Made by a program: the position numbers and the translations under genes. From Alphaproteobacteria bacterium (lineage in GTDB: Bacteria > Pseudomonadota > Alphaproteobacteria > Geminicoccales > Geminicoccaceae), in contig JALSGP010000038.1 of NCBI GenBank assembly GCA_026982705.1, forward strand, positions 1-43,714: a DNA stretch of 43,714 nucleotides, given 5' to 3'. How positions within the stretch are numbered: the stretch's first letter is position 1; each line of letters begins with the position of its first letter. This document shows positions 1 to 43,714 of this stretch, in pieces. Under the pieces are notes generated by a model, which was given only the letters and a program-made list of their open reading frames with translations, searched no databases and was not told where the DNA came from.

Positions 1-149
1 GTCTGGACGAAGTCGAAGGCGATCTTCTGGGCCTGGAAGAAGGTCTCGAGATTGGCCTTCTGGAGCGCGAAGAGCGCGTCGAGATCGAAGCGGGGCAGAC
101 CGGGAACGGTGCTCCGCGCCTGGGTCTGCTGCTGGGTCTTGGTGGTCAT
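1..149 (-). CDS. Phasin family protein (N-terminal part, cut by window edge)
   Basis: Only the first 49 codons are in the window. The protein starts MTTKTQQQ and continues with a segment of the type LPRFDLDALFALQKANLETF. This is the usual start of Phasin_2-type proteins, which are small amphipathic proteins that coat polyhydroxyalkanoate granules. An ATG at 147-149 is preceded on the minus strand by a strong GGAGGAG site. Upstream lie two TGC-N3-GCA elements typical of PhaR operators, and the next gene upstream is a 3-hydroxyacyl-CoA dehydrogenase. Both neighbours fit PHA metabolism. The C-terminus is not visible, so the exact phasin subfamily is open. Confidence 0.75.
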   Translation of the reverse strand, partial: MTTKTQQQTQARSTVPGLPRFDLDALFALQKANLETFFQAQKIAFDFVQ

Positions 150-205
150 GGTCTCCTCCGTCGGCTGGCGGGTCTCGGGTCCAGCCGAGATGTAGCCCCT
201 CTTGC

Positions 206-240
206 TGCGATGCACAAGAGCGGATTTGTGCATTGCACAA
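206..240 (-). promoter_or_regulatory. Paired TGC-N3-GCA operator, PhaR-like
   Basis: The spacer upstream of the phasin gene holds a perfect 15-bp inverted repeat, TTGTGCATTGCACAA at 226-240 (7-bp arms around one base). It also holds a second TGC-N3-GCA element at 206-214, with CTTG/CAAG flanks at 201-204 and 215-218. The two TGC-N3-GCA centres are 23 bp apart, about two helical turns. PhaR repressors of PHA-granule genes are known to bind TGC-rich palindromes in front of phasin genes, so PhaR control of the phasin is the simplest inference. Confidence 0.55.
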
Positions 241-257
241 GGAACGTGTTCCCAGGA

Positions 258-1358
258 TCAGCCGCCGAGCAGCGCGCCCACCCGCGCGAGACTCGCCGGC
301 GCCGCGATCCCGTAGCGCTCCAGCAGCGGCGTCAGCAGCCGCGTCACTTCCGTCCGCCCCAGCTCGTCCATGAGGGCACAGGGCGGCCGCGCGAACTTCA
401 GCGCCTCGCGGGCGCCGAGATCGATGGCCTCGGGCGTGGCCACCCCCTCGTCCAGTTCCTGCAGCACCGGCAGGAAGGTGGCCGCCCGCAGCCGCTCGCC
501 CAGCAGCCGTGCCCGCGCCTCCGGGATCTCTCCGGCCTCGCCGATGGCGAAGGCGCGATCGGCCTCCCCGTGTTCCACGAGGCTCCGGGCCGGCGCGTAG
601 AAGGGGCCCAGCGGCTCCAGATGGCGCACCGCGTGGAGATTGATGCGCGGTTTGATGATGTTCATCACGAAGAAGGGACCGGCGGCGGCGCCCACCGCCC
701 GCTTCGCCACCGCGTCGATCTCGGCGGTGGTGCCGAGACCCTCGTCCAGCAGCCGGCAGGCCTCGTTGGTGTAGGGGCAGAAGTAGCGGTTGACGGCGAA
801 GCCGCGCGAATCGCGGCAGCGGATGGCGAGCTTGCCCGTCTCGGCGACGAAGGCCAGCGCCTCCTCCACCACCGCCTCGGCGGTGGCCTCGCCCTGCACC
901 ACCTCCACCACCGGGTTCACCTGGGCCGGGCTGAAGTAGTGCAGGCCCAGGAAGCGCGCCGGCCGTCGCACGTGGCGCTGCAGCTCGGAGACCCGCAGAC
1001 AGCTGGTGTTGGTGGCGATGCGGGTCTCGGGGGCCACCACCTCCGACAGTTCCGCGAACACCCGCGCCTTGAGATCGAAGTCCTCGAAGACCGCCTCGAT
1101 CACCAGATCGCAGCCGCGCACGTCGGCGAGCCGCGCGCCGGTGCGGATCCGTGCCGTCGCCGCCTCCGCCGCCTCCGGCGTCATGCGCCCTTTCTCCGCC
1201 GCCCGCGCGAAGAAGCGCCGCGCCGTCTCGAGGGCGCGCGCCAGCGCCGCCTCCGATACGTCGTGGAGGATCACCTCGCGGCCGTGAGCGGCGAGATTGA
1301 CGGCGATGCCGGAACCCATGGTGCCGGCGCCCAGGATGCCCACGCGCGGATGGATCAT
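258..1358 (-). CDS. 3-hydroxyacyl-CoA dehydrogenase (NAD-binding)
   Basis: This 366-residue protein should oxidise 3-hydroxyacyl-CoA (possibly 3-hydroxybutyryl-CoA) to the 3-ketoacyl-CoA with NAD in the cytoplasm, in beta-oxidation or PHA/butanoate metabolism. The Rossmann dinucleotide motif GAGTMG is at residues 10-15. The catalytic histidine is in LGLHYFSP (H140), and the NTSC segment (117-120) and VNRYFCPY segment (189-196) fit the family. At 366 residues it exceeds the about 285 of short HBD enzymes, and the C-terminus looks like a second partial 3HCDH domain. The ATG at 1356-1358 has a GGGGGAGGA site upstream. The frame stays open far upstream, but that part reads antisense to cfa. A phasin gene follows downstream on the same strand. 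Confidence 0.88.
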   Translation of the reverse strand: MIHPRVGILGAGTMGSGIAVNLAAHGREVILHDVSEAALARALETARRFFARAAEKGRMTPEAAEAATARIRTGARLADVRGCDLVIEAVFEDFDLKARVFAELSEVVAPETRIATNTSCLRVSELQRHVRRPARFLGLHYFSPAQVNPVVEVVQGEATAEAVVEEALAFVAETGKLAIRCRDSRGFAVNRYFCPYTNEACRLLDEGLGTTAEIDAVAKRAVGAAAGPFFVMNIIKPRINLHAVRHLEPLGPFYAPARSLVEHGEADRAFAIGEAGEIPEARARLLGERLRAATFLPVLQELDEGVATPEAIDLGAREALKFARPPCALMDELGRTEVTRLLTPLLERYGIAAPASLARVGALLGG

Positions 1359-1481
1359 GACGACTCCTCCCCCGTCTCCTGCCGGGCGCGGTTTCCCGCA
1401 GTGCACCCGTCCTGTCAACGGCGGCGCGGCCGCGCTTTCGCGATGCGGGAGCCGGCGGTGCGGGTGGCTCTTGAGCGCCCT

Positions 1482-1518
1482 CGCGGAATCCGCGAAACTC
1501 CCGGTGCCACGGCACCGG
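1482..1518. promoter_or_regulatory. Two palindromes in the divergent hbd/cfa promoter region
   Basis: The 189-bp region between two divergent genes has two clean inverted repeats. CGCGGAATCCGCG is at 1482-1494 (6-bp arms, one central base). CCGGTGCCACGGCACCGG is at 1501-1518 (8-bp arms, two central bases). They lie 30-66 bp upstream of the cfa start. They could be operators or leader hairpins; I recognise no regulator for them. Confidence 0.3.
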
Positions 1519-1547
1519 TCGGAGACGGGGGACGAGGGAGGAGACCC

Positions 1548-2780
1548 ATGTGGCTGGCACCGCTGCTGCGCCGCTTCGTGGAGGTCGGGACCCTCGAGGT
1601 GATCGACGCCGCCGGTCGCCGCCAGCGTTTCGCCGGCCGCGAGCCGGGGCCCGAGGTGACCGTCCGCCTCGCCGACCGGGCCCTCGAACGGCGGTTGCTG
1701 TGGGATCCCGATCTCGCCCTCGGCGAGGGCTACATGGACGGCCGCCTCGTGATCGAGCGCGGCTCCCTCTACGATCTCCTGGATCTGGTCACCGCCAACT
1801 ACGCCCGCGCCCGCCGCCGCGGTCTCCTCGCCCTCCTGCACCGGCTGGAGACGGCCCTGCGGCGGCTCCACCAGATCAATCCCGCCGGCCGCGCCCGCCG
1901 CAACGTGGCCCACCACTACGACCTCTCGGACGAGCTCTACGCCCTCTTCCTCGATTCCGACCGGCAGTACTCCTGCGCCTATTTCGCCCACTCCGACATG
2001 GATCTGGAGGAGGCCCAGCGGGCCAAGAAGCGCCACATCGCCGCCAAGCTGCTGCTGCGACCGGGGCTGCGGGTGCTGGACATCGGCTGCGGCTGGGGCG
2101 GGCTCGCCCTCGAGCTCGCCCGCACCTTCGACGTGGAGGTGACCGGCCTCACCCTCTCCACCGAACAGCTCGAGGTGGCGCGGGCACGCGCCCGCCGCGA
2201 GGGGCTCGAGGGGCGGGTGCGCTTCCTCCTCGAGGACTACCGCCACCACCGCGGGCGGTACGATCGGATCGTTTCCGTCGGCATGTTCGAGCACGTGGGG
2301 GTGAACCACTACGGCGCCTTCTTCGACAGGATCGTGGAGCTGCTCGCGGAGGACGGCGTGGCCCTGCTCCATTCCATCGGCCGCATGGGCGGACCCGGGG
2401 CCACCAGCCGCTTCATCCGCCGCTACATCTTCCCCGGCGGCTACATCCCCGCGCTGTCAGAGGTGCTGCCGGTGGTGGAATCGCGGGGGCTCTGGGTCAC
2501 CGATCTCGAGATCCTGCGCCTCCACTACGCCGAAACCCTCCGCGCCTGGCGGGCGCGGTTCCTCGCGCGGCGGGAGCGGGTGCGGGAGATCTACGACGAG
2601 CGCTTCTGCCGGATGTGGGAGTTCTATCTGGTGGGCTCGGAGATGTTCTTCCGGCGTCTCGACGGCATGGTGTTCCAGATGCAGCTCGCCCGCCGCCGCG
2701 ACGCCGTCCCCCTCACCCGCGACTACATGTTCGAGGCCGAGCGCGCCCTCGCCGCTCCGGCCGTGCGGGCGGCGGAATAG
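1548..2780 (+). CDS. cfa: Cyclopropane-fatty-acyl-phospholipid synthase
   Basis: This 410-residue enzyme transfers the methylene group of S-adenosylmethionine to unsaturated acyl chains of membrane phospholipids. The SAM-binding motif VLDIGCGWGG is at 176-185. It is preceded by the family hallmark NVAHHYDLSDELY (119-131) with YSCAYF just after, and followed by the MFEHVGVNHY segment. The length matches family members of about 400 residues. The ATG at 1548 follows GGGAGGAGAC. An open frame continues upstream to about position 210, but it runs antisense to the dehydrogenase and is not part of the gene. The esterase gene starts 3 bp after the stop codon, so both are probably cotranscribed. Confidence 0.93.
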   Translation: MWLAPLLRRFVEVGTLEVIDAAGRRQRFAGREPGPEVTVRLADRALERRLLWDPDLALGEGYMDGRLVIERGSLYDLLDLVTANYARARRRGLLALLHRLETALRRLHQINPAGRARRNVAHHYDLSDELYALFLDSDRQYSCAYFAHSDMDLEEAQRAKKRHIAAKLLLRPGLRVLDIGCGWGGLALELARTFDVEVTGLTLSTEQLEVARARARREGLEGRVRFLLEDYRHHRGRYDRIVSVGMFEHVGVNHYGAFFDRIVELLAEDGVALLHSIGRMGGPGATSRFIRRYIFPGGYIPALSEVLPVVESRGLWVTDLEILRLHYAETLRAWRARFLARRERVREIYDERFCRMWEFYLVGSEMFFRRLDGMVFQMQLARRRDAVPLTRDYMFEAERALAAPAVRAAE

Positions 2781-2783
2781 CCC

Positions 2784-3626
2784 GTGGGCGCACCGGTACC
2801 CCTCGCCTGTCTGCGCTTCGGGCGTGGCCCGGCGCTGGTCTTCCTCCACGGTCTCTTCGGCAGCGGCCGCAACTGGCGGGGCTTCGCCCGCCCCTTCGCC
2901 GACCGCTGGACCTGTCTCCTGCCGGATCTGCGCGCGCACGGCGACTCGCCCCACGCCCGGCCCGTCGACTATCCGGCCATGGCCGGCGACGTGGCGGCGC
3001 TGCTCGAGCGTGAGGGCTTCGCCGAGGCCGTCCTCGTGGGCCATTCCATGGGCGGCAAGACGGCGATGATGCTGGCGCTGAGCCGGCCCTGGCTGGTCCG
3101 ACGTCTGATCGTCCTCGACATCGCTCCCGTCCGCTACGCCGATCACGACCACCGGCCGCTGATCCGGGCGCTGCGCGCCCTCGATCTCGCCCGCGTCCGC
3201 CACCGGCGCGACGCCGATCGGGCGCTGGCGGCGGCGGTGCCGGATCCGGCGCTCCGCGCCTTCCTCCTCCAGAATCTGGTGCTGGACGACCGCGGCGCCC
3301 GCTGGCGGCTCGATCTCGCCGCCCTCGAGGACCACATGCCCGATCTCCTCGACTTCCCCGTGCCCGCCGGGGCGGCGCCCTATCCCGGGCCCACCCTCTT
3401 CGTCCGCGGCGACCGTTCCGACTACGTGCGGGACGCGCACCGGCCCGCCATCGCCCGCCTGTTCCCCCGCGCCCGCGTTGCCACCCTCGCCGGTGCCGGC
3501 CACTGGCTCCACGTCACCCATCCCCGCGAGCTCGCCGCGACCCTCGCCGTCTTCCTCGGGGAGTCCGCCCGAGCCCGTGTCCGCGGGCCGTCCGGTACGG
3601 CGCCGCCGCGCAGCCGGGGGCGTTAA
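2784..3626 (+). CDS. Alpha/beta-fold hydrolase, YbfF-like esterase
   Basis: This 280-residue alpha/beta hydrolase has an oxyanion segment FLHGLFGSGRNW (20-31) and the nucleophile elbow GHSMGG (86-91, Ser88). A likely acid lies in the RGDRSDYV segment (D210 or D213), and His240 is in GAGHWLH. PDLRAHGDSPH and LDIAPVRY are typical of the YbfF acyl-CoA/ester hydrolase group. The start is GTG at 2784, three bases after the cfa stop. This tight spacing suggests translational coupling and a link to lipid metabolism. The substrate cannot be read from the sequence. The last 30 or so residues are a basic, probably disordered tail. Confidence 0.85.
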   Translation: MGAPVPLACLRFGRGPALVFLHGLFGSGRNWRGFARPFADRWTCLLPDLRAHGDSPHARPVDYPAMAGDVAALLEREGFAEAVLVGHSMGGKTAMMLALSRPWLVRRLIVLDIAPVRYADHDHRPLIRALRALDLARVRHRRDADRALAAAVPDPALRAFLLQNLVLDDRGARWRLDLAALEDHMPDLLDFPVPAGAAPYPGPTLFVRGDRSDYVRDAHRPAIARLFPRARVATLAGAGHWLHVTHPRELAATLAVFLGESARARVRGPSGTAPPRSRGR

Positions 3627-3688
3627 CCGGATGTTGGGATTCGTGGGGCAGGATGGCGGGGACCGGGACCCGAGGCTGGAGTGTGCCC

Positions 3689-4096
3689 ATGGCCTTTCTC
3701 GACACCCTCCGCATGCCCGACGGCACGCTGGTGGACCTGTTCCTCGATCCCACGCCGCGCGAGTGGCGCGAGCTGGAGGCCGGCATCGATCCGGTGGACG
3801 GCGTGCGCGCCGCCGTGGTGGGCGAGCATCTGGTGGCGTGGACGCCGCCGGTGCTGCACGAGGAGCTGCGGGAGGAGCTGGCCCGCCTCCTGCCGGGGGC
3901 GCGGGACGGCGGCATCCCGGTACGGGTAGCGCCGGCCCTCGGCATGGTGACGGTCACCACGAGCCTCCCCGCCGGCGAGGCGGTGCGGCGTCGCCGCGAA
4001 CTGGTGCTGGCGGTGCGCCGGGTACCGGCGCTGCGCCGGCGGCTGGGGCCCCGGCTCAAGGTGATGGTGACCACCGCCCTGGAGCACGCCGCCTGA
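3689..4096 (+). CDS. Hypothetical protein upstream of the sigma factor
   Basis: I do not recognise a family for this 135-residue soluble protein, which begins MAFLDTLRMPDGTLVDLF. There is no signal peptide or membrane segment. The second half is rich in Arg and Leu and contains an amphipathic helix around RRRRELVLAVRRVPALRRRL. I chose the ATG at 3689 because GGAG lies seven bases upstream; an earlier in-frame ATG at 3653 lacks such a site. The base use (third positions almost all G or C) matches that of neighbouring real genes. It lies 247 bp before the sigma-factor gene in the same direction, and a CtrA-like TTAA-N7-TTGG sequence sits upstream at 3623-3637. Confidence 0.6.
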   Translation: MAFLDTLRMPDGTLVDLFLDPTPREWRELEAGIDPVDGVRAAVVGEHLVAWTPPVLHEELREELARLLPGARDGGIPVRVAPALGMVTVTTSLPAGEAVRRRRELVLAVRRVPALRRRLGPRLKVMVTTALEHAA

Positions 4097-4343
4097 GCGT
4101 CTCCCGGCGCGCCGGACGGTGGCGGGTGGTGGGGCCACGGACCGGCAGCCGGCGGCCGCTGTCGCGGCGTCGGGGACATGGCGGTGGCGAGCGGTGCCGG
4201 GGGATCGTGAGGGTGAGCCCGGCCGGCGGGGACGGTGGGACTGTCGGCCGGACGGCGGCGTCTTCCGGCCCGCGGGCGCCATCCCTATGTACCGCCCGGA
4301 CGGATTGGCCTATGCCGGAGCGGCGAGCTTGGGAGAGACCTCC

Positions 4344-5006
4344 ATGGCGGAGCGCGACGGGCACGCGGTGGAACGCGCCTGGGCCGAGGCCCTCCACGGC
4401 GACCGCGATGCCTTCAACCGGGTGGTGGACCCGCTGGTGCCGGAGCTGATCGAGGCGGCGCGGGCCGAGCTGCGCGTGCTCGTGGCCGAGGGCGAGCTGC
4501 CGGAGGATCTCGCCTCGCCCGAGGAGGTGGTGGGGGAGGTGCTGCTGCGGGCGTGGCGGAACCGCCGCCGACGCCCGCCCCGCGTCTCCCTCCGGGCTTG
4601 GCTCCTCGCCATCCTCTATCGGGTCCTCGACGAGCGGGTGCACGCCGAGCGCCGCCGCCGGCGGCTGGCGGAGGCGGCCCGCGACATGCATCCCGAGGTG
4701 CCGCCGCTGGAGGACGAGGAGACCTTCTGGCAGTGGTTCCAGCCGGAGGACCTGCCGCTGGCCGAGCCCGCCATGCCCGAGCCGGTCCCCGATCCCGAGA
4801 CCGTCGCCGCCACCCTCGAGACCCGTCCGCGGGTGCTGGCGCCCGCCGCCCGTCGCGCCCTCCTGATGCATCGCCGTCACCGGCTGGACGTGCGCGAGAT
4901 CGCCGCCGTCCTGCGCCGTCCGGTGGGCGAGACCCGCGAGCTGGTCCGCGAGGCGGCCCGCCGCATCCGCGCGGCCGGTGACGGTGAGGGTGGCGGATCG
5001 TCCTGA
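4344..5006 (+). CDS. Sigma-70-family (ECF-like) RNA polymerase sigma factor
   Basis: This 220-residue protein has a sigma region 2-like segment at about 11-110, with SPEEVVGEVLLRAWR followed by SLRAWLLAILYRVLDERVHAE. That resembles core-binding helix 2.2 and the promoter-melting/-10 helices. An acidic, Pro-rich linker of about 50 residues follows. A region 4-like helix-turn-helix is at about 165-215 (LDVREIAAVLRRPVGETRELV). No anti-sigma factor is visible next to it. The rhomboid gene starts 19 bp after its stop codon, and a ClpP-fold membrane protease follows. The ATG at 4344 has a GGGAGAG site. Region 2 is diverged, so this may be an unusual sigma subgroup or a sigma-derived regulator. Confidence 0.72.
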   Translation: MAERDGHAVERAWAEALHGDRDAFNRVVDPLVPELIEAARAELRVLVAEGELPEDLASPEEVVGEVLLRAWRNRRRRPPRVSLRAWLLAILYRVLDERVHAERRRRRLAEAARDMHPEVPPLEDEETFWQWFQPEDLPLAEPAMPEPVPDPETVAATLETRPRVLAPAARRALLMHRRHRLDVREIAAVLRRPVGETRELVREAARRIRAAGDGEGGGSS

Positions 5007-5025
5007 AGGACCGGGAGCAGCGGGC

Positions 5026-5772
5026 GTGTTTCCCCTTGGCAGTGCCGTCGCCACCCGCTACCCGCCGGTGGTGGTGTGGTCCCTGATCCTCGTCAACGCC
5101 GCGGCCTTCCTCTATCAGCTCGCCCTGCCGCCGGCGGCGCTGGAGGTCTTCCTGCGCGAATGGGCGCTGGTGCCGCGACGCTATTTCGACCCCGCCTGGG
5201 CGCTGGCCCACGGTCTCGATCCGTACGACTACACGCCCTTCCTCACCAACATGTTCCTCCACGGCGGATGGTTCCACATCCTTTCCAACATGTGGACCCT
5301 GTGGATCTTCGGTCCCGCCGTCGAGGACCGCATGGGTCCGGGGCGGTTCCTGGTCTTCTACCTGCTCTGCGGCATCGGCGCGAGCGTCGCCCACGCCCTC
5401 GTCAACGCCGCCTCGCCGGTCCCGGCCCTCGGCGCGTCGGGCGCCATCTCCGGCGTGATCGGCGCCTACATGCGCTTGTTCCCCCTCTCCCGGCTGATCG
5501 TGATGATCCCGATCCTCTTCGTCCCCTTCTTCTTCGAGATGCCGGCGGCCCTCTTCGCCCTGATCTGGTTCCTCACCCAGGTGGTGCAGGGCGTGGGTGC
5601 GGTGCTGGCGCCCGCCCTCGGCGGCGGTGTCGCCTGGTGGGCGCACATCGGCGGCTTCGTCGTGGGCTTCCTCCTGGTCCCCTGGATCCATCCCGCCCAC
5701 CGCCTGCGCTTCCACCGTGACGAGGGCCGGCTGGGCTTCCGACCGGACGGCAGAAGGATCCGCATGCCATGA
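5026..5772 (+). CDS. Rhomboid-family intramembrane serine protease
   Basis: This 248-residue polytopic membrane protein cleaves transmembrane segments within the bilayer. The catalytic Ser138 lies in GASG (136-139) and the partner His207 in AHIGGFVVG. The conserved NMFLHGGWFHILSNM segment (75-89) is typical of rhomboids. At least six hydrophobic helices can be seen. An in-frame ATG exists at 4978 inside the sigma gene. I prefer GTG at 5026 because GGGAG lies eight bases upstream. The stop overlaps the start of the SDH-type proteinase in an ATGA arrangement, so the two proteases are translationally coupled. Confidence 0.9.
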   Translation: MFPLGSAVATRYPPVVVWSLILVNAAAFLYQLALPPAALEVFLREWALVPRRYFDPAWALAHGLDPYDYTPFLTNMFLHGGWFHILSNMWTLWIFGPAVEDRMGPGRFLVFYLLCGIGASVAHALVNAASPVPALGASGAISGVIGAYMRLFPLSRLIVMIPILFVPFFFEMPAALFALIWFLTQVVQGVGAVLAPALGGGVAWWAHIGGFVVGFLLVPWIHPAHRLRFHRDEGRLGFRPDGRRIRMP

Positions 5773-6617
5773 GCATCTTCGACCTCTTCTGGCTCTTCTT
5801 CATCCTCTCCGCCCTCCAGCCGGTGCTGCAGCAGCGGATGCTGGAGGCCATGCGCACCCGCAAGATCCAGCAGATCGAGCGCGAGCGCGGCTCGCGGGTG
5901 ATCCTCATGGTCCACCGTCAGGAGACCATGCGCCTGCTCGGCTTTCCGGTGGTGCGCTTCATCGACGTGAACGATTCCGAGGCGGTGATCCGGGCCATCC
6001 AGATGACCGACCGCGACGTCCCCATCGATCTGGTGATCCACACGCCGGGCGGCCTCGTGCTGGCGGCCCTCCAGATCGCCCGCGCCCTCAGGCGTCATCC
6101 CGCCCGCACCACCGTCTTCGTGCCCCACTACGCCATGTCCGGCGGCACCCTCATCGCGCTGGCCGCCGACCGGATCGTCATGTGCGAGCATTCGGTGCTG
6201 GGGCCCGTGGACCCGCAGCTCGGCCAGTATCCCGCCGCCTCCATCGTCCGCGCCGCCGAGTCCAAGCCCGTCGAGCACGTGGACGACCGCACCCTGATCC
6301 TCGCCGACATGGGGCGCAAGGCCATCCGCCAGGTGGAGACGGCGGTGGTGGAGCTGCTGGAGGGACGCATGCCCGAGGCGCGGGTCCGGGAGGTGGCGGC
6401 GCTGCTCTCCCGCGGCACCTGGACCCACGACTATCCCATCACCGCCGACCAGGCCCGCGAATTCGGGCTCGACGTCTCCACCGACATGCCCGAGAGCGTG
6501 CTGGAACTCATGAGCCTCTTCCCCCAACCGGTGCGCCAGCAGCCCGGCGGCGTCGAGTACATCCCCGAGCCGCGCCACGGCGGCGGCCTGCCCGGCCGCT
6601 TCGAGCGCGAGGCGTGA
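5769..6617 (+). CDS. SDH-type (ClpP-fold) membrane-anchored serine proteinase
   Basis: This 282-residue protein begins with one hydrophobic segment (about 4-21), which probably anchors it in the membrane. A ClpP/SppA-like core follows: VNDSEAVIRAIQM, DLVIHTPGG (87-95), then PHYAMSGGT (119-127) with Ser124 as likely nucleophile. This pattern matches the SDH_sah/DUF114 family, named after serine dehydrogenase proteinase and common in archaea and thermophilic bacteria. The ATG overlaps the stop of the rhomboid gene. It probably handles membrane-protein fragments or misfolded proteins; that role is inferred from the fold and the neighbours. Confidence 0.85.
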   Translation: MSIFDLFWLFFILSALQPVLQQRMLEAMRTRKIQQIERERGSRVILMVHRQETMRLLGFPVVRFIDVNDSEAVIRAIQMTDRDVPIDLVIHTPGGLVLAALQIARALRRHPARTTVFVPHYAMSGGTLIALAADRIVMCEHSVLGPVDPQLGQYPAASIVRAAESKPVEHVDDRTLILADMGRKAIRQVETAVVELLEGRMPEARVREVAALLSRGTWTHDYPITADQAREFGLDVSTDMPESVLELMSLFPQPVRQQPGGVEYIPEPRHGGGLPGRFEREA

Positions 6618-6692
6618 AGGACCGTGTGCGCCGGGGACGAGGCCGCCCCGAGCGGCGTGGGCCGCCTGTGGCGTGATCGGCGCATCCCACGG

Positions 6693-6713
6693 CGCACCCG
6701 GACCCGGGGTGCG
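6693..6713 (+). terminator. Possible hairpin terminator after the proteinase gene
   Basis: CGCACCC (6693-6699) pairs with GGGTGCG (6707-6713) across a 7-nt loop, 76 bp after the stop of the SDH-type proteinase. There is no T-tract, so this is only a weak candidate for ending the sigma-rhomboid-proteinase transcript. Confidence 0.3.
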
Positions 6714-7747
6714 GCGACGTTCCGGACGGTCGAAACCGGCGGTGGGCGTGCGAAGACCGCCCTCCTCACCTTCCCCACGGGCGCGGGGGCACGCGTCGGA
6801 GGCCTGGGAGCGGCGGGAGGCGGGGCATGCGTTCCTCGGGTGGTGCCATTCCCGTCAATGATGCGCGGCGCTTGCACGGTTCGAAGACGGTGTGAACCGG
6901 AGGGGGTCGTGGCCCCCGCGCGGCTTCGGACGGATCCGGGGTGGGCGTTCGCCCCGGCCGACGGTGCGGGGATGGAGGCCGCTCCGGAAAATTTCCCGCG
7001 CGATCCCCGATCGCGGGGAAATCCGGTGGGATCTCCTCCTGTTCGCGGTCCGCGTGCGGCGTACGCGCGACGCGCATTCCGACCGGCGCCCACACCCCTT
7101 CGAGATCGGGCGGGTTTCGACACGGAGGTATCGTCTTCGCCCCGGTTCGATCCGAAATCGGATCCCATGCGGCAGGTGGGGACGAGCCGCAAGGAGGCGA
7201 GCCGCGCGGGCGGCCGGGATGCCCGCCCGGGCGATCCGACGGCACCCGGGTCACGCCCGGGGCCGCGGGATGGGCGCTGTCGTCGTCGTGACGCGGCGGC
7301 CGCGTCTCGTCGCGCGGAACGGGAACCGTGAAGGAAGCGGGGGGATCCGGAGATCCACGCCCCGCCCGTCCCCTCGGATCCTCCCGAAGGTCGGACGAGG
7401 TCGGAACGGGCGGGGGACGGCGTCGATAGGAGGCGATGTCGGAGCGCCGGTGAAGCGCGCGCCGGCACGGGAGCCATCGCCGACAGCAACCGTATTCCCG
7501 AGGTCGGACGTCACCCGCGCGGCGGCCCTCGGACCGCCCAGGCGGGAGGTGAGCCCGGATGCCGGCGCGACCGCGGCGCGGGTGGGGGCGGATCCGGGCG
7601 CTTCGCCGGAGCCGGCCCGGAGTCCGCACCCGCGCCGGTCCGGAGCCGGTCGCTGGCGTTCCCCTCGGGCGTGCCACTCCGACCGCCGGACGGCGCCCGT
7701 CTCGGCGAGCTCGTCTCACCGCCATCGGCGGGTGATCGCCCCGGGGG

Positions 7748-7779
7748 CCACCCGGGTGGAACGGCCCGCGCGCGGGCCG
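7748..7779. repeat. Two adjacent perfect palindromes
   Basis: CCACCCGGGTGG (7748-7759) is followed two bases later by the 18-bp perfect palindrome CGGCCCGCGCGCGGGCCG (7762-7779). Both lie in the gene-free spacer. Function unknown; they could be DNA-binding sites or RNA hairpins. Confidence 0.45.
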
Positions 7780-8030
7780 GGTCGCCCGCTTCGGGATCAT
7801 CGCCCACCCCGCCGGTCTCGGTTCCCGGGAAATGGAGGGGGCCGGGCGGTGTCCGTCCGGATCGGGCGATCGCCACATCGGAGGTGCGGCAGGACGCAAC
7901 CCCGAGACGCGCGGGCGGATCCCGTCCGCCTCGATTCGTACCGGCCCACCTCTCGAATCTGACCGAACCGTCCGCGTCTCACATGGATGGCCGTTCGCAA
8001 ACGCGCTCGAGCAACGGCGTCGAAACCGCT

Positions 8031-8060
8031 CGGATAAATTATCCGAATTTAGATTTTCGG
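8031..8060. promoter_or_regulatory. Overlapping, mutually exclusive inverted repeats in an AT-rich island
   Basis: CGGATAAATTATCCG (8031-8045) is a perfect 7+1+7 inverted repeat. Its last three bases also start a second hairpin, CCGAA (8043-8047) with TTCGG (8056-8060). The two cannot form together in RNA. The site opens the AT-rich island in the gene-free spacer. It may be an operator or part of a structured transcript; no regulator is recognised. Confidence 0.4.
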
Positions 8061-8096
8061 ACCATGAATTATTGGTGATGACATTTTCTATCGCGC

Positions 8097-8137
8097 CACC
8101 ATTTGACAAGTTCGGTGTGTTGAAATGGTGAATTTTT
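8097..8137 (+). terminator. Stem-loop followed by a T-run
   Basis: CACCATTT (8097-8104) pairs perfectly with AAATGGTG (8123-8130). After a GA bulge, CAA (8107-8109) can pair with TTG (8120-8122). The stem is followed by AATTTTT. On the plus strand this has the layout of an intrinsic terminator, although the stem is AU-rich. No gene precedes it, so it may end a small RNA from the AT-rich island. Confidence 0.45.
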
Positions 8138-9134
8138 GCAGAACGGATCGATGGAACGGGCGAAGGCATTGCAGACCGTCACCGTTCCGCTGTCCCGGAA
8201 TCCGGGGAAGCGAACCATCCCGCCGCACCCTCTCGTTCGTGTCGCGCGGCTTCCGGCGAGAGCGTGGCAAGCCGGGAGACGGCCGGCGCCCGCATCTCGT
8301 GACTCCGCCATCCCGCCGGCGAGGGTTTCCCTGGCGTCGATGGCCGGCGCCGCGTCCCGGGCTCACCCGCCGGCCGGCGCGGCCGGAAGTACCGGGGATC
8401 GAGACGGTGGCCCGACGATGGAGTGCGGGGGCGGAGCCGCGTGGGGCCGCCGGTCGGGGCGACGCCTCGGGCCCGGGCCGGGTTCGCCGCCTCTGGGGAC
8501 GGCGGTCCCGCGGGCCGGGACCGATCCGGCGGAGACGTCGGGCTCGGGGCATGGACGGGGGAGGATGATGCCGGCGGAGCCCCGTTCGCCCGGAAACGGT
8601 CGCGGCCTCGCTGCCGGATCGGCGAGGCGATCCTGGGCGGGGACGCACGCCCGCGGGGCGCGGGATCGGGTCGGGCCCCACCGCCATCGTCGCCGGTCGG
8701 AGCCGGGCATGTCGGCGGGGGCACACGAGCCGTGTTGTCGGTTCGCCATGGCATCGCCGGAAGCGGTGGGCCGGGAAGGCGACGGTCCCACCTGGTGGGC
8801 ATCTCGCCGGTCGCCGCGCACGCCGGGCGTCCGGGGCCGGGGGGCGGGGCGGGAAGCCGGACGGCGACGAGGGCGGAACGCGGACGCCCGTCCCGGTGCG
8901 CCGCACCCTCCGGACGGCGCGCATCGGCTCGCCGCGCCCGCATCCGCCGCGGCCCTCCGTGGTCGATCGGTTTCGCCCGCGAGCCGGGGGGAGAGCCCGG
9001 CCACGCGAGCCGGCGGCTTCCCCCTCTTCCGGCGCGGTCGGGATCCGCCGGCCGTCCGGTGGATCCCGACGGGACCGGCGATGCGACGGCGCGGCTCCGG
9101 TCCCTCTTCCCCGCCGGCGCACCCCGGTTCCGCT

Positions 9135-10850
9135 TCAGGCGGCGGTCCCGTCCTCGCCGGCGACGGCCGGGACCGCCTTCCGGATCCGCTGGACCAGCTC
9201 CCCGCGCAGGCCTTCGGTCGCCCGATCCAGCCGTTCCGCGAGACGGGAGAGGCGGGACGCACGCTCGCGATTCCGTCCCAGATCCTCCAGGAAGGCGGCG
9301 ATGCCGTTCGCCACCGTGTCGAGCGCGCTCGCCGTCTCGGCCACGCGATCGCCCATGGCGCGACTGGCCGCGTGCTGCTGGGCGACGGCCGCGGCGATGG
9401 CGTCGGTGATGCGGTCGATCTCGCCGATCCGGTCGAGGATGGTCCCGACCGTCTCCACCGCTTCGGCGCTGGCCTCGCGCATGGCGGCGATGCGCTCGCC
9501 GATGCGGCGGGTGGCCTCCGCGGTCTGTTGGGCGAGGGCCTTCACCTCGCCGGCGACGACGGCGAATCCCCTGCCGCTCTCGCCGGCGCGGGCCGCCTCG
9601 ATGGTGGCGTTGAGGGCGAGGAGATGGGTCCGCTCGGCGATCTCGGTGATGGTGGCGGTGATCTCGTCGATTCCCCGGGCCAGCTCCGTGAGACGATCGA
9701 GGCCGCCGCGCGTGTCCTCGCCCATGCGGGCGACCTCGCCCGTGTTCCGGCTCGCCTCCTCCAGCCGGCGACGGACATCCCCCACCGCACCGGCCAGTTC
9801 CTCCCCGCTCCGCGCCACCGTGTGGGCCAGCGTCCGCACCTGCGCGAGCGCCGCGTCGGTCACGCGGCCGCGCTCTTCGGCCGCCCCCGCCGTCCGGGCC
9901 AACTCCTCCACGAGACCGCGCAGTTCGCGGGCACCACCGCCCAACCGGGCGGTGGCCTCGGCCACGTCCCCCTCCAGTTGCCGCGCGAGGGCGAGGAGGG
10001 CCTCCCGCCGCTCCCCGGCCGCCCGTCCGAGACGTTCGCGCAGTTCCGCGAGCGCGCGGGCGAGGGCGCCGATCTCGTCCCGCCGGCGCACGCCGGGGAC
10101 GGCGCCGCGAGTGCCTTCGTTCCCGCGCAGGAAACCGGCGAGGCGATGCAGGGGCAGGGCGATGCCGAAGGCCGCGTAGAGGGTGAGGAGCAGCGAAAAC
10201 AGCATCGCCGGTGGCGTCGCGAACCAGGCCGCCCGCTCGATCCCCAGGGCCGTGGCCTCCATCTCCTCCAGCCGTCGCTTCAGGAGGGCCCGGGCCCCGG
10301 TGCGGAGGTCCTCGCTCGCCTCCATCAGTGCCTCCAAGGCCTTCGTCAACGATTCCGCCTCGGCGTCGAAGCGGGGCATGAAGGCGTTGCCGGCCCGGGT
10401 CCCGCCCTCGACATAGGCGCGTGCGAGCCGCCGTCCGGCCTCGACGAAGCCGGGCACGCGCGCCGCCAGCGCCTCCAGGCGCCGGCGGACTTCCCCGGCC
10501 CCGAGGCTCTCGGCGAGACGGCGCGCGGCGGCCAGACGTTCCTGCAAGATCCGTGCGTGGGCGAGGGCCTTCCTCTCGCCGTCGTCGAGACCGTCCTCGC
10601 CCCGCGTGGCGGCGAGATCGGTGAACCACTGCCACACCTGCACGATCTCGTAGCGGATCTCGTGGATGGTGCGCTCCAGACGGGAGATCCCGTCCGCGTA
10701 TCGCTCCATCTCGGCATGGGCGCGGGCCACGGTCTCGCGATGGGCGCGGCTCCCGCTCACCGCCGTCCAGGCGAGGACCGCCACCGCCACGCCCGTGACC
10801 AGGGCGAGCATCCCCAGCCGGGGCGCCAGTCCGAACATCCAGGTGCGCAT
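9135..10850 (-). CDS. Methyl-accepting chemotaxis protein
   Basis: This 571-residue chemoreceptor has a first membrane helix at about 9-31, a periplasmic helical sensor domain of about 180 residues, and a second membrane helix at about 210-232. A HAMP-like segment follows (235-290), then a long coiled-coil signalling domain. The conserved hairpin tip, [26 protein letters not shown], is at about 404-429 and should bind CheA and CheW. The ATG at 10850 follows AAGGAGG with a rather long 12-nt spacer. A run of 12 G (coding strand) lies 27-38 bp upstream of the start. No che genes are nearby, so it is an orphan receptor. The ligand is unknown. Confidence 0.92.
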
Positions 10851-10876
10851 GACGGCGAAATCCCTCCTTCGTCGCG

Positions 10877-10888
10877 CCCCCCCCCCCC
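10877..10888. repeat. 12-nt C/G homopolymer upstream of the chemoreceptor
   Basis: A run of 12 C on the plus strand (12 G on the coding strand) sits 27 bp upstream of the chemoreceptor start and just before its ribosome-binding site. Such runs slip during replication, so expression could be phase-variable. Runs of this length are also a known source of sequencing error. Confidence 0.6.
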
Positions 10889-10962
10889 GTACCACCCGAA
10901 GATGAGGAACCGGTTAACGGTGTCCGATTCCTCCCTTACTCCGGCTCCCGTCCGCCGGCCGC

Positions 10963-10991
10963 TTGCCGGCGTTCCGCGGTCGCACTAGGCT
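10963..10991 (+). promoter_or_regulatory. Probable sigma-70-type promoter of lutABC
   Basis: TTGCCG (10963-10968), a 17-bp spacer and TAGGCT (10986-10991) lie 27 bp before the lutA start. The -10 region is embedded in GCACTAGGCTCCG. This sequence recurs almost unchanged before two other genes (near 21431 and, on the minus strand, near 31340). Confidence 0.45.
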
Positions 10992-11018
10992 CCGCGCGGC
11001 GCAGGACGGGGGCGTGCG

Positions 11019-11777
11019 GTGAGTCGGGGGCGCGTCGGTCTCTTCGCCACCTGTCTCGTGGACCTGTGGCGGCCCAGCGTGGGCTTCGCCGCCCTGGAGC
11101 TCCTGGAGCGGGCCGGCTATGCGGTGGAGGTGCCTCCGGCGCAGACCTGCTGCGGCCAGCCCGCCTGGAACGCGGGCGACCGGGCCGATGCCGCCGACCT
11201 CGCCCGCCGCACGGTGGCGCTCTTCGAGCCCTACGACTGGGTGGTGGTCCCCTCCGGCTCCTGTGCCGGCATGCTGCGGGTCCACTATCCGCATCTCCTC
11301 GCCGACGATCCGGCATGGGCGGCGCGGGCCCGGGCGCTGGCGGCGCGCGTCCACGAGCTCGTGAGCTTCCTCGTGCGGGTGGCCGGGCTGGAGCGGATCG
11401 AGGGGAGGCTCCCCTGCCGCGTCACCTATCACGACTCCTGTTCGGGCCTGCGCGAGCTCGGCATCCGCGAGGAACCGCGACGGCTGCTCGCCGGCATCGA
11501 GGGGCTGACGCTGGTGGAGATGGCCCGACCCGACGAGTGCTGCGGGTTCGGCGGGACCTTCTGTGTCAAGTATCCCGAGATCTCGGCCCGCATGGTGGAC
11601 GAGAAGGCCTCTGACATCGAGGCCACCGGCGCCGAGCTGGTGCTGGCGGGCGATCTCGGCTGTCTGCTCAACATCGCCGGCCGTCTCCGCCGCCGCGGCA
11701 GCCGGGTGGCGGTCCGCCACGTGGCCGAGGTGCTGGCCGGCCGGCTGGACGTTCCGCCCATCGGCGGCGACGGTTGA
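11019..11777 (+). CDS. lutA: L-lactate utilisation protein LutA (Fe-S oxidoreductase subunit)
   Basis: This 252-residue protein carries two CCG cysteine-rich domains, CCGQPAW (44-50) and CCGFGGTF (174-181). These bind unusual Fe-S clusters in LutA/GlcF/HdrB-type proteins. The second is followed by the typical FCVKYPEISARMVDEK stretch. LutA works with LutB and LutC to oxidise L-lactate to pyruvate and pass electrons to the respiratory chain. The start is GTG at 11019. The stop overlaps a possible TTG start of lutB, which shows close coupling. No lutR regulator or lactate permease is visible nearby. Confidence 0.92.
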   Translation: MSRGRVGLFATCLVDLWRPSVGFAALELLERAGYAVEVPPAQTCCGQPAWNAGDRADAADLARRTVALFEPYDWVVVPSGSCAGMLRVHYPHLLADDPAWAARARALAARVHELVSFLVRVAGLERIEGRLPCRVTYHDSCSGLRELGIREEPRRLLAGIEGLTLVEMARPDECCGFGGTFCVKYPEISARMVDEKASDIEATGAELVLAGDLGCLLNIAGRLRRRGSRVAVRHVAEVLAGRLDVPPIGGDG

Positions 11778-11788
11778 GGGAGGGGGTC

Positions 11789-13186
11789 GTGGAACCCGCG
11801 TCCCTGGCCTTCCGCGCCCACGCCCGCCGCGCCCTCGCCGACGAGGAGCTGCAGCGGGCGCTGGCCCGTCTGCGCCGCAACTTCCAGGAGCGGCGGGCGC
11901 GGGCGGTGGCGGCGCTGCCCGAATTCGAGGAGCTGCGACGGGCCGGCGAGGCCATCCGCGATCAGGTGCTGGCCCGTCTCGATCACCATCTCGAAGTCTT
12001 CGTGGCCCGGGCCCGCGCTGCCGGCACCGTCGTGCACGTGGCCGAGACCGCGGCCGATGCCCGCCGCATCGTCCTCGACCTGCTGCGATCGCGCGGCGTG
12101 CGGCTCGTCACCAAGAGCAAGAGCATGGTGGCGGAGGAGGTGGGGCTGGCCGAGGCCGTCGAGGATGCCGGCATCGCGCGGGTGGAGACGGATCTCGGCG
12201 AATACATCATCCAGCTCGCCCACGAGCCGCCCTCCCATCTCATCGGCCCCGCCGTCCACATGACCGAGGCGCGCATCGCCCGCCTCTTCGCCGAGGCCCA
12301 CGGCGGCCCGCCCGAGCGGGAGCCGGAGCGACTGGTGGCCCAGGCGCGCCGGGTCCTGCGGCGGAAGTATCTCGACGCCGGGGCCGGCATCACCGGCGCC
12401 AATTTCCTGGTGGCGGAGACCGGCTCGATCATCACCGTCACCAACGAGGGCAACGCCGAGCTCACCCAGGGCCTGCCGCCGCTGCACATCGTGGTCACGG
12501 GCATCGAGAAGCTCGTGCCCACCATGGAGGATGCCTTCACCCTGCTGCGGCTGCTGGCCCGTTCCGCCACCGGCCAGGAGTTCGCCACTTACACCACGGT
12601 GATCACCGGTCCGCGCCGGCCCGGCGACCGCGACGGGCCGGAGGAGATGCATCTGGTGCTGGTGGACAACGGCCGCACCGCCCTGCTGGGCTCGCGTCTG
12701 CAGCCCATGCTCCGCTGCATCCGCTGCAGCGCCTGCATGAACCACTGTCCCGTCTATCTGGCGGTGGGAGGCCATGCGTACGGCTGGACCTACGTGGGTC
12801 CCATGGGGGCGGTGCTGACCCCGGCGCTGGCCGGTCTCGAACGGACCTGGCCGCTGCCCGAGGCCTCCACCTTCTGCGGGCGCTGCGCCGAGGTGTGTCC
12901 CGTGCGCATCCCCCTGCCGGATCTCATGCGGGTGTGGCGGGAGGAGGCCTTCGCCCGGCGGCTGCCGCCGGCGACCCAGCGCCACGGCCTGCGTCTCTGG
13001 GCCTTCCTCGCCCGCCGTCCGGCCCTCTACCGGGCGGCCTTCGCGCCGGCGGTGCGGCTGCTGGCCCGGCTCGGCGGACGTCGCCGGCGGCTGCGCCGCC
13101 TGCCGCTCGCCGGCGGGTGGACGGCGGCGCGCGATCTGCCGGCGCCGGAGGGGCCCACCTTCCTCGCCCGGGTGCGGCGGCGATGA
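11789..13186 (+). CDS. lutB: Iron-sulfur cluster-binding protein LutB
   Basis: This 465-residue protein has a large LutB/LUD domain (about 60-290, including VTKSKSMVAEE and the ITGANFLVAETG segment). Two ferredoxin-like motifs follow: C310-x2-C313-x2-C316-x3-C320 and C363-x2-C366-x3-C370. They should carry electrons from lactate oxidation. A TTG at 11774 overlapping the lutA stop could also start the protein. I prefer GTG at 11789 because GGGAGGGGG sits directly upstream. The C-terminal hundred residues are Arg-rich. The stop overlaps the lutC start by four bases. Confidence 0.9.
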   Translation: MEPASLAFRAHARRALADEELQRALARLRRNFQERRARAVAALPEFEELRRAGEAIRDQVLARLDHHLEVFVARARAAGTVVHVAETAADARRIVLDLLRSRGVRLVTKSKSMVAEEVGLAEAVEDAGIARVETDLGEYIIQLAHEPPSHLIGPAVHMTEARIARLFAEAHGGPPEREPERLVAQARRVLRRKYLDAGAGITGANFLVAETGSIITVTNEGNAELTQGLPPLHIVVTGIEKLVPTMEDAFTLLRLLARSATGQEFATYTTVITGPRRPGDRDGPEEMHLVLVDNGRTALLGSRLQPMLRCIRCSACMNHCPVYLAVGGHAYGWTYVGPMGAVLTPALAGLERTWPLPEASTFCGRCAEVCPVRIPLPDLMRVWREEAFARRLPPATQRHGLRLWAFLARRPALYRAAFAPAVRLLARLGGRRRRLRRLPLAGGWTAARDLPAPEGPTFLARVRRR

Positions 13187-13863
13187 GCGACGCCCTCGCC
13201 CGCCTCCTCGCCCGCATCCGCACCCGCCTCGGCCGGCCGGCGGAGGCGCGGGGAGCGGAGGAGGTGGCGGCGCGTCCGGCCGGGCGGGTGGCGGGGCCGA
13301 TCCCTGCCCGCGCCCGCGTCGAGGGGGAGGCCAGGGTGGCGCTCTTCACGAAGATGGCGAAGGCGGTGGGCAGCGAGGTGGAACGTCTCGCCCATCCCGG
13401 CGAGGTGCCCGGCGCGGTGCTGCGCTATCTGCGCTTCCACAATCTGCCCAAGCGGCTGGTGGCGGCGGCGGATCCGCTGCTGGAGGCCAGCGGGCTCGCC
13501 CGCGCGCCGCTGCTCGAGGTGCGCACGGGTGCGGTCACGGCCGACGATCCCGTGGGGATCACCGTCGCCGAGGCGGGCGTGGCGGAGACCGGCACGCTGG
13601 TGCTGGCCTCGACGCCGGAGCGGCCCACCATGCTCGCCTTCCTCCCGGAAACCGCCGTCGTCCTCTTGCCTCTGGACCGCCTCGACGGATCTTACGAGGA
13701 GAGCTGGCAGCGCATCCGGGAACGCTTCGGCACGCCGCCCCGCTCCGTCAATTTCGTCACCGGACCGTCCCGTACCGCCGACATCGGTCTCCGGCTGACC
13801 ATGGGCGCGCACGGACCGAAGCGGCTCCTGATCCTGCTCGTGGACCGCACGGAGAGCGCATGA
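13183..13863 (+). CDS. lutC: Lactate utilisation protein LutC
   Basis: This 226-residue LUD-domain protein is the third component of the LutABC lactate oxidation complex. The family pattern ITVAEAGVAETGTLVL (about 123-138) and the C-terminal RSVNFVTGPSRTADIG segment are clear. The N-terminal 40 residues are variable and Arg/Ala-rich. The ATG overlaps the lutB stop in an ATGA arrangement, and its own stop overlaps the start of the Smr-domain gene in the same way. All four genes therefore look like one operon. Confidence 0.9.
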   Translation: MSDALARLLARIRTRLGRPAEARGAEEVAARPAGRVAGPIPARARVEGEARVALFTKMAKAVGSEVERLAHPGEVPGAVLRYLRFHNLPKRLVAAADPLLEASGLARAPLLEVRTGAVTADDPVGITVAEAGVAETGTLVLASTPERPTMLAFLPETAVVLLPLDRLDGSYEESWQRIRERFGTPPRSVNFVTGPSRTADIGLRLTMGAHGPKRLLILLVDRTESA

Positions 13864-14438
13864 GGGATCCGCGCACGCGGCCGCACGTGCGCCAGCCCAG
13901 CGAGGAGGAGCTGCGGCTGTGGCGCTGCGTGGTCCGCACAGTCCGACCCCTGCATCCCGAATCCGGTGGGCGCCCCGCGGGCGACGGCGTCCGGCCGGAG
14001 AGCGCGGCGGAGACGATCCCGGCCCGCCCCGCGGGTCCGGCGACGCGGCCGGCGGTGGCGGCGCGGCGGAGCTGTCGGCCCGCGCCGCCGCCCCTCGCCC
14101 TCGATCCCGCCCGCCCCGTCGGCATCGACCGCGCCACCTGGCGGCGGCTGCGCCGCGGACGGCTCGCCGTCGAGGGCACCCTCGACCTCCACGGGCTCAC
14201 CCGCGAGGAGGCCTTCCGCGCCCTCGAACGCTTCCTCGCCCGCATGCAGACCTCCGGCGCCCGCTGCGTGCTGGTGGTCACCGGCCGCGGCCGTCTCCGC
14301 GGCGGCGTGCTGCGCGAGCTGCTGCCGCGCTGGCTGGAGGCGCCGACGCTGCGGCCGCGGGTGGTGGCCTTCGCCCCCGCCCGGCCGGAGCACGGCGGCG
14401 ACGGCGCCTTCTACCTGCTGCTGCGCCGCCGCCGCTAG
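13860..14438 (+). CDS. Smr/MutS2-type domain protein
   Basis: This 192-residue protein has a variable, Pro/Arg-rich first half. A C-terminal Smr domain (about 100-190) has the hallmarks LDLHGLT (108-114) and TGRGRLRGGVLRELLP (141-156). Smr domains are DNA- or RNA-nicking modules. Stand-alone alphaproteobacterial members (DUF2027/Smr) often lie beside unrelated genes, and their role is not settled. The ATG overlaps the lutC stop, which links expression but not necessarily function. Confidence 0.87.
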   Translation: MRDPRTRPHVRQPSEEELRLWRCVVRTVRPLHPESGGRPAGDGVRPESAAETIPARPAGPATRPAVAARRSCRPAPPPLALDPARPVGIDRATWRRLRRGRLAVEGTLDLHGLTREEAFRALERFLARMQTSGARCVLVVTGRGRLRGGVLRELLPRWLEAPTLRPRVVAFAPARPEHGGDGAFYLLLRRRR

Positions 14439-14450
14439 GGCACCGGGCGC

Positions 14451-15560
14451 TCAGGCGGGGGACTTCGCCATCAGGTGGATGCCCTCCGCCAGCAGCGAGA
14501 CGCGGGCCTCGAGGCCGACGGCGAGGCCGTTGCGGCGGGCGGCGTGGGCGCTCACGGTGAAGACCAGCGGCACCGTCCCGTCCACCAGCAGCGTGACGTG
14601 GGCCTGCTCGCCCAGCACGTAGAGCTCGCCGATGCGTCCCGCCACCGGATTCTCCCGCTCGCCGCGGGACGGCCGATCGCGCCGGTGCAGCACCACGAAG
14701 CCCGGCGGGATCACCCAGTCCACCGCCACGCCCGCCGGGAAGGCGGTCTGGAGCCGCGCCTCCAGCAGCCGTCCGCGCCAGCGCAGGAGGGTGAGGCCGC
14801 GCGCCGGCTCGTGGCCCGCCACCTCGCCCGTGTAGACGTTGGGCAGATCCACCAGCCGCGCCACCTGGGCGCTCGCCGGCCGGGTGGTCACCTCCCGGGG
14901 CGTGCCCACCTGGAGGGTGCGGCCGTGGTGGACCACGCACAGCCGATCGGCCAGCCGCACCGCCTCGTCCAGATCGTGGGTGACCAGCACCGTGGGCACG
15001 GGATCGGCCTGGCGGAGCAACACCAGCTCCCGCTGCAACCGCCGCCGGGTCACCTGATCCACCGCCGAGAAGGGCTCGTCCAGCAGCAGCACCCGCGGCT
15101 CGCGGGCCAGCGCCCGCGCCAGCGCCACCCGCTGGCGCTGACCGCCGGAGAGCTGGTGGGGGCGGCGGTCCTCCAGCCCCTCCAGGTGCATGCGGCGCAG
15201 GAGCTCGCGCGCCCGCGCCCGCCGCGCCGTCCGGTCCCCCGCCGCCACCGCCGCCGCCACATTGTCCAATGCCGTCATGTGGGGGAAGAGGGCGTAGTCC
15301 TGGAACACCATGCCGAGGCGCCGGCGCTGGGGCGGCAGGCGGATGCCGCGGGCGGTGTCGGTCCACACCTCGCCGGCCACCACCACCCGCGCCCGCGGGA
15401 CCGGATCGAGGCCGGCGATGGCCCGGAGGATGGTGGTCTTGCCGCTGCCGGAAGGACCCACCAGGGCCAGGAGTTCGCCGGCGCCGAGGGTGAAGCGGGC
15501 GTCCAGCGGGATCGGCCGCGCCTGTGCCAGCGTCACCGCCAGGGCGGGTTCATCGGCCAT
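14451..15560 (-). CDS. modC: Molybdate ABC transporter ATP-binding protein
   Basis: This 369-residue ABC ATPase has Walker A GPSGSGKT (35-42), a Q-loop FQDYALFPH (86-94), signature LSGGQRQR (137-144) and Walker B LLLDEPFSAVD (158-168). A C-terminal TOBE-type domain (about 290-365) would bind the oxyanion, as in ModC. It powers molybdate import with ModA and ModB. The ATG overlaps the modB tail by 11 bp, and the stop lies 12 bp from the convergent Smr gene. The frame stays open upstream inside modB, which is not used. Confidence 0.9.
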   Translation of the reverse strand: MADEPALAVTLAQARPIPLDARFTLGAGELLALVGPSGSGKTTILRAIAGLDPVPRARVVVAGEVWTDTARGIRLPPQRRRLGMVFQDYALFPHMTALDNVAAAVAAGDRTARRARARELLRRMHLEGLEDRRPHQLSGGQRQRVALARALAREPRVLLLDEPFSAVDQVTRRRLQRELVLLRQADPVPTVLVTHDLDEAVRLADRLCVVHHGRTLQVGTPREVTTRPASAQVARLVDLPNVYTGEVAGHEPARGLTLLRWRGRLLEARLQTAFPAGVAVDWVIPPGFVVLHRRDRPSRGERENPVAGRIGELYVLGEQAHVTLLVDGTVPLVFTVSAHAARRNGLAVGLEARVSLLAEGIHLMAKSPA

Positions 15561-16218
15561 GGCGTCCCCGCCCGGGCTCCACCATCTGCAACAGGAGCAG
15601 GGCGACGAGCGACAGCCCCAGCAGGGCCAGCGACATGCGGGCGGCGGTGTCGTCGTCGAGGGCCTGGACGGCATCGTAGACGGCCACGGCGGCGGTCCGG
15701 GTTTCGCCGGGCACCGCCCCGCCCACCATCAGCACCACGCCGAACTCGCCGAGGGTGTGGGCGAAAACCAGCACCAGCGCCGTGGCGAGGGCCGGCCGCA
15801 GCAGCGGCAGTTCCACCACCAGGAAGGTGCGCAGGGGGGAGAAGCCGCACAGCCACGCTGCCTCCCGCAGGTGCCGCGGCAGCCCCTCCACCGCCCGCGC
15901 CAGCGGCTGGAGGGCGAAGGGGAGATTGAAGACGAGGGAGGCCAGGAGGATGCCCTCGAAGGTGAAGACCAGCGGCCGACCGAAGACCTCCTCCCACAGC
16001 ACGCCGAGCGGCGAGGTGCGGCCGAGGGCCAGCAGCAGATAGTAGCCCAGCACCGTGGGCGGCAGCACCAGCGGCAGCGCCAGCAGCGCCTGCAGCAGCC
16101 GCCGCGGGCCCGGCCGCAGGCGGCGCAGCAGCAGGGCGAGGGCCAGGGCCGCGGGCACCAGCAGCAGGCAGGTGAGGGCGGCGAGACGCAGGGAGAGGGC
16201 GAGGGCGGTCCAGTCCAC
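15550..16218 (-). CDS. modB: Molybdate ABC transporter permease
   Basis: This 222-residue inner-membrane protein has about five to six hydrophobic helices. The permease-ATPase contact loop is EAAWLCGFSPLRTFLVVELP, and LPLVLPPTVLGYYLL is typical of ModB. The start is GTG at 16216-16218, six bases after the modA stop. The order modA-modB-modC on the minus strand is the standard operon. Confidence 0.92.
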   Translation of the reverse strand: MDWTALALSLRLAALTCLLLVPAALALALLLRRLRPGPRRLLQALLALPLVLPPTVLGYYLLLALGRTSPLGVLWEEVFGRPLVFTFEGILLASLVFNLPFALQPLARAVEGLPRHLREAAWLCGFSPLRTFLVVELPLLRPALATALVLVFAHTLGEFGVVLMVGGAVPGETRTAAVAVYDAVQALDDDTAARMSLALLGLSLVALLLLQMVEPGRGRHGR

Positions 16219-16224
16219 CGACCG

Positions 16225-16995
16225 CTACTCCCCGGGCAGACCGAAGCCGAAACGGGCGAGGAGGGTGCGGGCGGTGCCGCCGGCGAGGAAGTCGTAGAAG
16301 GCACCGGCGGCGGCGGAGGCGCCCCGGAGCCGCACCATGCGCTGGCGCAGCGGGCTGTGGAGGCGCGGATCCACCACGGCATGGCGCCCCCGGCCGCGAG
16401 CCGGCGGCGCGAGGGCGAGGGAGAGGGCGAAGAGCCCCCCGTCCACCTGGCCGGCGAAGGCGTAACGGGCCGCCTCGGCGACGCTGGCACCGAACACGAG
16501 GCGGCCGGCGAGGCCGTCCCAGAGGCCGCGCGCCCGCAGCGCCTCCCGCGCCCGCATGCCGTAGGGGGCGTGCTCGGGGCTGGCGACGGCGATGCGACGG
16601 ATGCGGCCCGCCGCCAGCGCCCGGGCGAGGCCGTCGAGGCGCGGGTCCACCGCCAGCGCCGAACCCGTCGGCGCGAACAGCACGAGCCGTCCCAGCGCAT
16701 AGAGCCGCCCGCGGTCCACCGTGAGGCCGCGCCGCGCCAGGTCCAGGACGTAGGACTCGTCGGCGGCGAGATAGAGTTCGAAGGGAGCGCCACGGACGAT
16801 CTGCTGATGGAAGCGGCCGGACGCCCCATAGACGATCTCCGGTCGCACGCCGCCCGCCGCGACGAAGGCGTCGGCCACGGCATCCAGGGCGTAGCGGAGA
16901 TCCGAGGCGGCCGCCACCAGCGGCCGCCCGCGGCCGCGGGCGGCGGAGGCGAGGGGGGCGGCGAGGAGTCCCGCGAGCAGGGCGCGGCGATGCAC
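16225..16995 (-). CDS. modA: Molybdate-binding periplasmic protein
   Basis: This 256-residue protein begins with a signal peptide (MHRRALLAGLLAAPLASA). The core has ASDLRYALDAVADAF, a YGASGRFHQQIVRGAPFELYLAADESY stretch and FGASVAEAARYA, which match the ModA oxyanion-binding fold. It captures molybdate (or tungstate) for ModBC. The start is GTG at 16993-16995 with AAGGAGG upstream. No modE gene, and no sequence I could read as a molybdenum-cofactor riboswitch, lies in the 180 bp upstream. Confidence 0.88.
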   Translation of the reverse strand: MHRRALLAGLLAAPLASAARGRGRPLVAAASDLRYALDAVADAFVAAGGVRPEIVYGASGRFHQQIVRGAPFELYLAADESYVLDLARRGLTVDRGRLYALGRLVLFAPTGSALAVDPRLDGLARALAAGRIRRIAVASPEHAPYGMRAREALRARGLWDGLAGRLVFGASVAEAARYAFAGQVDGGLFALSLALAPPARGRGRHAVVDPRLHSPLRQRMVRLRGASAAAGAFYDFLAGGTARTLLARFGFGLPGE

Positions 16996-17173
16996 GGTCT
17001 TCCTCCTTCCCGGCCCGCCCTCATTTTAGGAACCGCGGAAGGAGGCGGCCACCGCGGGGCCGCACCGCCCACCGGTGCGGCACCCGGTCGCGGTCCGACG
17101 CCGCTCGCGACGGTGCCAGCCTCGGCGTCGGGGCTGCCGATCGCATGGGCATCCTGCCCGAAAAGGAGGCACG

Positions 17174-18403
17174 ATGGCGAATTCTGCCCATGACGTGATC
17201 ATCCTCGGTGGCGGACTCACCGGCCTCACCCTCGCGGTGGCGCTGGCGGGAGCCGGTGTCGAGGTGGCACTGGTGGAGGCCGACGACTATCGCCGGCTCC
17301 TCTCGGCTCCCTACGACGGGCGGGTGATGGCGGTGGCCCGTGCCTCGCGCCATCTGCTGGACGCCATCGGCGCCTTCGCGGGCATGGCCGCCGAGGCGGA
17401 GCCCATCCGCGACATCCTGGTGGAGGAGGGGGGGATGCCGGTGCGGGTGGACTACGAGAGCGCCGCCCTCGACGGCGCGCCCCTCGGCTGGATCGTGGAG
17501 ACGCGGGTGATCCGCCGCGCCCTCCACGAGCGCCTGCGGAGCCTCGCCGGCCTGCGGCTGTGCGCACCGGCCCGGGTGGTGGAGATCCGCCGCGGAGACG
17601 GACGGGTGACGGTGACGCTCGGGGACGGCAGCGAACTCCGGGCCTCGCTCCTCGCCGTCTGCGACGGCCGCCATTCGCGCACACGGGAGCGGCTGGGCAT
17701 CGGCGCGCGGGTGTGGGACTACGGTCAGACGGGCATCGTCTGCACCCTCCGCCACGAACATCCGCACCGCGGGGTGGCCGTCGAGCGCTTCTTTCCGGAC
17801 GGCCCCTTCGCCGTCCTGCCCATGCGGGGGCGGCGCTCCTCCATCGTCTGGGCGCTGGAGCGGGCGCGGGCGGAGACGGTGGCGGCGCTGGCGGCGGAGG
17901 ACTTCCTGGCCGAGGTGGCGGACCGCTTCGGCGACCGGCTGGGTGCGGTGACGCTGGAGGGGCCGCGCTGGACCTATCCGCTGGTGCTGGTGTGGGCGGA
18001 GCGCTACGCCTGTCGGCGCACGGTGCTGGTGGGGGACACCGCCCACGGCATCCATCCCATCGCCGGTCAGGGCTGGAACCTGGCGCTGCGGGACGTGGCG
18101 GCGCTGGCGGAGATCGTGGTGGAACGGCTGCGGGTGGGGCTCGATCCCGGCGCCGCCGACGCGCTTTCCCGCTACGAGGCATGGCGGCGTTTCGACGCCC
18201 TCGCGCTGGTGGCCATCACCGACGGCATCAACCGTCTCTTCGCCAACGACTCGGGACCACTGCGCCTCCTCCGCAATCTGGGGCTCTTCGCGGTCCAGCA
18301 CGCACCGCCCCTCAAGCGTTTCTTCATGCGCCACGCCATGGGACTGGTGGGCGAGCTGCCGGCGCTGATGCGGGGCGGGCGGCTGCCGGCCCTCGTCCCG
18401 TGA
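17174..18403 (+). CDS. FAD-dependent UbiH/UbiF/COQ6-type hydroxylase
   Basis: This 409-residue flavoprotein monooxygenase hydroxylates the aromatic ring in ubiquinone synthesis. The N-terminal dinucleotide motif ILGGGLTGLTLAVALAGAG is at 10-28. The second FAD motif, GDTAHGIHPIAGQGWNLALRD, starts around 287-288 and is characteristic of the Ubi hydroxylases. A WDYGQTGIV segment is also family-typical. The ATG at 17174 has a strong AAAAGGAGG. Which ring position it hydroxylates cannot be told from sequence alone. The gene stands alone between divergent modA and convergent amtB. Confidence 0.9.
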   Translation: MANSAHDVIILGGGLTGLTLAVALAGAGVEVALVEADDYRRLLSAPYDGRVMAVARASRHLLDAIGAFAGMAAEAEPIRDILVEEGGMPVRVDYESAALDGAPLGWIVETRVIRRALHERLRSLAGLRLCAPARVVEIRRGDGRVTVTLGDGSELRASLLAVCDGRHSRTRERLGIGARVWDYGQTGIVCTLRHEHPHRGVAVERFFPDGPFAVLPMRGRRSSIVWALERARAETVAALAAEDFLAEVADRFGDRLGAVTLEGPRWTYPLVLVWAERYACRRTVLVGDTAHGIHPIAGQGWNLALRDVAALAEIVVERLRVGLDPGAADALSRYEAWRRFDALALVAITDGINRLFANDSGPLRLLRNLGLFAVQHAPPLKRFFMRHAMGLVGELPALMRGGRLPALVP

Positions 18404-18416
18404 GCGGGGCGGGCAG

Positions 18417-18454
18417 GAAAAAGGAAAAGGGGAGGTGGCCGGTGCCACCTCCCC
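18417..18454 (-). terminator. Intrinsic terminator of amtB
   Basis: GGGGAGGTGG (18429-18438) pairs perfectly with CCACCTCCCC (18445-18454) around a 6-nt loop. On the minus strand the hairpin is followed by TTTTCCTTTTT. This is the clearest rho-independent terminator in the window. It lies 30 bp after the amtB stop, and the stem may also stop the convergent ubiH-type transcript. Confidence 0.85.
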
Positions 18455-18484
18455 CCGCGGCCGGGAGCCCGTGAGGCCGCGTCC

Positions 18485-19783
18485 TCAGGCCACCGCCTCG
18501 CCGTGTTCGGCGGTGTCCAGCCCCTCGATCTCCTGCTCGCGGTCGACCCTGAGCCCCACCAGCAGATCGACCAGCTTGAGGATGACCGCCGAGGCCACGG
18601 CGCTCCAGACGATGGTGGCCACGATCCCCTTGAACTGGATCCACACCTGGGCGGGGTTGCCCTCCAGCAGGCCGGGGGTGCCGCCCACCGCCTCGACGGC
18701 GAAGACGCCCGTCAGCAGCGCGCCGGTGATGCCGGCGATGCCGTGGACGCCGAAGACGTCGAGGCTGTCGTCGTAGCCCAGTCTGTTCTTGAGCCACACC
18801 GCGCCCCAGTAGGAAGCGGCACCGGCGGCGATGCCGATGATCAGGGCGCCGCCGGGGAGCACGAAGCCGGAGGCGGGAGTGATGGCCACGAGGCCGGCGA
18901 TGGCACCGGTGGTGATGCCCAGGAGCGACGGCTTGCCGCGGAGGCCCCATTCCAGGAACATCCAGGTGAGGGCCGCCGCCGCCGTGGCCACCTGGGTCAC
19001 CAGCATGGCCATGCCGGCGAGCCCGTTCGCGGCCACCGCCGAGCCGGCGTTGAAGCCGAACCAGCCCACCCACAGCAGCGAGGCGCCGATCAGGGTGAGG
19101 CGCAGGTCGTGGGGCGCCATGAGTTCGCGGCCGTAGCCCTCGCGCCGGCCCACCATGACGGCGGCGACGAGACCGGCGACGCCGGCGTTGATGTGGACCA
19201 CCGTGCCGCCGGCGAAGTCCAGCACGCCGTCGTCGCCGAGGAAACCGCCGCCCCACACCCAGTGGGCCACCGGCGCGTAGACCACCAAGAGCCAGATGGA
19301 GAGGAACAGCAGCATGGCGGCGAACTTCATGCGCTCCACGAAGGCGCCCACCACCAGCGCCGGCGTGATGATGGCGAAGGTCATCTGGAAGGTGGCGAAC
19401 ACCGTCTCGGGAATGGTGCCGCTCAGCGTGTCCACGCCGATGCCGGCGAGGAAGACCTTGGAGAGGCCGCCCACGTAGGGCGTGCCCTCGGCGAAGGCGA
19501 GGCTGTAGCCCGCCACCATCCACAGCACGCTCATGGCGGCGGTGACGGCGAAGACGTGCATCAGCACGCTCAGCACGTTCTTCTTGCGTACCATCCCGCC
19601 GTAGAAGAGGGCGAGCCCGGGGATGGTCATCATCAGCACCAGGGCGGTGGAGGTGAGCATCCACGCGGTATCGCCGGTATCCAGCGTGGGGGTGTCGGTC
19701 TGGGCCAGGGCCCCCATGGGGGCGAGCCCGACGGCCGCACCGGCGGCGAGCCGCAGGGCCGAGCGCATGGGTCGTTCCATCAT
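18485..19783 (-). CDS. amtB: Ammonium transporter AmtB
   Basis: This 432-residue protein has a cleavable signal peptide (ending near GALAQ) and about eleven membrane helices. The twin pore histidines are in TVVHINAGVAGLV and DVFGVHGIAGI. FYGGMVRKKN and WVGWFGFNAGSA are hallmark Amt motifs. It moves ammonium/ammonia across the inner membrane. ATGs at 19783, 19780 and 19768 are possible starts; I chose 19783, with GAGAGG upstream. A sigma-54 promoter lies 50-70 bp upstream. The usual glnK/glnB partner gene is absent from both sides. Confidence 0.93.
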   Translation of the reverse strand: MMERPMRSALRLAAGAAVGLAPMGALAQTDTPTLDTGDTAWMLTSTALVLMMTIPGLALFYGGMVRKKNVLSVLMHVFAVTAAMSVLWMVAGYSLAFAEGTPYVGGLSKVFLAGIGVDTLSGTIPETVFATFQMTFAIITPALVVGAFVERMKFAAMLLFLSIWLLVVYAPVAHWVWGGGFLGDDGVLDFAGGTVVHINAGVAGLVAAVMVGRREGYGRELMAPHDLRLTLIGASLLWVGWFGFNAGSAVAANGLAGMAMLVTQVATAAAALTWMFLEWGLRGKPSLLGITTGAIAGLVAITPASGFVLPGGALIIGIAAGAASYWGAVWLKNRLGYDDSLDVFGVHGIAGITGALLTGVFAVEAVGGTPGLLEGNPAQVWIQFKGIVATIVWSAVASAVILKLVDLLVGLRVDREQEIEGLDTAEHGEAVA

Positions 19784-19833
19784 CCTCCGTCCTCTCCCCG
19801 TCGGTCGGGTCGGATCCGTCTCGCCCTGCATTC

Positions 19834-19850
19834 AGCAAGTCGCGTGCCAA
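19834..19850 (-). promoter_or_regulatory. Sigma-54 (RpoN) promoter of amtB
   Basis: On the minus strand the sequence TTGGCACGCGACTTGCT matches the sigma-54 consensus TGGCACG-N4-TTGC exactly, with the -24 GG and -12 GC correctly spaced. It lies about 50 bp upstream of the amtB start. RpoN with NtrC control of ammonium transporters is well established, so amtB is very probably induced under nitrogen limitation. Confidence 0.85.
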
Positions 19851-19938
19851 CCCCGTGACGGTTTCGCCGGTGGGGCCTCGACGGGAGGAGGGGAGGGGAC
19901 GAAGGGAGGCCGGGGCGAGGGTCCGCCGGATCGTGCCG

Positions 19939-21378
19939 TCATCGGGGCGGCGGCGCGAAGGGCGCGAGCCGGGGCCAGGGCCGCGCCCGCTCGAGGACGG
20001 CGGCGAGGGCGAGCAGCCTCGTCTCCGCGCCCAGCGGGGCCCCCAGCATGATCCCCACGGGCAGCCCGGCGCCGGTCCGCCCGAAGGGCAGGGCCAGGGC
20101 CGGGCAGCCGGCGGCATTGTAGACGTGGGTGAAGGTGACGTAGGGCAGGTTGCGGGCGAGGAACGCCTCCGGATCGGGACCGTTCTGGTCGATCTCGCCC
20201 ACCCGCGGCGGCGGCAGCGCGCACACCGGCGACAGGAGCAGGTCGAACCGTGCGAAGACACGTCCCAGGGCGCGGGCGGCTCCCTGCACCGTGCGCAGCG
20301 CCTCGAGGAAGGCCACCGCCGACAGCGCGCGCCCCCGTTCCACCAGGGCGAGGGTCGCCGTCTCCAGATGTTCGCCGTCGGCGGGCCGGCCGGTGGTCCG
20401 CGACCACCAGGCCACGTCGCGGGCGACGTTGACCGCCACCACGGCGAGGAAGGCCTCGGCGAAGCGTGCGCCGTCGAGGGGGACGTCCGTCTCCTCCACG
20501 GCGTGACCGAGCCCGTCGAGGAAGTCCGCCGCCGCCTCCACCACCGCCGCCACCTCCGGATGGACCCGCACCGCCGGGTGCGGCGGCCGCCGCAGGAGGC
20601 CGATGCGCAACCGGCCGGGATCGCGGTCCAGGGCGTCGGCGAAGCGACCGCCGGGCTCGGGGGAGGCGTAGAGATCACCCGGCTCGGGGCCGGCCAGCAC
20701 GTCCAGGACCGCCGCCGCATCCCGCACGGTGCGGGTGAGGACGAAGCCGACGGCGAGGCCGCTCCACACCTCGCCCACCGCCGGCCCCACCGGCGTGCGG
20801 GCACGGCTCGGCTTGAGACCCACGAGGCCGCAGTGGGAGGCGGGGATACGGATGGAGCCGCCGCCGTCGCTGGCGTGCGCCACCGGTACCACCCCGGCCG
20901 CCACCGCCGCCGCGGCGCCGCCGGAGGAGCCGCCGGGGCTGAAGGCCGGGTCCCACGGATTGCGGCAGGCGCCGTGGAGCACCGGCTCCGTCACCACGTT
21001 GAGGCCGAATTCGGGGCTCGTGGTCTTGGCGAAGGGGACGAAGCCGGCCGCGAGCAGGCGGACCACGAGGGTGGCGTCGGAGGGCGCCGTCCAGTCGCGC
21101 ACCAGCCGGCTGCCGTTGGAGATGCGCGTGCCCGCGAGGAAGGCGTAGAGGTCCTTGAGGAGCAGCGGCACGCCGGCGAAGGGCCCGTCCCGCACGCCGC
21201 GCGCCAGGTGCGCCTCGGCGAAGTCGCCATCGTCGATGGACACGCAGCCGAGATGCGGCCCCACCGCCTCCGCCCGCGCCCGGGCCAGCGCCAGCAGCTC
21301 CGCCGGCGTCACCTGGCGCCGCCGCACCAGATCGGCGAGGGCCACCGCATCGTGACGGGCATATTCGCCGAAATCCAC
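19939..21378 (-). CDS. Amidase (amidase-signature family)
   Basis: This 479-residue enzyme hydrolyses an amide bond. The Ser-cisSer-Lys triad is visible: Lys75 in VPLLLKDL, Ser152 in SPGGSSGG and Ser175 in SDGGGSIRIP. The natural amide is unknown; GatA, which needs gatBC, is less likely here. An in-frame ATG lies at 21432. I prefer GTG at 21378 because GGGAGG precedes it and because the ATG falls inside a probable -10 element. It points in the same direction as amtB, but amtB has its own promoter. Confidence 0.87.
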   Translation of the reverse strand: MDFGEYARHDAVALADLVRRRQVTPAELLALARARAEAVGPHLGCVSIDDGDFAEAHLARGVRDGPFAGVPLLLKDLYAFLAGTRISNGSRLVRDWTAPSDATLVVRLLAAGFVPFAKTTSPEFGLNVVTEPVLHGACRNPWDPAFSPGGSSGGAAAAVAAGVVPVAHASDGGGSIRIPASHCGLVGLKPSRARTPVGPAVGEVWSGLAVGFVLTRTVRDAAAVLDVLAGPEPGDLYASPEPGGRFADALDRDPGRLRIGLLRRPPHPAVRVHPEVAAVVEAAADFLDGLGHAVEETDVPLDGARFAEAFLAVVAVNVARDVAWWSRTTGRPADGEHLETATLALVERGRALSAVAFLEALRTVQGAARALGRVFARFDLLLSPVCALPPPRVGEIDQNGPDPEAFLARNLPYVTFTHVYNAAGCPALALPFGRTGAGLPVGIMLGAPLGAETRLLALAAVLERARPWPRLAPFAPPPR

Positions 21379-21430
21379 CCCGTCCCTCCCGTTCGCGAGC
21401 CCGTCCCTTGTCCCGCCGCCCGCGGATGGC

Positions 21431-21458
21431 ACACTAGGCTCCGGGAAGGCGGACGCAA
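21431..21458 (-). promoter_or_regulatory. Probable promoter of the amidase gene
   Basis: On the minus strand TTGCGT (21458-21453), a 16-bp spacer and TAGTGT (21436-21431) precede the GTG start by about 50 bp. The same bases read on the plus strand give CACTAGGCTCCG, the -10-like sequence also seen before lutA, so the region may be a two-way promoter. Confidence 0.35.
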
Positions 21459-21487
21459 GCGGGCGTCCGCGAGCGGAGAGCGATCCG

Positions 21488-21715
21488 GTGGCGGAATGGC
21501 ATCGCGTGAGGCTGGAGCGCCGTCAGGTGCTGGTGGTGGAGGCCGGTGACATCGAGGTGACGGTCTACGGCGAGGGCCGGGTGCGGGTGACCTCGGCCGA
21601 CGCCCATCTGCAGCCGAGCTGGCGCAAGCCGCCCCTGGCCCGCCTGACCCGGCTTTCCCGGGACGAGGCCGAGGCCCTCGACACCGGGGATCGCGGAGAC
21701 GGCACGCGGCGGTGA
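21488..21715 (+). CDS. Small hypothetical protein (75 aa)
   Basis: I recognise no family. The protein is hydrophilic, starts with GTG at 21488 and has GGAG about eight bases upstream. The first 45 residues look like beta strands (VLVVEAGDIEVTVYGEGRVRVTS). The end is acidic and probably disordered. The stop overlaps the GTG start of the MuiA-family gene, which supports translation of both. It could be a partner of that protein, but nothing in the sequence proves it. Confidence 0.5.
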   Translation: MAEWHRVRLERRQVLVVEAGDIEVTVYGEGRVRVTSADAHLQPSWRKPPLARLTRLSRDEAEALDTGDRGDGTRR

Positions 21716-23324
21716 GGGATCGGCGGATGCGGGTGGCAGGGCTCGGGATGGTGGTGGCGGTGCTCGCGGTGCTCCCCGCCACGGCGGCGGAGGTGCGGGT
21801 CGGGGCACCGGTGGCGCGGGTGGTCCTCGATCCCGCCGGCGCCCTCGTGGAGCGGCGGGTGGAGGTGAGGCTGGGGACCGACACCGACCGGCTGGTGGTG
21901 ACGGATCTGCCGGCCGGTCTCGACGCCGCCTCCCTCGACGTGGTTCTGGCACCGACCGATGCGGCGGCGGTGCGGACGCTGGCCCTGCGGGTGGTGCCGG
22001 GGGCGGAGGCGGCCTCGCCGCGCGAGCGCGAGCTGGAGCGTCGCATCGAGGCGCTGCGGGCGGCGCGCCGCGAGCATCGCGACCGGATCGAGGCGGGCCG
22101 CATCCAGCTGGAACTGATCCGCCGCATCGGCGAGATGGCCGCCGAGGGAGCGGGCCGCGGGCTCGCGGCCGGCGAGGCGGCGCCCGCCACCTGGCGGCGG
22201 GCGTGGGAGACCGTGGGCACCGGCGCCCTCGAGGTCCTCACCCTGATCCGCGAGGAGGAGCGGGCGGCGGTCCGTCTCGAGCGCGAGATCGACGCCCTCG
22301 AGCGCGAGCTCGAGTCCCTGCGCACCGGCCGCCGCGCCGTCGCGGAGCTGGTGCTGGGGATCACCGTCACCCGTCCGGGGCCGGTGGCGCTGCGGCTGGT
22401 GCACCGCAGCGACGAGGCCGCCGCCGAACCCCTGCTGGAGGCCCGGCTGGACGGCACCACGGGACGGCTGGTGCTGGCGCGGCGGGCACGGGTGTGGCAG
22501 CGCACCGGCGAGGACTGGCGCGCCGTACGGCTCGCCGTCGCCACCACCGATCCGCGCCGTCCTCCCTCGCCGCCGCATCCGGATCCGCTCTGGGTGGATC
22601 TCCGCGAGCCGGCCCCGCCCGCGCCGGAGCCGCCGGCGATGGCCCTGGTGCCGCGTGGCGCCGAACGGGCGGCCCGCATGGCCACGCCCGAGCGCCGGCC
22701 CTTCCACGCCCTCTTCACCGTCCCGGGGCCGGTGGACCTGCCGGCCGACGGCCGCGAGCTGTGGCTGACGCTGGAGCGGATCGTCCTCGCGGCGGAGGTG
22801 GGCGTGGAGGTGGTGCCGGCCCTCGATCCGCGGCCGCGGGTGGTGGCGCGGGCCCGCCACACCGGGCCACTGGCAGTGGCCGGCGGGCCGGTGCGCCTCG
22901 TCCGCGACGGCGCGCCCGTGGGCGAGGATCGCATCCCCGGCCTCGCCCCCGGCGACGAACTGGTGCTGGGCTTCGGCATCGATCCCTATGTGCGGGTGGA
23001 GCGTACCGAGCTCGGTGATCTCCGCGGCGCGGCCGGCATCTTCGGCGGTCGGAGACGTCTGGAACGTCGCTGGCGCATCCGCGTCCACAACGGCCACGAT
23101 CGGCCGCTCACCGTCACCGTCACGGAGCGGCTGCCGGTGCCGCGCGACGAACGCATCGAGGTGACCCCGACCGACGACACCACGCCGCCGGACGTGCGGG
23201 ATGCCGGAGGCGTGCGGGGGGCGGTGGCCTGGCGGCTCGCCCTCGGCCCCGGCGAGGGGCGGGAGATCGTGTTCGGCTATGTGGTCACCTGGCCCGAGGA
23301 ACTGGAACTGGTGGGGCTCGGACG

Positions 23325-23328
<4 letters not shown>
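21712..23328 (+). CDS. DUF4139 / mucoidy-inhibitor MuiA-family protein
   Basis: This 538-residue exported protein has a signal peptide ending near LPATAA (residue 26) and an N-terminal domain (about 27-95). A coiled-coil segment of about 100 residues follows (about 98-215, with repeated Glu/Arg heptads). The large C-terminal DUF4139-type beta domain contains [17 protein letters not shown] and the [26 protein letters not shown] stretch typical of the family. The molecular function of this family is unknown. The GTG at 21712 overlaps the preceding stop; an ATG at 21727 is an alternative start. The stop overlaps the msrA start. Confidence 0.8.
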
Positions 23329-24008
<680 letters not shown>

Positions 24009-24117
24009 CCTCCGGCCGGCGGCCCCCATATGGCGGACGGGTCCCGCCGCGGGCGGGGCCTCTCGTGGCGCGCCATCCCGCAGTCGACGACGGGCGGAAG
24101 ACTTGCAGAACGCGATC

Positions 24118-25584
24118 GTGACCCAGGAAACCGCGACCTTCGCGGACCTCGGCCTGCGTGAAGAGATCCTGGAAGCGGTGAAGGAGGCCGGGCACGAGCG
24201 CCCGACGCCCATCCAGGCGCGGGCGATTCCGGAGGTGCTGGCCGGCCGCAATCTCGTGGGCATCGCCCAGACCGGTACCGGCAAGACCGCCTCCTTCCTG
24301 CTGCCCATCCTCCACATCCTCAGCACCGGCCGCAGCCGGGCACGCATGCCGCGGGCGCTGGTGCTCTCGCCCACCCGCGAGCTCGCCACCCAGACGGCCG
24401 AGAACTTCGACCGCTACGCCCGCCATCTCCGGCTGAGCCGGGCGCTGCTCATCGGCGGCGTCGGCATGGGTGAACAGGAGCGGGCCCTCGAGAAGGGGGT
24501 GGACGTGGTGATCGCCACGCCGGGGCGGCTCCTGGACTGGTTCGAGCGCGGCCGCATCCTGCTGGGGGGCGTGGAGATCCTCGTCATCGACGAGGCCGAC
24601 CGCATGCTGGACATGGGCTTCATGCCCGACGTGGAGCGCATCGTCCGGCTGCTGGTGCGGCGGCGTCAGACGCTCCTGTTCTCGGCCACCATGCCGAAGG
24701 AGGTGCGGCGACTGGCCGAGACCTTCATGCCGGACGCCGTCGAGGTGGCGGTCTCGCCGCCGGCGCGCAAGGCCGAGCTGGTGGACGACGTCTTCGTGCC
24801 CACGGAGACGGCGGAGAAGCGGGCGACCCTCGTACGGCTGCTGCGTACGGAGGGCATCGACAAGGCCATGATCTTCTGCAACACCAAGCGGGAGGTGGCC
24901 GCCCTCACCCGCCATCTGCGTCGTCTCGGCTTCGACGCCGAGGACATCCACGGTGATCTCGAGCAGAGCGTGCGGCTGCGCACCCTCGAGCGATTCAGGG
25001 CGGGCGAGGTGCACCTCCTGGTGTGTACCGACGTGGCGGCGCGGGGGCTCGACATCGTCGAGCTGCCGGTGGTGATCAACTACGACGTGCCGCTGTCGGC
25101 CGACGACTACGTCCACCGCATCGGCCGCACCGGCCGCGCCGGCCACCGTGGCCGCGCCTTCACCCTGATCACGCCGGCCGACGCCCGTCAGGTGGCCGCC
25201 ATCGAGCGGCTCACCGGGCGGCGGGTGCCGCGGCTGGAGCTGGCCGCCGAGGCGGCGGCCGGGGATGCGGACCGCGAGCGCCGCCGGCGGCCCGATGGTG
25301 AGGGGCGGGCGGAGGCGCCGGCACCGACGGCGACGAGTCCGTCCCGGCCGGGGGAGGCGGAGACCGGGAAGCGCGCCGAGTCGACGGACGGGAGCGGGAC
25401 GCGCCGGCGACGCCGGCGGCGGGCGACGGCCACCGCCGAGAGCGGGGCCCGCGGCGACGGCAACGGTGGCGGAGCGGCGCGGACGCCGGCGGAGCCGGTG
25501 CGCGGCATGGGCGACCACGTGCCGCGCTTCCTGCTGGTCCCGATCCCGCTGCGCGGGGGCGCCAAGGAGAGGGCGAGTCGATGA
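24118..25584 (+). CDS. DEAD-box ATP-dependent RNA helicase
   Basis: This helicase of about 488 residues has the Q-motif FADLGL (8-13) with RPTPIQ (28-33), Walker A AQTGTGKT (50-57), PTRELA (85-90), DEAD (158-161), SAT (189-191) and HRIGRTGR (333-340). It unwinds RNA, probably in ribosome assembly or mRNA decay. The last 110 residues are a basic, Gly/Arg-rich, low-complexity tail, ending with [13 protein letters not shown]. The start is uncertain: GTG at 24118 gives a protein starting just before the Q-motif, and TTG at 24103 is an alternative. Neither has a good ribosome-binding site. The stop overlaps the next gene by four bases. Confidence 0.92.
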
Positions 25585-25823
25585 GGACGGTGTTCGTGCT
25601 GGTCAAGTGCCAGCTCGGCAAGGCGTACGAGGTGGCCGACGCCGCCGTGCAGGAGATCGAGCAGGTCTCGGAGGTGTACTCCATCTCCGGGCAGTACGAT
25701 CTCATCATGAAATTCCACCTGGACGACGAGGTGGACATCGGCCGTTTCGTCACCAGCCGGGTGCAGACACTGCCGGGCGTCCAGGACACCTTCACCCTCA
25801 TCACCTTCAAGGCCTTCTCCTGA
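25581..25823 (+). CDS. Stand-alone Lrp/AsnC ligand-binding (RAM) domain protein
   Basis: This 80-residue protein corresponds to only the C-terminal effector domain of Lrp/AsnC regulators ([17 protein letters not shown] and SGQYDLIMKFHLDD are typical). It has no DNA-binding helix-turn-helix. Such stand-alone domains assemble into rings that bind amino acids; their targets are mostly unknown. The ATG overlaps the stop of the helicase gene (ATGA), so it is translated from the same message. Confidence 0.88.
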   Translation: MRTVFVLVKCQLGKAYEVADAAVQEIEQVSEVYSISGQYDLIMKFHLDDEVDIGRFVTSRVQTLPGVQDTFTLITFKAFS

Positions 25824-25839
25824 TTCCGGGACCGCGCCG

Positions 25840-26475
25840 GTGAGCCGTCCGCGCCGCCATTTCGAGATCCTCGACCGCCGGCGTCTCCACGAGGGTTTCT
25901 ATCGCTTCGAGATCCTGCGGCTGCGCCACGAGCGCTTCGCCGGCGGCTGGACGCCGCCGCTGGTGCGCGAGCGGCTGCTCCAGCCCGACGCCGTGGCGGT
26001 GCTGCCCTACGACCCGGTGCGGGACGTGGTGGTGCTGATCGAGCAGTTCCGGGTGGGCGCGCTGGAGGCGCCGGAGGGGCCGTGGTTGCTGGAGGCGGTG
26101 GCGGGCATCGTCGAGCCCGGCGAGACGCCGGAGCAGGTGGCGCGGCGCGAGCTCCGGGAGGAGACGGGGCTCGAGGCGGGGCGGCTCCTCCATGTGGGGG
26201 CCTATCGCTCCAGTCCCGGCGGGACCAGCGAGCGGGTGGAGGTGTTCGTGGCGGAGGTGGCGGCGCCCGCGGAGCCCGGGGTGTTCGGCCGCGACGACGA
26301 ACAGGAGGACATCCGGACCGTGCCGATGCCGGCCGAGGAGGCCTTCGCCCGGCGCCGGCGCGGGGAGATCGTGGCCGCCACCGCCGTGGTGCCGCTGCTC
26401 CATCTCGAGGCCCGTCGCGCGAGGCTGCGGCGGCAGTGGGCGGACGGCGGACAGGAGGGGAGTGGAGGAGGATGA
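25840..26475 (+). CDS. ADP-sugar pyrophosphatase, NUDIX hydrolase (NudF-like)
   Basis: This 211-residue hydrolase has a complete Nudix box at 89-111 (G89-x5-E95-x7-R103-E104-L-x-E107-E108-x-G110-L111), in the context LLEAVAGIVEPGETPEQ. SSPGGTSERVEVFVAEV after the box is typical of ADP-ribose pyrophosphatases. It should cleave ADP-ribose to AMP and ribose 5-phosphate. The GTG start is 16 bp after the preceding gene. The stop overlaps the next start. Confidence 0.88.
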   Translation: MSRPRRHFEILDRRRLHEGFYRFEILRLRHERFAGGWTPPLVRERLLQPDAVAVLPYDPVRDVVVLIEQFRVGALEAPEGPWLLEAVAGIVEPGETPEQVARRELREETGLEAGRLLHVGAYRSSPGGTSERVEVFVAEVAAPAEPGVFGRDDEQEDIRTVPMPAEEAFARRRRGEIVAATAVVPLLHLEARRARLRRQWADGGQEGSGGG

Positions 26476-26759
26476 GCGCGCGCATCTACCGTCCGGCCAA
26501 GACGGCCGTCTCCTCGGGCCGCGCCAGGACCCGCTTCTGGGTGGTGGAGTTCGATCCGGCGGAACGGCGCGAGGCGGAGGCGCTGGTGGGCTGGGTGGGT
26601 TCCGGCGACACCGCCCAGCAGGTGCGGCTCCGCTTCCCCAGCCGGGAGGCGGCGGTGGCCTGGTGCGAACGCCACGGCATCCCCTACACCGTGGACGAGC
26701 CCCACGAGCGCGCCTTCGTGCCGAAGTCCTACGCCGAGAATTTCCTGCGTCGGCGCTGA
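26472..26759 (+). CDS. NADH dehydrogenase (complex I) accessory subunit, NDUFS4-like
   Basis: This 95-residue protein matches the ETC complex I subunit conserved region: ARIYRPAKTAVSSGRART, then WVVEFDP, GWVGSGDTAQQVRLRFPSREAAVAWCERHG and a terminal PKSYAENF segment. It is homologous to the mitochondrial 18-kDa (NDUFS4/AQDQ) subunit. Among bacteria it is essentially an alphaproteobacterial gene, which is strong evidence for the host group. The rest of complex I is encoded elsewhere. The ATG overlaps the Nudix gene stop, and the next gene starts one base after its own stop. Confidence 0.92.
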   Translation: MSARIYRPAKTAVSSGRARTRFWVVEFDPAERREAEALVGWVGSGDTAQQVRLRFPSREAAVAWCERHGIPYTVDEPHERAFVPKSYAENFLRRR

Positions 26760-26760
26760 C

Positions 26761-27504
26761 ATGACGGCGCCCTCGCCGCGGCTGCCGCGGCGGGCGCTGA
26801 TCACCGGCGCCGCCCGCCGTCTCGGCCGCGTGCTGGCGCTGGCCCTCGCCCGCGACGGTTTCGACATCGCCCTCCACTACCGGCGCTCGGCGGCGGAGGC
26901 CCGGGAGGTGGCGGCGGCCGTCCGCGCGCTCGGCCGGCGCTGCCTCCTGCTGCCGGCGGACCTCGCCCGGCCCCGGGAGGTGGACGAGCTGATGGCACGG
27001 GCGGTGGACGGGCTGGGCGTGCCGGGGCTCCTCGTCAACAATGCCTCGCGCTTCACCGACGACGCCCACACCGGCTTCGACCGCAGCGCCTTCCGCGACC
27101 AGCTCGCCGTCGATCTGGAGGCGCCGGTGGCCCTCACCCTGGCCCTCGCCCGGGCGCTGCCGCCGGCGGCGGAGGGGGTGGTGGTGCAGATGCTGGACGC
27201 CCGCATCCTCGCCCCCACCGCCCGCCGCCTCGCCTACACCGTGGCCAAGGCCGGGCTGTGGGCGGCGACGCGGGTGCTGGCGCGGCGGCTGGCGCCGCGG
27301 GTGCGGGTGGTGGCGCTGGCGCCGGACCTGGTGCTGCCGGCCCCGGGCAGCGAGGGGGAGGCGGCCCGGATCACGGCGCGGAGTCCGCTGGGCCGCCGCA
27401 CGACGCCGGAGGAGATCGCGGAAGCGGTACGCTTCGTGCTGCGGACGCCGTCACTGACGGGGGTGCTGCTGCCGTTGGACGCCGGCCGCATCGGCGGTCC
27501 CTGA
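26761..27504 (+). CDS. Pteridine-reductase-like short-chain dehydrogenase
   Basis: This 247-residue SDR has the cofactor motif TGAARRLG (15-22), as in PTR1/FolM-type enzymes, and NNAS (93-96). The active site is D146-x12-Y159-x3-K163, with Asp where most SDRs have Ser. This D/Y/K arrangement is that of pteridine reductase 1 and FolM, so reduction of a dihydropterin or dihydrofolate is likely. The product pattern is inferred, not proven. It is the last gene of a compact run that starts with the helicase. Confidence 0.8.
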   Translation: MTAPSPRLPRRALITGAARRLGRVLALALARDGFDIALHYRRSAAEAREVAAAVRALGRRCLLLPADLARPREVDELMARAVDGLGVPGLLVNNASRFTDDAHTGFDRSAFRDQLAVDLEAPVALTLALARALPPAAEGVVVQMLDARILAPTARRLAYTVAKAGLWAATRVLARRLAPRVRVVALAPDLVLPAPGSEGEAARITARSPLGRRTTPEEIAEAVRFVLRTPSLTGVLLPLDAGRIGGP

Positions 27505-27544
27505 CCATCCCGGAGTACGGAAGACGGCCTCGCCGGCCGTACCG

Positions 27545-29419
27545 TCAGGACTTTGTTAACCCGTCTCCCTCAGGCTCGGCACGGGTGTCCGGAGAGGGAT
27601 CGTGGGTCGATCCGGGATTCTCGGCCGGCGCCGCGGTGCGAGCGCCGCGTTCCCGCAGGAGGCGGCGACGGGCCTCGTCCTCCGTCAGGGCGGGGCGTCC
27701 GCGCACCCACTGCACGGCATCGCAGCCGAGGCGGCGCAGCGCCGGGAGGCGGTCCATCCCGTCCACCTCCACCACCACCCGCCGCCCCGCCGCCTTGGCC
27801 AGCCGGACCAGCTCGAAGACCGGCGGCTCGTTGCGGCCGGGTGGCGGGGTGAAGGTGCCGGCGGCGATGCGCACGGTGTCCAGCGGCAGCTCCCAGAGGA
27901 GGCGCAGCGACGTCGGTCCGCGGCCGAAGCCGCGGACGGCGAGACGGACCGGCAGCGCCGCGAGATCGCGCAACAGCGAGGGCGTCTCGAGCGCCTGGAG
28001 CAGATGTGCCTCGCCGAGCTCCAGCTCGACACAGCCCGGCGGCGGCCGATGGCGGTCCAGCAGCGTCGCCATCCGTTCGGCGAGATCGAGGTGGGCGAGC
28101 GCCCGGCGCGTCGGCAGGGGAACGGCCAGATGGAAGTCGCCGAGACCCGCCTCCCGCCAGGTGACGCCCATCCGGAGGGTCGCCTCCAGCAGCCGTTCCG
28201 CCAGCCGGTCGGCGAGTCCCACGCAGGCGGCGAGGTCGGCCAGGGCCTCGCCCTCGAGGCGGCCGCAGCCGCCATGGGCCCAGGCGAAGCCGATCTCGTA
28301 GCCGGCGGGGCCCGGATGGAGGGCGATCCGTGGGTGCAGCACCGGGGCGAGACGATCGGCGGCGAGATCCTCGTCCAGGGCCGCCGCCGCCTCCAGCAGG
28401 GCCCGGGCGCGGGCGTCGAAGCCGGGATCGGCGAAGGCGAAGGCACGGCGTTCCCGCCGGGCACGGCCGGCCGCGTCCAGGGCCGCCGCCAGCATCGGCT
28501 CCACGCCGTCGCCGGTCCCGGGGCCGAGGGTGACGCCGCCGAAGAGGTCGAACCCCGGCAGGAAGCCCGCCTCGCGGGCGGCCGCATCCAGCTTGCGGGT
28601 CACCGTCACCGCGTCCTCGGGCCGCCTGAGGTCCTCCACCAGCACGCCGATCTCGGCCGGTCCCAGCCGCGCCACCGTGTCCGCCCGCCGCAGGCGGTGC
28701 GCGAGGAGGGCGGCCAGGGTCTCGAGACGTCCGCCGAGTCCGTCGCCGGCGGGCGCGGGGCGGTCGTCCTGGCCCAGCAGCAGGTGGAAACAGCCGCAGA
28801 GCGCCCCGCGACGACGGGCGGCGGCGAGGGCGGTGGCCAGCCGGTCGCGCAGCCGCAGCGGGCTGGCGAGGGCGGTGGCGGGATCACTGCGGGCGAGACG
28901 ATGGAGCCGGGCGCGGTCGCGGGCCCGCCACGCCGCCCGCCGGCAGGCCCGCAGCAGGGCACCGCCGTCCACCTCGTCCCAGTCCAGCACCTCGGCGACG
29001 CCCAGTTCGAGGGCGCGCTCCTCCACCGCCTCCACGTCGCTGCCCACGAACACCAGCCCCACCGCCACGTCGCGGGCGCGGGCGTGGCGCGCGAGGGCCC
29101 AGGGCTCGGGCACCGCCTCCATGTCCACCACCAGGGTGGCGCAGGACTCGAGGCGGGCGAGCGCCTCGCGGGGATCGCCGCCGGCGACCACGTCCACGGC
29201 ACCGGCCCGCACCAGCATGTCGGCCAGCAGCGGGCCGGTGGCGGCATCGCCCAGCACGACGATGGCCCGCCTGGAGCCGGCATCGGGATCGCCGGACGGG
29301 ACGGCCGACGTCCGCGGGCGGGGCGGGTCCGGCGCCAGCACGCCGCGCGCGATGCTGCGAAAACCGGCCGGGCCGGAACCGGGATCTCCGCTCACCGTCA
29401 CCTCGCCCGTTCCATCCAT
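27545..29419 (-). CDS. Degenerate GGDEF/EAL-domain protein with receiver-like N-terminus
   Basis: This protein of about 624 residues has three parts. A receiver-like segment follows a disordered start (AIVVLGDAATGPLLADML and VVAGGDPREALARL). A GGDEF-like domain comes next, with GPAEIG where GGDEF is expected. Last is an EAL-like domain in which DDFGTGYSSL reads RGFGRGPTSLRLL and the EAL motif is not recognisable. It therefore probably lacks cyclase and phosphodiesterase activity and may instead bind c-di-GMP or a partner. ATG 29419 is chosen because an upstream ATG (29476) would overlap a perfect TTGACA -35. It is divergent from a response regulator gene. Confidence 0.75.
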   Translation of the reverse strand: MDGTGEVTVSGDPGSGPAGFRSIARGVLAPDPPRPRTSAVPSGDPDAGSRRAIVVLGDAATGPLLADMLVRAGAVDVVAGGDPREALARLESCATLVVDMEAVPEPWALARHARARDVAVGLVFVGSDVEAVEERALELGVAEVLDWDEVDGGALLRACRRAAWRARDRARLHRLARSDPATALASPLRLRDRLATALAAARRRGALCGCFHLLLGQDDRPAPAGDGLGGRLETLAALLAHRLRRADTVARLGPAEIGVLVEDLRRPEDAVTVTRKLDAAAREAGFLPGFDLFGGVTLGPGTGDGVEPMLAAALDAAGRARRERRAFAFADPGFDARARALLEAAAALDEDLAADRLAPVLHPRIALHPGPAGYEIGFAWAHGGCGRLEGEALADLAACVGLADRLAERLLEATLRMGVTWREAGLGDFHLAVPLPTRRALAHLDLAERMATLLDRHRPPPGCVELELGEAHLLQALETPSLLRDLAALPVRLAVRGFGRGPTSLRLLWELPLDTVRIAAGTFTPPPGRNEPPVFELVRLAKAAGRRVVVEVDGMDRLPALRRLGCDAVQWVRGRPALTEDEARRRLLRERGARTAAPAENPGSTHDPSPDTRAEPEGDGLTKS

Positions 29420-29435
29420 CCGATGATACGCCTTC

Positions 29436-29464
29436 ACTGCATCCCATGGCGACCGGTTTGTCAA
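29436..29464 (-). promoter_or_regulatory. Candidate promoter of the degenerate GGDEF/EAL gene
   Basis: A perfect -35 TTGACA (29464-29459 on the minus strand) is followed after 17 bp by a poor -10, TGCAGT (29441-29436). The weak -10 suggests an activated promoter, or a chance match. Confidence 0.3.
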
Positions 29465-29523
29465 CCTTCGGGTCATGGTTCCGCCATGACGATCACGTCC
29501 TGGGTGAAGGAGGGCCCCGTCCC

Positions 29524-30063
29524 GTGATCGGAACCATTGCGGTGATCACGCCGCGACCGGGTGCGCCGCGCCGACGGGTGCTGCTGGTGGAGGACAATCC
29601 CGCCGACGCCCGGCTCGCCGTGGAGGCCTTCGGCGAGGTGGCCTGGTCGGGCTGCATCGAGCACGTGGCCGACGGCGATCGGGCGCTGGCCCTGCTGCGG
29701 GAGCGGGCGGAGACGGGGCGGGGACTGCCGGATCTGGTGCTGCTGGACCTGAATCTTCCCGGCCGTCATGGCCGCGAGCTGCTTGCGGCCATGCGTGCCG
29801 ATCCGGTGCTGGCGACGGTGCCGGTGGTGGTGTTCACCACCTCCACCGCCGCCGAGGAGGTGGAGGCCTGCTATCGTCTCGGCGCCAACTGCTATGTGGC
29901 GAAACCGGTGGAGCTGGGCGAGCTTCAACGGGTGGCGGAGGCCATCGTGCGCTTCTGGTTCGCCACCGTCGAGCTGCCCCCGCGGGACGGGGTTCCGGCC
30001 GCGAAGTCGAAACGGGTCGGCGCCGGGTCCACCAGCTCGAGCCCCGCGGGTCCCACTTCGTAG
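29524..30063 (+). CDS. Single-domain response regulator (Rcp1/CheY-like)
   Basis: This 179-residue protein has one receiver domain. Acidic residues are in LLVEDNP (E23, D24), the phosphoacceptor Asp75 is in LLDLNLPG, and Thr106 and Lys127 (YVAKPVE) complete the switch site. The pattern LLVEDNPADARLA is common in Rcp1-type regulators that act with phytochrome or hybrid kinases. I chose GTG 29524 because AAGGAGGG lies ten bases upstream. No kinase is next to it. The last 45 residues overlap the 3' end of the convergent gene and look like an unstructured tail. Confidence 0.87.
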   Translation: MIGTIAVITPRPGAPRRRVLLVEDNPADARLAVEAFGEVAWSGCIEHVADGDRALALLRERAETGRGLPDLVLLDLNLPGRHGRELLAAMRADPVLATVPVVVFTTSTAAEEVEACYRLGANCYVAKPVELGELQRVAEAIVRFWFATVELPPRDGVPAAKSKRVGAGSTSSSPAGPTS

Positions 30064-31304
30064 ACGGCGAGGCCGTGCTGGGCGGTGCCGTCGGGGCGCA
30101 GCCGCAGGATGCCGGCGAAGCCGCGGAACCCCCGCGGCGTCAGCAGGGCGCGGGGATCGAGCCGGTCGGCCCGCCGCCGCACCGCCACCACCGCCGCCAC
30201 CGCATCGTAGGCCAGGACCGCCACCGGTGCCGGATCGCGGCCGAAGATGTCGCGGAAGCGCGCGGCGAAGGCGCGGGCGAGATCGAGATCGGGGGCGGCG
30301 ATGCGGGCGCCGGCGAACTCCGGACGGCGGACGAGGGCCTTCTCGCCGTCCCCCTCCAGCCAACGGGCGGTGCCCAGCAGCCGGACCGTTCCGGCACCGG
30401 CGTCGTAGTAGCGCAGCAGCGCCGCCACCGAACGCAGGCGCAGACCGCCGTCGGCGATCAGCACCGCGTCGAAGGGCGGCGGTCCCCAGGTGTCGCGGCT
30501 CCGGAGTTCCTGGAGTTCGCGGCGGACGGCGGGATCGTCCGCCCGCACCTCGAGTTCGGCGATGCGTGCCGCCAGCGCCCGGCGCCGGGCGTCGTAGGCG
30601 GTGAAGGGACGCAGCCGGTCGGAGAGTTCCGTCTCGTCGTCGCCGTACGTCAGGACCAGGGCCGGATCGAGGCCGAGGACGGGGGCGAGCCTCCGCCACG
30701 CCTCCACCACCCGCCGCCCGTAGGCGTCGTCCGGTGCCAGCAGGGCGATGCGGGCGAGCCCCTCGGCACGGGCGTGGCGGAGGATGCGTTCCAGCTGTTC
30801 CTCCGGCCGGAAGCCCAGGACGTGGACGGGCGGGGCGGCCACCGCGGCGTCGTTGGAGAGCGAGAGAACCATCGTCCGCGCGGGGCGGACGAGGGGCGCG
30901 AGGGCGCGGGTGGAGCCGGCGAAGAGCGGACCGATCACGAGTCGTATCCCTTCGCCGAGGATCTCGCGGGCCGCCGCCCGCGCCCCTTCGCCCGTACCGC
31001 TGGTATCGCGCGGCCGCAGCACCAGATCCGTCTCGGGCGAATCGAAGAGGGCGAGAGTGGCGGCATCGAGGAGATCGCGGCCGACGGCGGCGGCCGGTCC
31101 GGAGAGGGGCAGCAGCAGGGCCACGGTGGGCGGTCCGGCGGGCCGCGACGGTTCCACCGGCGGCGCCGGTCGCACCTGGCGCGGGGGCGTGGGCGGCGGC
31201 GCCGGCGGACGTGGCGGCGCACAGGCCGCGAGAGCCAGGACCAGCACCAGCGCCGGGCCGAGGCGAGCGTTCCCGGCGCGGCGGAAGGGGTGAAGGCGCG
31301 CCAT
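29925..31304 (-). CDS. Penicillin-binding protein activator, LpoA-like lipoprotein
   Basis: This 459-residue protein starts with a lipoprotein signal peptide; the lipobox LAAC (25-28) puts the lipidated cysteine at C28. A Pro-rich linker is followed by a periplasmic binding-protein fold of type I (VALLLPLSGPAAAVGRDLL, VIGPLFAGSTRALAPLVR). This is the architecture of the LpoA C-terminal domain and of alphaproteobacterial penicillin-binding protein activators. Its neighbours rsmI and yraN also flank lpoA in enterobacteria. The gene end overlaps the convergent response regulator by 139 bp. The ATG overlaps the ATG of rsmI on the other strand. Confidence 0.83.
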   Translation of the reverse strand: MARLHPFRRAGNARLGPALVLVLALAACAPPRPPAPPPTPPRQVRPAPPVEPSRPAGPPTVALLLPLSGPAAAVGRDLLDAATLALFDSPETDLVLRPRDTSGTGEGARAAAREILGEGIRLVIGPLFAGSTRALAPLVRPARTMVLSLSNDAAVAAPPVHVLGFRPEEQLERILRHARAEGLARIALLAPDDAYGRRVVEAWRRLAPVLGLDPALVLTYGDDETELSDRLRPFTAYDARRRALAARIAELEVRADDPAVRRELQELRSRDTWGPPPFDAVLIADGGLRLRSVAALLRYYDAGAGTVRLLGTARWLEGDGEKALVRRPEFAGARIAAPDLDLARAFAARFRDIFGRDPAPVAVLAYDAVAAVVAVRRRADRLDPRALLTPRGFRGFAGILRLRPDGTAQHGLAVYEVGPAGLELVDPAPTRFDFAAGTPSRGGSSTVANQKRTMASATR

Positions 31305-32211
31305 GCCCCGCGCATCCCGACCATCCGCGGGCGAGCCTAGTGCGCCGGAGGGGCCGGAGCAACCGCGAGCGGGGCTGTGGGTGGTGGCCACGCCCATCGG
31401 CCATCTGGGCGATCTCTCGCCGCGGGCGCGGGCGGTGCTGGCGGCGGCGGATCTGGTGGTGTGCGAGGACACCCGGGTCACCGGCCGGCTGCTCCGCCAC
31501 TTCGGGATCACCGCCCGGCTGCGGAGCTATCACGAGCACAACGCCCCGCGGGTGCGGCCGGCGATCCTCGCCGAGCTCGAGCGGGGGGCGGTGGTGGCGC
31601 TGGTCTCGGATGCCGGCACTCCCACCATCGCCGATCCCGGCTACCGGCTGGTGCGGGAGGCCCACGCCCGCGGCATTCCGGTCCGGGCCGTACCCGGTCC
31701 GTCGGCGGCCATCGCCGCCCTCTCCGTCTCCGGCCTGCCCACCGACCGCTTCTTCTTCCAGGGTTTCCTGCCGCCCCGCCGCGCCCGCCGCCGCGCGGTG
31801 CTGGCGGAGCTCGCCCGCATCCCCGCCACCCTCGTGATCTACGAGGCGCCCCATCGCATCGCCGAGAGCCTGTGGGACGCCGCCCGGGTGCTGGGCGACC
31901 GCGAGGCGGCCCTGGTGCGGGAGATCACCAAGCTCCACGAGGAGTGCCGTCGCGGCCGGCTCGGCGAGCTGGCCGCACGGATCGAGGCGGAGGGCCCGCC
32001 GCGGGGCGAGCTGGTGCTGGTGGTCGCCCCGCCCGCGGCGGTGGGGGACGAGGTGGACGAGGCGGCGCTGGACGAGGCGCTGCGCGAGGCCCTCGCGCGG
32101 TGTTCGCTGCGCGATGCCGTGGCCGAGGTCGCCGATCGCTTCCAGCGGCCCCGTCGGGAGGTCTACCGCCGTGCGCTCGCCCTGGTGGGGGAACGGGTCC
32201 GGTCGTCGTGA
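31303..32211 (+). CDS. rsmI: 16S rRNA (cytidine(1402)-2'-O)-methyltransferase
   Basis: This 302-residue enzyme methylates the ribose of C1402 in the decoding centre of 16S rRNA, using SAM. LWVVATPIGHLGDLSPRA (25-42) and LVVCEDTRVTGRLLRHFGI are the family signature. VSDAGTPTIADPGYRLV and the VPGPSAAIAALSVSGLPTDRFFFQGF segment are also clear. The start at 31303 leaves about 24 variable residues before the core. It is divergent from the LpoA-like gene with almost no spacer, so its promoter must lie inside that gene. Confidence 0.93.
   Translation: MPRASRPSAGEPSAPEGPEQPRAGLWVVATPIGHLGDLSPRARAVLAAADLVVCEDTRVTGRLLRHFGITARLRSYHEHNAPRVRPAILAELERGAVVALVSDAGTPTIADPGYRLVREAHARGIPVRAVPGPSAAIAALSVSGLPTDRFFFQGFLPPRRARRRAVLAELARIPATLVIYEAPHRIAESLWDAARVLGDREAALVREITKLHEECRRGRLGELAARIEAEGPPRGELVLVVAPPAAVGDEVDEAALDEALREALARCSLRDAVAEVADRFQRPRREVYRRALALVGERVRSS
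31334..31362 (-). promoter_or_regulatory. Probable promoter of the LpoA-like gene
   Basis: On the minus strand TTGCTC (31362-31357), a 17-bp spacer and TAGGCT (31339-31334) lie 30 bp upstream of the ATG. The -10 region GCACTAGGCTC is nearly identical to that of the lutA promoter. The element lies inside the 5' end of rsmI. Confidence 0.45.
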
Positions 32212-32578
32212 ACGCCGCCGGCGCCTCGCCCGCGGCCGCGGCGGCGAGTGGCGGGCGGCCCTGTGGCTGCGCCTTCGCGGCTATCGCATCCTCTACCGGC
32301 GGCTGCGCACGCCGGTGGGCGAGCTGGATCTGGTGGCGGTGCGGGGTGGGGTGCTGGCGGTGGTGGAGGTCAAGCGCCGACCGGATCCCGAGGCGGCGCG
32401 GGCGGCCCTCGGCCCGGTCCAGCGCCGGCGCATCGAGGCGGCCGCCCGCTGGCTGCTGGCGGTGCGCCCGGATCTGGCGGGGCTGCGCCTGCGCTTCGAT
32501 CTGGTGGCGGTCCCGGCCCGCGGCCTGCCCCGTCACCTGCCGGACGCCTGGCGGCCCGAAGGCAGCAGTCCGGCGTGA
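32171..32578 (+). CDS. YraN/UPF0102-family endonuclease-like protein
   Basis: This 135-residue protein has the UPF0102 core: a helix with the GEWRAALWLRLRGYRIL motif, then GELDLVAVRGGVLAVVEVKRR (50-70). Glu51, Asp53, Glu66 and Lys68 match a Holliday-junction-resolvase-like metal site. Its biological role is unsettled. GTG 32171 with GGGAGG nine bases upstream is the best start, which makes it overlap rsmI by 41 bp. The pairing rsmI-yraN is widely conserved. Its end overlaps the convergent mutY by 46 bp. Confidence 0.85.
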   Translation: MRSPWWGNGSGRRERRRRLARGRGGEWRAALWLRLRGYRILYRRLRTPVGELDLVAVRGGVLAVVEVKRRPDPEAARAALGPVQRRRIEAAARWLLAVRPDLAGLRLRFDLVAVPARGLPRHLPDAWRPEGSSPA

Positions 32579-33639
32579 GCCAGGAGGCGACGGCCGAGGG
32601 TGGCGAGGGGCAGGGCCTCGAGGCGGGCGAGGGGCCACCAGAAGACGCCCTCCGGCGGGGGCCGTCCGGGTGGCGGGGACGCCCGAACCCGCGCCAGGTG
32701 CAGCCGCACCCGCAGCTCGAGGTGGGTGAAGAGATGGCGCACCTCGCCCGGAAGCGGCCTCCAGTCGGCGGCGAGCGGCGGTCCGCCCCCCGTCTCTCCG
32801 GCCCGCAGCGGCTCGCTGGGCACGTCCACGAGACCGGCCAGCAGTCCCCGCGGCGGTCGCCGCCGCAGCAGCACGCGACCGGCACCGTCGTGGGCGAGCC
32901 AGGCGCGCACCCGCCGGACGGGCCGGGAAGGACGCGGGTCGCGCCGCGGCAGCTCGTCGGTGCGCCCCCCGGCGCGGGCGACGCAGAGTCCGGCCAGCGG
33001 ACAACGCGGGCAGGCCGGCGCCCGCGGCCGGCACACCAGGGCCCCCAGCTCGATCAGGGCCTGGGCGTGATCACCGGCGCGCACCGGCGGCGCCAGGGCG
33101 GGGGCGAGCCGGCGCAGACGGGCGAGGGCGCCCGGCAGCGGCCAGTCGAGGCCCAGCACCCGCAGCAGCACCCGCGCCACATTGCCGTCCACCGGCACCG
33201 TCGGCCGGTCGAAGGCGATGGCCGCCACCGCCGCCGCCGTGTAGGGGCCGACGCCGGGCAACGCCGCCAGTGCCGTCTCCTCCGCCGGCACCCGACCGCC
33301 GTGCCGCGCCACCAGGGCCGCGGCGCAGGCGTGGAGATGGCGGGCGCGGCGGTAGTAGCCGAGGCCCGACCAGGCCTCCAGCACCGCGTCCGCCCCCGCC
33401 TCGGCCATCGCCCGCGGCGTCGGGAAGCGGGCGAGGAAGGTCTCGAAACGGGTCGCCACCGTGGCCACGGTGGTCTGTTGCAGCATGAACTCCGAGACCA
33501 GCACCCGCCAGGGATCGGGCCAGTGGCCGGCCGGCGCCCGCCAGGGCAGGGCACGGGCGTGGGCGTCGTACCAGGCGAGCAGTCGCCCAGAGGCGCTGCG
33601 CAGGGGATCGAGGCTTGGCGGCGGCGATGGCGCGGACAT
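32533..33639 (-). CDS. mutY: A/G-specific adenine DNA glycosylase
   Basis: This 368-residue glycosylase removes adenine opposite 8-oxoguanine. Glu50 in SEFMLQQT and Asp151 in VPVDGNVARVLLR are the catalytic residues. LPGVGPYTAAA (127-137) is the helix-hairpin-helix. The [4Fe-4S] ligands are C203-x6-C210-x2-C213-x5-C219. A C-terminal NUDIX-like MutY domain (about 235-360, including GLVDVPSEPL and FTHLELRV) recognises the oxidised base. Its ATG is 30 bp from that of the DUF721 gene on the other strand. Confidence 0.95.
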   Translation of the reverse strand: MSAPSPPPSLDPLRSASGRLLAWYDAHARALPWRAPAGHWPDPWRVLVSEFMLQQTTVATVATRFETFLARFPTPRAMAEAGADAVLEAWSGLGYYRRARHLHACAAALVARHGGRVPAEETALAALPGVGPYTAAAVAAIAFDRPTVPVDGNVARVLLRVLGLDWPLPGALARLRRLAPALAPPVRAGDHAQALIELGALVCRPRAPACPRCPLAGLCVARAGGRTDELPRRDPRPSRPVRRVRAWLAHDGAGRVLLRRRPPRGLLAGLVDVPSEPLRAGETGGGPPLAADWRPLPGEVRHLFTHLELRVRLHLARVRASPPPGRPPPEGVFWWPLARLEALPLATLGRRLLAHAGLLPSGRQASGR

Positions 33640-33668
33640 ATCCGGTAAGGACGTGGTGCGGGCGGATC

Positions 33669-34169
33669 ATGGCAGCGGCTCCGGAGGTCCGGAAGGGGGG
33701 CAGCCGCGATCTGGCGGCGCTGCTGGCGCGGGTGCTGGAGCCGGGCGCCCGTGCCCGCGGCTTCGTGCGGGCCACCCTGATCACCGACTGGGCGCGGATC
33801 GTGGGCCCCGATCTGGCCGGCCGCTGTCTTCCGGTACGGGTCCGCTTTCCCCACGGGCGCAGCCGCGGCGGCACGCTGGTGATCCGGGCCGGCGGCGGCA
33901 CCGTGCTGGAGCTGCGCCACACCGCCCCCCAACTGATCGAGCGCATCAACGCCTATCTCGGCATGCCGGCCATCGCCCGTCTCGCCTTCGAGACGGCGCC
34001 GATCCCGCGGCCGCCGCGCCGCCCGGCCCCGAGGCCCGCCCCGCCGCCCTCGCCGGAGGCCCTCGCGCGGCTGGAGCGGACGGTGGCGACCGTGGCCCGG
34101 CCGGAGCTGGCCCGCGCCCTCCACCAGCTGGGCCGCGCCGTCCTGGGCGCGGCGGCCCGCGCCGACTGA
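33669..34169 (+). CDS. DUF721 (DciA-like) protein
   Basis: This 166-residue protein has the DUF721 core: LAALLARVLEPGARARGF, ITDWARIVGPDLAGRCLPVRV, then TLVIRAGGGTVLELRHTAPQLIERINAYLG. The family includes DciA, which loads the replicative helicase DnaB where DnaC is absent. Location beside mutY and ssb supports a DNA-replication role. The C-terminal third is Pro/Arg-rich and probably flexible. I chose ATG 33669. An earlier ATG at 33615 would overlap the mutY start and gives no better ribosome-binding site. Confidence 0.82.
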   Translation: MAAAPEVRKGGSRDLAALLARVLEPGARARGFVRATLITDWARIVGPDLAGRCLPVRVRFPHGRSRGGTLVIRAGGGTVLELRHTAPQLIERINAYLGMPAIARLAFETAPIPRPPRRPAPRPAPPPSPEALARLERTVATVARPELARALHQLGRAVLGAAARAD

Positions 34170-34202
34170 GGAGCGGGTCCCCGCGATGCCGAGAGGGGAT
34201 CC

Positions 34203-34691
34203 TCAGAAGGGGATGTCGTCGTCGAGGTCGTCGAAACCGCCCTCGCGTCGGCCCGCGGGTTCACCGCCGGCGGCGCGGGGCGCCCGTGCCTCGGTCGTGA
34301 AGTCCGCGCCGCCCGCGGCCGGCTCCGGCGCCGCGTCGCCGCGGCCGCCCAGCAGCACCAGCTCGCCGCGGAAGCGCGGGATCACCACCTCGGTGGTCCA
34401 GCGTTCCTGACCGTTCTGGTCGGTCCAGCGGCGGGTCTGGAGCTGGCCCTCGATGTAGACGGCCCGGCCCTTGGCGAGATAGCGCTCGGCGATCTCGGCG
34501 AGCTGCTCGTTGAAGATCACCACCCGATGCCATTCGGTGCGCTCGCGCCGTTCGCCGCTGGCGCGGTCGGTCCAGCGCTCGCTGGTGGCGACGGAGAGAT
34601 GGACGATCTTGCGGTTGTCCTGGGTGTAGCGCACCTCGGGGTCGCGCCCGAGATTGCCCACGAGGATCACCTTGTTGACGCTGCCGGCCAT
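34203..34691 (-). CDS. ssb: Single-stranded DNA-binding protein
   Basis: This 162-residue SSB has an OB fold (1-110, starting [23 protein letters not shown], with WHRVVIFN and [13 protein letters not shown]). A Gly/Ala-rich linker follows, and then the acidic tip DDDIPF, which binds partner proteins. It protects single-stranded DNA during replication and repair. The gene converges on the DUF721 gene with 33 bp between stops. Confidence 0.96.
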
Positions 34692-34815
34692 GGTCTCGAT
34701 CCGGGTCGGTTCGCGGACGCGCGGTCCGGGTGGCGGTGATATGTGCGCCGGGGCGGGTGGCGTCGAGGGCGCCGGCGGGTGCGACCGGTGGGAGCGTCAC
34801 GGCGGCCGCCGCCGC

Positions 34816-34844
34816 TTTACAGGGCCGTGGGCGGGCCCTAAGTG
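34816..34844 (+). promoter_or_regulatory. Candidate promoter of prs
   Basis: TTTACA (34816-34821), a 17-bp spacer and TAAGTG (34839-34844) lie about 50 bp before the prs start. The bases are unusually AT-rich for this window. Confidence 0.35.
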
Positions 34845-34891
34845 AGCGGCGCGCACGGTCCGGCCACCCACCACCGAGCGGACGCCCTCCC

Positions 34892-35824
<933 letters not shown>

Positions 35825-35826
35825 GA

Positions 35827-35846
35827 CGGCCGGACTATCTCGGCCG
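35827..35846 (+). terminator. Weak hairpin after prs
   Basis: CGGCCG (35827-35832) and CGGCCG (35841-35846) pair around GACTATCT, three bases after the prs stop. There is no T-run, so this may attenuate rather than end transcription into rplY. Confidence 0.3.
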
Positions 35847-35855
35847 AGGGTCTGT

Positions 35856-35884
35856 CCGTGCGGCCCCGCGGGGCGACGGCACGG
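35856..35884 (+). promoter_or_regulatory. Nested hairpin in the rplY leader
   Basis: CCGTGC (35856-35861) pairs with GCACGG (35879-35884), enclosing the palindrome GCCCCGCGGGGC (35863-35874). It ends about 20 bases before the rplY start codon, close to the ribosome-binding site. It could serve translational control; that is a guess from position. Confidence 0.35.
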
Positions 35885-35906
35885 AGGGGCGAAGGAGAGG
35901 AGGAGC

Positions 35907-36533
35907 ATGAGCGAGCAGATCGTCTTCCGGGCGGAACGCCGCGAGAAGGCCGGCACCGGACCCGCGCGGGCCGTGCGCCGGCAGGGGAAGATCCCGGCCA
36001 TCCTGTACGGCGGGAAGGAGCCGCCCGAGATGATCGCCATCGGCTTCAACGAGTTCCAGCGGGCGGTGGTGCGCAATCCCCGCCTCACCAGCTCGGTGGT
36101 GATCCTGGAGCTGGACGGCCGCCGCATCCCCGTCGTCCCGCGCGAGGTGCAGCTCCATCCCGTCACCGACCTGCCGCTGCACATCGATTTCCTGCGGGCC
36201 GAGGCCGGCGCCCGCATCGAGGTGGAGGTGCCGGTGGAATTCGTGGGGCAGGAGCAGTGCCCGGGTCTGCGCCGGGGCGGTGTCCTCAACATCGTGCGCC
36301 GCGCCATCGAGCTGGAGTGTCCCATCGACGCCATCCCCGAGCGGATCGAGGTGGATCTCGCCGGCTTCGACATCGGCGATTCCGTCCACATCAGCCATGT
36401 GAAGCTGCCGGAAGGCGTCGAGCCCACCATCCGCGACCGCGACTTCACCATCTGCGTGATCGTGCCGCCGACGGTGGCGACGGAGGGGGCCGCCGAGGGC
36501 GAAGGCGAGGGCGAGGGCGGCGAAGAGACGTGA
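35907..36533 (+). CDS. rplY: 50S ribosomal protein L25 / Ctc-type
   Basis: This 208-residue protein is the long (CTC/TL5) form of L25, which binds 5S rRNA. The N-terminal L25 domain (FRAERREKAGTGPARAVRRQGKIPAILYGG) and the C-terminal beta domain (VEVPVEFVGQEQCPGLRRGGVLNIVRR) are clear. An acidic Gly/Glu tail ends the protein. ATG 35907 has GGAGAGGAGGAG upstream. The order prs-rplY-pth-ychF is common in alphaproteobacteria. Confidence 0.95.
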   Translation: MSEQIVFRAERREKAGTGPARAVRRQGKIPAILYGGKEPPEMIAIGFNEFQRAVVRNPRLTSSVVILELDGRRIPVVPREVQLHPVTDLPLHIDFLRAEAGARIEVEVPVEFVGQEQCPGLRRGGVLNIVRRAIELECPIDAIPERIEVDLAGFDIGDSVHISHVKLPEGVEPTIRDRDFTICVIVPPTVATEGAAEGEGEGEGGEET

Positions 36534-36555
36534 GCCCCGTTCGGAGGACGTGGCC

Positions 36556-37146
36556 GTGTGGCTCCTGGTCGGGCTCGGCAATCCGGGCCCGCAGTACGCC
36601 CGGCACCGCCACAATGTGGGCTTCCTGGCCTTGGAGGCCGTCGCCCGCCGGTGGGGCGCCGGCGGCTGGCGGCGGCGCTTCCGCGGCGAGCTCGCGGAGC
36701 TGGTGCTGGACGGCGAGAAGCTGCTGTTGCTGAAACCGCTCACCTGGATGAACGAGTCCGGGCGGGCGGTGGCGGAGGCGGCCCGCTACTTCCGCATTCC
36801 GCCCGAACGCATCGTCGTCTTCCACGACGAGCTCGACCTGCCGCCCGCGCGGGTGCGCATCAAGAGGGGCGGCGGCACCGCCGGCCACCGCGGCCTCGAG
36901 AGCATCGCCCGCGAGCTCGGCTCGCGCGACTTCTGGCGCGTGCGCATCGGCATCGGCCATCCCGGCCGGCGCGAGCGGGTGGTGGGCTGGGTGCTGTCGG
37001 ATCTGGACGTCGAGGAGCGGACGCGGCTGGAGCCGGTGCTGGAGACCCTGGCCGAGGGACTGCCGGATCTCCTGGCCGGCCGAATCGACCGCCTCCAGCA
37101 GGGCCTCGCCGAGCTGTGGCGGGAGACCTCGAAAGCCCCCTCCTGA
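36556..37146 (+). CDS. pth: Peptidyl-tRNA hydrolase
   Basis: This 196-residue enzyme frees tRNAs from stalled peptidyl-tRNA. The N-terminal LLVGLGNPGPQYARHRHNVGF contains the catalytic His20. KPLTWMNESGRAV, FHDELDLP and KRGGGTAGHRGLESI are family signatures. Two GTG codons are possible starts. GTG 36556 has GGAGG eight bases upstream, while GTG 36550 would be only two bases from it, so 36556 is chosen. Confidence 0.95.
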   Translation: MWLLVGLGNPGPQYARHRHNVGFLALEAVARRWGAGGWRRRFRGELAELVLDGEKLLLLKPLTWMNESGRAVAEAARYFRIPPERIVVFHDELDLPPARVRIKRGGGTAGHRGLESIARELGSRDFWRVRIGIGHPGRRERVVGWVLSDLDVEERTRLEPVLETLAEGLPDLLAGRIDRLQQGLAELWRETSKAPS

Positions 37147-37188
37147 ACGCCCATATCGACGACGACTCCGCGCGAGATCGGACCTTCC

Positions 37189-38286
37189 ATGGGATTCGCC
37201 TGCGGCATCGTCGGCCTGCCCAACGTGGGCAAGTCGACCCTCTTCAATGCGCTCACCGAGAGCGCGGCGGCCGAGGCCGCGAACTATCCCTTCTGCACCA
37301 TCGAGCCCAACATCGGCCGGGTGCCGGTGCCGGACCCGCGCCTCGAGGTGCTGGCCCGGCTCGCCGGCAGCGCCCGTGTCGTCTCCGCCCGCCTCGAAGT
37401 GCGGGACATCGCCGGCCTCGTGCGCGGCGCCTCGCGGGGGGAAGGGCTGGGCAACCGCTTCCTCGCCGCCATCCGCGAGGTGGACGCCATCCTCCACGTG
37501 CTGCGTTGCTTCGAGGATGCCGAGGTGGCCCACGTGGAGGGCTCGGTGGACCCGCTGCGCGACGCCGAGCTGGTGGAGACGGAACTGCTGCTCGCCGACA
37601 TGGAGAGCCTGGAGCGCCGGCGCGAGGGGCTGGTCAAGCGGGCGCGCGGCGGCGACGGCGAGGCGCGCGCCCTCCTCACCCTGATCGAGCGCCTGCTGCC
37701 GGCCCTGGAGGCGGGGACGCCGGCCCGCGCCGCCACCCTCGACGGAGAGGACCGCCGGCGGCTGCGCGGCCTCCAGCTGCTCACCGCCAAGCCGGTGCTC
37801 TACGTCTGCAACGTGGAGGAAGGGGCGGTGGCCGGGGGCAACGCCTGGAGCCGGCAGGTGGCGGAGATGGCGGCCCGGCAGGGGGCGGAGACGGTGGTGA
37901 TCTCCGCCGCCATCGAGGCGGAGCTGGCCGCCCTCGCACCGGAGGAACGGCGGGAATATCTCGAGAGCCTCGGCCTCGCCGAGCCCGGACTCCACCGGGT
38001 GGTGCGGGCCGGCTACCGTCTGCTCGACCTCGTCACCTTCTTCACCGCCGGGCCCAAGGAGGCGCGGGCGTGGACCGTACCGCGCGGCACCCGCGCGCCG
38101 GAGGCGGCGGGCGTGATCCACAGCGACTTCGCCCGCGGCTTCATCTGCGCCGAGGTGATCGCCTACGAGGACTACGTGGCCTGCGGCGGCGAGCAGGGCG
38201 CGAAGGAGGCCGGCCGCATGCGCCTCGAGGGGCGCGACTACGTGATCCGCGACGGCGACGTCTGCCTGTTCCGCTTCAACGTGTGA
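37189..38286 (+). CDS. ychF: Redox-regulated ATPase YchF (Obg family)
   Basis: This 365-residue P-loop protein has G1 GLPNVGKS (9-16) and DIAG (73-76). NVEE stands in place of the NKxD guanine motif, which explains the ATP preference of the family. A C-terminal TGS domain is present (FFTAGPKEARAWTVPRGTRAPEAAGVIHSDFARGFI). It associates with ribosomes and responds to oxidative stress. It ends the prs-rplY-pth-ychF group. Confidence 0.96.
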   Translation: MGFACGIVGLPNVGKSTLFNALTESAAAEAANYPFCTIEPNIGRVPVPDPRLEVLARLAGSARVVSARLEVRDIAGLVRGASRGEGLGNRFLAAIREVDAILHVLRCFEDAEVAHVEGSVDPLRDAELVETELLLADMESLERRREGLVKRARGGDGEARALLTLIERLLPALEAGTPARAATLDGEDRRRLRGLQLLTAKPVLYVCNVEEGAVAGGNAWSRQVAEMAARQGAETVVISAAIEAELAALAPEERREYLESLGLAEPGLHRVVRAGYRLLDLVTFFTAGPKEARAWTVPRGTRAPEAAGVIHSDFARGFICAEVIAYEDYVACGGEQGAKEAGRMRLEGRDYVIRDGDVCLFRFNV

Positions 38287-38388
38287 GCGGGCGGACGGGG
38301 AGATCCGGAGCCGCGCCCGCCGAGCGGGCCGGACCACTCGTCCGCGCCGGCCGCGTCCCTTCCTTCGCCGTCGCAGGGGAAGTCATGG

Positions 38389-38462
38389 TCGGAGTGGGGC
38401 GATTCGAACGCCCGACCCCCGCCTCCCGAAGGCGGTGCTCTACCAGGCTGAGCTACACTCCG
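38389..38462 (-). tRNA. tRNA-Pro (anticodon CGG)
   Basis: This 74-nt cloverleaf lies on the minus strand. The acceptor stem CGGAGTG/CACTCCG is perfect, with discriminator A. The D-arm is GCTC/GAGC. The anticodon stem CCGCC/GGCGG holds loop TTCGGGA, giving anticodon CGG. The T-arm GGGCG/CGCCC holds TTCGAAT. The CCA end is not encoded. A promoter of good spacing lies just upstream. It reads CCG codons. Confidence 0.96.
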
Positions 38463-38472
38463 ACGCGCCCCT

Positions 38473-38501
38473 GTTCTAGGAGCCGGGGGGGACGTTGGCA
38501 A
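38473..38501 (-). promoter_or_regulatory. Promoter of the tRNA-Pro gene
   Basis: On the minus strand TTGCCA (38501-38496), a 17-bp spacer and TAGAAC (38478-38473) place the transcript start a few bases before the tRNA. The fit and position are convincing. Confidence 0.6.
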
Positions 38502-38556
38502 GGGGCGCCGCCGGCCGTCGGCGGGACGCGCGTCCTTGCCCATGACGATAGTCGAC

Positions 38557-38584
38557 TTGCCTGCATTGCAACCTTAGGTATAGT
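38557..38584 (+). promoter_or_regulatory. Promoter of the Wzc-like gene
   Basis: TTGCCT (38557-38562), a 16-bp spacer and TATAGT (38579-38584) lie 33 bp before the GTG start of the next gene, in a locally AT-rich stretch. Confidence 0.55.
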
Positions 38585-38617
38585 GCCTCCGGACGAGCCC
38601 GAAGGGGCGCGCGTACC

Positions 38618-40663
38618 GTGGTCGAGCGGTCCGCCCGGGCCGGCGAGGACGAGGGTCTCGACCTCGCCGCGCTCCTCCGCCTGCTGTGGCGCCGCCGGTG
38701 GTGGATCGCGGTGCCGCCGCTGCTCGCCCTCGCCACCGCCGGCCTCTATCTCCGCGCGACGCCGCCCGTCTACCGCGCCGAGGCCCTGCTGGCGGTGGCC
38801 CCGCGCCCCGTCGCCGACGGCGATCTGCCCGCGCCGCCGCCGCGGCTCGACCGCGACAGCGCCGCCGTCGACAGTCTGGTGCAGCTCCTGGCGGCGCCGA
38901 GCCTGCGCGCCCGTGCCGCCCGCCGGGCCGGACTGCCGCCGGAGGCGGCCGACGCCATCCGCGCCGTCCGCCGGGGCGCCACCCGTGTGGTGGCGGTGGA
39001 GGCGGAGTGGAGCGAGCCCGCCGCCGCCGCCCGCCTCGCCGACGCCGTCGTCCGCCTGTTCCTGGCCGACCATCTCGCCCGCAAGCGGGAGGCCGCCCGC
39101 GAGAGCGTGGCCTGGTTGGAGGCGCGCATCGCCGAGGTGGAGGAGAAGCTGGCGCGTGCCGAGCGGGCCCTCGCCGAACTGCGCGACCGTCGCGTGCGGA
39201 CGCCGGGGGCGCTGGTGGCGGCCACGCCCGCCTCCCTGGCCGAGCTGGAGCGGCGCTATCTGCTGACGGTGGCCCAGCGCCGGGCCCTCGAGGCGAAGCT
39301 GGCCGCCCTCGGCGAGGCGGAGGAGGGGCGCACCCTGCCGGGCCCCCTCGTCGACCGTTCCACCGCCTATCTCGACCGTCTGGAGACCCTCCACGCCGAG
39401 CTGGTGGCGCGCGAGGCCGAGCTCTCCGACCGCTACGGCCCCCGCCATCCGCGCCTCGTCGAACTGCGGCGCGAGAAGCGGGCGCTGGAGGCCCGCATCG
39501 CGCGCGAGCGGCGCGCCCTCTGGCGCCGCTTCGAGGCGGAGGTGCGACGGGTCGGGGCCGAGGAGCGGGCCCTCGCCGACGAGCTCGCGCGGCTCCGCGA
39601 CGGTCTCGCCGATCTGCGCCGGGACGAGATCCGCGAGCGCGAGCTCCAGCGGGAGATGGAGCGCCTGCGGGCCCTCCACGGGTCCTACACCCGCCGCCTG
39701 GCCGAGGCGGTCGGCCGCGAACGTCTGGCCAAACCCGACGTGGAGCTGGTGCAGGCGGCGGTGGTGCCGGATCGACCGGTATGGCCGAAACCGGTCCCGC
39801 TCCTGGCCTTCGCCGGGGCGTCCGGTCTCGGCCTGGGGCTGCTGCTGCTGTTCCTGCGGGAACAGCTCGACGGCGGCTACCGCACCGCTTCGGCCCTCGC
39901 CCGCGACCTCGGCGGCGCGCCGGTGGTGACCGTGCCGCGCCTCGCGCCGCGTCTCGCCCGGGAGCTGCCCCCGGCGGATCTGGTGGTGGAGCGTCCGCGC
40001 GGGCGCTTCGCCGAGGCGGTCCGCGAGGCGACGGCGCGTCTCCTGTCCGGTCTCGACTCCGGGGGCGGCGTGGTGCTGGTCACCTCCGCCCTGCCGGGCG
40101 AGGGCAAGAGCACCCTGGCGCTGGCGCTCGCCCGCACCGCCGCCCTCGAGGGGGTGGCGACGGCCCTGGTGGATGCCGATCTGATCCGGCCGTCCCTGGG
40201 CCGGCGGCTGGAGCTGCCCCGTGGGCCCGGCTTCGCCGAGGTGATGGAACGCGACCTCGATCCCCTCGCGGTGCTGTGCGACGATCCCCTGACACCGCTG
40301 CGGGTGATGCCGGGCAGTGTGCGCCGCGAGCGCCCGGGGCGGATACTGGCCGGCGAGGCGACGGTCCGGATCTTCGATCGGCTGCGCGCGCGCTTCCGGC
40401 TGGTGGTGGTGGACAGTCCGCCCCTCGCCGCCGTGGCCGATGCCGTGAGCCTCGCCGCCGTCTGCGACGGCATCCTCTTCGTGGTCCGCTGGCGTGACAC
40501 GGAGCGCACGGTGGTGCGACGGGCGCTGCAGGGGCTCGGACCGGGGGCGGCGCGACCGGTGCTGGGCGTCCTGCAGCAGGTGCGCGAGCTGGAGCTGGCC
40601 CGCTACGACTACGCCGAGAGCGGGCGCGCGCGCCGGGGCCCCGTCGCCTGGGCCACGGGCTGA
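38618..40663 (+). CDS. Wzc/GumC-type polysaccharide co-polymerase with BY-kinase domain
   Basis: This 681-residue membrane protein starts with a Wzz-type domain (about 14-110, first helix near 28-46). A long periplasmic coiled coil (about 150-400) and a second helix (VPLLAFAGASGLGLGLLLLF) follow. The cytoplasmic bacterial tyrosine kinase domain has Walker A LPGEGKST (492-499), Walker A' LVDAD (517-521) and Walker B VVVDSPP (Asp599). It should control chain length and export of an exopolysaccharide. The C-terminal tyrosine cluster is reduced to RYDY. No glycosyltransferase, wza-like or wzx/wzy gene lies beside it. Confidence 0.9.
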   Translation: MVERSARAGEDEGLDLAALLRLLWRRRWWIAVPPLLALATAGLYLRATPPVYRAEALLAVAPRPVADGDLPAPPPRLDRDSAAVDSLVQLLAAPSLRARAARRAGLPPEAADAIRAVRRGATRVVAVEAEWSEPAAAARLADAVVRLFLADHLARKREAARESVAWLEARIAEVEEKLARAERALAELRDRRVRTPGALVAATPASLAELERRYLLTVAQRRALEAKLAALGEAEEGRTLPGPLVDRSTAYLDRLETLHAELVAREAELSDRYGPRHPRLVELRREKRALEARIARERRALWRRFEAEVRRVGAEERALADELARLRDGLADLRRDEIRERELQREMERLRALHGSYTRRLAEAVGRERLAKPDVELVQAAVVPDRPVWPKPVPLLAFAGASGLGLGLLLLFLREQLDGGYRTASALARDLGGAPVVTVPRLAPRLARELPPADLVVERPRGRFAEAVREATARLLSGLDSGGGVVLVTSALPGEGKSTLALALARTAALEGVATALVDADLIRPSLGRRLELPRGPGFAEVMERDLDPLAVLCDDPLTPLRVMPGSVRRERPGRILAGEATVRIFDRLRARFRLVVVDSPPLAAVADAVSLAAVCDGILFVVRWRDTERTVVRRALQGLGPGAARPVLGVLQQVRELELARYDYAESGRARRGPVAWATG

Positions 40664-40673
40664 GGACGGCGGA

Positions 40674-40694
40674 GACCCGTTAACGGGTCGTTAG
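40674..40694 (+). promoter_or_regulatory. Palindrome with a CtrA-like TTAA-N7-TTAG box
   Basis: GACCCGTTAACGGGTC (40674-40689) is a perfect 16-bp palindrome. Its TTAA (40680-40683) followed after seven bases by TTAG (40691-40694) matches the CtrA consensus TTAA-N7-TTAA in seven of eight positions. It lies about 50 bp before the start of the PAS-GGDEF-EAL gene. Cell-cycle control by CtrA is possible but unproven. Confidence 0.4.
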
Positions 40695-40741
40695 GACCGT
40701 CATGGCAGACTCGCGCCGGTTCGAGGCGAGGAGCACCCGAG

Positions 40742-43147
40742 ATGGCCCGCCGTGCCGTACTCGCGTGCGAAACGGAAGGCCACCCCTCCACCATCGACTG
40801 GCGGGCGTTCCTCGAAGGGATTCCCGAGGCGGCGCTGTTCTGTCGCGACGGTCGGGTGGTGGCGGTCAACACCCGGGCGCGCGCCCTGTTCGGCCGCCGC
40901 CGCCGGCTGGTGGGCCGGCGGCTGGAGACGCTGGGGCGCCGGGGAGAAGGGGGTCTCGACCGCCCGGAGGTGCGGGTGGTGACCACCGCCGACGGACGGA
41001 CGGTGCCGGTGGAGGTCCGCCGCGCACCCTGCCGGCTCGCCGGCCCCGGCGGGGAACTGGTGCTGCTGCGGGACGCGGGAGCCGAGTTCGCCCTGCGGCG
41101 GGAGCTCCGGGAGAAGGACGACTGGCTCGCCGACATGGCGACCCTCGCCTCCGACTGGTTCTGGGAGACGGACGCCGGACACCGCTACGTCTGGTTCTCC
41201 GAGAACGTGGAGACGGTGCTCGGCATTCCCCGGCAGTGGTTCTACGGCAAGCGCCGCGTCGACATCCTCGGCCCCGACAACGATCCCGAGGCCCTGCGCC
41301 GCCACTTCGACCGGATCGCCCGTCACGAGCCCTATCGCGACTTCGAGTTCCAGATGGCCGGGCCGAACGGATGCGTCTGGATCCGCAGCAACGGCAAGCC
41401 CCTCTTCGACGAACGGGGGCGTTTTCGCGGCTATCGCGGCACCGGCCGTGACATCACCGCCCTCAAGCGGATCGAACGCGCCCGTCAGGAGAGCGAGGAC
41501 CGCTATCGGCGACTGGTGGAACTGCTGCCGGACGGCCTCGTGGTGCACCGCCGCGGCGTGGTGGTCTTCGCCAACGCGCGCATGGCGGAGATGCTGGGCT
41601 GGCGGACGGCGGAGGAACTGCTGGGTGTCCACGTCCTCGATCTGGTGGCGCCCGAGGATCGCCCCCGGGTGGTGGCGCGATGGCGTGACATCGACCGGCT
41701 CGGGGCGGTCCCGCCGGCGGAGATGCGGCTGCGCCGCCGCGACGGCGGGATCGTCCACGTGGAGACGCGGGCGGCACCGGTGGTGGAGGGGGAGAAATCG
41801 GCGATCCTGGTCACCGCCCGCGACATCGGCGAGCGCAAGGCGGCGGAACGGCGCCTCGCCTGGCTCGCCCATCACGACACGCTGACGGGTCTGCCCAACC
41901 GCCGGCTGCTCGCCGCCCGCCTCGCCGAGCTGACCGGGACGGGCGAGTGTTTCGCCCTGCTGCTGCTGGATCTGGACGGCTTCAAGCAGATCAACGACAC
42001 GCTGGGCCACACCGTGGGCGATCGCCTTCTGGTGGCGGTGGGCGAGCGGCTGCGCGGCGTGGTGCGGCCGGGCGATACGGTATGCCGCCTGGGAGGTGAC
42101 GAGTTCGCGGTGATCGCGCCGGGAATCCGCACCCCCGCCGATGCCGTCGCCCTCGCCGATCGCATGCGCGCCGCCCTCGCCCGCGGCTTCGAAGTGACGG
42201 AGGGGGACTTCCGCCTCGGCGCCAGCATAGGCCTCGCCCTCTTCCCGCGTCATGCCCACCGGGGGGAGGAGCTGCTGGCACGGGCCGACCTCGCCCTCTA
42301 TACGGCCATGCGCCACCGTCCCGGCGAGCCGGTGGTCTATCGTCCCGCCCTGCTGGAGGAGGCGGAGGCCCGGCGCCGCATCGAGCGCGATCTCCGCGAA
42401 CATCTCGAACGTGGCGCCCTCGAGGTCCACTATCAGCCGGTGGTGCGGCTCACCGACGGCACGCCGGTGGGGGTGGAGGCGCTGGTGCGCTGGCCGTCCG
42501 GGGCACCGGTGCGGGTCTCACCGGAGCGGTTCGTGCGGGTGGCGGAAGAAATGGGGCTCTCGTCGACCCTCACCGAACACGTCCTGCGCCGGACCGCCGC
42601 CGACTTCCCCTGTTTCGTCCGTGCCTTCGGCCCGACGCTGCGTCTGTCCGTGAATCTCTCGCCGGGCGAACTCGCCCTCGCAGGATCCGCCGAACGGCTG
42701 ATCCGGCTGGTGGACGCCTTCGGTCTCGATCCCGCCGCGCTGGAATTCGAGATCACCGAGCGGACCCTGCTGGCCGACGGGGACGTCGTCGCGGACAATC
42801 TCCGGCGTCTCGGCGAGTACGGCATCCGCTTCGCGGTGGACGACTTCGGCACCGGCTATTCCTCCCTGGTCTACCTCAAGCGCTTCCCCTTCGATCGCCT
42901 CAAGCTCGACCGCACCTTCGTCCGCGGTCTGCCGGAGGACGGCGAGAACCGGGCCATCGTCGGCGCGGTGCTGTCGCTCGCCGGCAATCTCGGCCTCGAG
43001 GTGCTGGCCGAGGGCCTGGAGACGGAGGCCCAGCGCGACTATCTGCTGGCCCTCGGCTGTCGCGAGGCCCAGGGCTATCTCTTCGCGCCTCCGCTGCCGG
43101 CGGAGGAGCTGCTGCGGCGTCTCGCCTTGGGGACGGCACGGGTGTGA
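40742..43147 (+). CDS. PAS-containing diguanylate cyclase/phosphodiesterase (GGDEF-EAL)
   Basis: This 801-residue cytoplasmic protein has three PAS-like sensor domains (about 20-115, 130-245 and 255-370). A GGDEF domain follows with an intact motif (451-455, in RLGGDEFAVI), then an EAL domain (EAL at 579-581; DDFGTGYSSL from Asp700). Both catalytic motifs are complete, so it may make and break c-di-GMP; which activity dominates is unknown. There are no membrane helices. The ATG has GAGGAG nine bases upstream. Its neighbour is an exopolysaccharide kinase, which fits biofilm control. Confidence 0.94.
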   Translation: MARRAVLACETEGHPSTIDWRAFLEGIPEAALFCRDGRVVAVNTRARALFGRRRRLVGRRLETLGRRGEGGLDRPEVRVVTTADGRTVPVEVRRAPCRLAGPGGELVLLRDAGAEFALRRELREKDDWLADMATLASDWFWETDAGHRYVWFSENVETVLGIPRQWFYGKRRVDILGPDNDPEALRRHFDRIARHEPYRDFEFQMAGPNGCVWIRSNGKPLFDERGRFRGYRGTGRDITALKRIERARQESEDRYRRLVELLPDGLVVHRRGVVVFANARMAEMLGWRTAEELLGVHVLDLVAPEDRPRVVARWRDIDRLGAVPPAEMRLRRRDGGIVHVETRAAPVVEGEKSAILVTARDIGERKAAERRLAWLAHHDTLTGLPNRRLLAARLAELTGTGECFALLLLDLDGFKQINDTLGHTVGDRLLVAVGERLRGVVRPGDTVCRLGGDEFAVIAPGIRTPADAVALADRMRAALARGFEVTEGDFRLGASIGLALFPRHAHRGEELLARADLALYTAMRHRPGEPVVYRPALLEEAEARRRIERDLREHLERGALEVHYQPVVRLTDGTPVGVEALVRWPSGAPVRVSPERFVRVAEEMGLSSTLTEHVLRRTAADFPCFVRAFGPTLRLSVNLSPGELALAGSAERLIRLVDAFGLDPAALEFEITERTLLADGDVVADNLRRLGEYGIRFAVDDFGTGYSSLVYLKRFPFDRLKLDRTFVRGLPEDGENRAIVGAVLSLAGNLGLEVLAEGLETEAQRDYLLALGCREAQGYLFAPPLPAEELLRRLALGTARV

Positions 43148-43148
43148 A

Positions 43149-43166
43149 CGCGGGACCCGTCCCGCG
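43149..43166 (+). terminator. Possible hairpin terminator after the GGDEF-EAL gene
   Basis: CGCGGGAC (43149-43156) pairs perfectly with GTCCCGCG (43159-43166), starting two bases after the stop codon. The two-base loop is tight and there is no T-run, so the call is tentative. Confidence 0.35.
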
Positions 43167-43465
43167 GGGCGGCGACGGGGGCCTCGGACGCGAGGGCCGC
43201 GGGATCCGGATGCCGCCTGCGGGGCCGTACGGGCGCGCAGCCCGACGGTGACGCCGGGACCGCGGACGACCACCGCGATCCCGGAGAGGGCGTGTACCGA
43301 CGTGGCCCACGCCGCGGGGCGTCCGTGCGCCGCGACGGAGGATCGGGGTCCGGCGGCCCCCGGGATGCATGGCCCCATCGCCGGGCCGCAAGGCCGCGCC
43401 CGTGGTGGCGGACGGGGCCGGGGACGGAGGGCCGCGGCGCTCGGTGCGGTCCGGAGCCTCGCCCC
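43167..43465. other. Spacer without a visible gene
   Basis: About 300 bp between convergent genes. Open frames are Arg/Pro/Gly-rich and have no recognisable homology. The texture resembles the 6.6-9.1 kb spacer, but there is no AT-rich island. I see no RNA gene or promoter. Confidence 0.5.
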
Positions 43466-43714
43466 TCAGGCCGGCTCGAGGCGGTAGAGGCCGCCGTCAC
43501 GATGGTCCGTGAGCAGGTACACCGCTCCGTCCGGCCCCACCCGCACGTCGCGGATGCGACCGATGGTGCCCGTGAGCATGCGTTCCTCGCCGGTGAGGAT
43601 CCGACCCCGCCGGGGAAGACGCACCAGGGTGCGAGCGCGCAGCGCGCCCACCAGCAGATCGCCGCGCCAGGCCGGGAAGAGGGGGCCGTCGTAGAAGGCC
43701 ATGCCCGAGGGGGC
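43466..43714 (-). CDS. PQQ-type aldose/sorbosone dehydrogenase, C-terminal part
   Basis: The gene runs off the window edge, so only the last 82 residues are seen. PSGMAFYDGPLFPAWRGDLLVGALR and the ending RIRDVRVGPDGAVYLLTDHRDGGLYRLEP match the last blades of soluble glucose/sorbosone dehydrogenases (YliI type), which are periplasmic PQQ enzymes. The start, signal peptide and active-site residues are outside the window. The ATG at 43702 is internal, because the homology continues upstream of it. Confidence 0.8.
   Translation of the reverse strand, partial: APSGMAFYDGPLFPAWRGDLLVGALRARTLVRLPRRGRILTGEERMLTGTIGRIRDVRVGPDGAVYLLTDHRDGGLYRLEPA

Follow-up and report, generated by a model that had tools for sequence, protein, structure and literature searches.

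A gene-free, GC-rich 2.5 kb spacer beside a chemoreceptor gene in a Geminicoccaceae bacterium is probably unconstrained, lineage-specific non-coding DNA

What kind of DNA fills a gap of 2.5 kb between two convergent genes in a bacterium of very high G+C content? The window, that is, the whole stretch of DNA analysed here (43,714 bases), is contig 38 of a 2.66 Mb host genome assembled in 48 contigs, with a G+C content of 73.1% in the sampled part, and the spacer at 6618-9134 is an exact gap of 2517 nt running from stop codon to stop codon. It is bounded on the left by a gene for a ClpP-like, SDH-type serine proteinase (PF01972; 5769-6617, + strand), which is preceded by a rhomboid gene (PF01694; 4978-5772), and on the right by a gene for a chemoreceptor of 586 aa (MCP; MCPsignal, PF00015; 9135-10895, - strand). 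Beyond the MCP gene lies a conserved block of four genes (11019-14438, + strand), which we take to be LutA/LutB/LutC-like and Smr-like. The spacer has a G+C content of 0.743, or 0.761 without an AT-rich island that it contains. The original prediction, made from the sequence, described the spacer as gene-free and hairpin-rich, and proposed a structured non-coding RNA, a chromosome-organising site, a fast-decaying relic or a protein too diverged to be recognised.

The spacer does not code. The contrast in G+C between codon phases was 0.005-0.085 in 600-nt windows starting at 6601-8701, compared with a median of 0.335 over the window, and a contrast as flat as this occurred outside the spacer just in short, scattered places; a coding signal of the third-position type was absent throughout. 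Six-frame read-through of the spacer retrieved no family from Pfam, PHROGs or NCBIfam (best E 0.083), and its longest open frame (6766-8169, - strand) had no relative among 29 other genomes. The lack of three-base periodicity, the empty family searches and the absence of relatives of the longest frame together indicate that the spacer is non-coding. These observations bear out the predicted 2.5 kb gene-free region between convergent genes, and they contradict the suggestion of a highly diverged protein.

Comparison with sister genomes returned no homologue of the spacer: ten of the 59 other genomes have DNA matches to it, of just 34-70 nt, the congeners have none, and collections of phages and plasmids contained no DNA match. 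The genes on its left (a sigma-like gene, the rhomboid gene and the protease gene) and the block on its right (11019-14438) are each retained in relatives. The two blocks occurred together in none of ten loci of relatives (five per block, from G001-G004, G008, G016, G018 and one further record; several end at contig ends), where the MCP query was likewise unmatched. Past the protease gene, G001 carries a facing enoyl-CoA hydratase-family gene at a distance of ~630 nt, and G003 a gene that appears by eye to be acyl-CoA ligase-like. Three congeners contain no close relative of the MCP, the best match being 39% over the signalling part. Since none of the ten loci combines the blocks and the MCP is without a close congener relative, the junction between protease and MCP genes is probably specific to the host lineage.

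The spacer is one of several such stretches. Gaps were called by a custom codon-usage script in 742 kb of the host (window included) and in samples of four relatives, and those that were at least 800 nt long, aperiodic and GC-rich were counted. Gaps with coding-like periodicity, or of at least 240 nt with G+C under 0.62, were left out (36 of 625 in the host, 14 of 145 in G002, 15 of 343 in G008, 6 of 170 in G016 and 9 of 171 in G004). Ten such gaps were found in the 742 kb of the host, two in 190 kb of G002, which belongs to the same genus, and one in 200 kb of G016, while the samples of two other family genomes, G008 (400 kb) and G004 (200 kb), contained none. In the host, 5 of 75 convergent gaps and 5 of 514 others reached this length (Fisher p 0.004), an excess that was not significant in the relatives alone. 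The idea that all gene-free stretches are convergent was abandoned, as this applied to five of the ten under stricter gene calls. Some host gaps turned out to be neighbours parted by one small gene, which in one case is a real cupin gene. The host also contains low-G+C stretches (45-62%; L145 5371-6720 and 14041-16110, L140 1711-3780, L197 1171-3420, L192 1831-2880), probably representing foreign genes with a different codon usage. A large gene-free region on host contig C22 encloses a small gene that looks lipoprotein-like by eye (L206 16164-16433), with a matching stretch in G001, G009 and G011 and no Pfam family.

In base-step composition, the spacer lies at a distance of 0.086-0.136 from five other gene-free stretches and of 0.212-0.352 from four coding stretches. 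It thus has the composition of the host's other gene-free DNA, as expected for DNA that would long have evolved in this host without coding constraint. BLAST comparisons among eleven gene-free stretches yielded short matches only (best E 5e-5 over 34 nt); common 10- and 11-mers were more numerous than in shuffled sequences (1 and 4 of 100 shuffles, respectively, reached the observed level), and common 12- to 14-mers did not exceed chance. The spacer holds no repeat array and no words of at least 12 letters in common with other stretches beyond chance, though it may still contain a chromosome-organising site as originally proposed. An excess of GGATCC (8 copies, 3.18/kb vs 0.81/kb in the first host sample) was set aside because this word is missing from the top 6-mers after correction for dinucleotides, and a dif-like reading was dropped after by-eye comparison with the consensus.

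Within the spacer, G+C drops as low as 36% per 100 nt in the AT-rich island (about 8028-8150), which is flanked by DNA of 78-79% G+C. The island contains two perfect inverted repeats, one with 8-nt arms around a 1-nt centre (8030-8046), which is the sole terminator-like site on the + strand (one found, 0.8 expected), and one with 8-nt arms 18 nt apart (8097-8130). No promoter-like site was found in the island, and its reading as a promoter was rejected. Three of the 95 other genomes compared contain DNA matches to the island, 25-32 nt long, which are taken as chance, and phage and plasmid collections returned no match to it. At 48% G+C or below per 100 nt, 22 places were found in 742 kb of the host, and three of these have flanks of at least 70% on both sides: the spacer's own island, one in a gene-free stretch of C22 (28%) and one iteron array. 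The island may serve as a regulatory core, and is most likely an AT-rich insert of younger age or the remnant of one; island cases of this kind suggest that gene-free spacers tolerate AT-rich inserts. On contig C35 of G002 (L310 5800-7757), a genome of ~70% G+C, ~660 nt at 25-42% G+C follow an MCP gene and include a short open frame behind what appears by eye to be a Shine-Dalgarno-like sequence; this stretch looks like a foreign insert.

Collectively, these comparisons make it probable that the spacer is non-coding, lineage-specific, unconstrained and insertion-tolerant DNA at a junction of conserved gene blocks. Neutrality and the order of events we infer as follows. A rearrangement or insertion would have made the MCP and protease genes neighbours, and insertion and drift would then have gone unopposed at this convergent junction, which has neither promoter nor operon link. 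The spacer DNA would have drifted to the non-coding composition of the host, and the island would have arrived later. An imperfect hairpin 57 nt past the MCP stop codon (9029-9078, - strand; fold z -1.83 and -2.10) may mark the end of the MCP transcript and assist its termination. Some observations count against an unconstrained spacer, namely a mild excess of six-pair stems and one window with a fold z of -3.48, the rarity of the island type, the absence of any remnant of a source gene among the search results, the truncation of several of the synteny loci by contig ends, and the over-representation of MCPs beside long gaps, which plain neutrality does not predict.

This last observation underlies the alternative that survives best, although we consider it unlikely: the spacer would belong to the MCP gene, MCP genes of this genus being trailed by long 3' regions that act as a long mRNA tail or as a buffer against convergent transcription, with length or composition mattering rather than sequence. 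The host genome has six PF00015 genes, whose 3' gaps of 2517, 2538, 1174, 629, 253 and 227 nt all reach at least 227 nt, a length attained by 6.5% of 585 host 3' gaps. Long 3' gaps also follow all five MCP genes scored in G002 (1958 nt, low in G+C; 1524 nt, partly periodic; 1058, 687 and 286 nt) and all three in G016 (1061 nt, partly periodic; 795 and 722 nt). GGDEF genes were used as a control, with 27 of 30 given places scored (two were not called by the gene finder and one had no neighbour), and their 3' gaps were -14 to 421 nt in the host (11 scored), -14 to 1495 nt in G002 (8) and 25 to 344 nt in G016 (8 of 17 places taken). MCP gaps were longer than GGDEF gaps in rank tests for the host (p 0.001), G002 (p 0.015) and G016 (p 0.006), from which the MCP flanks of G001 (two) and G003 (one) were excluded as they reach contig ends. 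A strict set that drops the window's MCP, three MCP gaps of low G+C or partial periodicity and two GGDEF gaps gave p 0.0027, 0.033 and 0.028 (combined 2.5e-4). In addition, three of the four gene-free stretches whose flanks were looked up touch the 3' end of an MCP gene. MCP genes thus adjoin long non-coding 3' flanks more often than expected, which we treat as a lead.

However, the association was noticed first and tested afterwards, with a custom gene caller, and the six MCP genes of G004 are all followed by short gaps (27, 102, 184, 144, 27 and 27 nt). Only three of the ten host gaps of at least 800 nt touch an MCP gene, and the largest (3024 nt) and another of 2434 nt do not. The MCP 3' flanks have in common two matches of 20-34 nt and an iteron motif in one orthologous pair, with no consistent strand skew, and long gaps would also be expected of accessory genes sitting where constraint is loose. 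A broader version, somewhat more doubtful still, holds that MCPs of this genus, and of one more genome in the family, are systematically trailed by GC-rich non-coding domains of 0.2-2.5 kb, some with an AT-rich core, whose length or composition is selected for one of the two roles named above. RNAs derived from the 3' ends of motility genes are known, and the spacer resembles their sources in being non-coding DNA directly past a chemotaxis gene, but it differs in its kilobase length and its lack of conserved sequence, and it is known from DNA alone.

The iteron motif belongs to an observation in its own right. Of 31 family genomes, 14 carry direct-repeat arrays of GTGAAYGATGTACCGARTC (one mismatch allowed); none of 65 others does, and a reversed-pattern control gave no hit. 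The arrays are located on host contig C22 (L206 7941 and 9218-9686), on contig C142 of G002 (L314 8898 and 9782-10206) and in 12 more family genomes. C22 (60 kb) bears four of the six host PF00015 genes; in both the host and G002, the gene between the copies of GTGAAYGATGTACCGARTC is an MCP gene, and a ParA-like gene lies nearby in the host. In G016, the array flanks a replication initiator gene (RPA, PF10134, E 2e-73), and the array therefore looks like an iteron origin, either of a plasmid or of a secondary replicon.

It is less probable again that the island or the best local hairpin (6984-7026, + strand; core 6992-7021 with one bulged base) forms the centre of a DNA-binding site or a non-coding RNA carried by the spacer. 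The island departs far from the background composition and has its two perfect inverted repeats, and the lowest fold z of the spacer, -3.48, belongs to the window at 6960, which spans the hairpin. Folded more closely, the hairpin stands out weakly, with z -2.82 on the + strand (6960-7045) and z -1.84 on the - strand (6975-7035), and no second copy was detected in the sampled stretches. The island itself folds with z 0.01 (+) and -1.78 (-), and neither promoter-like sites nor homologues beyond the short matches described above speak for a function. Across the spacer, 120-nt sliding folds had a mean z of -0.16 (+) and 0.07 (-), and z fell below -2 in 3 of 82 overlapping windows, all on the + strand. 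A search of the spacer against Rfam gave nothing below E 1; two candidates, a c-di-GMP riboswitch (17.1 bits, E 1, cut-off 59) and mir-1909 (17.8 bits, E 3.7, cut-off 80), were rejected. The genome comparisons yielded no homologue for measuring covariation.

The predicted wealth of hairpins also largely dissolved on counting against dinucleotide shuffles. With loops of 3-12 nt, one perfect stem of at least 8 pairs was seen where 2.0 were expected, and nine of at least 7 pairs where 6.2 were expected (14 of 100 shuffles reach nine); at 6 pairs or more, 30 stems stood against 19.9 expected (1 of 100 shuffles reaches 30), a mild excess that is confined to very short stems. An 18-nt palindrome (at 7762) and a top score of 22 for inverted repeats, a level attained in 1 of 30 shuffles, were taken as near chance. 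Inverted repeats picked by eye in DNA of 75% G+C are thus mostly chance, and the structured non-coding RNA of the original prediction is left unsupported. According to the GC-IGR work (PMC6429828), gap length and G+C content help to find structured RNAs where genomes are AT-rich and their gaps short. The spacer, likewise a long non-coding gap, would be picked by length in such a screen; that approach favours AT-rich genomes in which high G+C marks RNAs, a cue that is lost here because the host has ~73% G+C, and the spacer gave no RNA signal.

We give a still smaller chance to the possibility that the spacer represents the still recognisable remains of a former gene, mobile element or phage piece. 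A lineage-specific junction beside an MCP gene without close congener relatives would fit such an origin, as would an inverted repeat near both spacer ends (6699-6719/9112-9132). This repeat does not surpass others in the spacer, lacks a flanking target duplication and was rejected as a pair of element ends. No transposase or other family appeared in six frames, no phage or plasmid DNA was matched, and no periodicity is left. Similarity to an intact gene was absent from 59 genomes, the family databases and, for the longest frame, 29 genomes, although an old relic would look alike. Of the four original readings, the fast-decaying relic agrees best with the data if taken mildly, to mean lineage-specific DNA without constraint; a trace of a source gene was not found. 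In Rickettsia, shrinking genomes are reported to retain ~25% non-coding DNA left by gene decay (PMC4683814); the spacer is similarly gene-free without detectable function, in a host genome smaller than most sampled relatives, but it differs in its very high G+C and in having no recognisable relic. An assembly error, conceivable in a draft of 48 contigs, is very improbable given the own-genome non-coding signature, the lack of long internal repeats and the occurrence of similar stretches in a congener and on further host contigs.

Among the matches listed, the accessible text of open papers describes neither such gene-free stretches nor long 3' gaps of MCP genes. If the link with MCP genes survives an independent test, a question would open on the long 3' regions of chemoreceptor transcripts. 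The spacer shows gene-free DNA accumulating in a very GC-rich lineage, whereas the samples from two further genera of the family contain none, and it offers material for work on how non-coding DNA is acquired and retained in bacteria.
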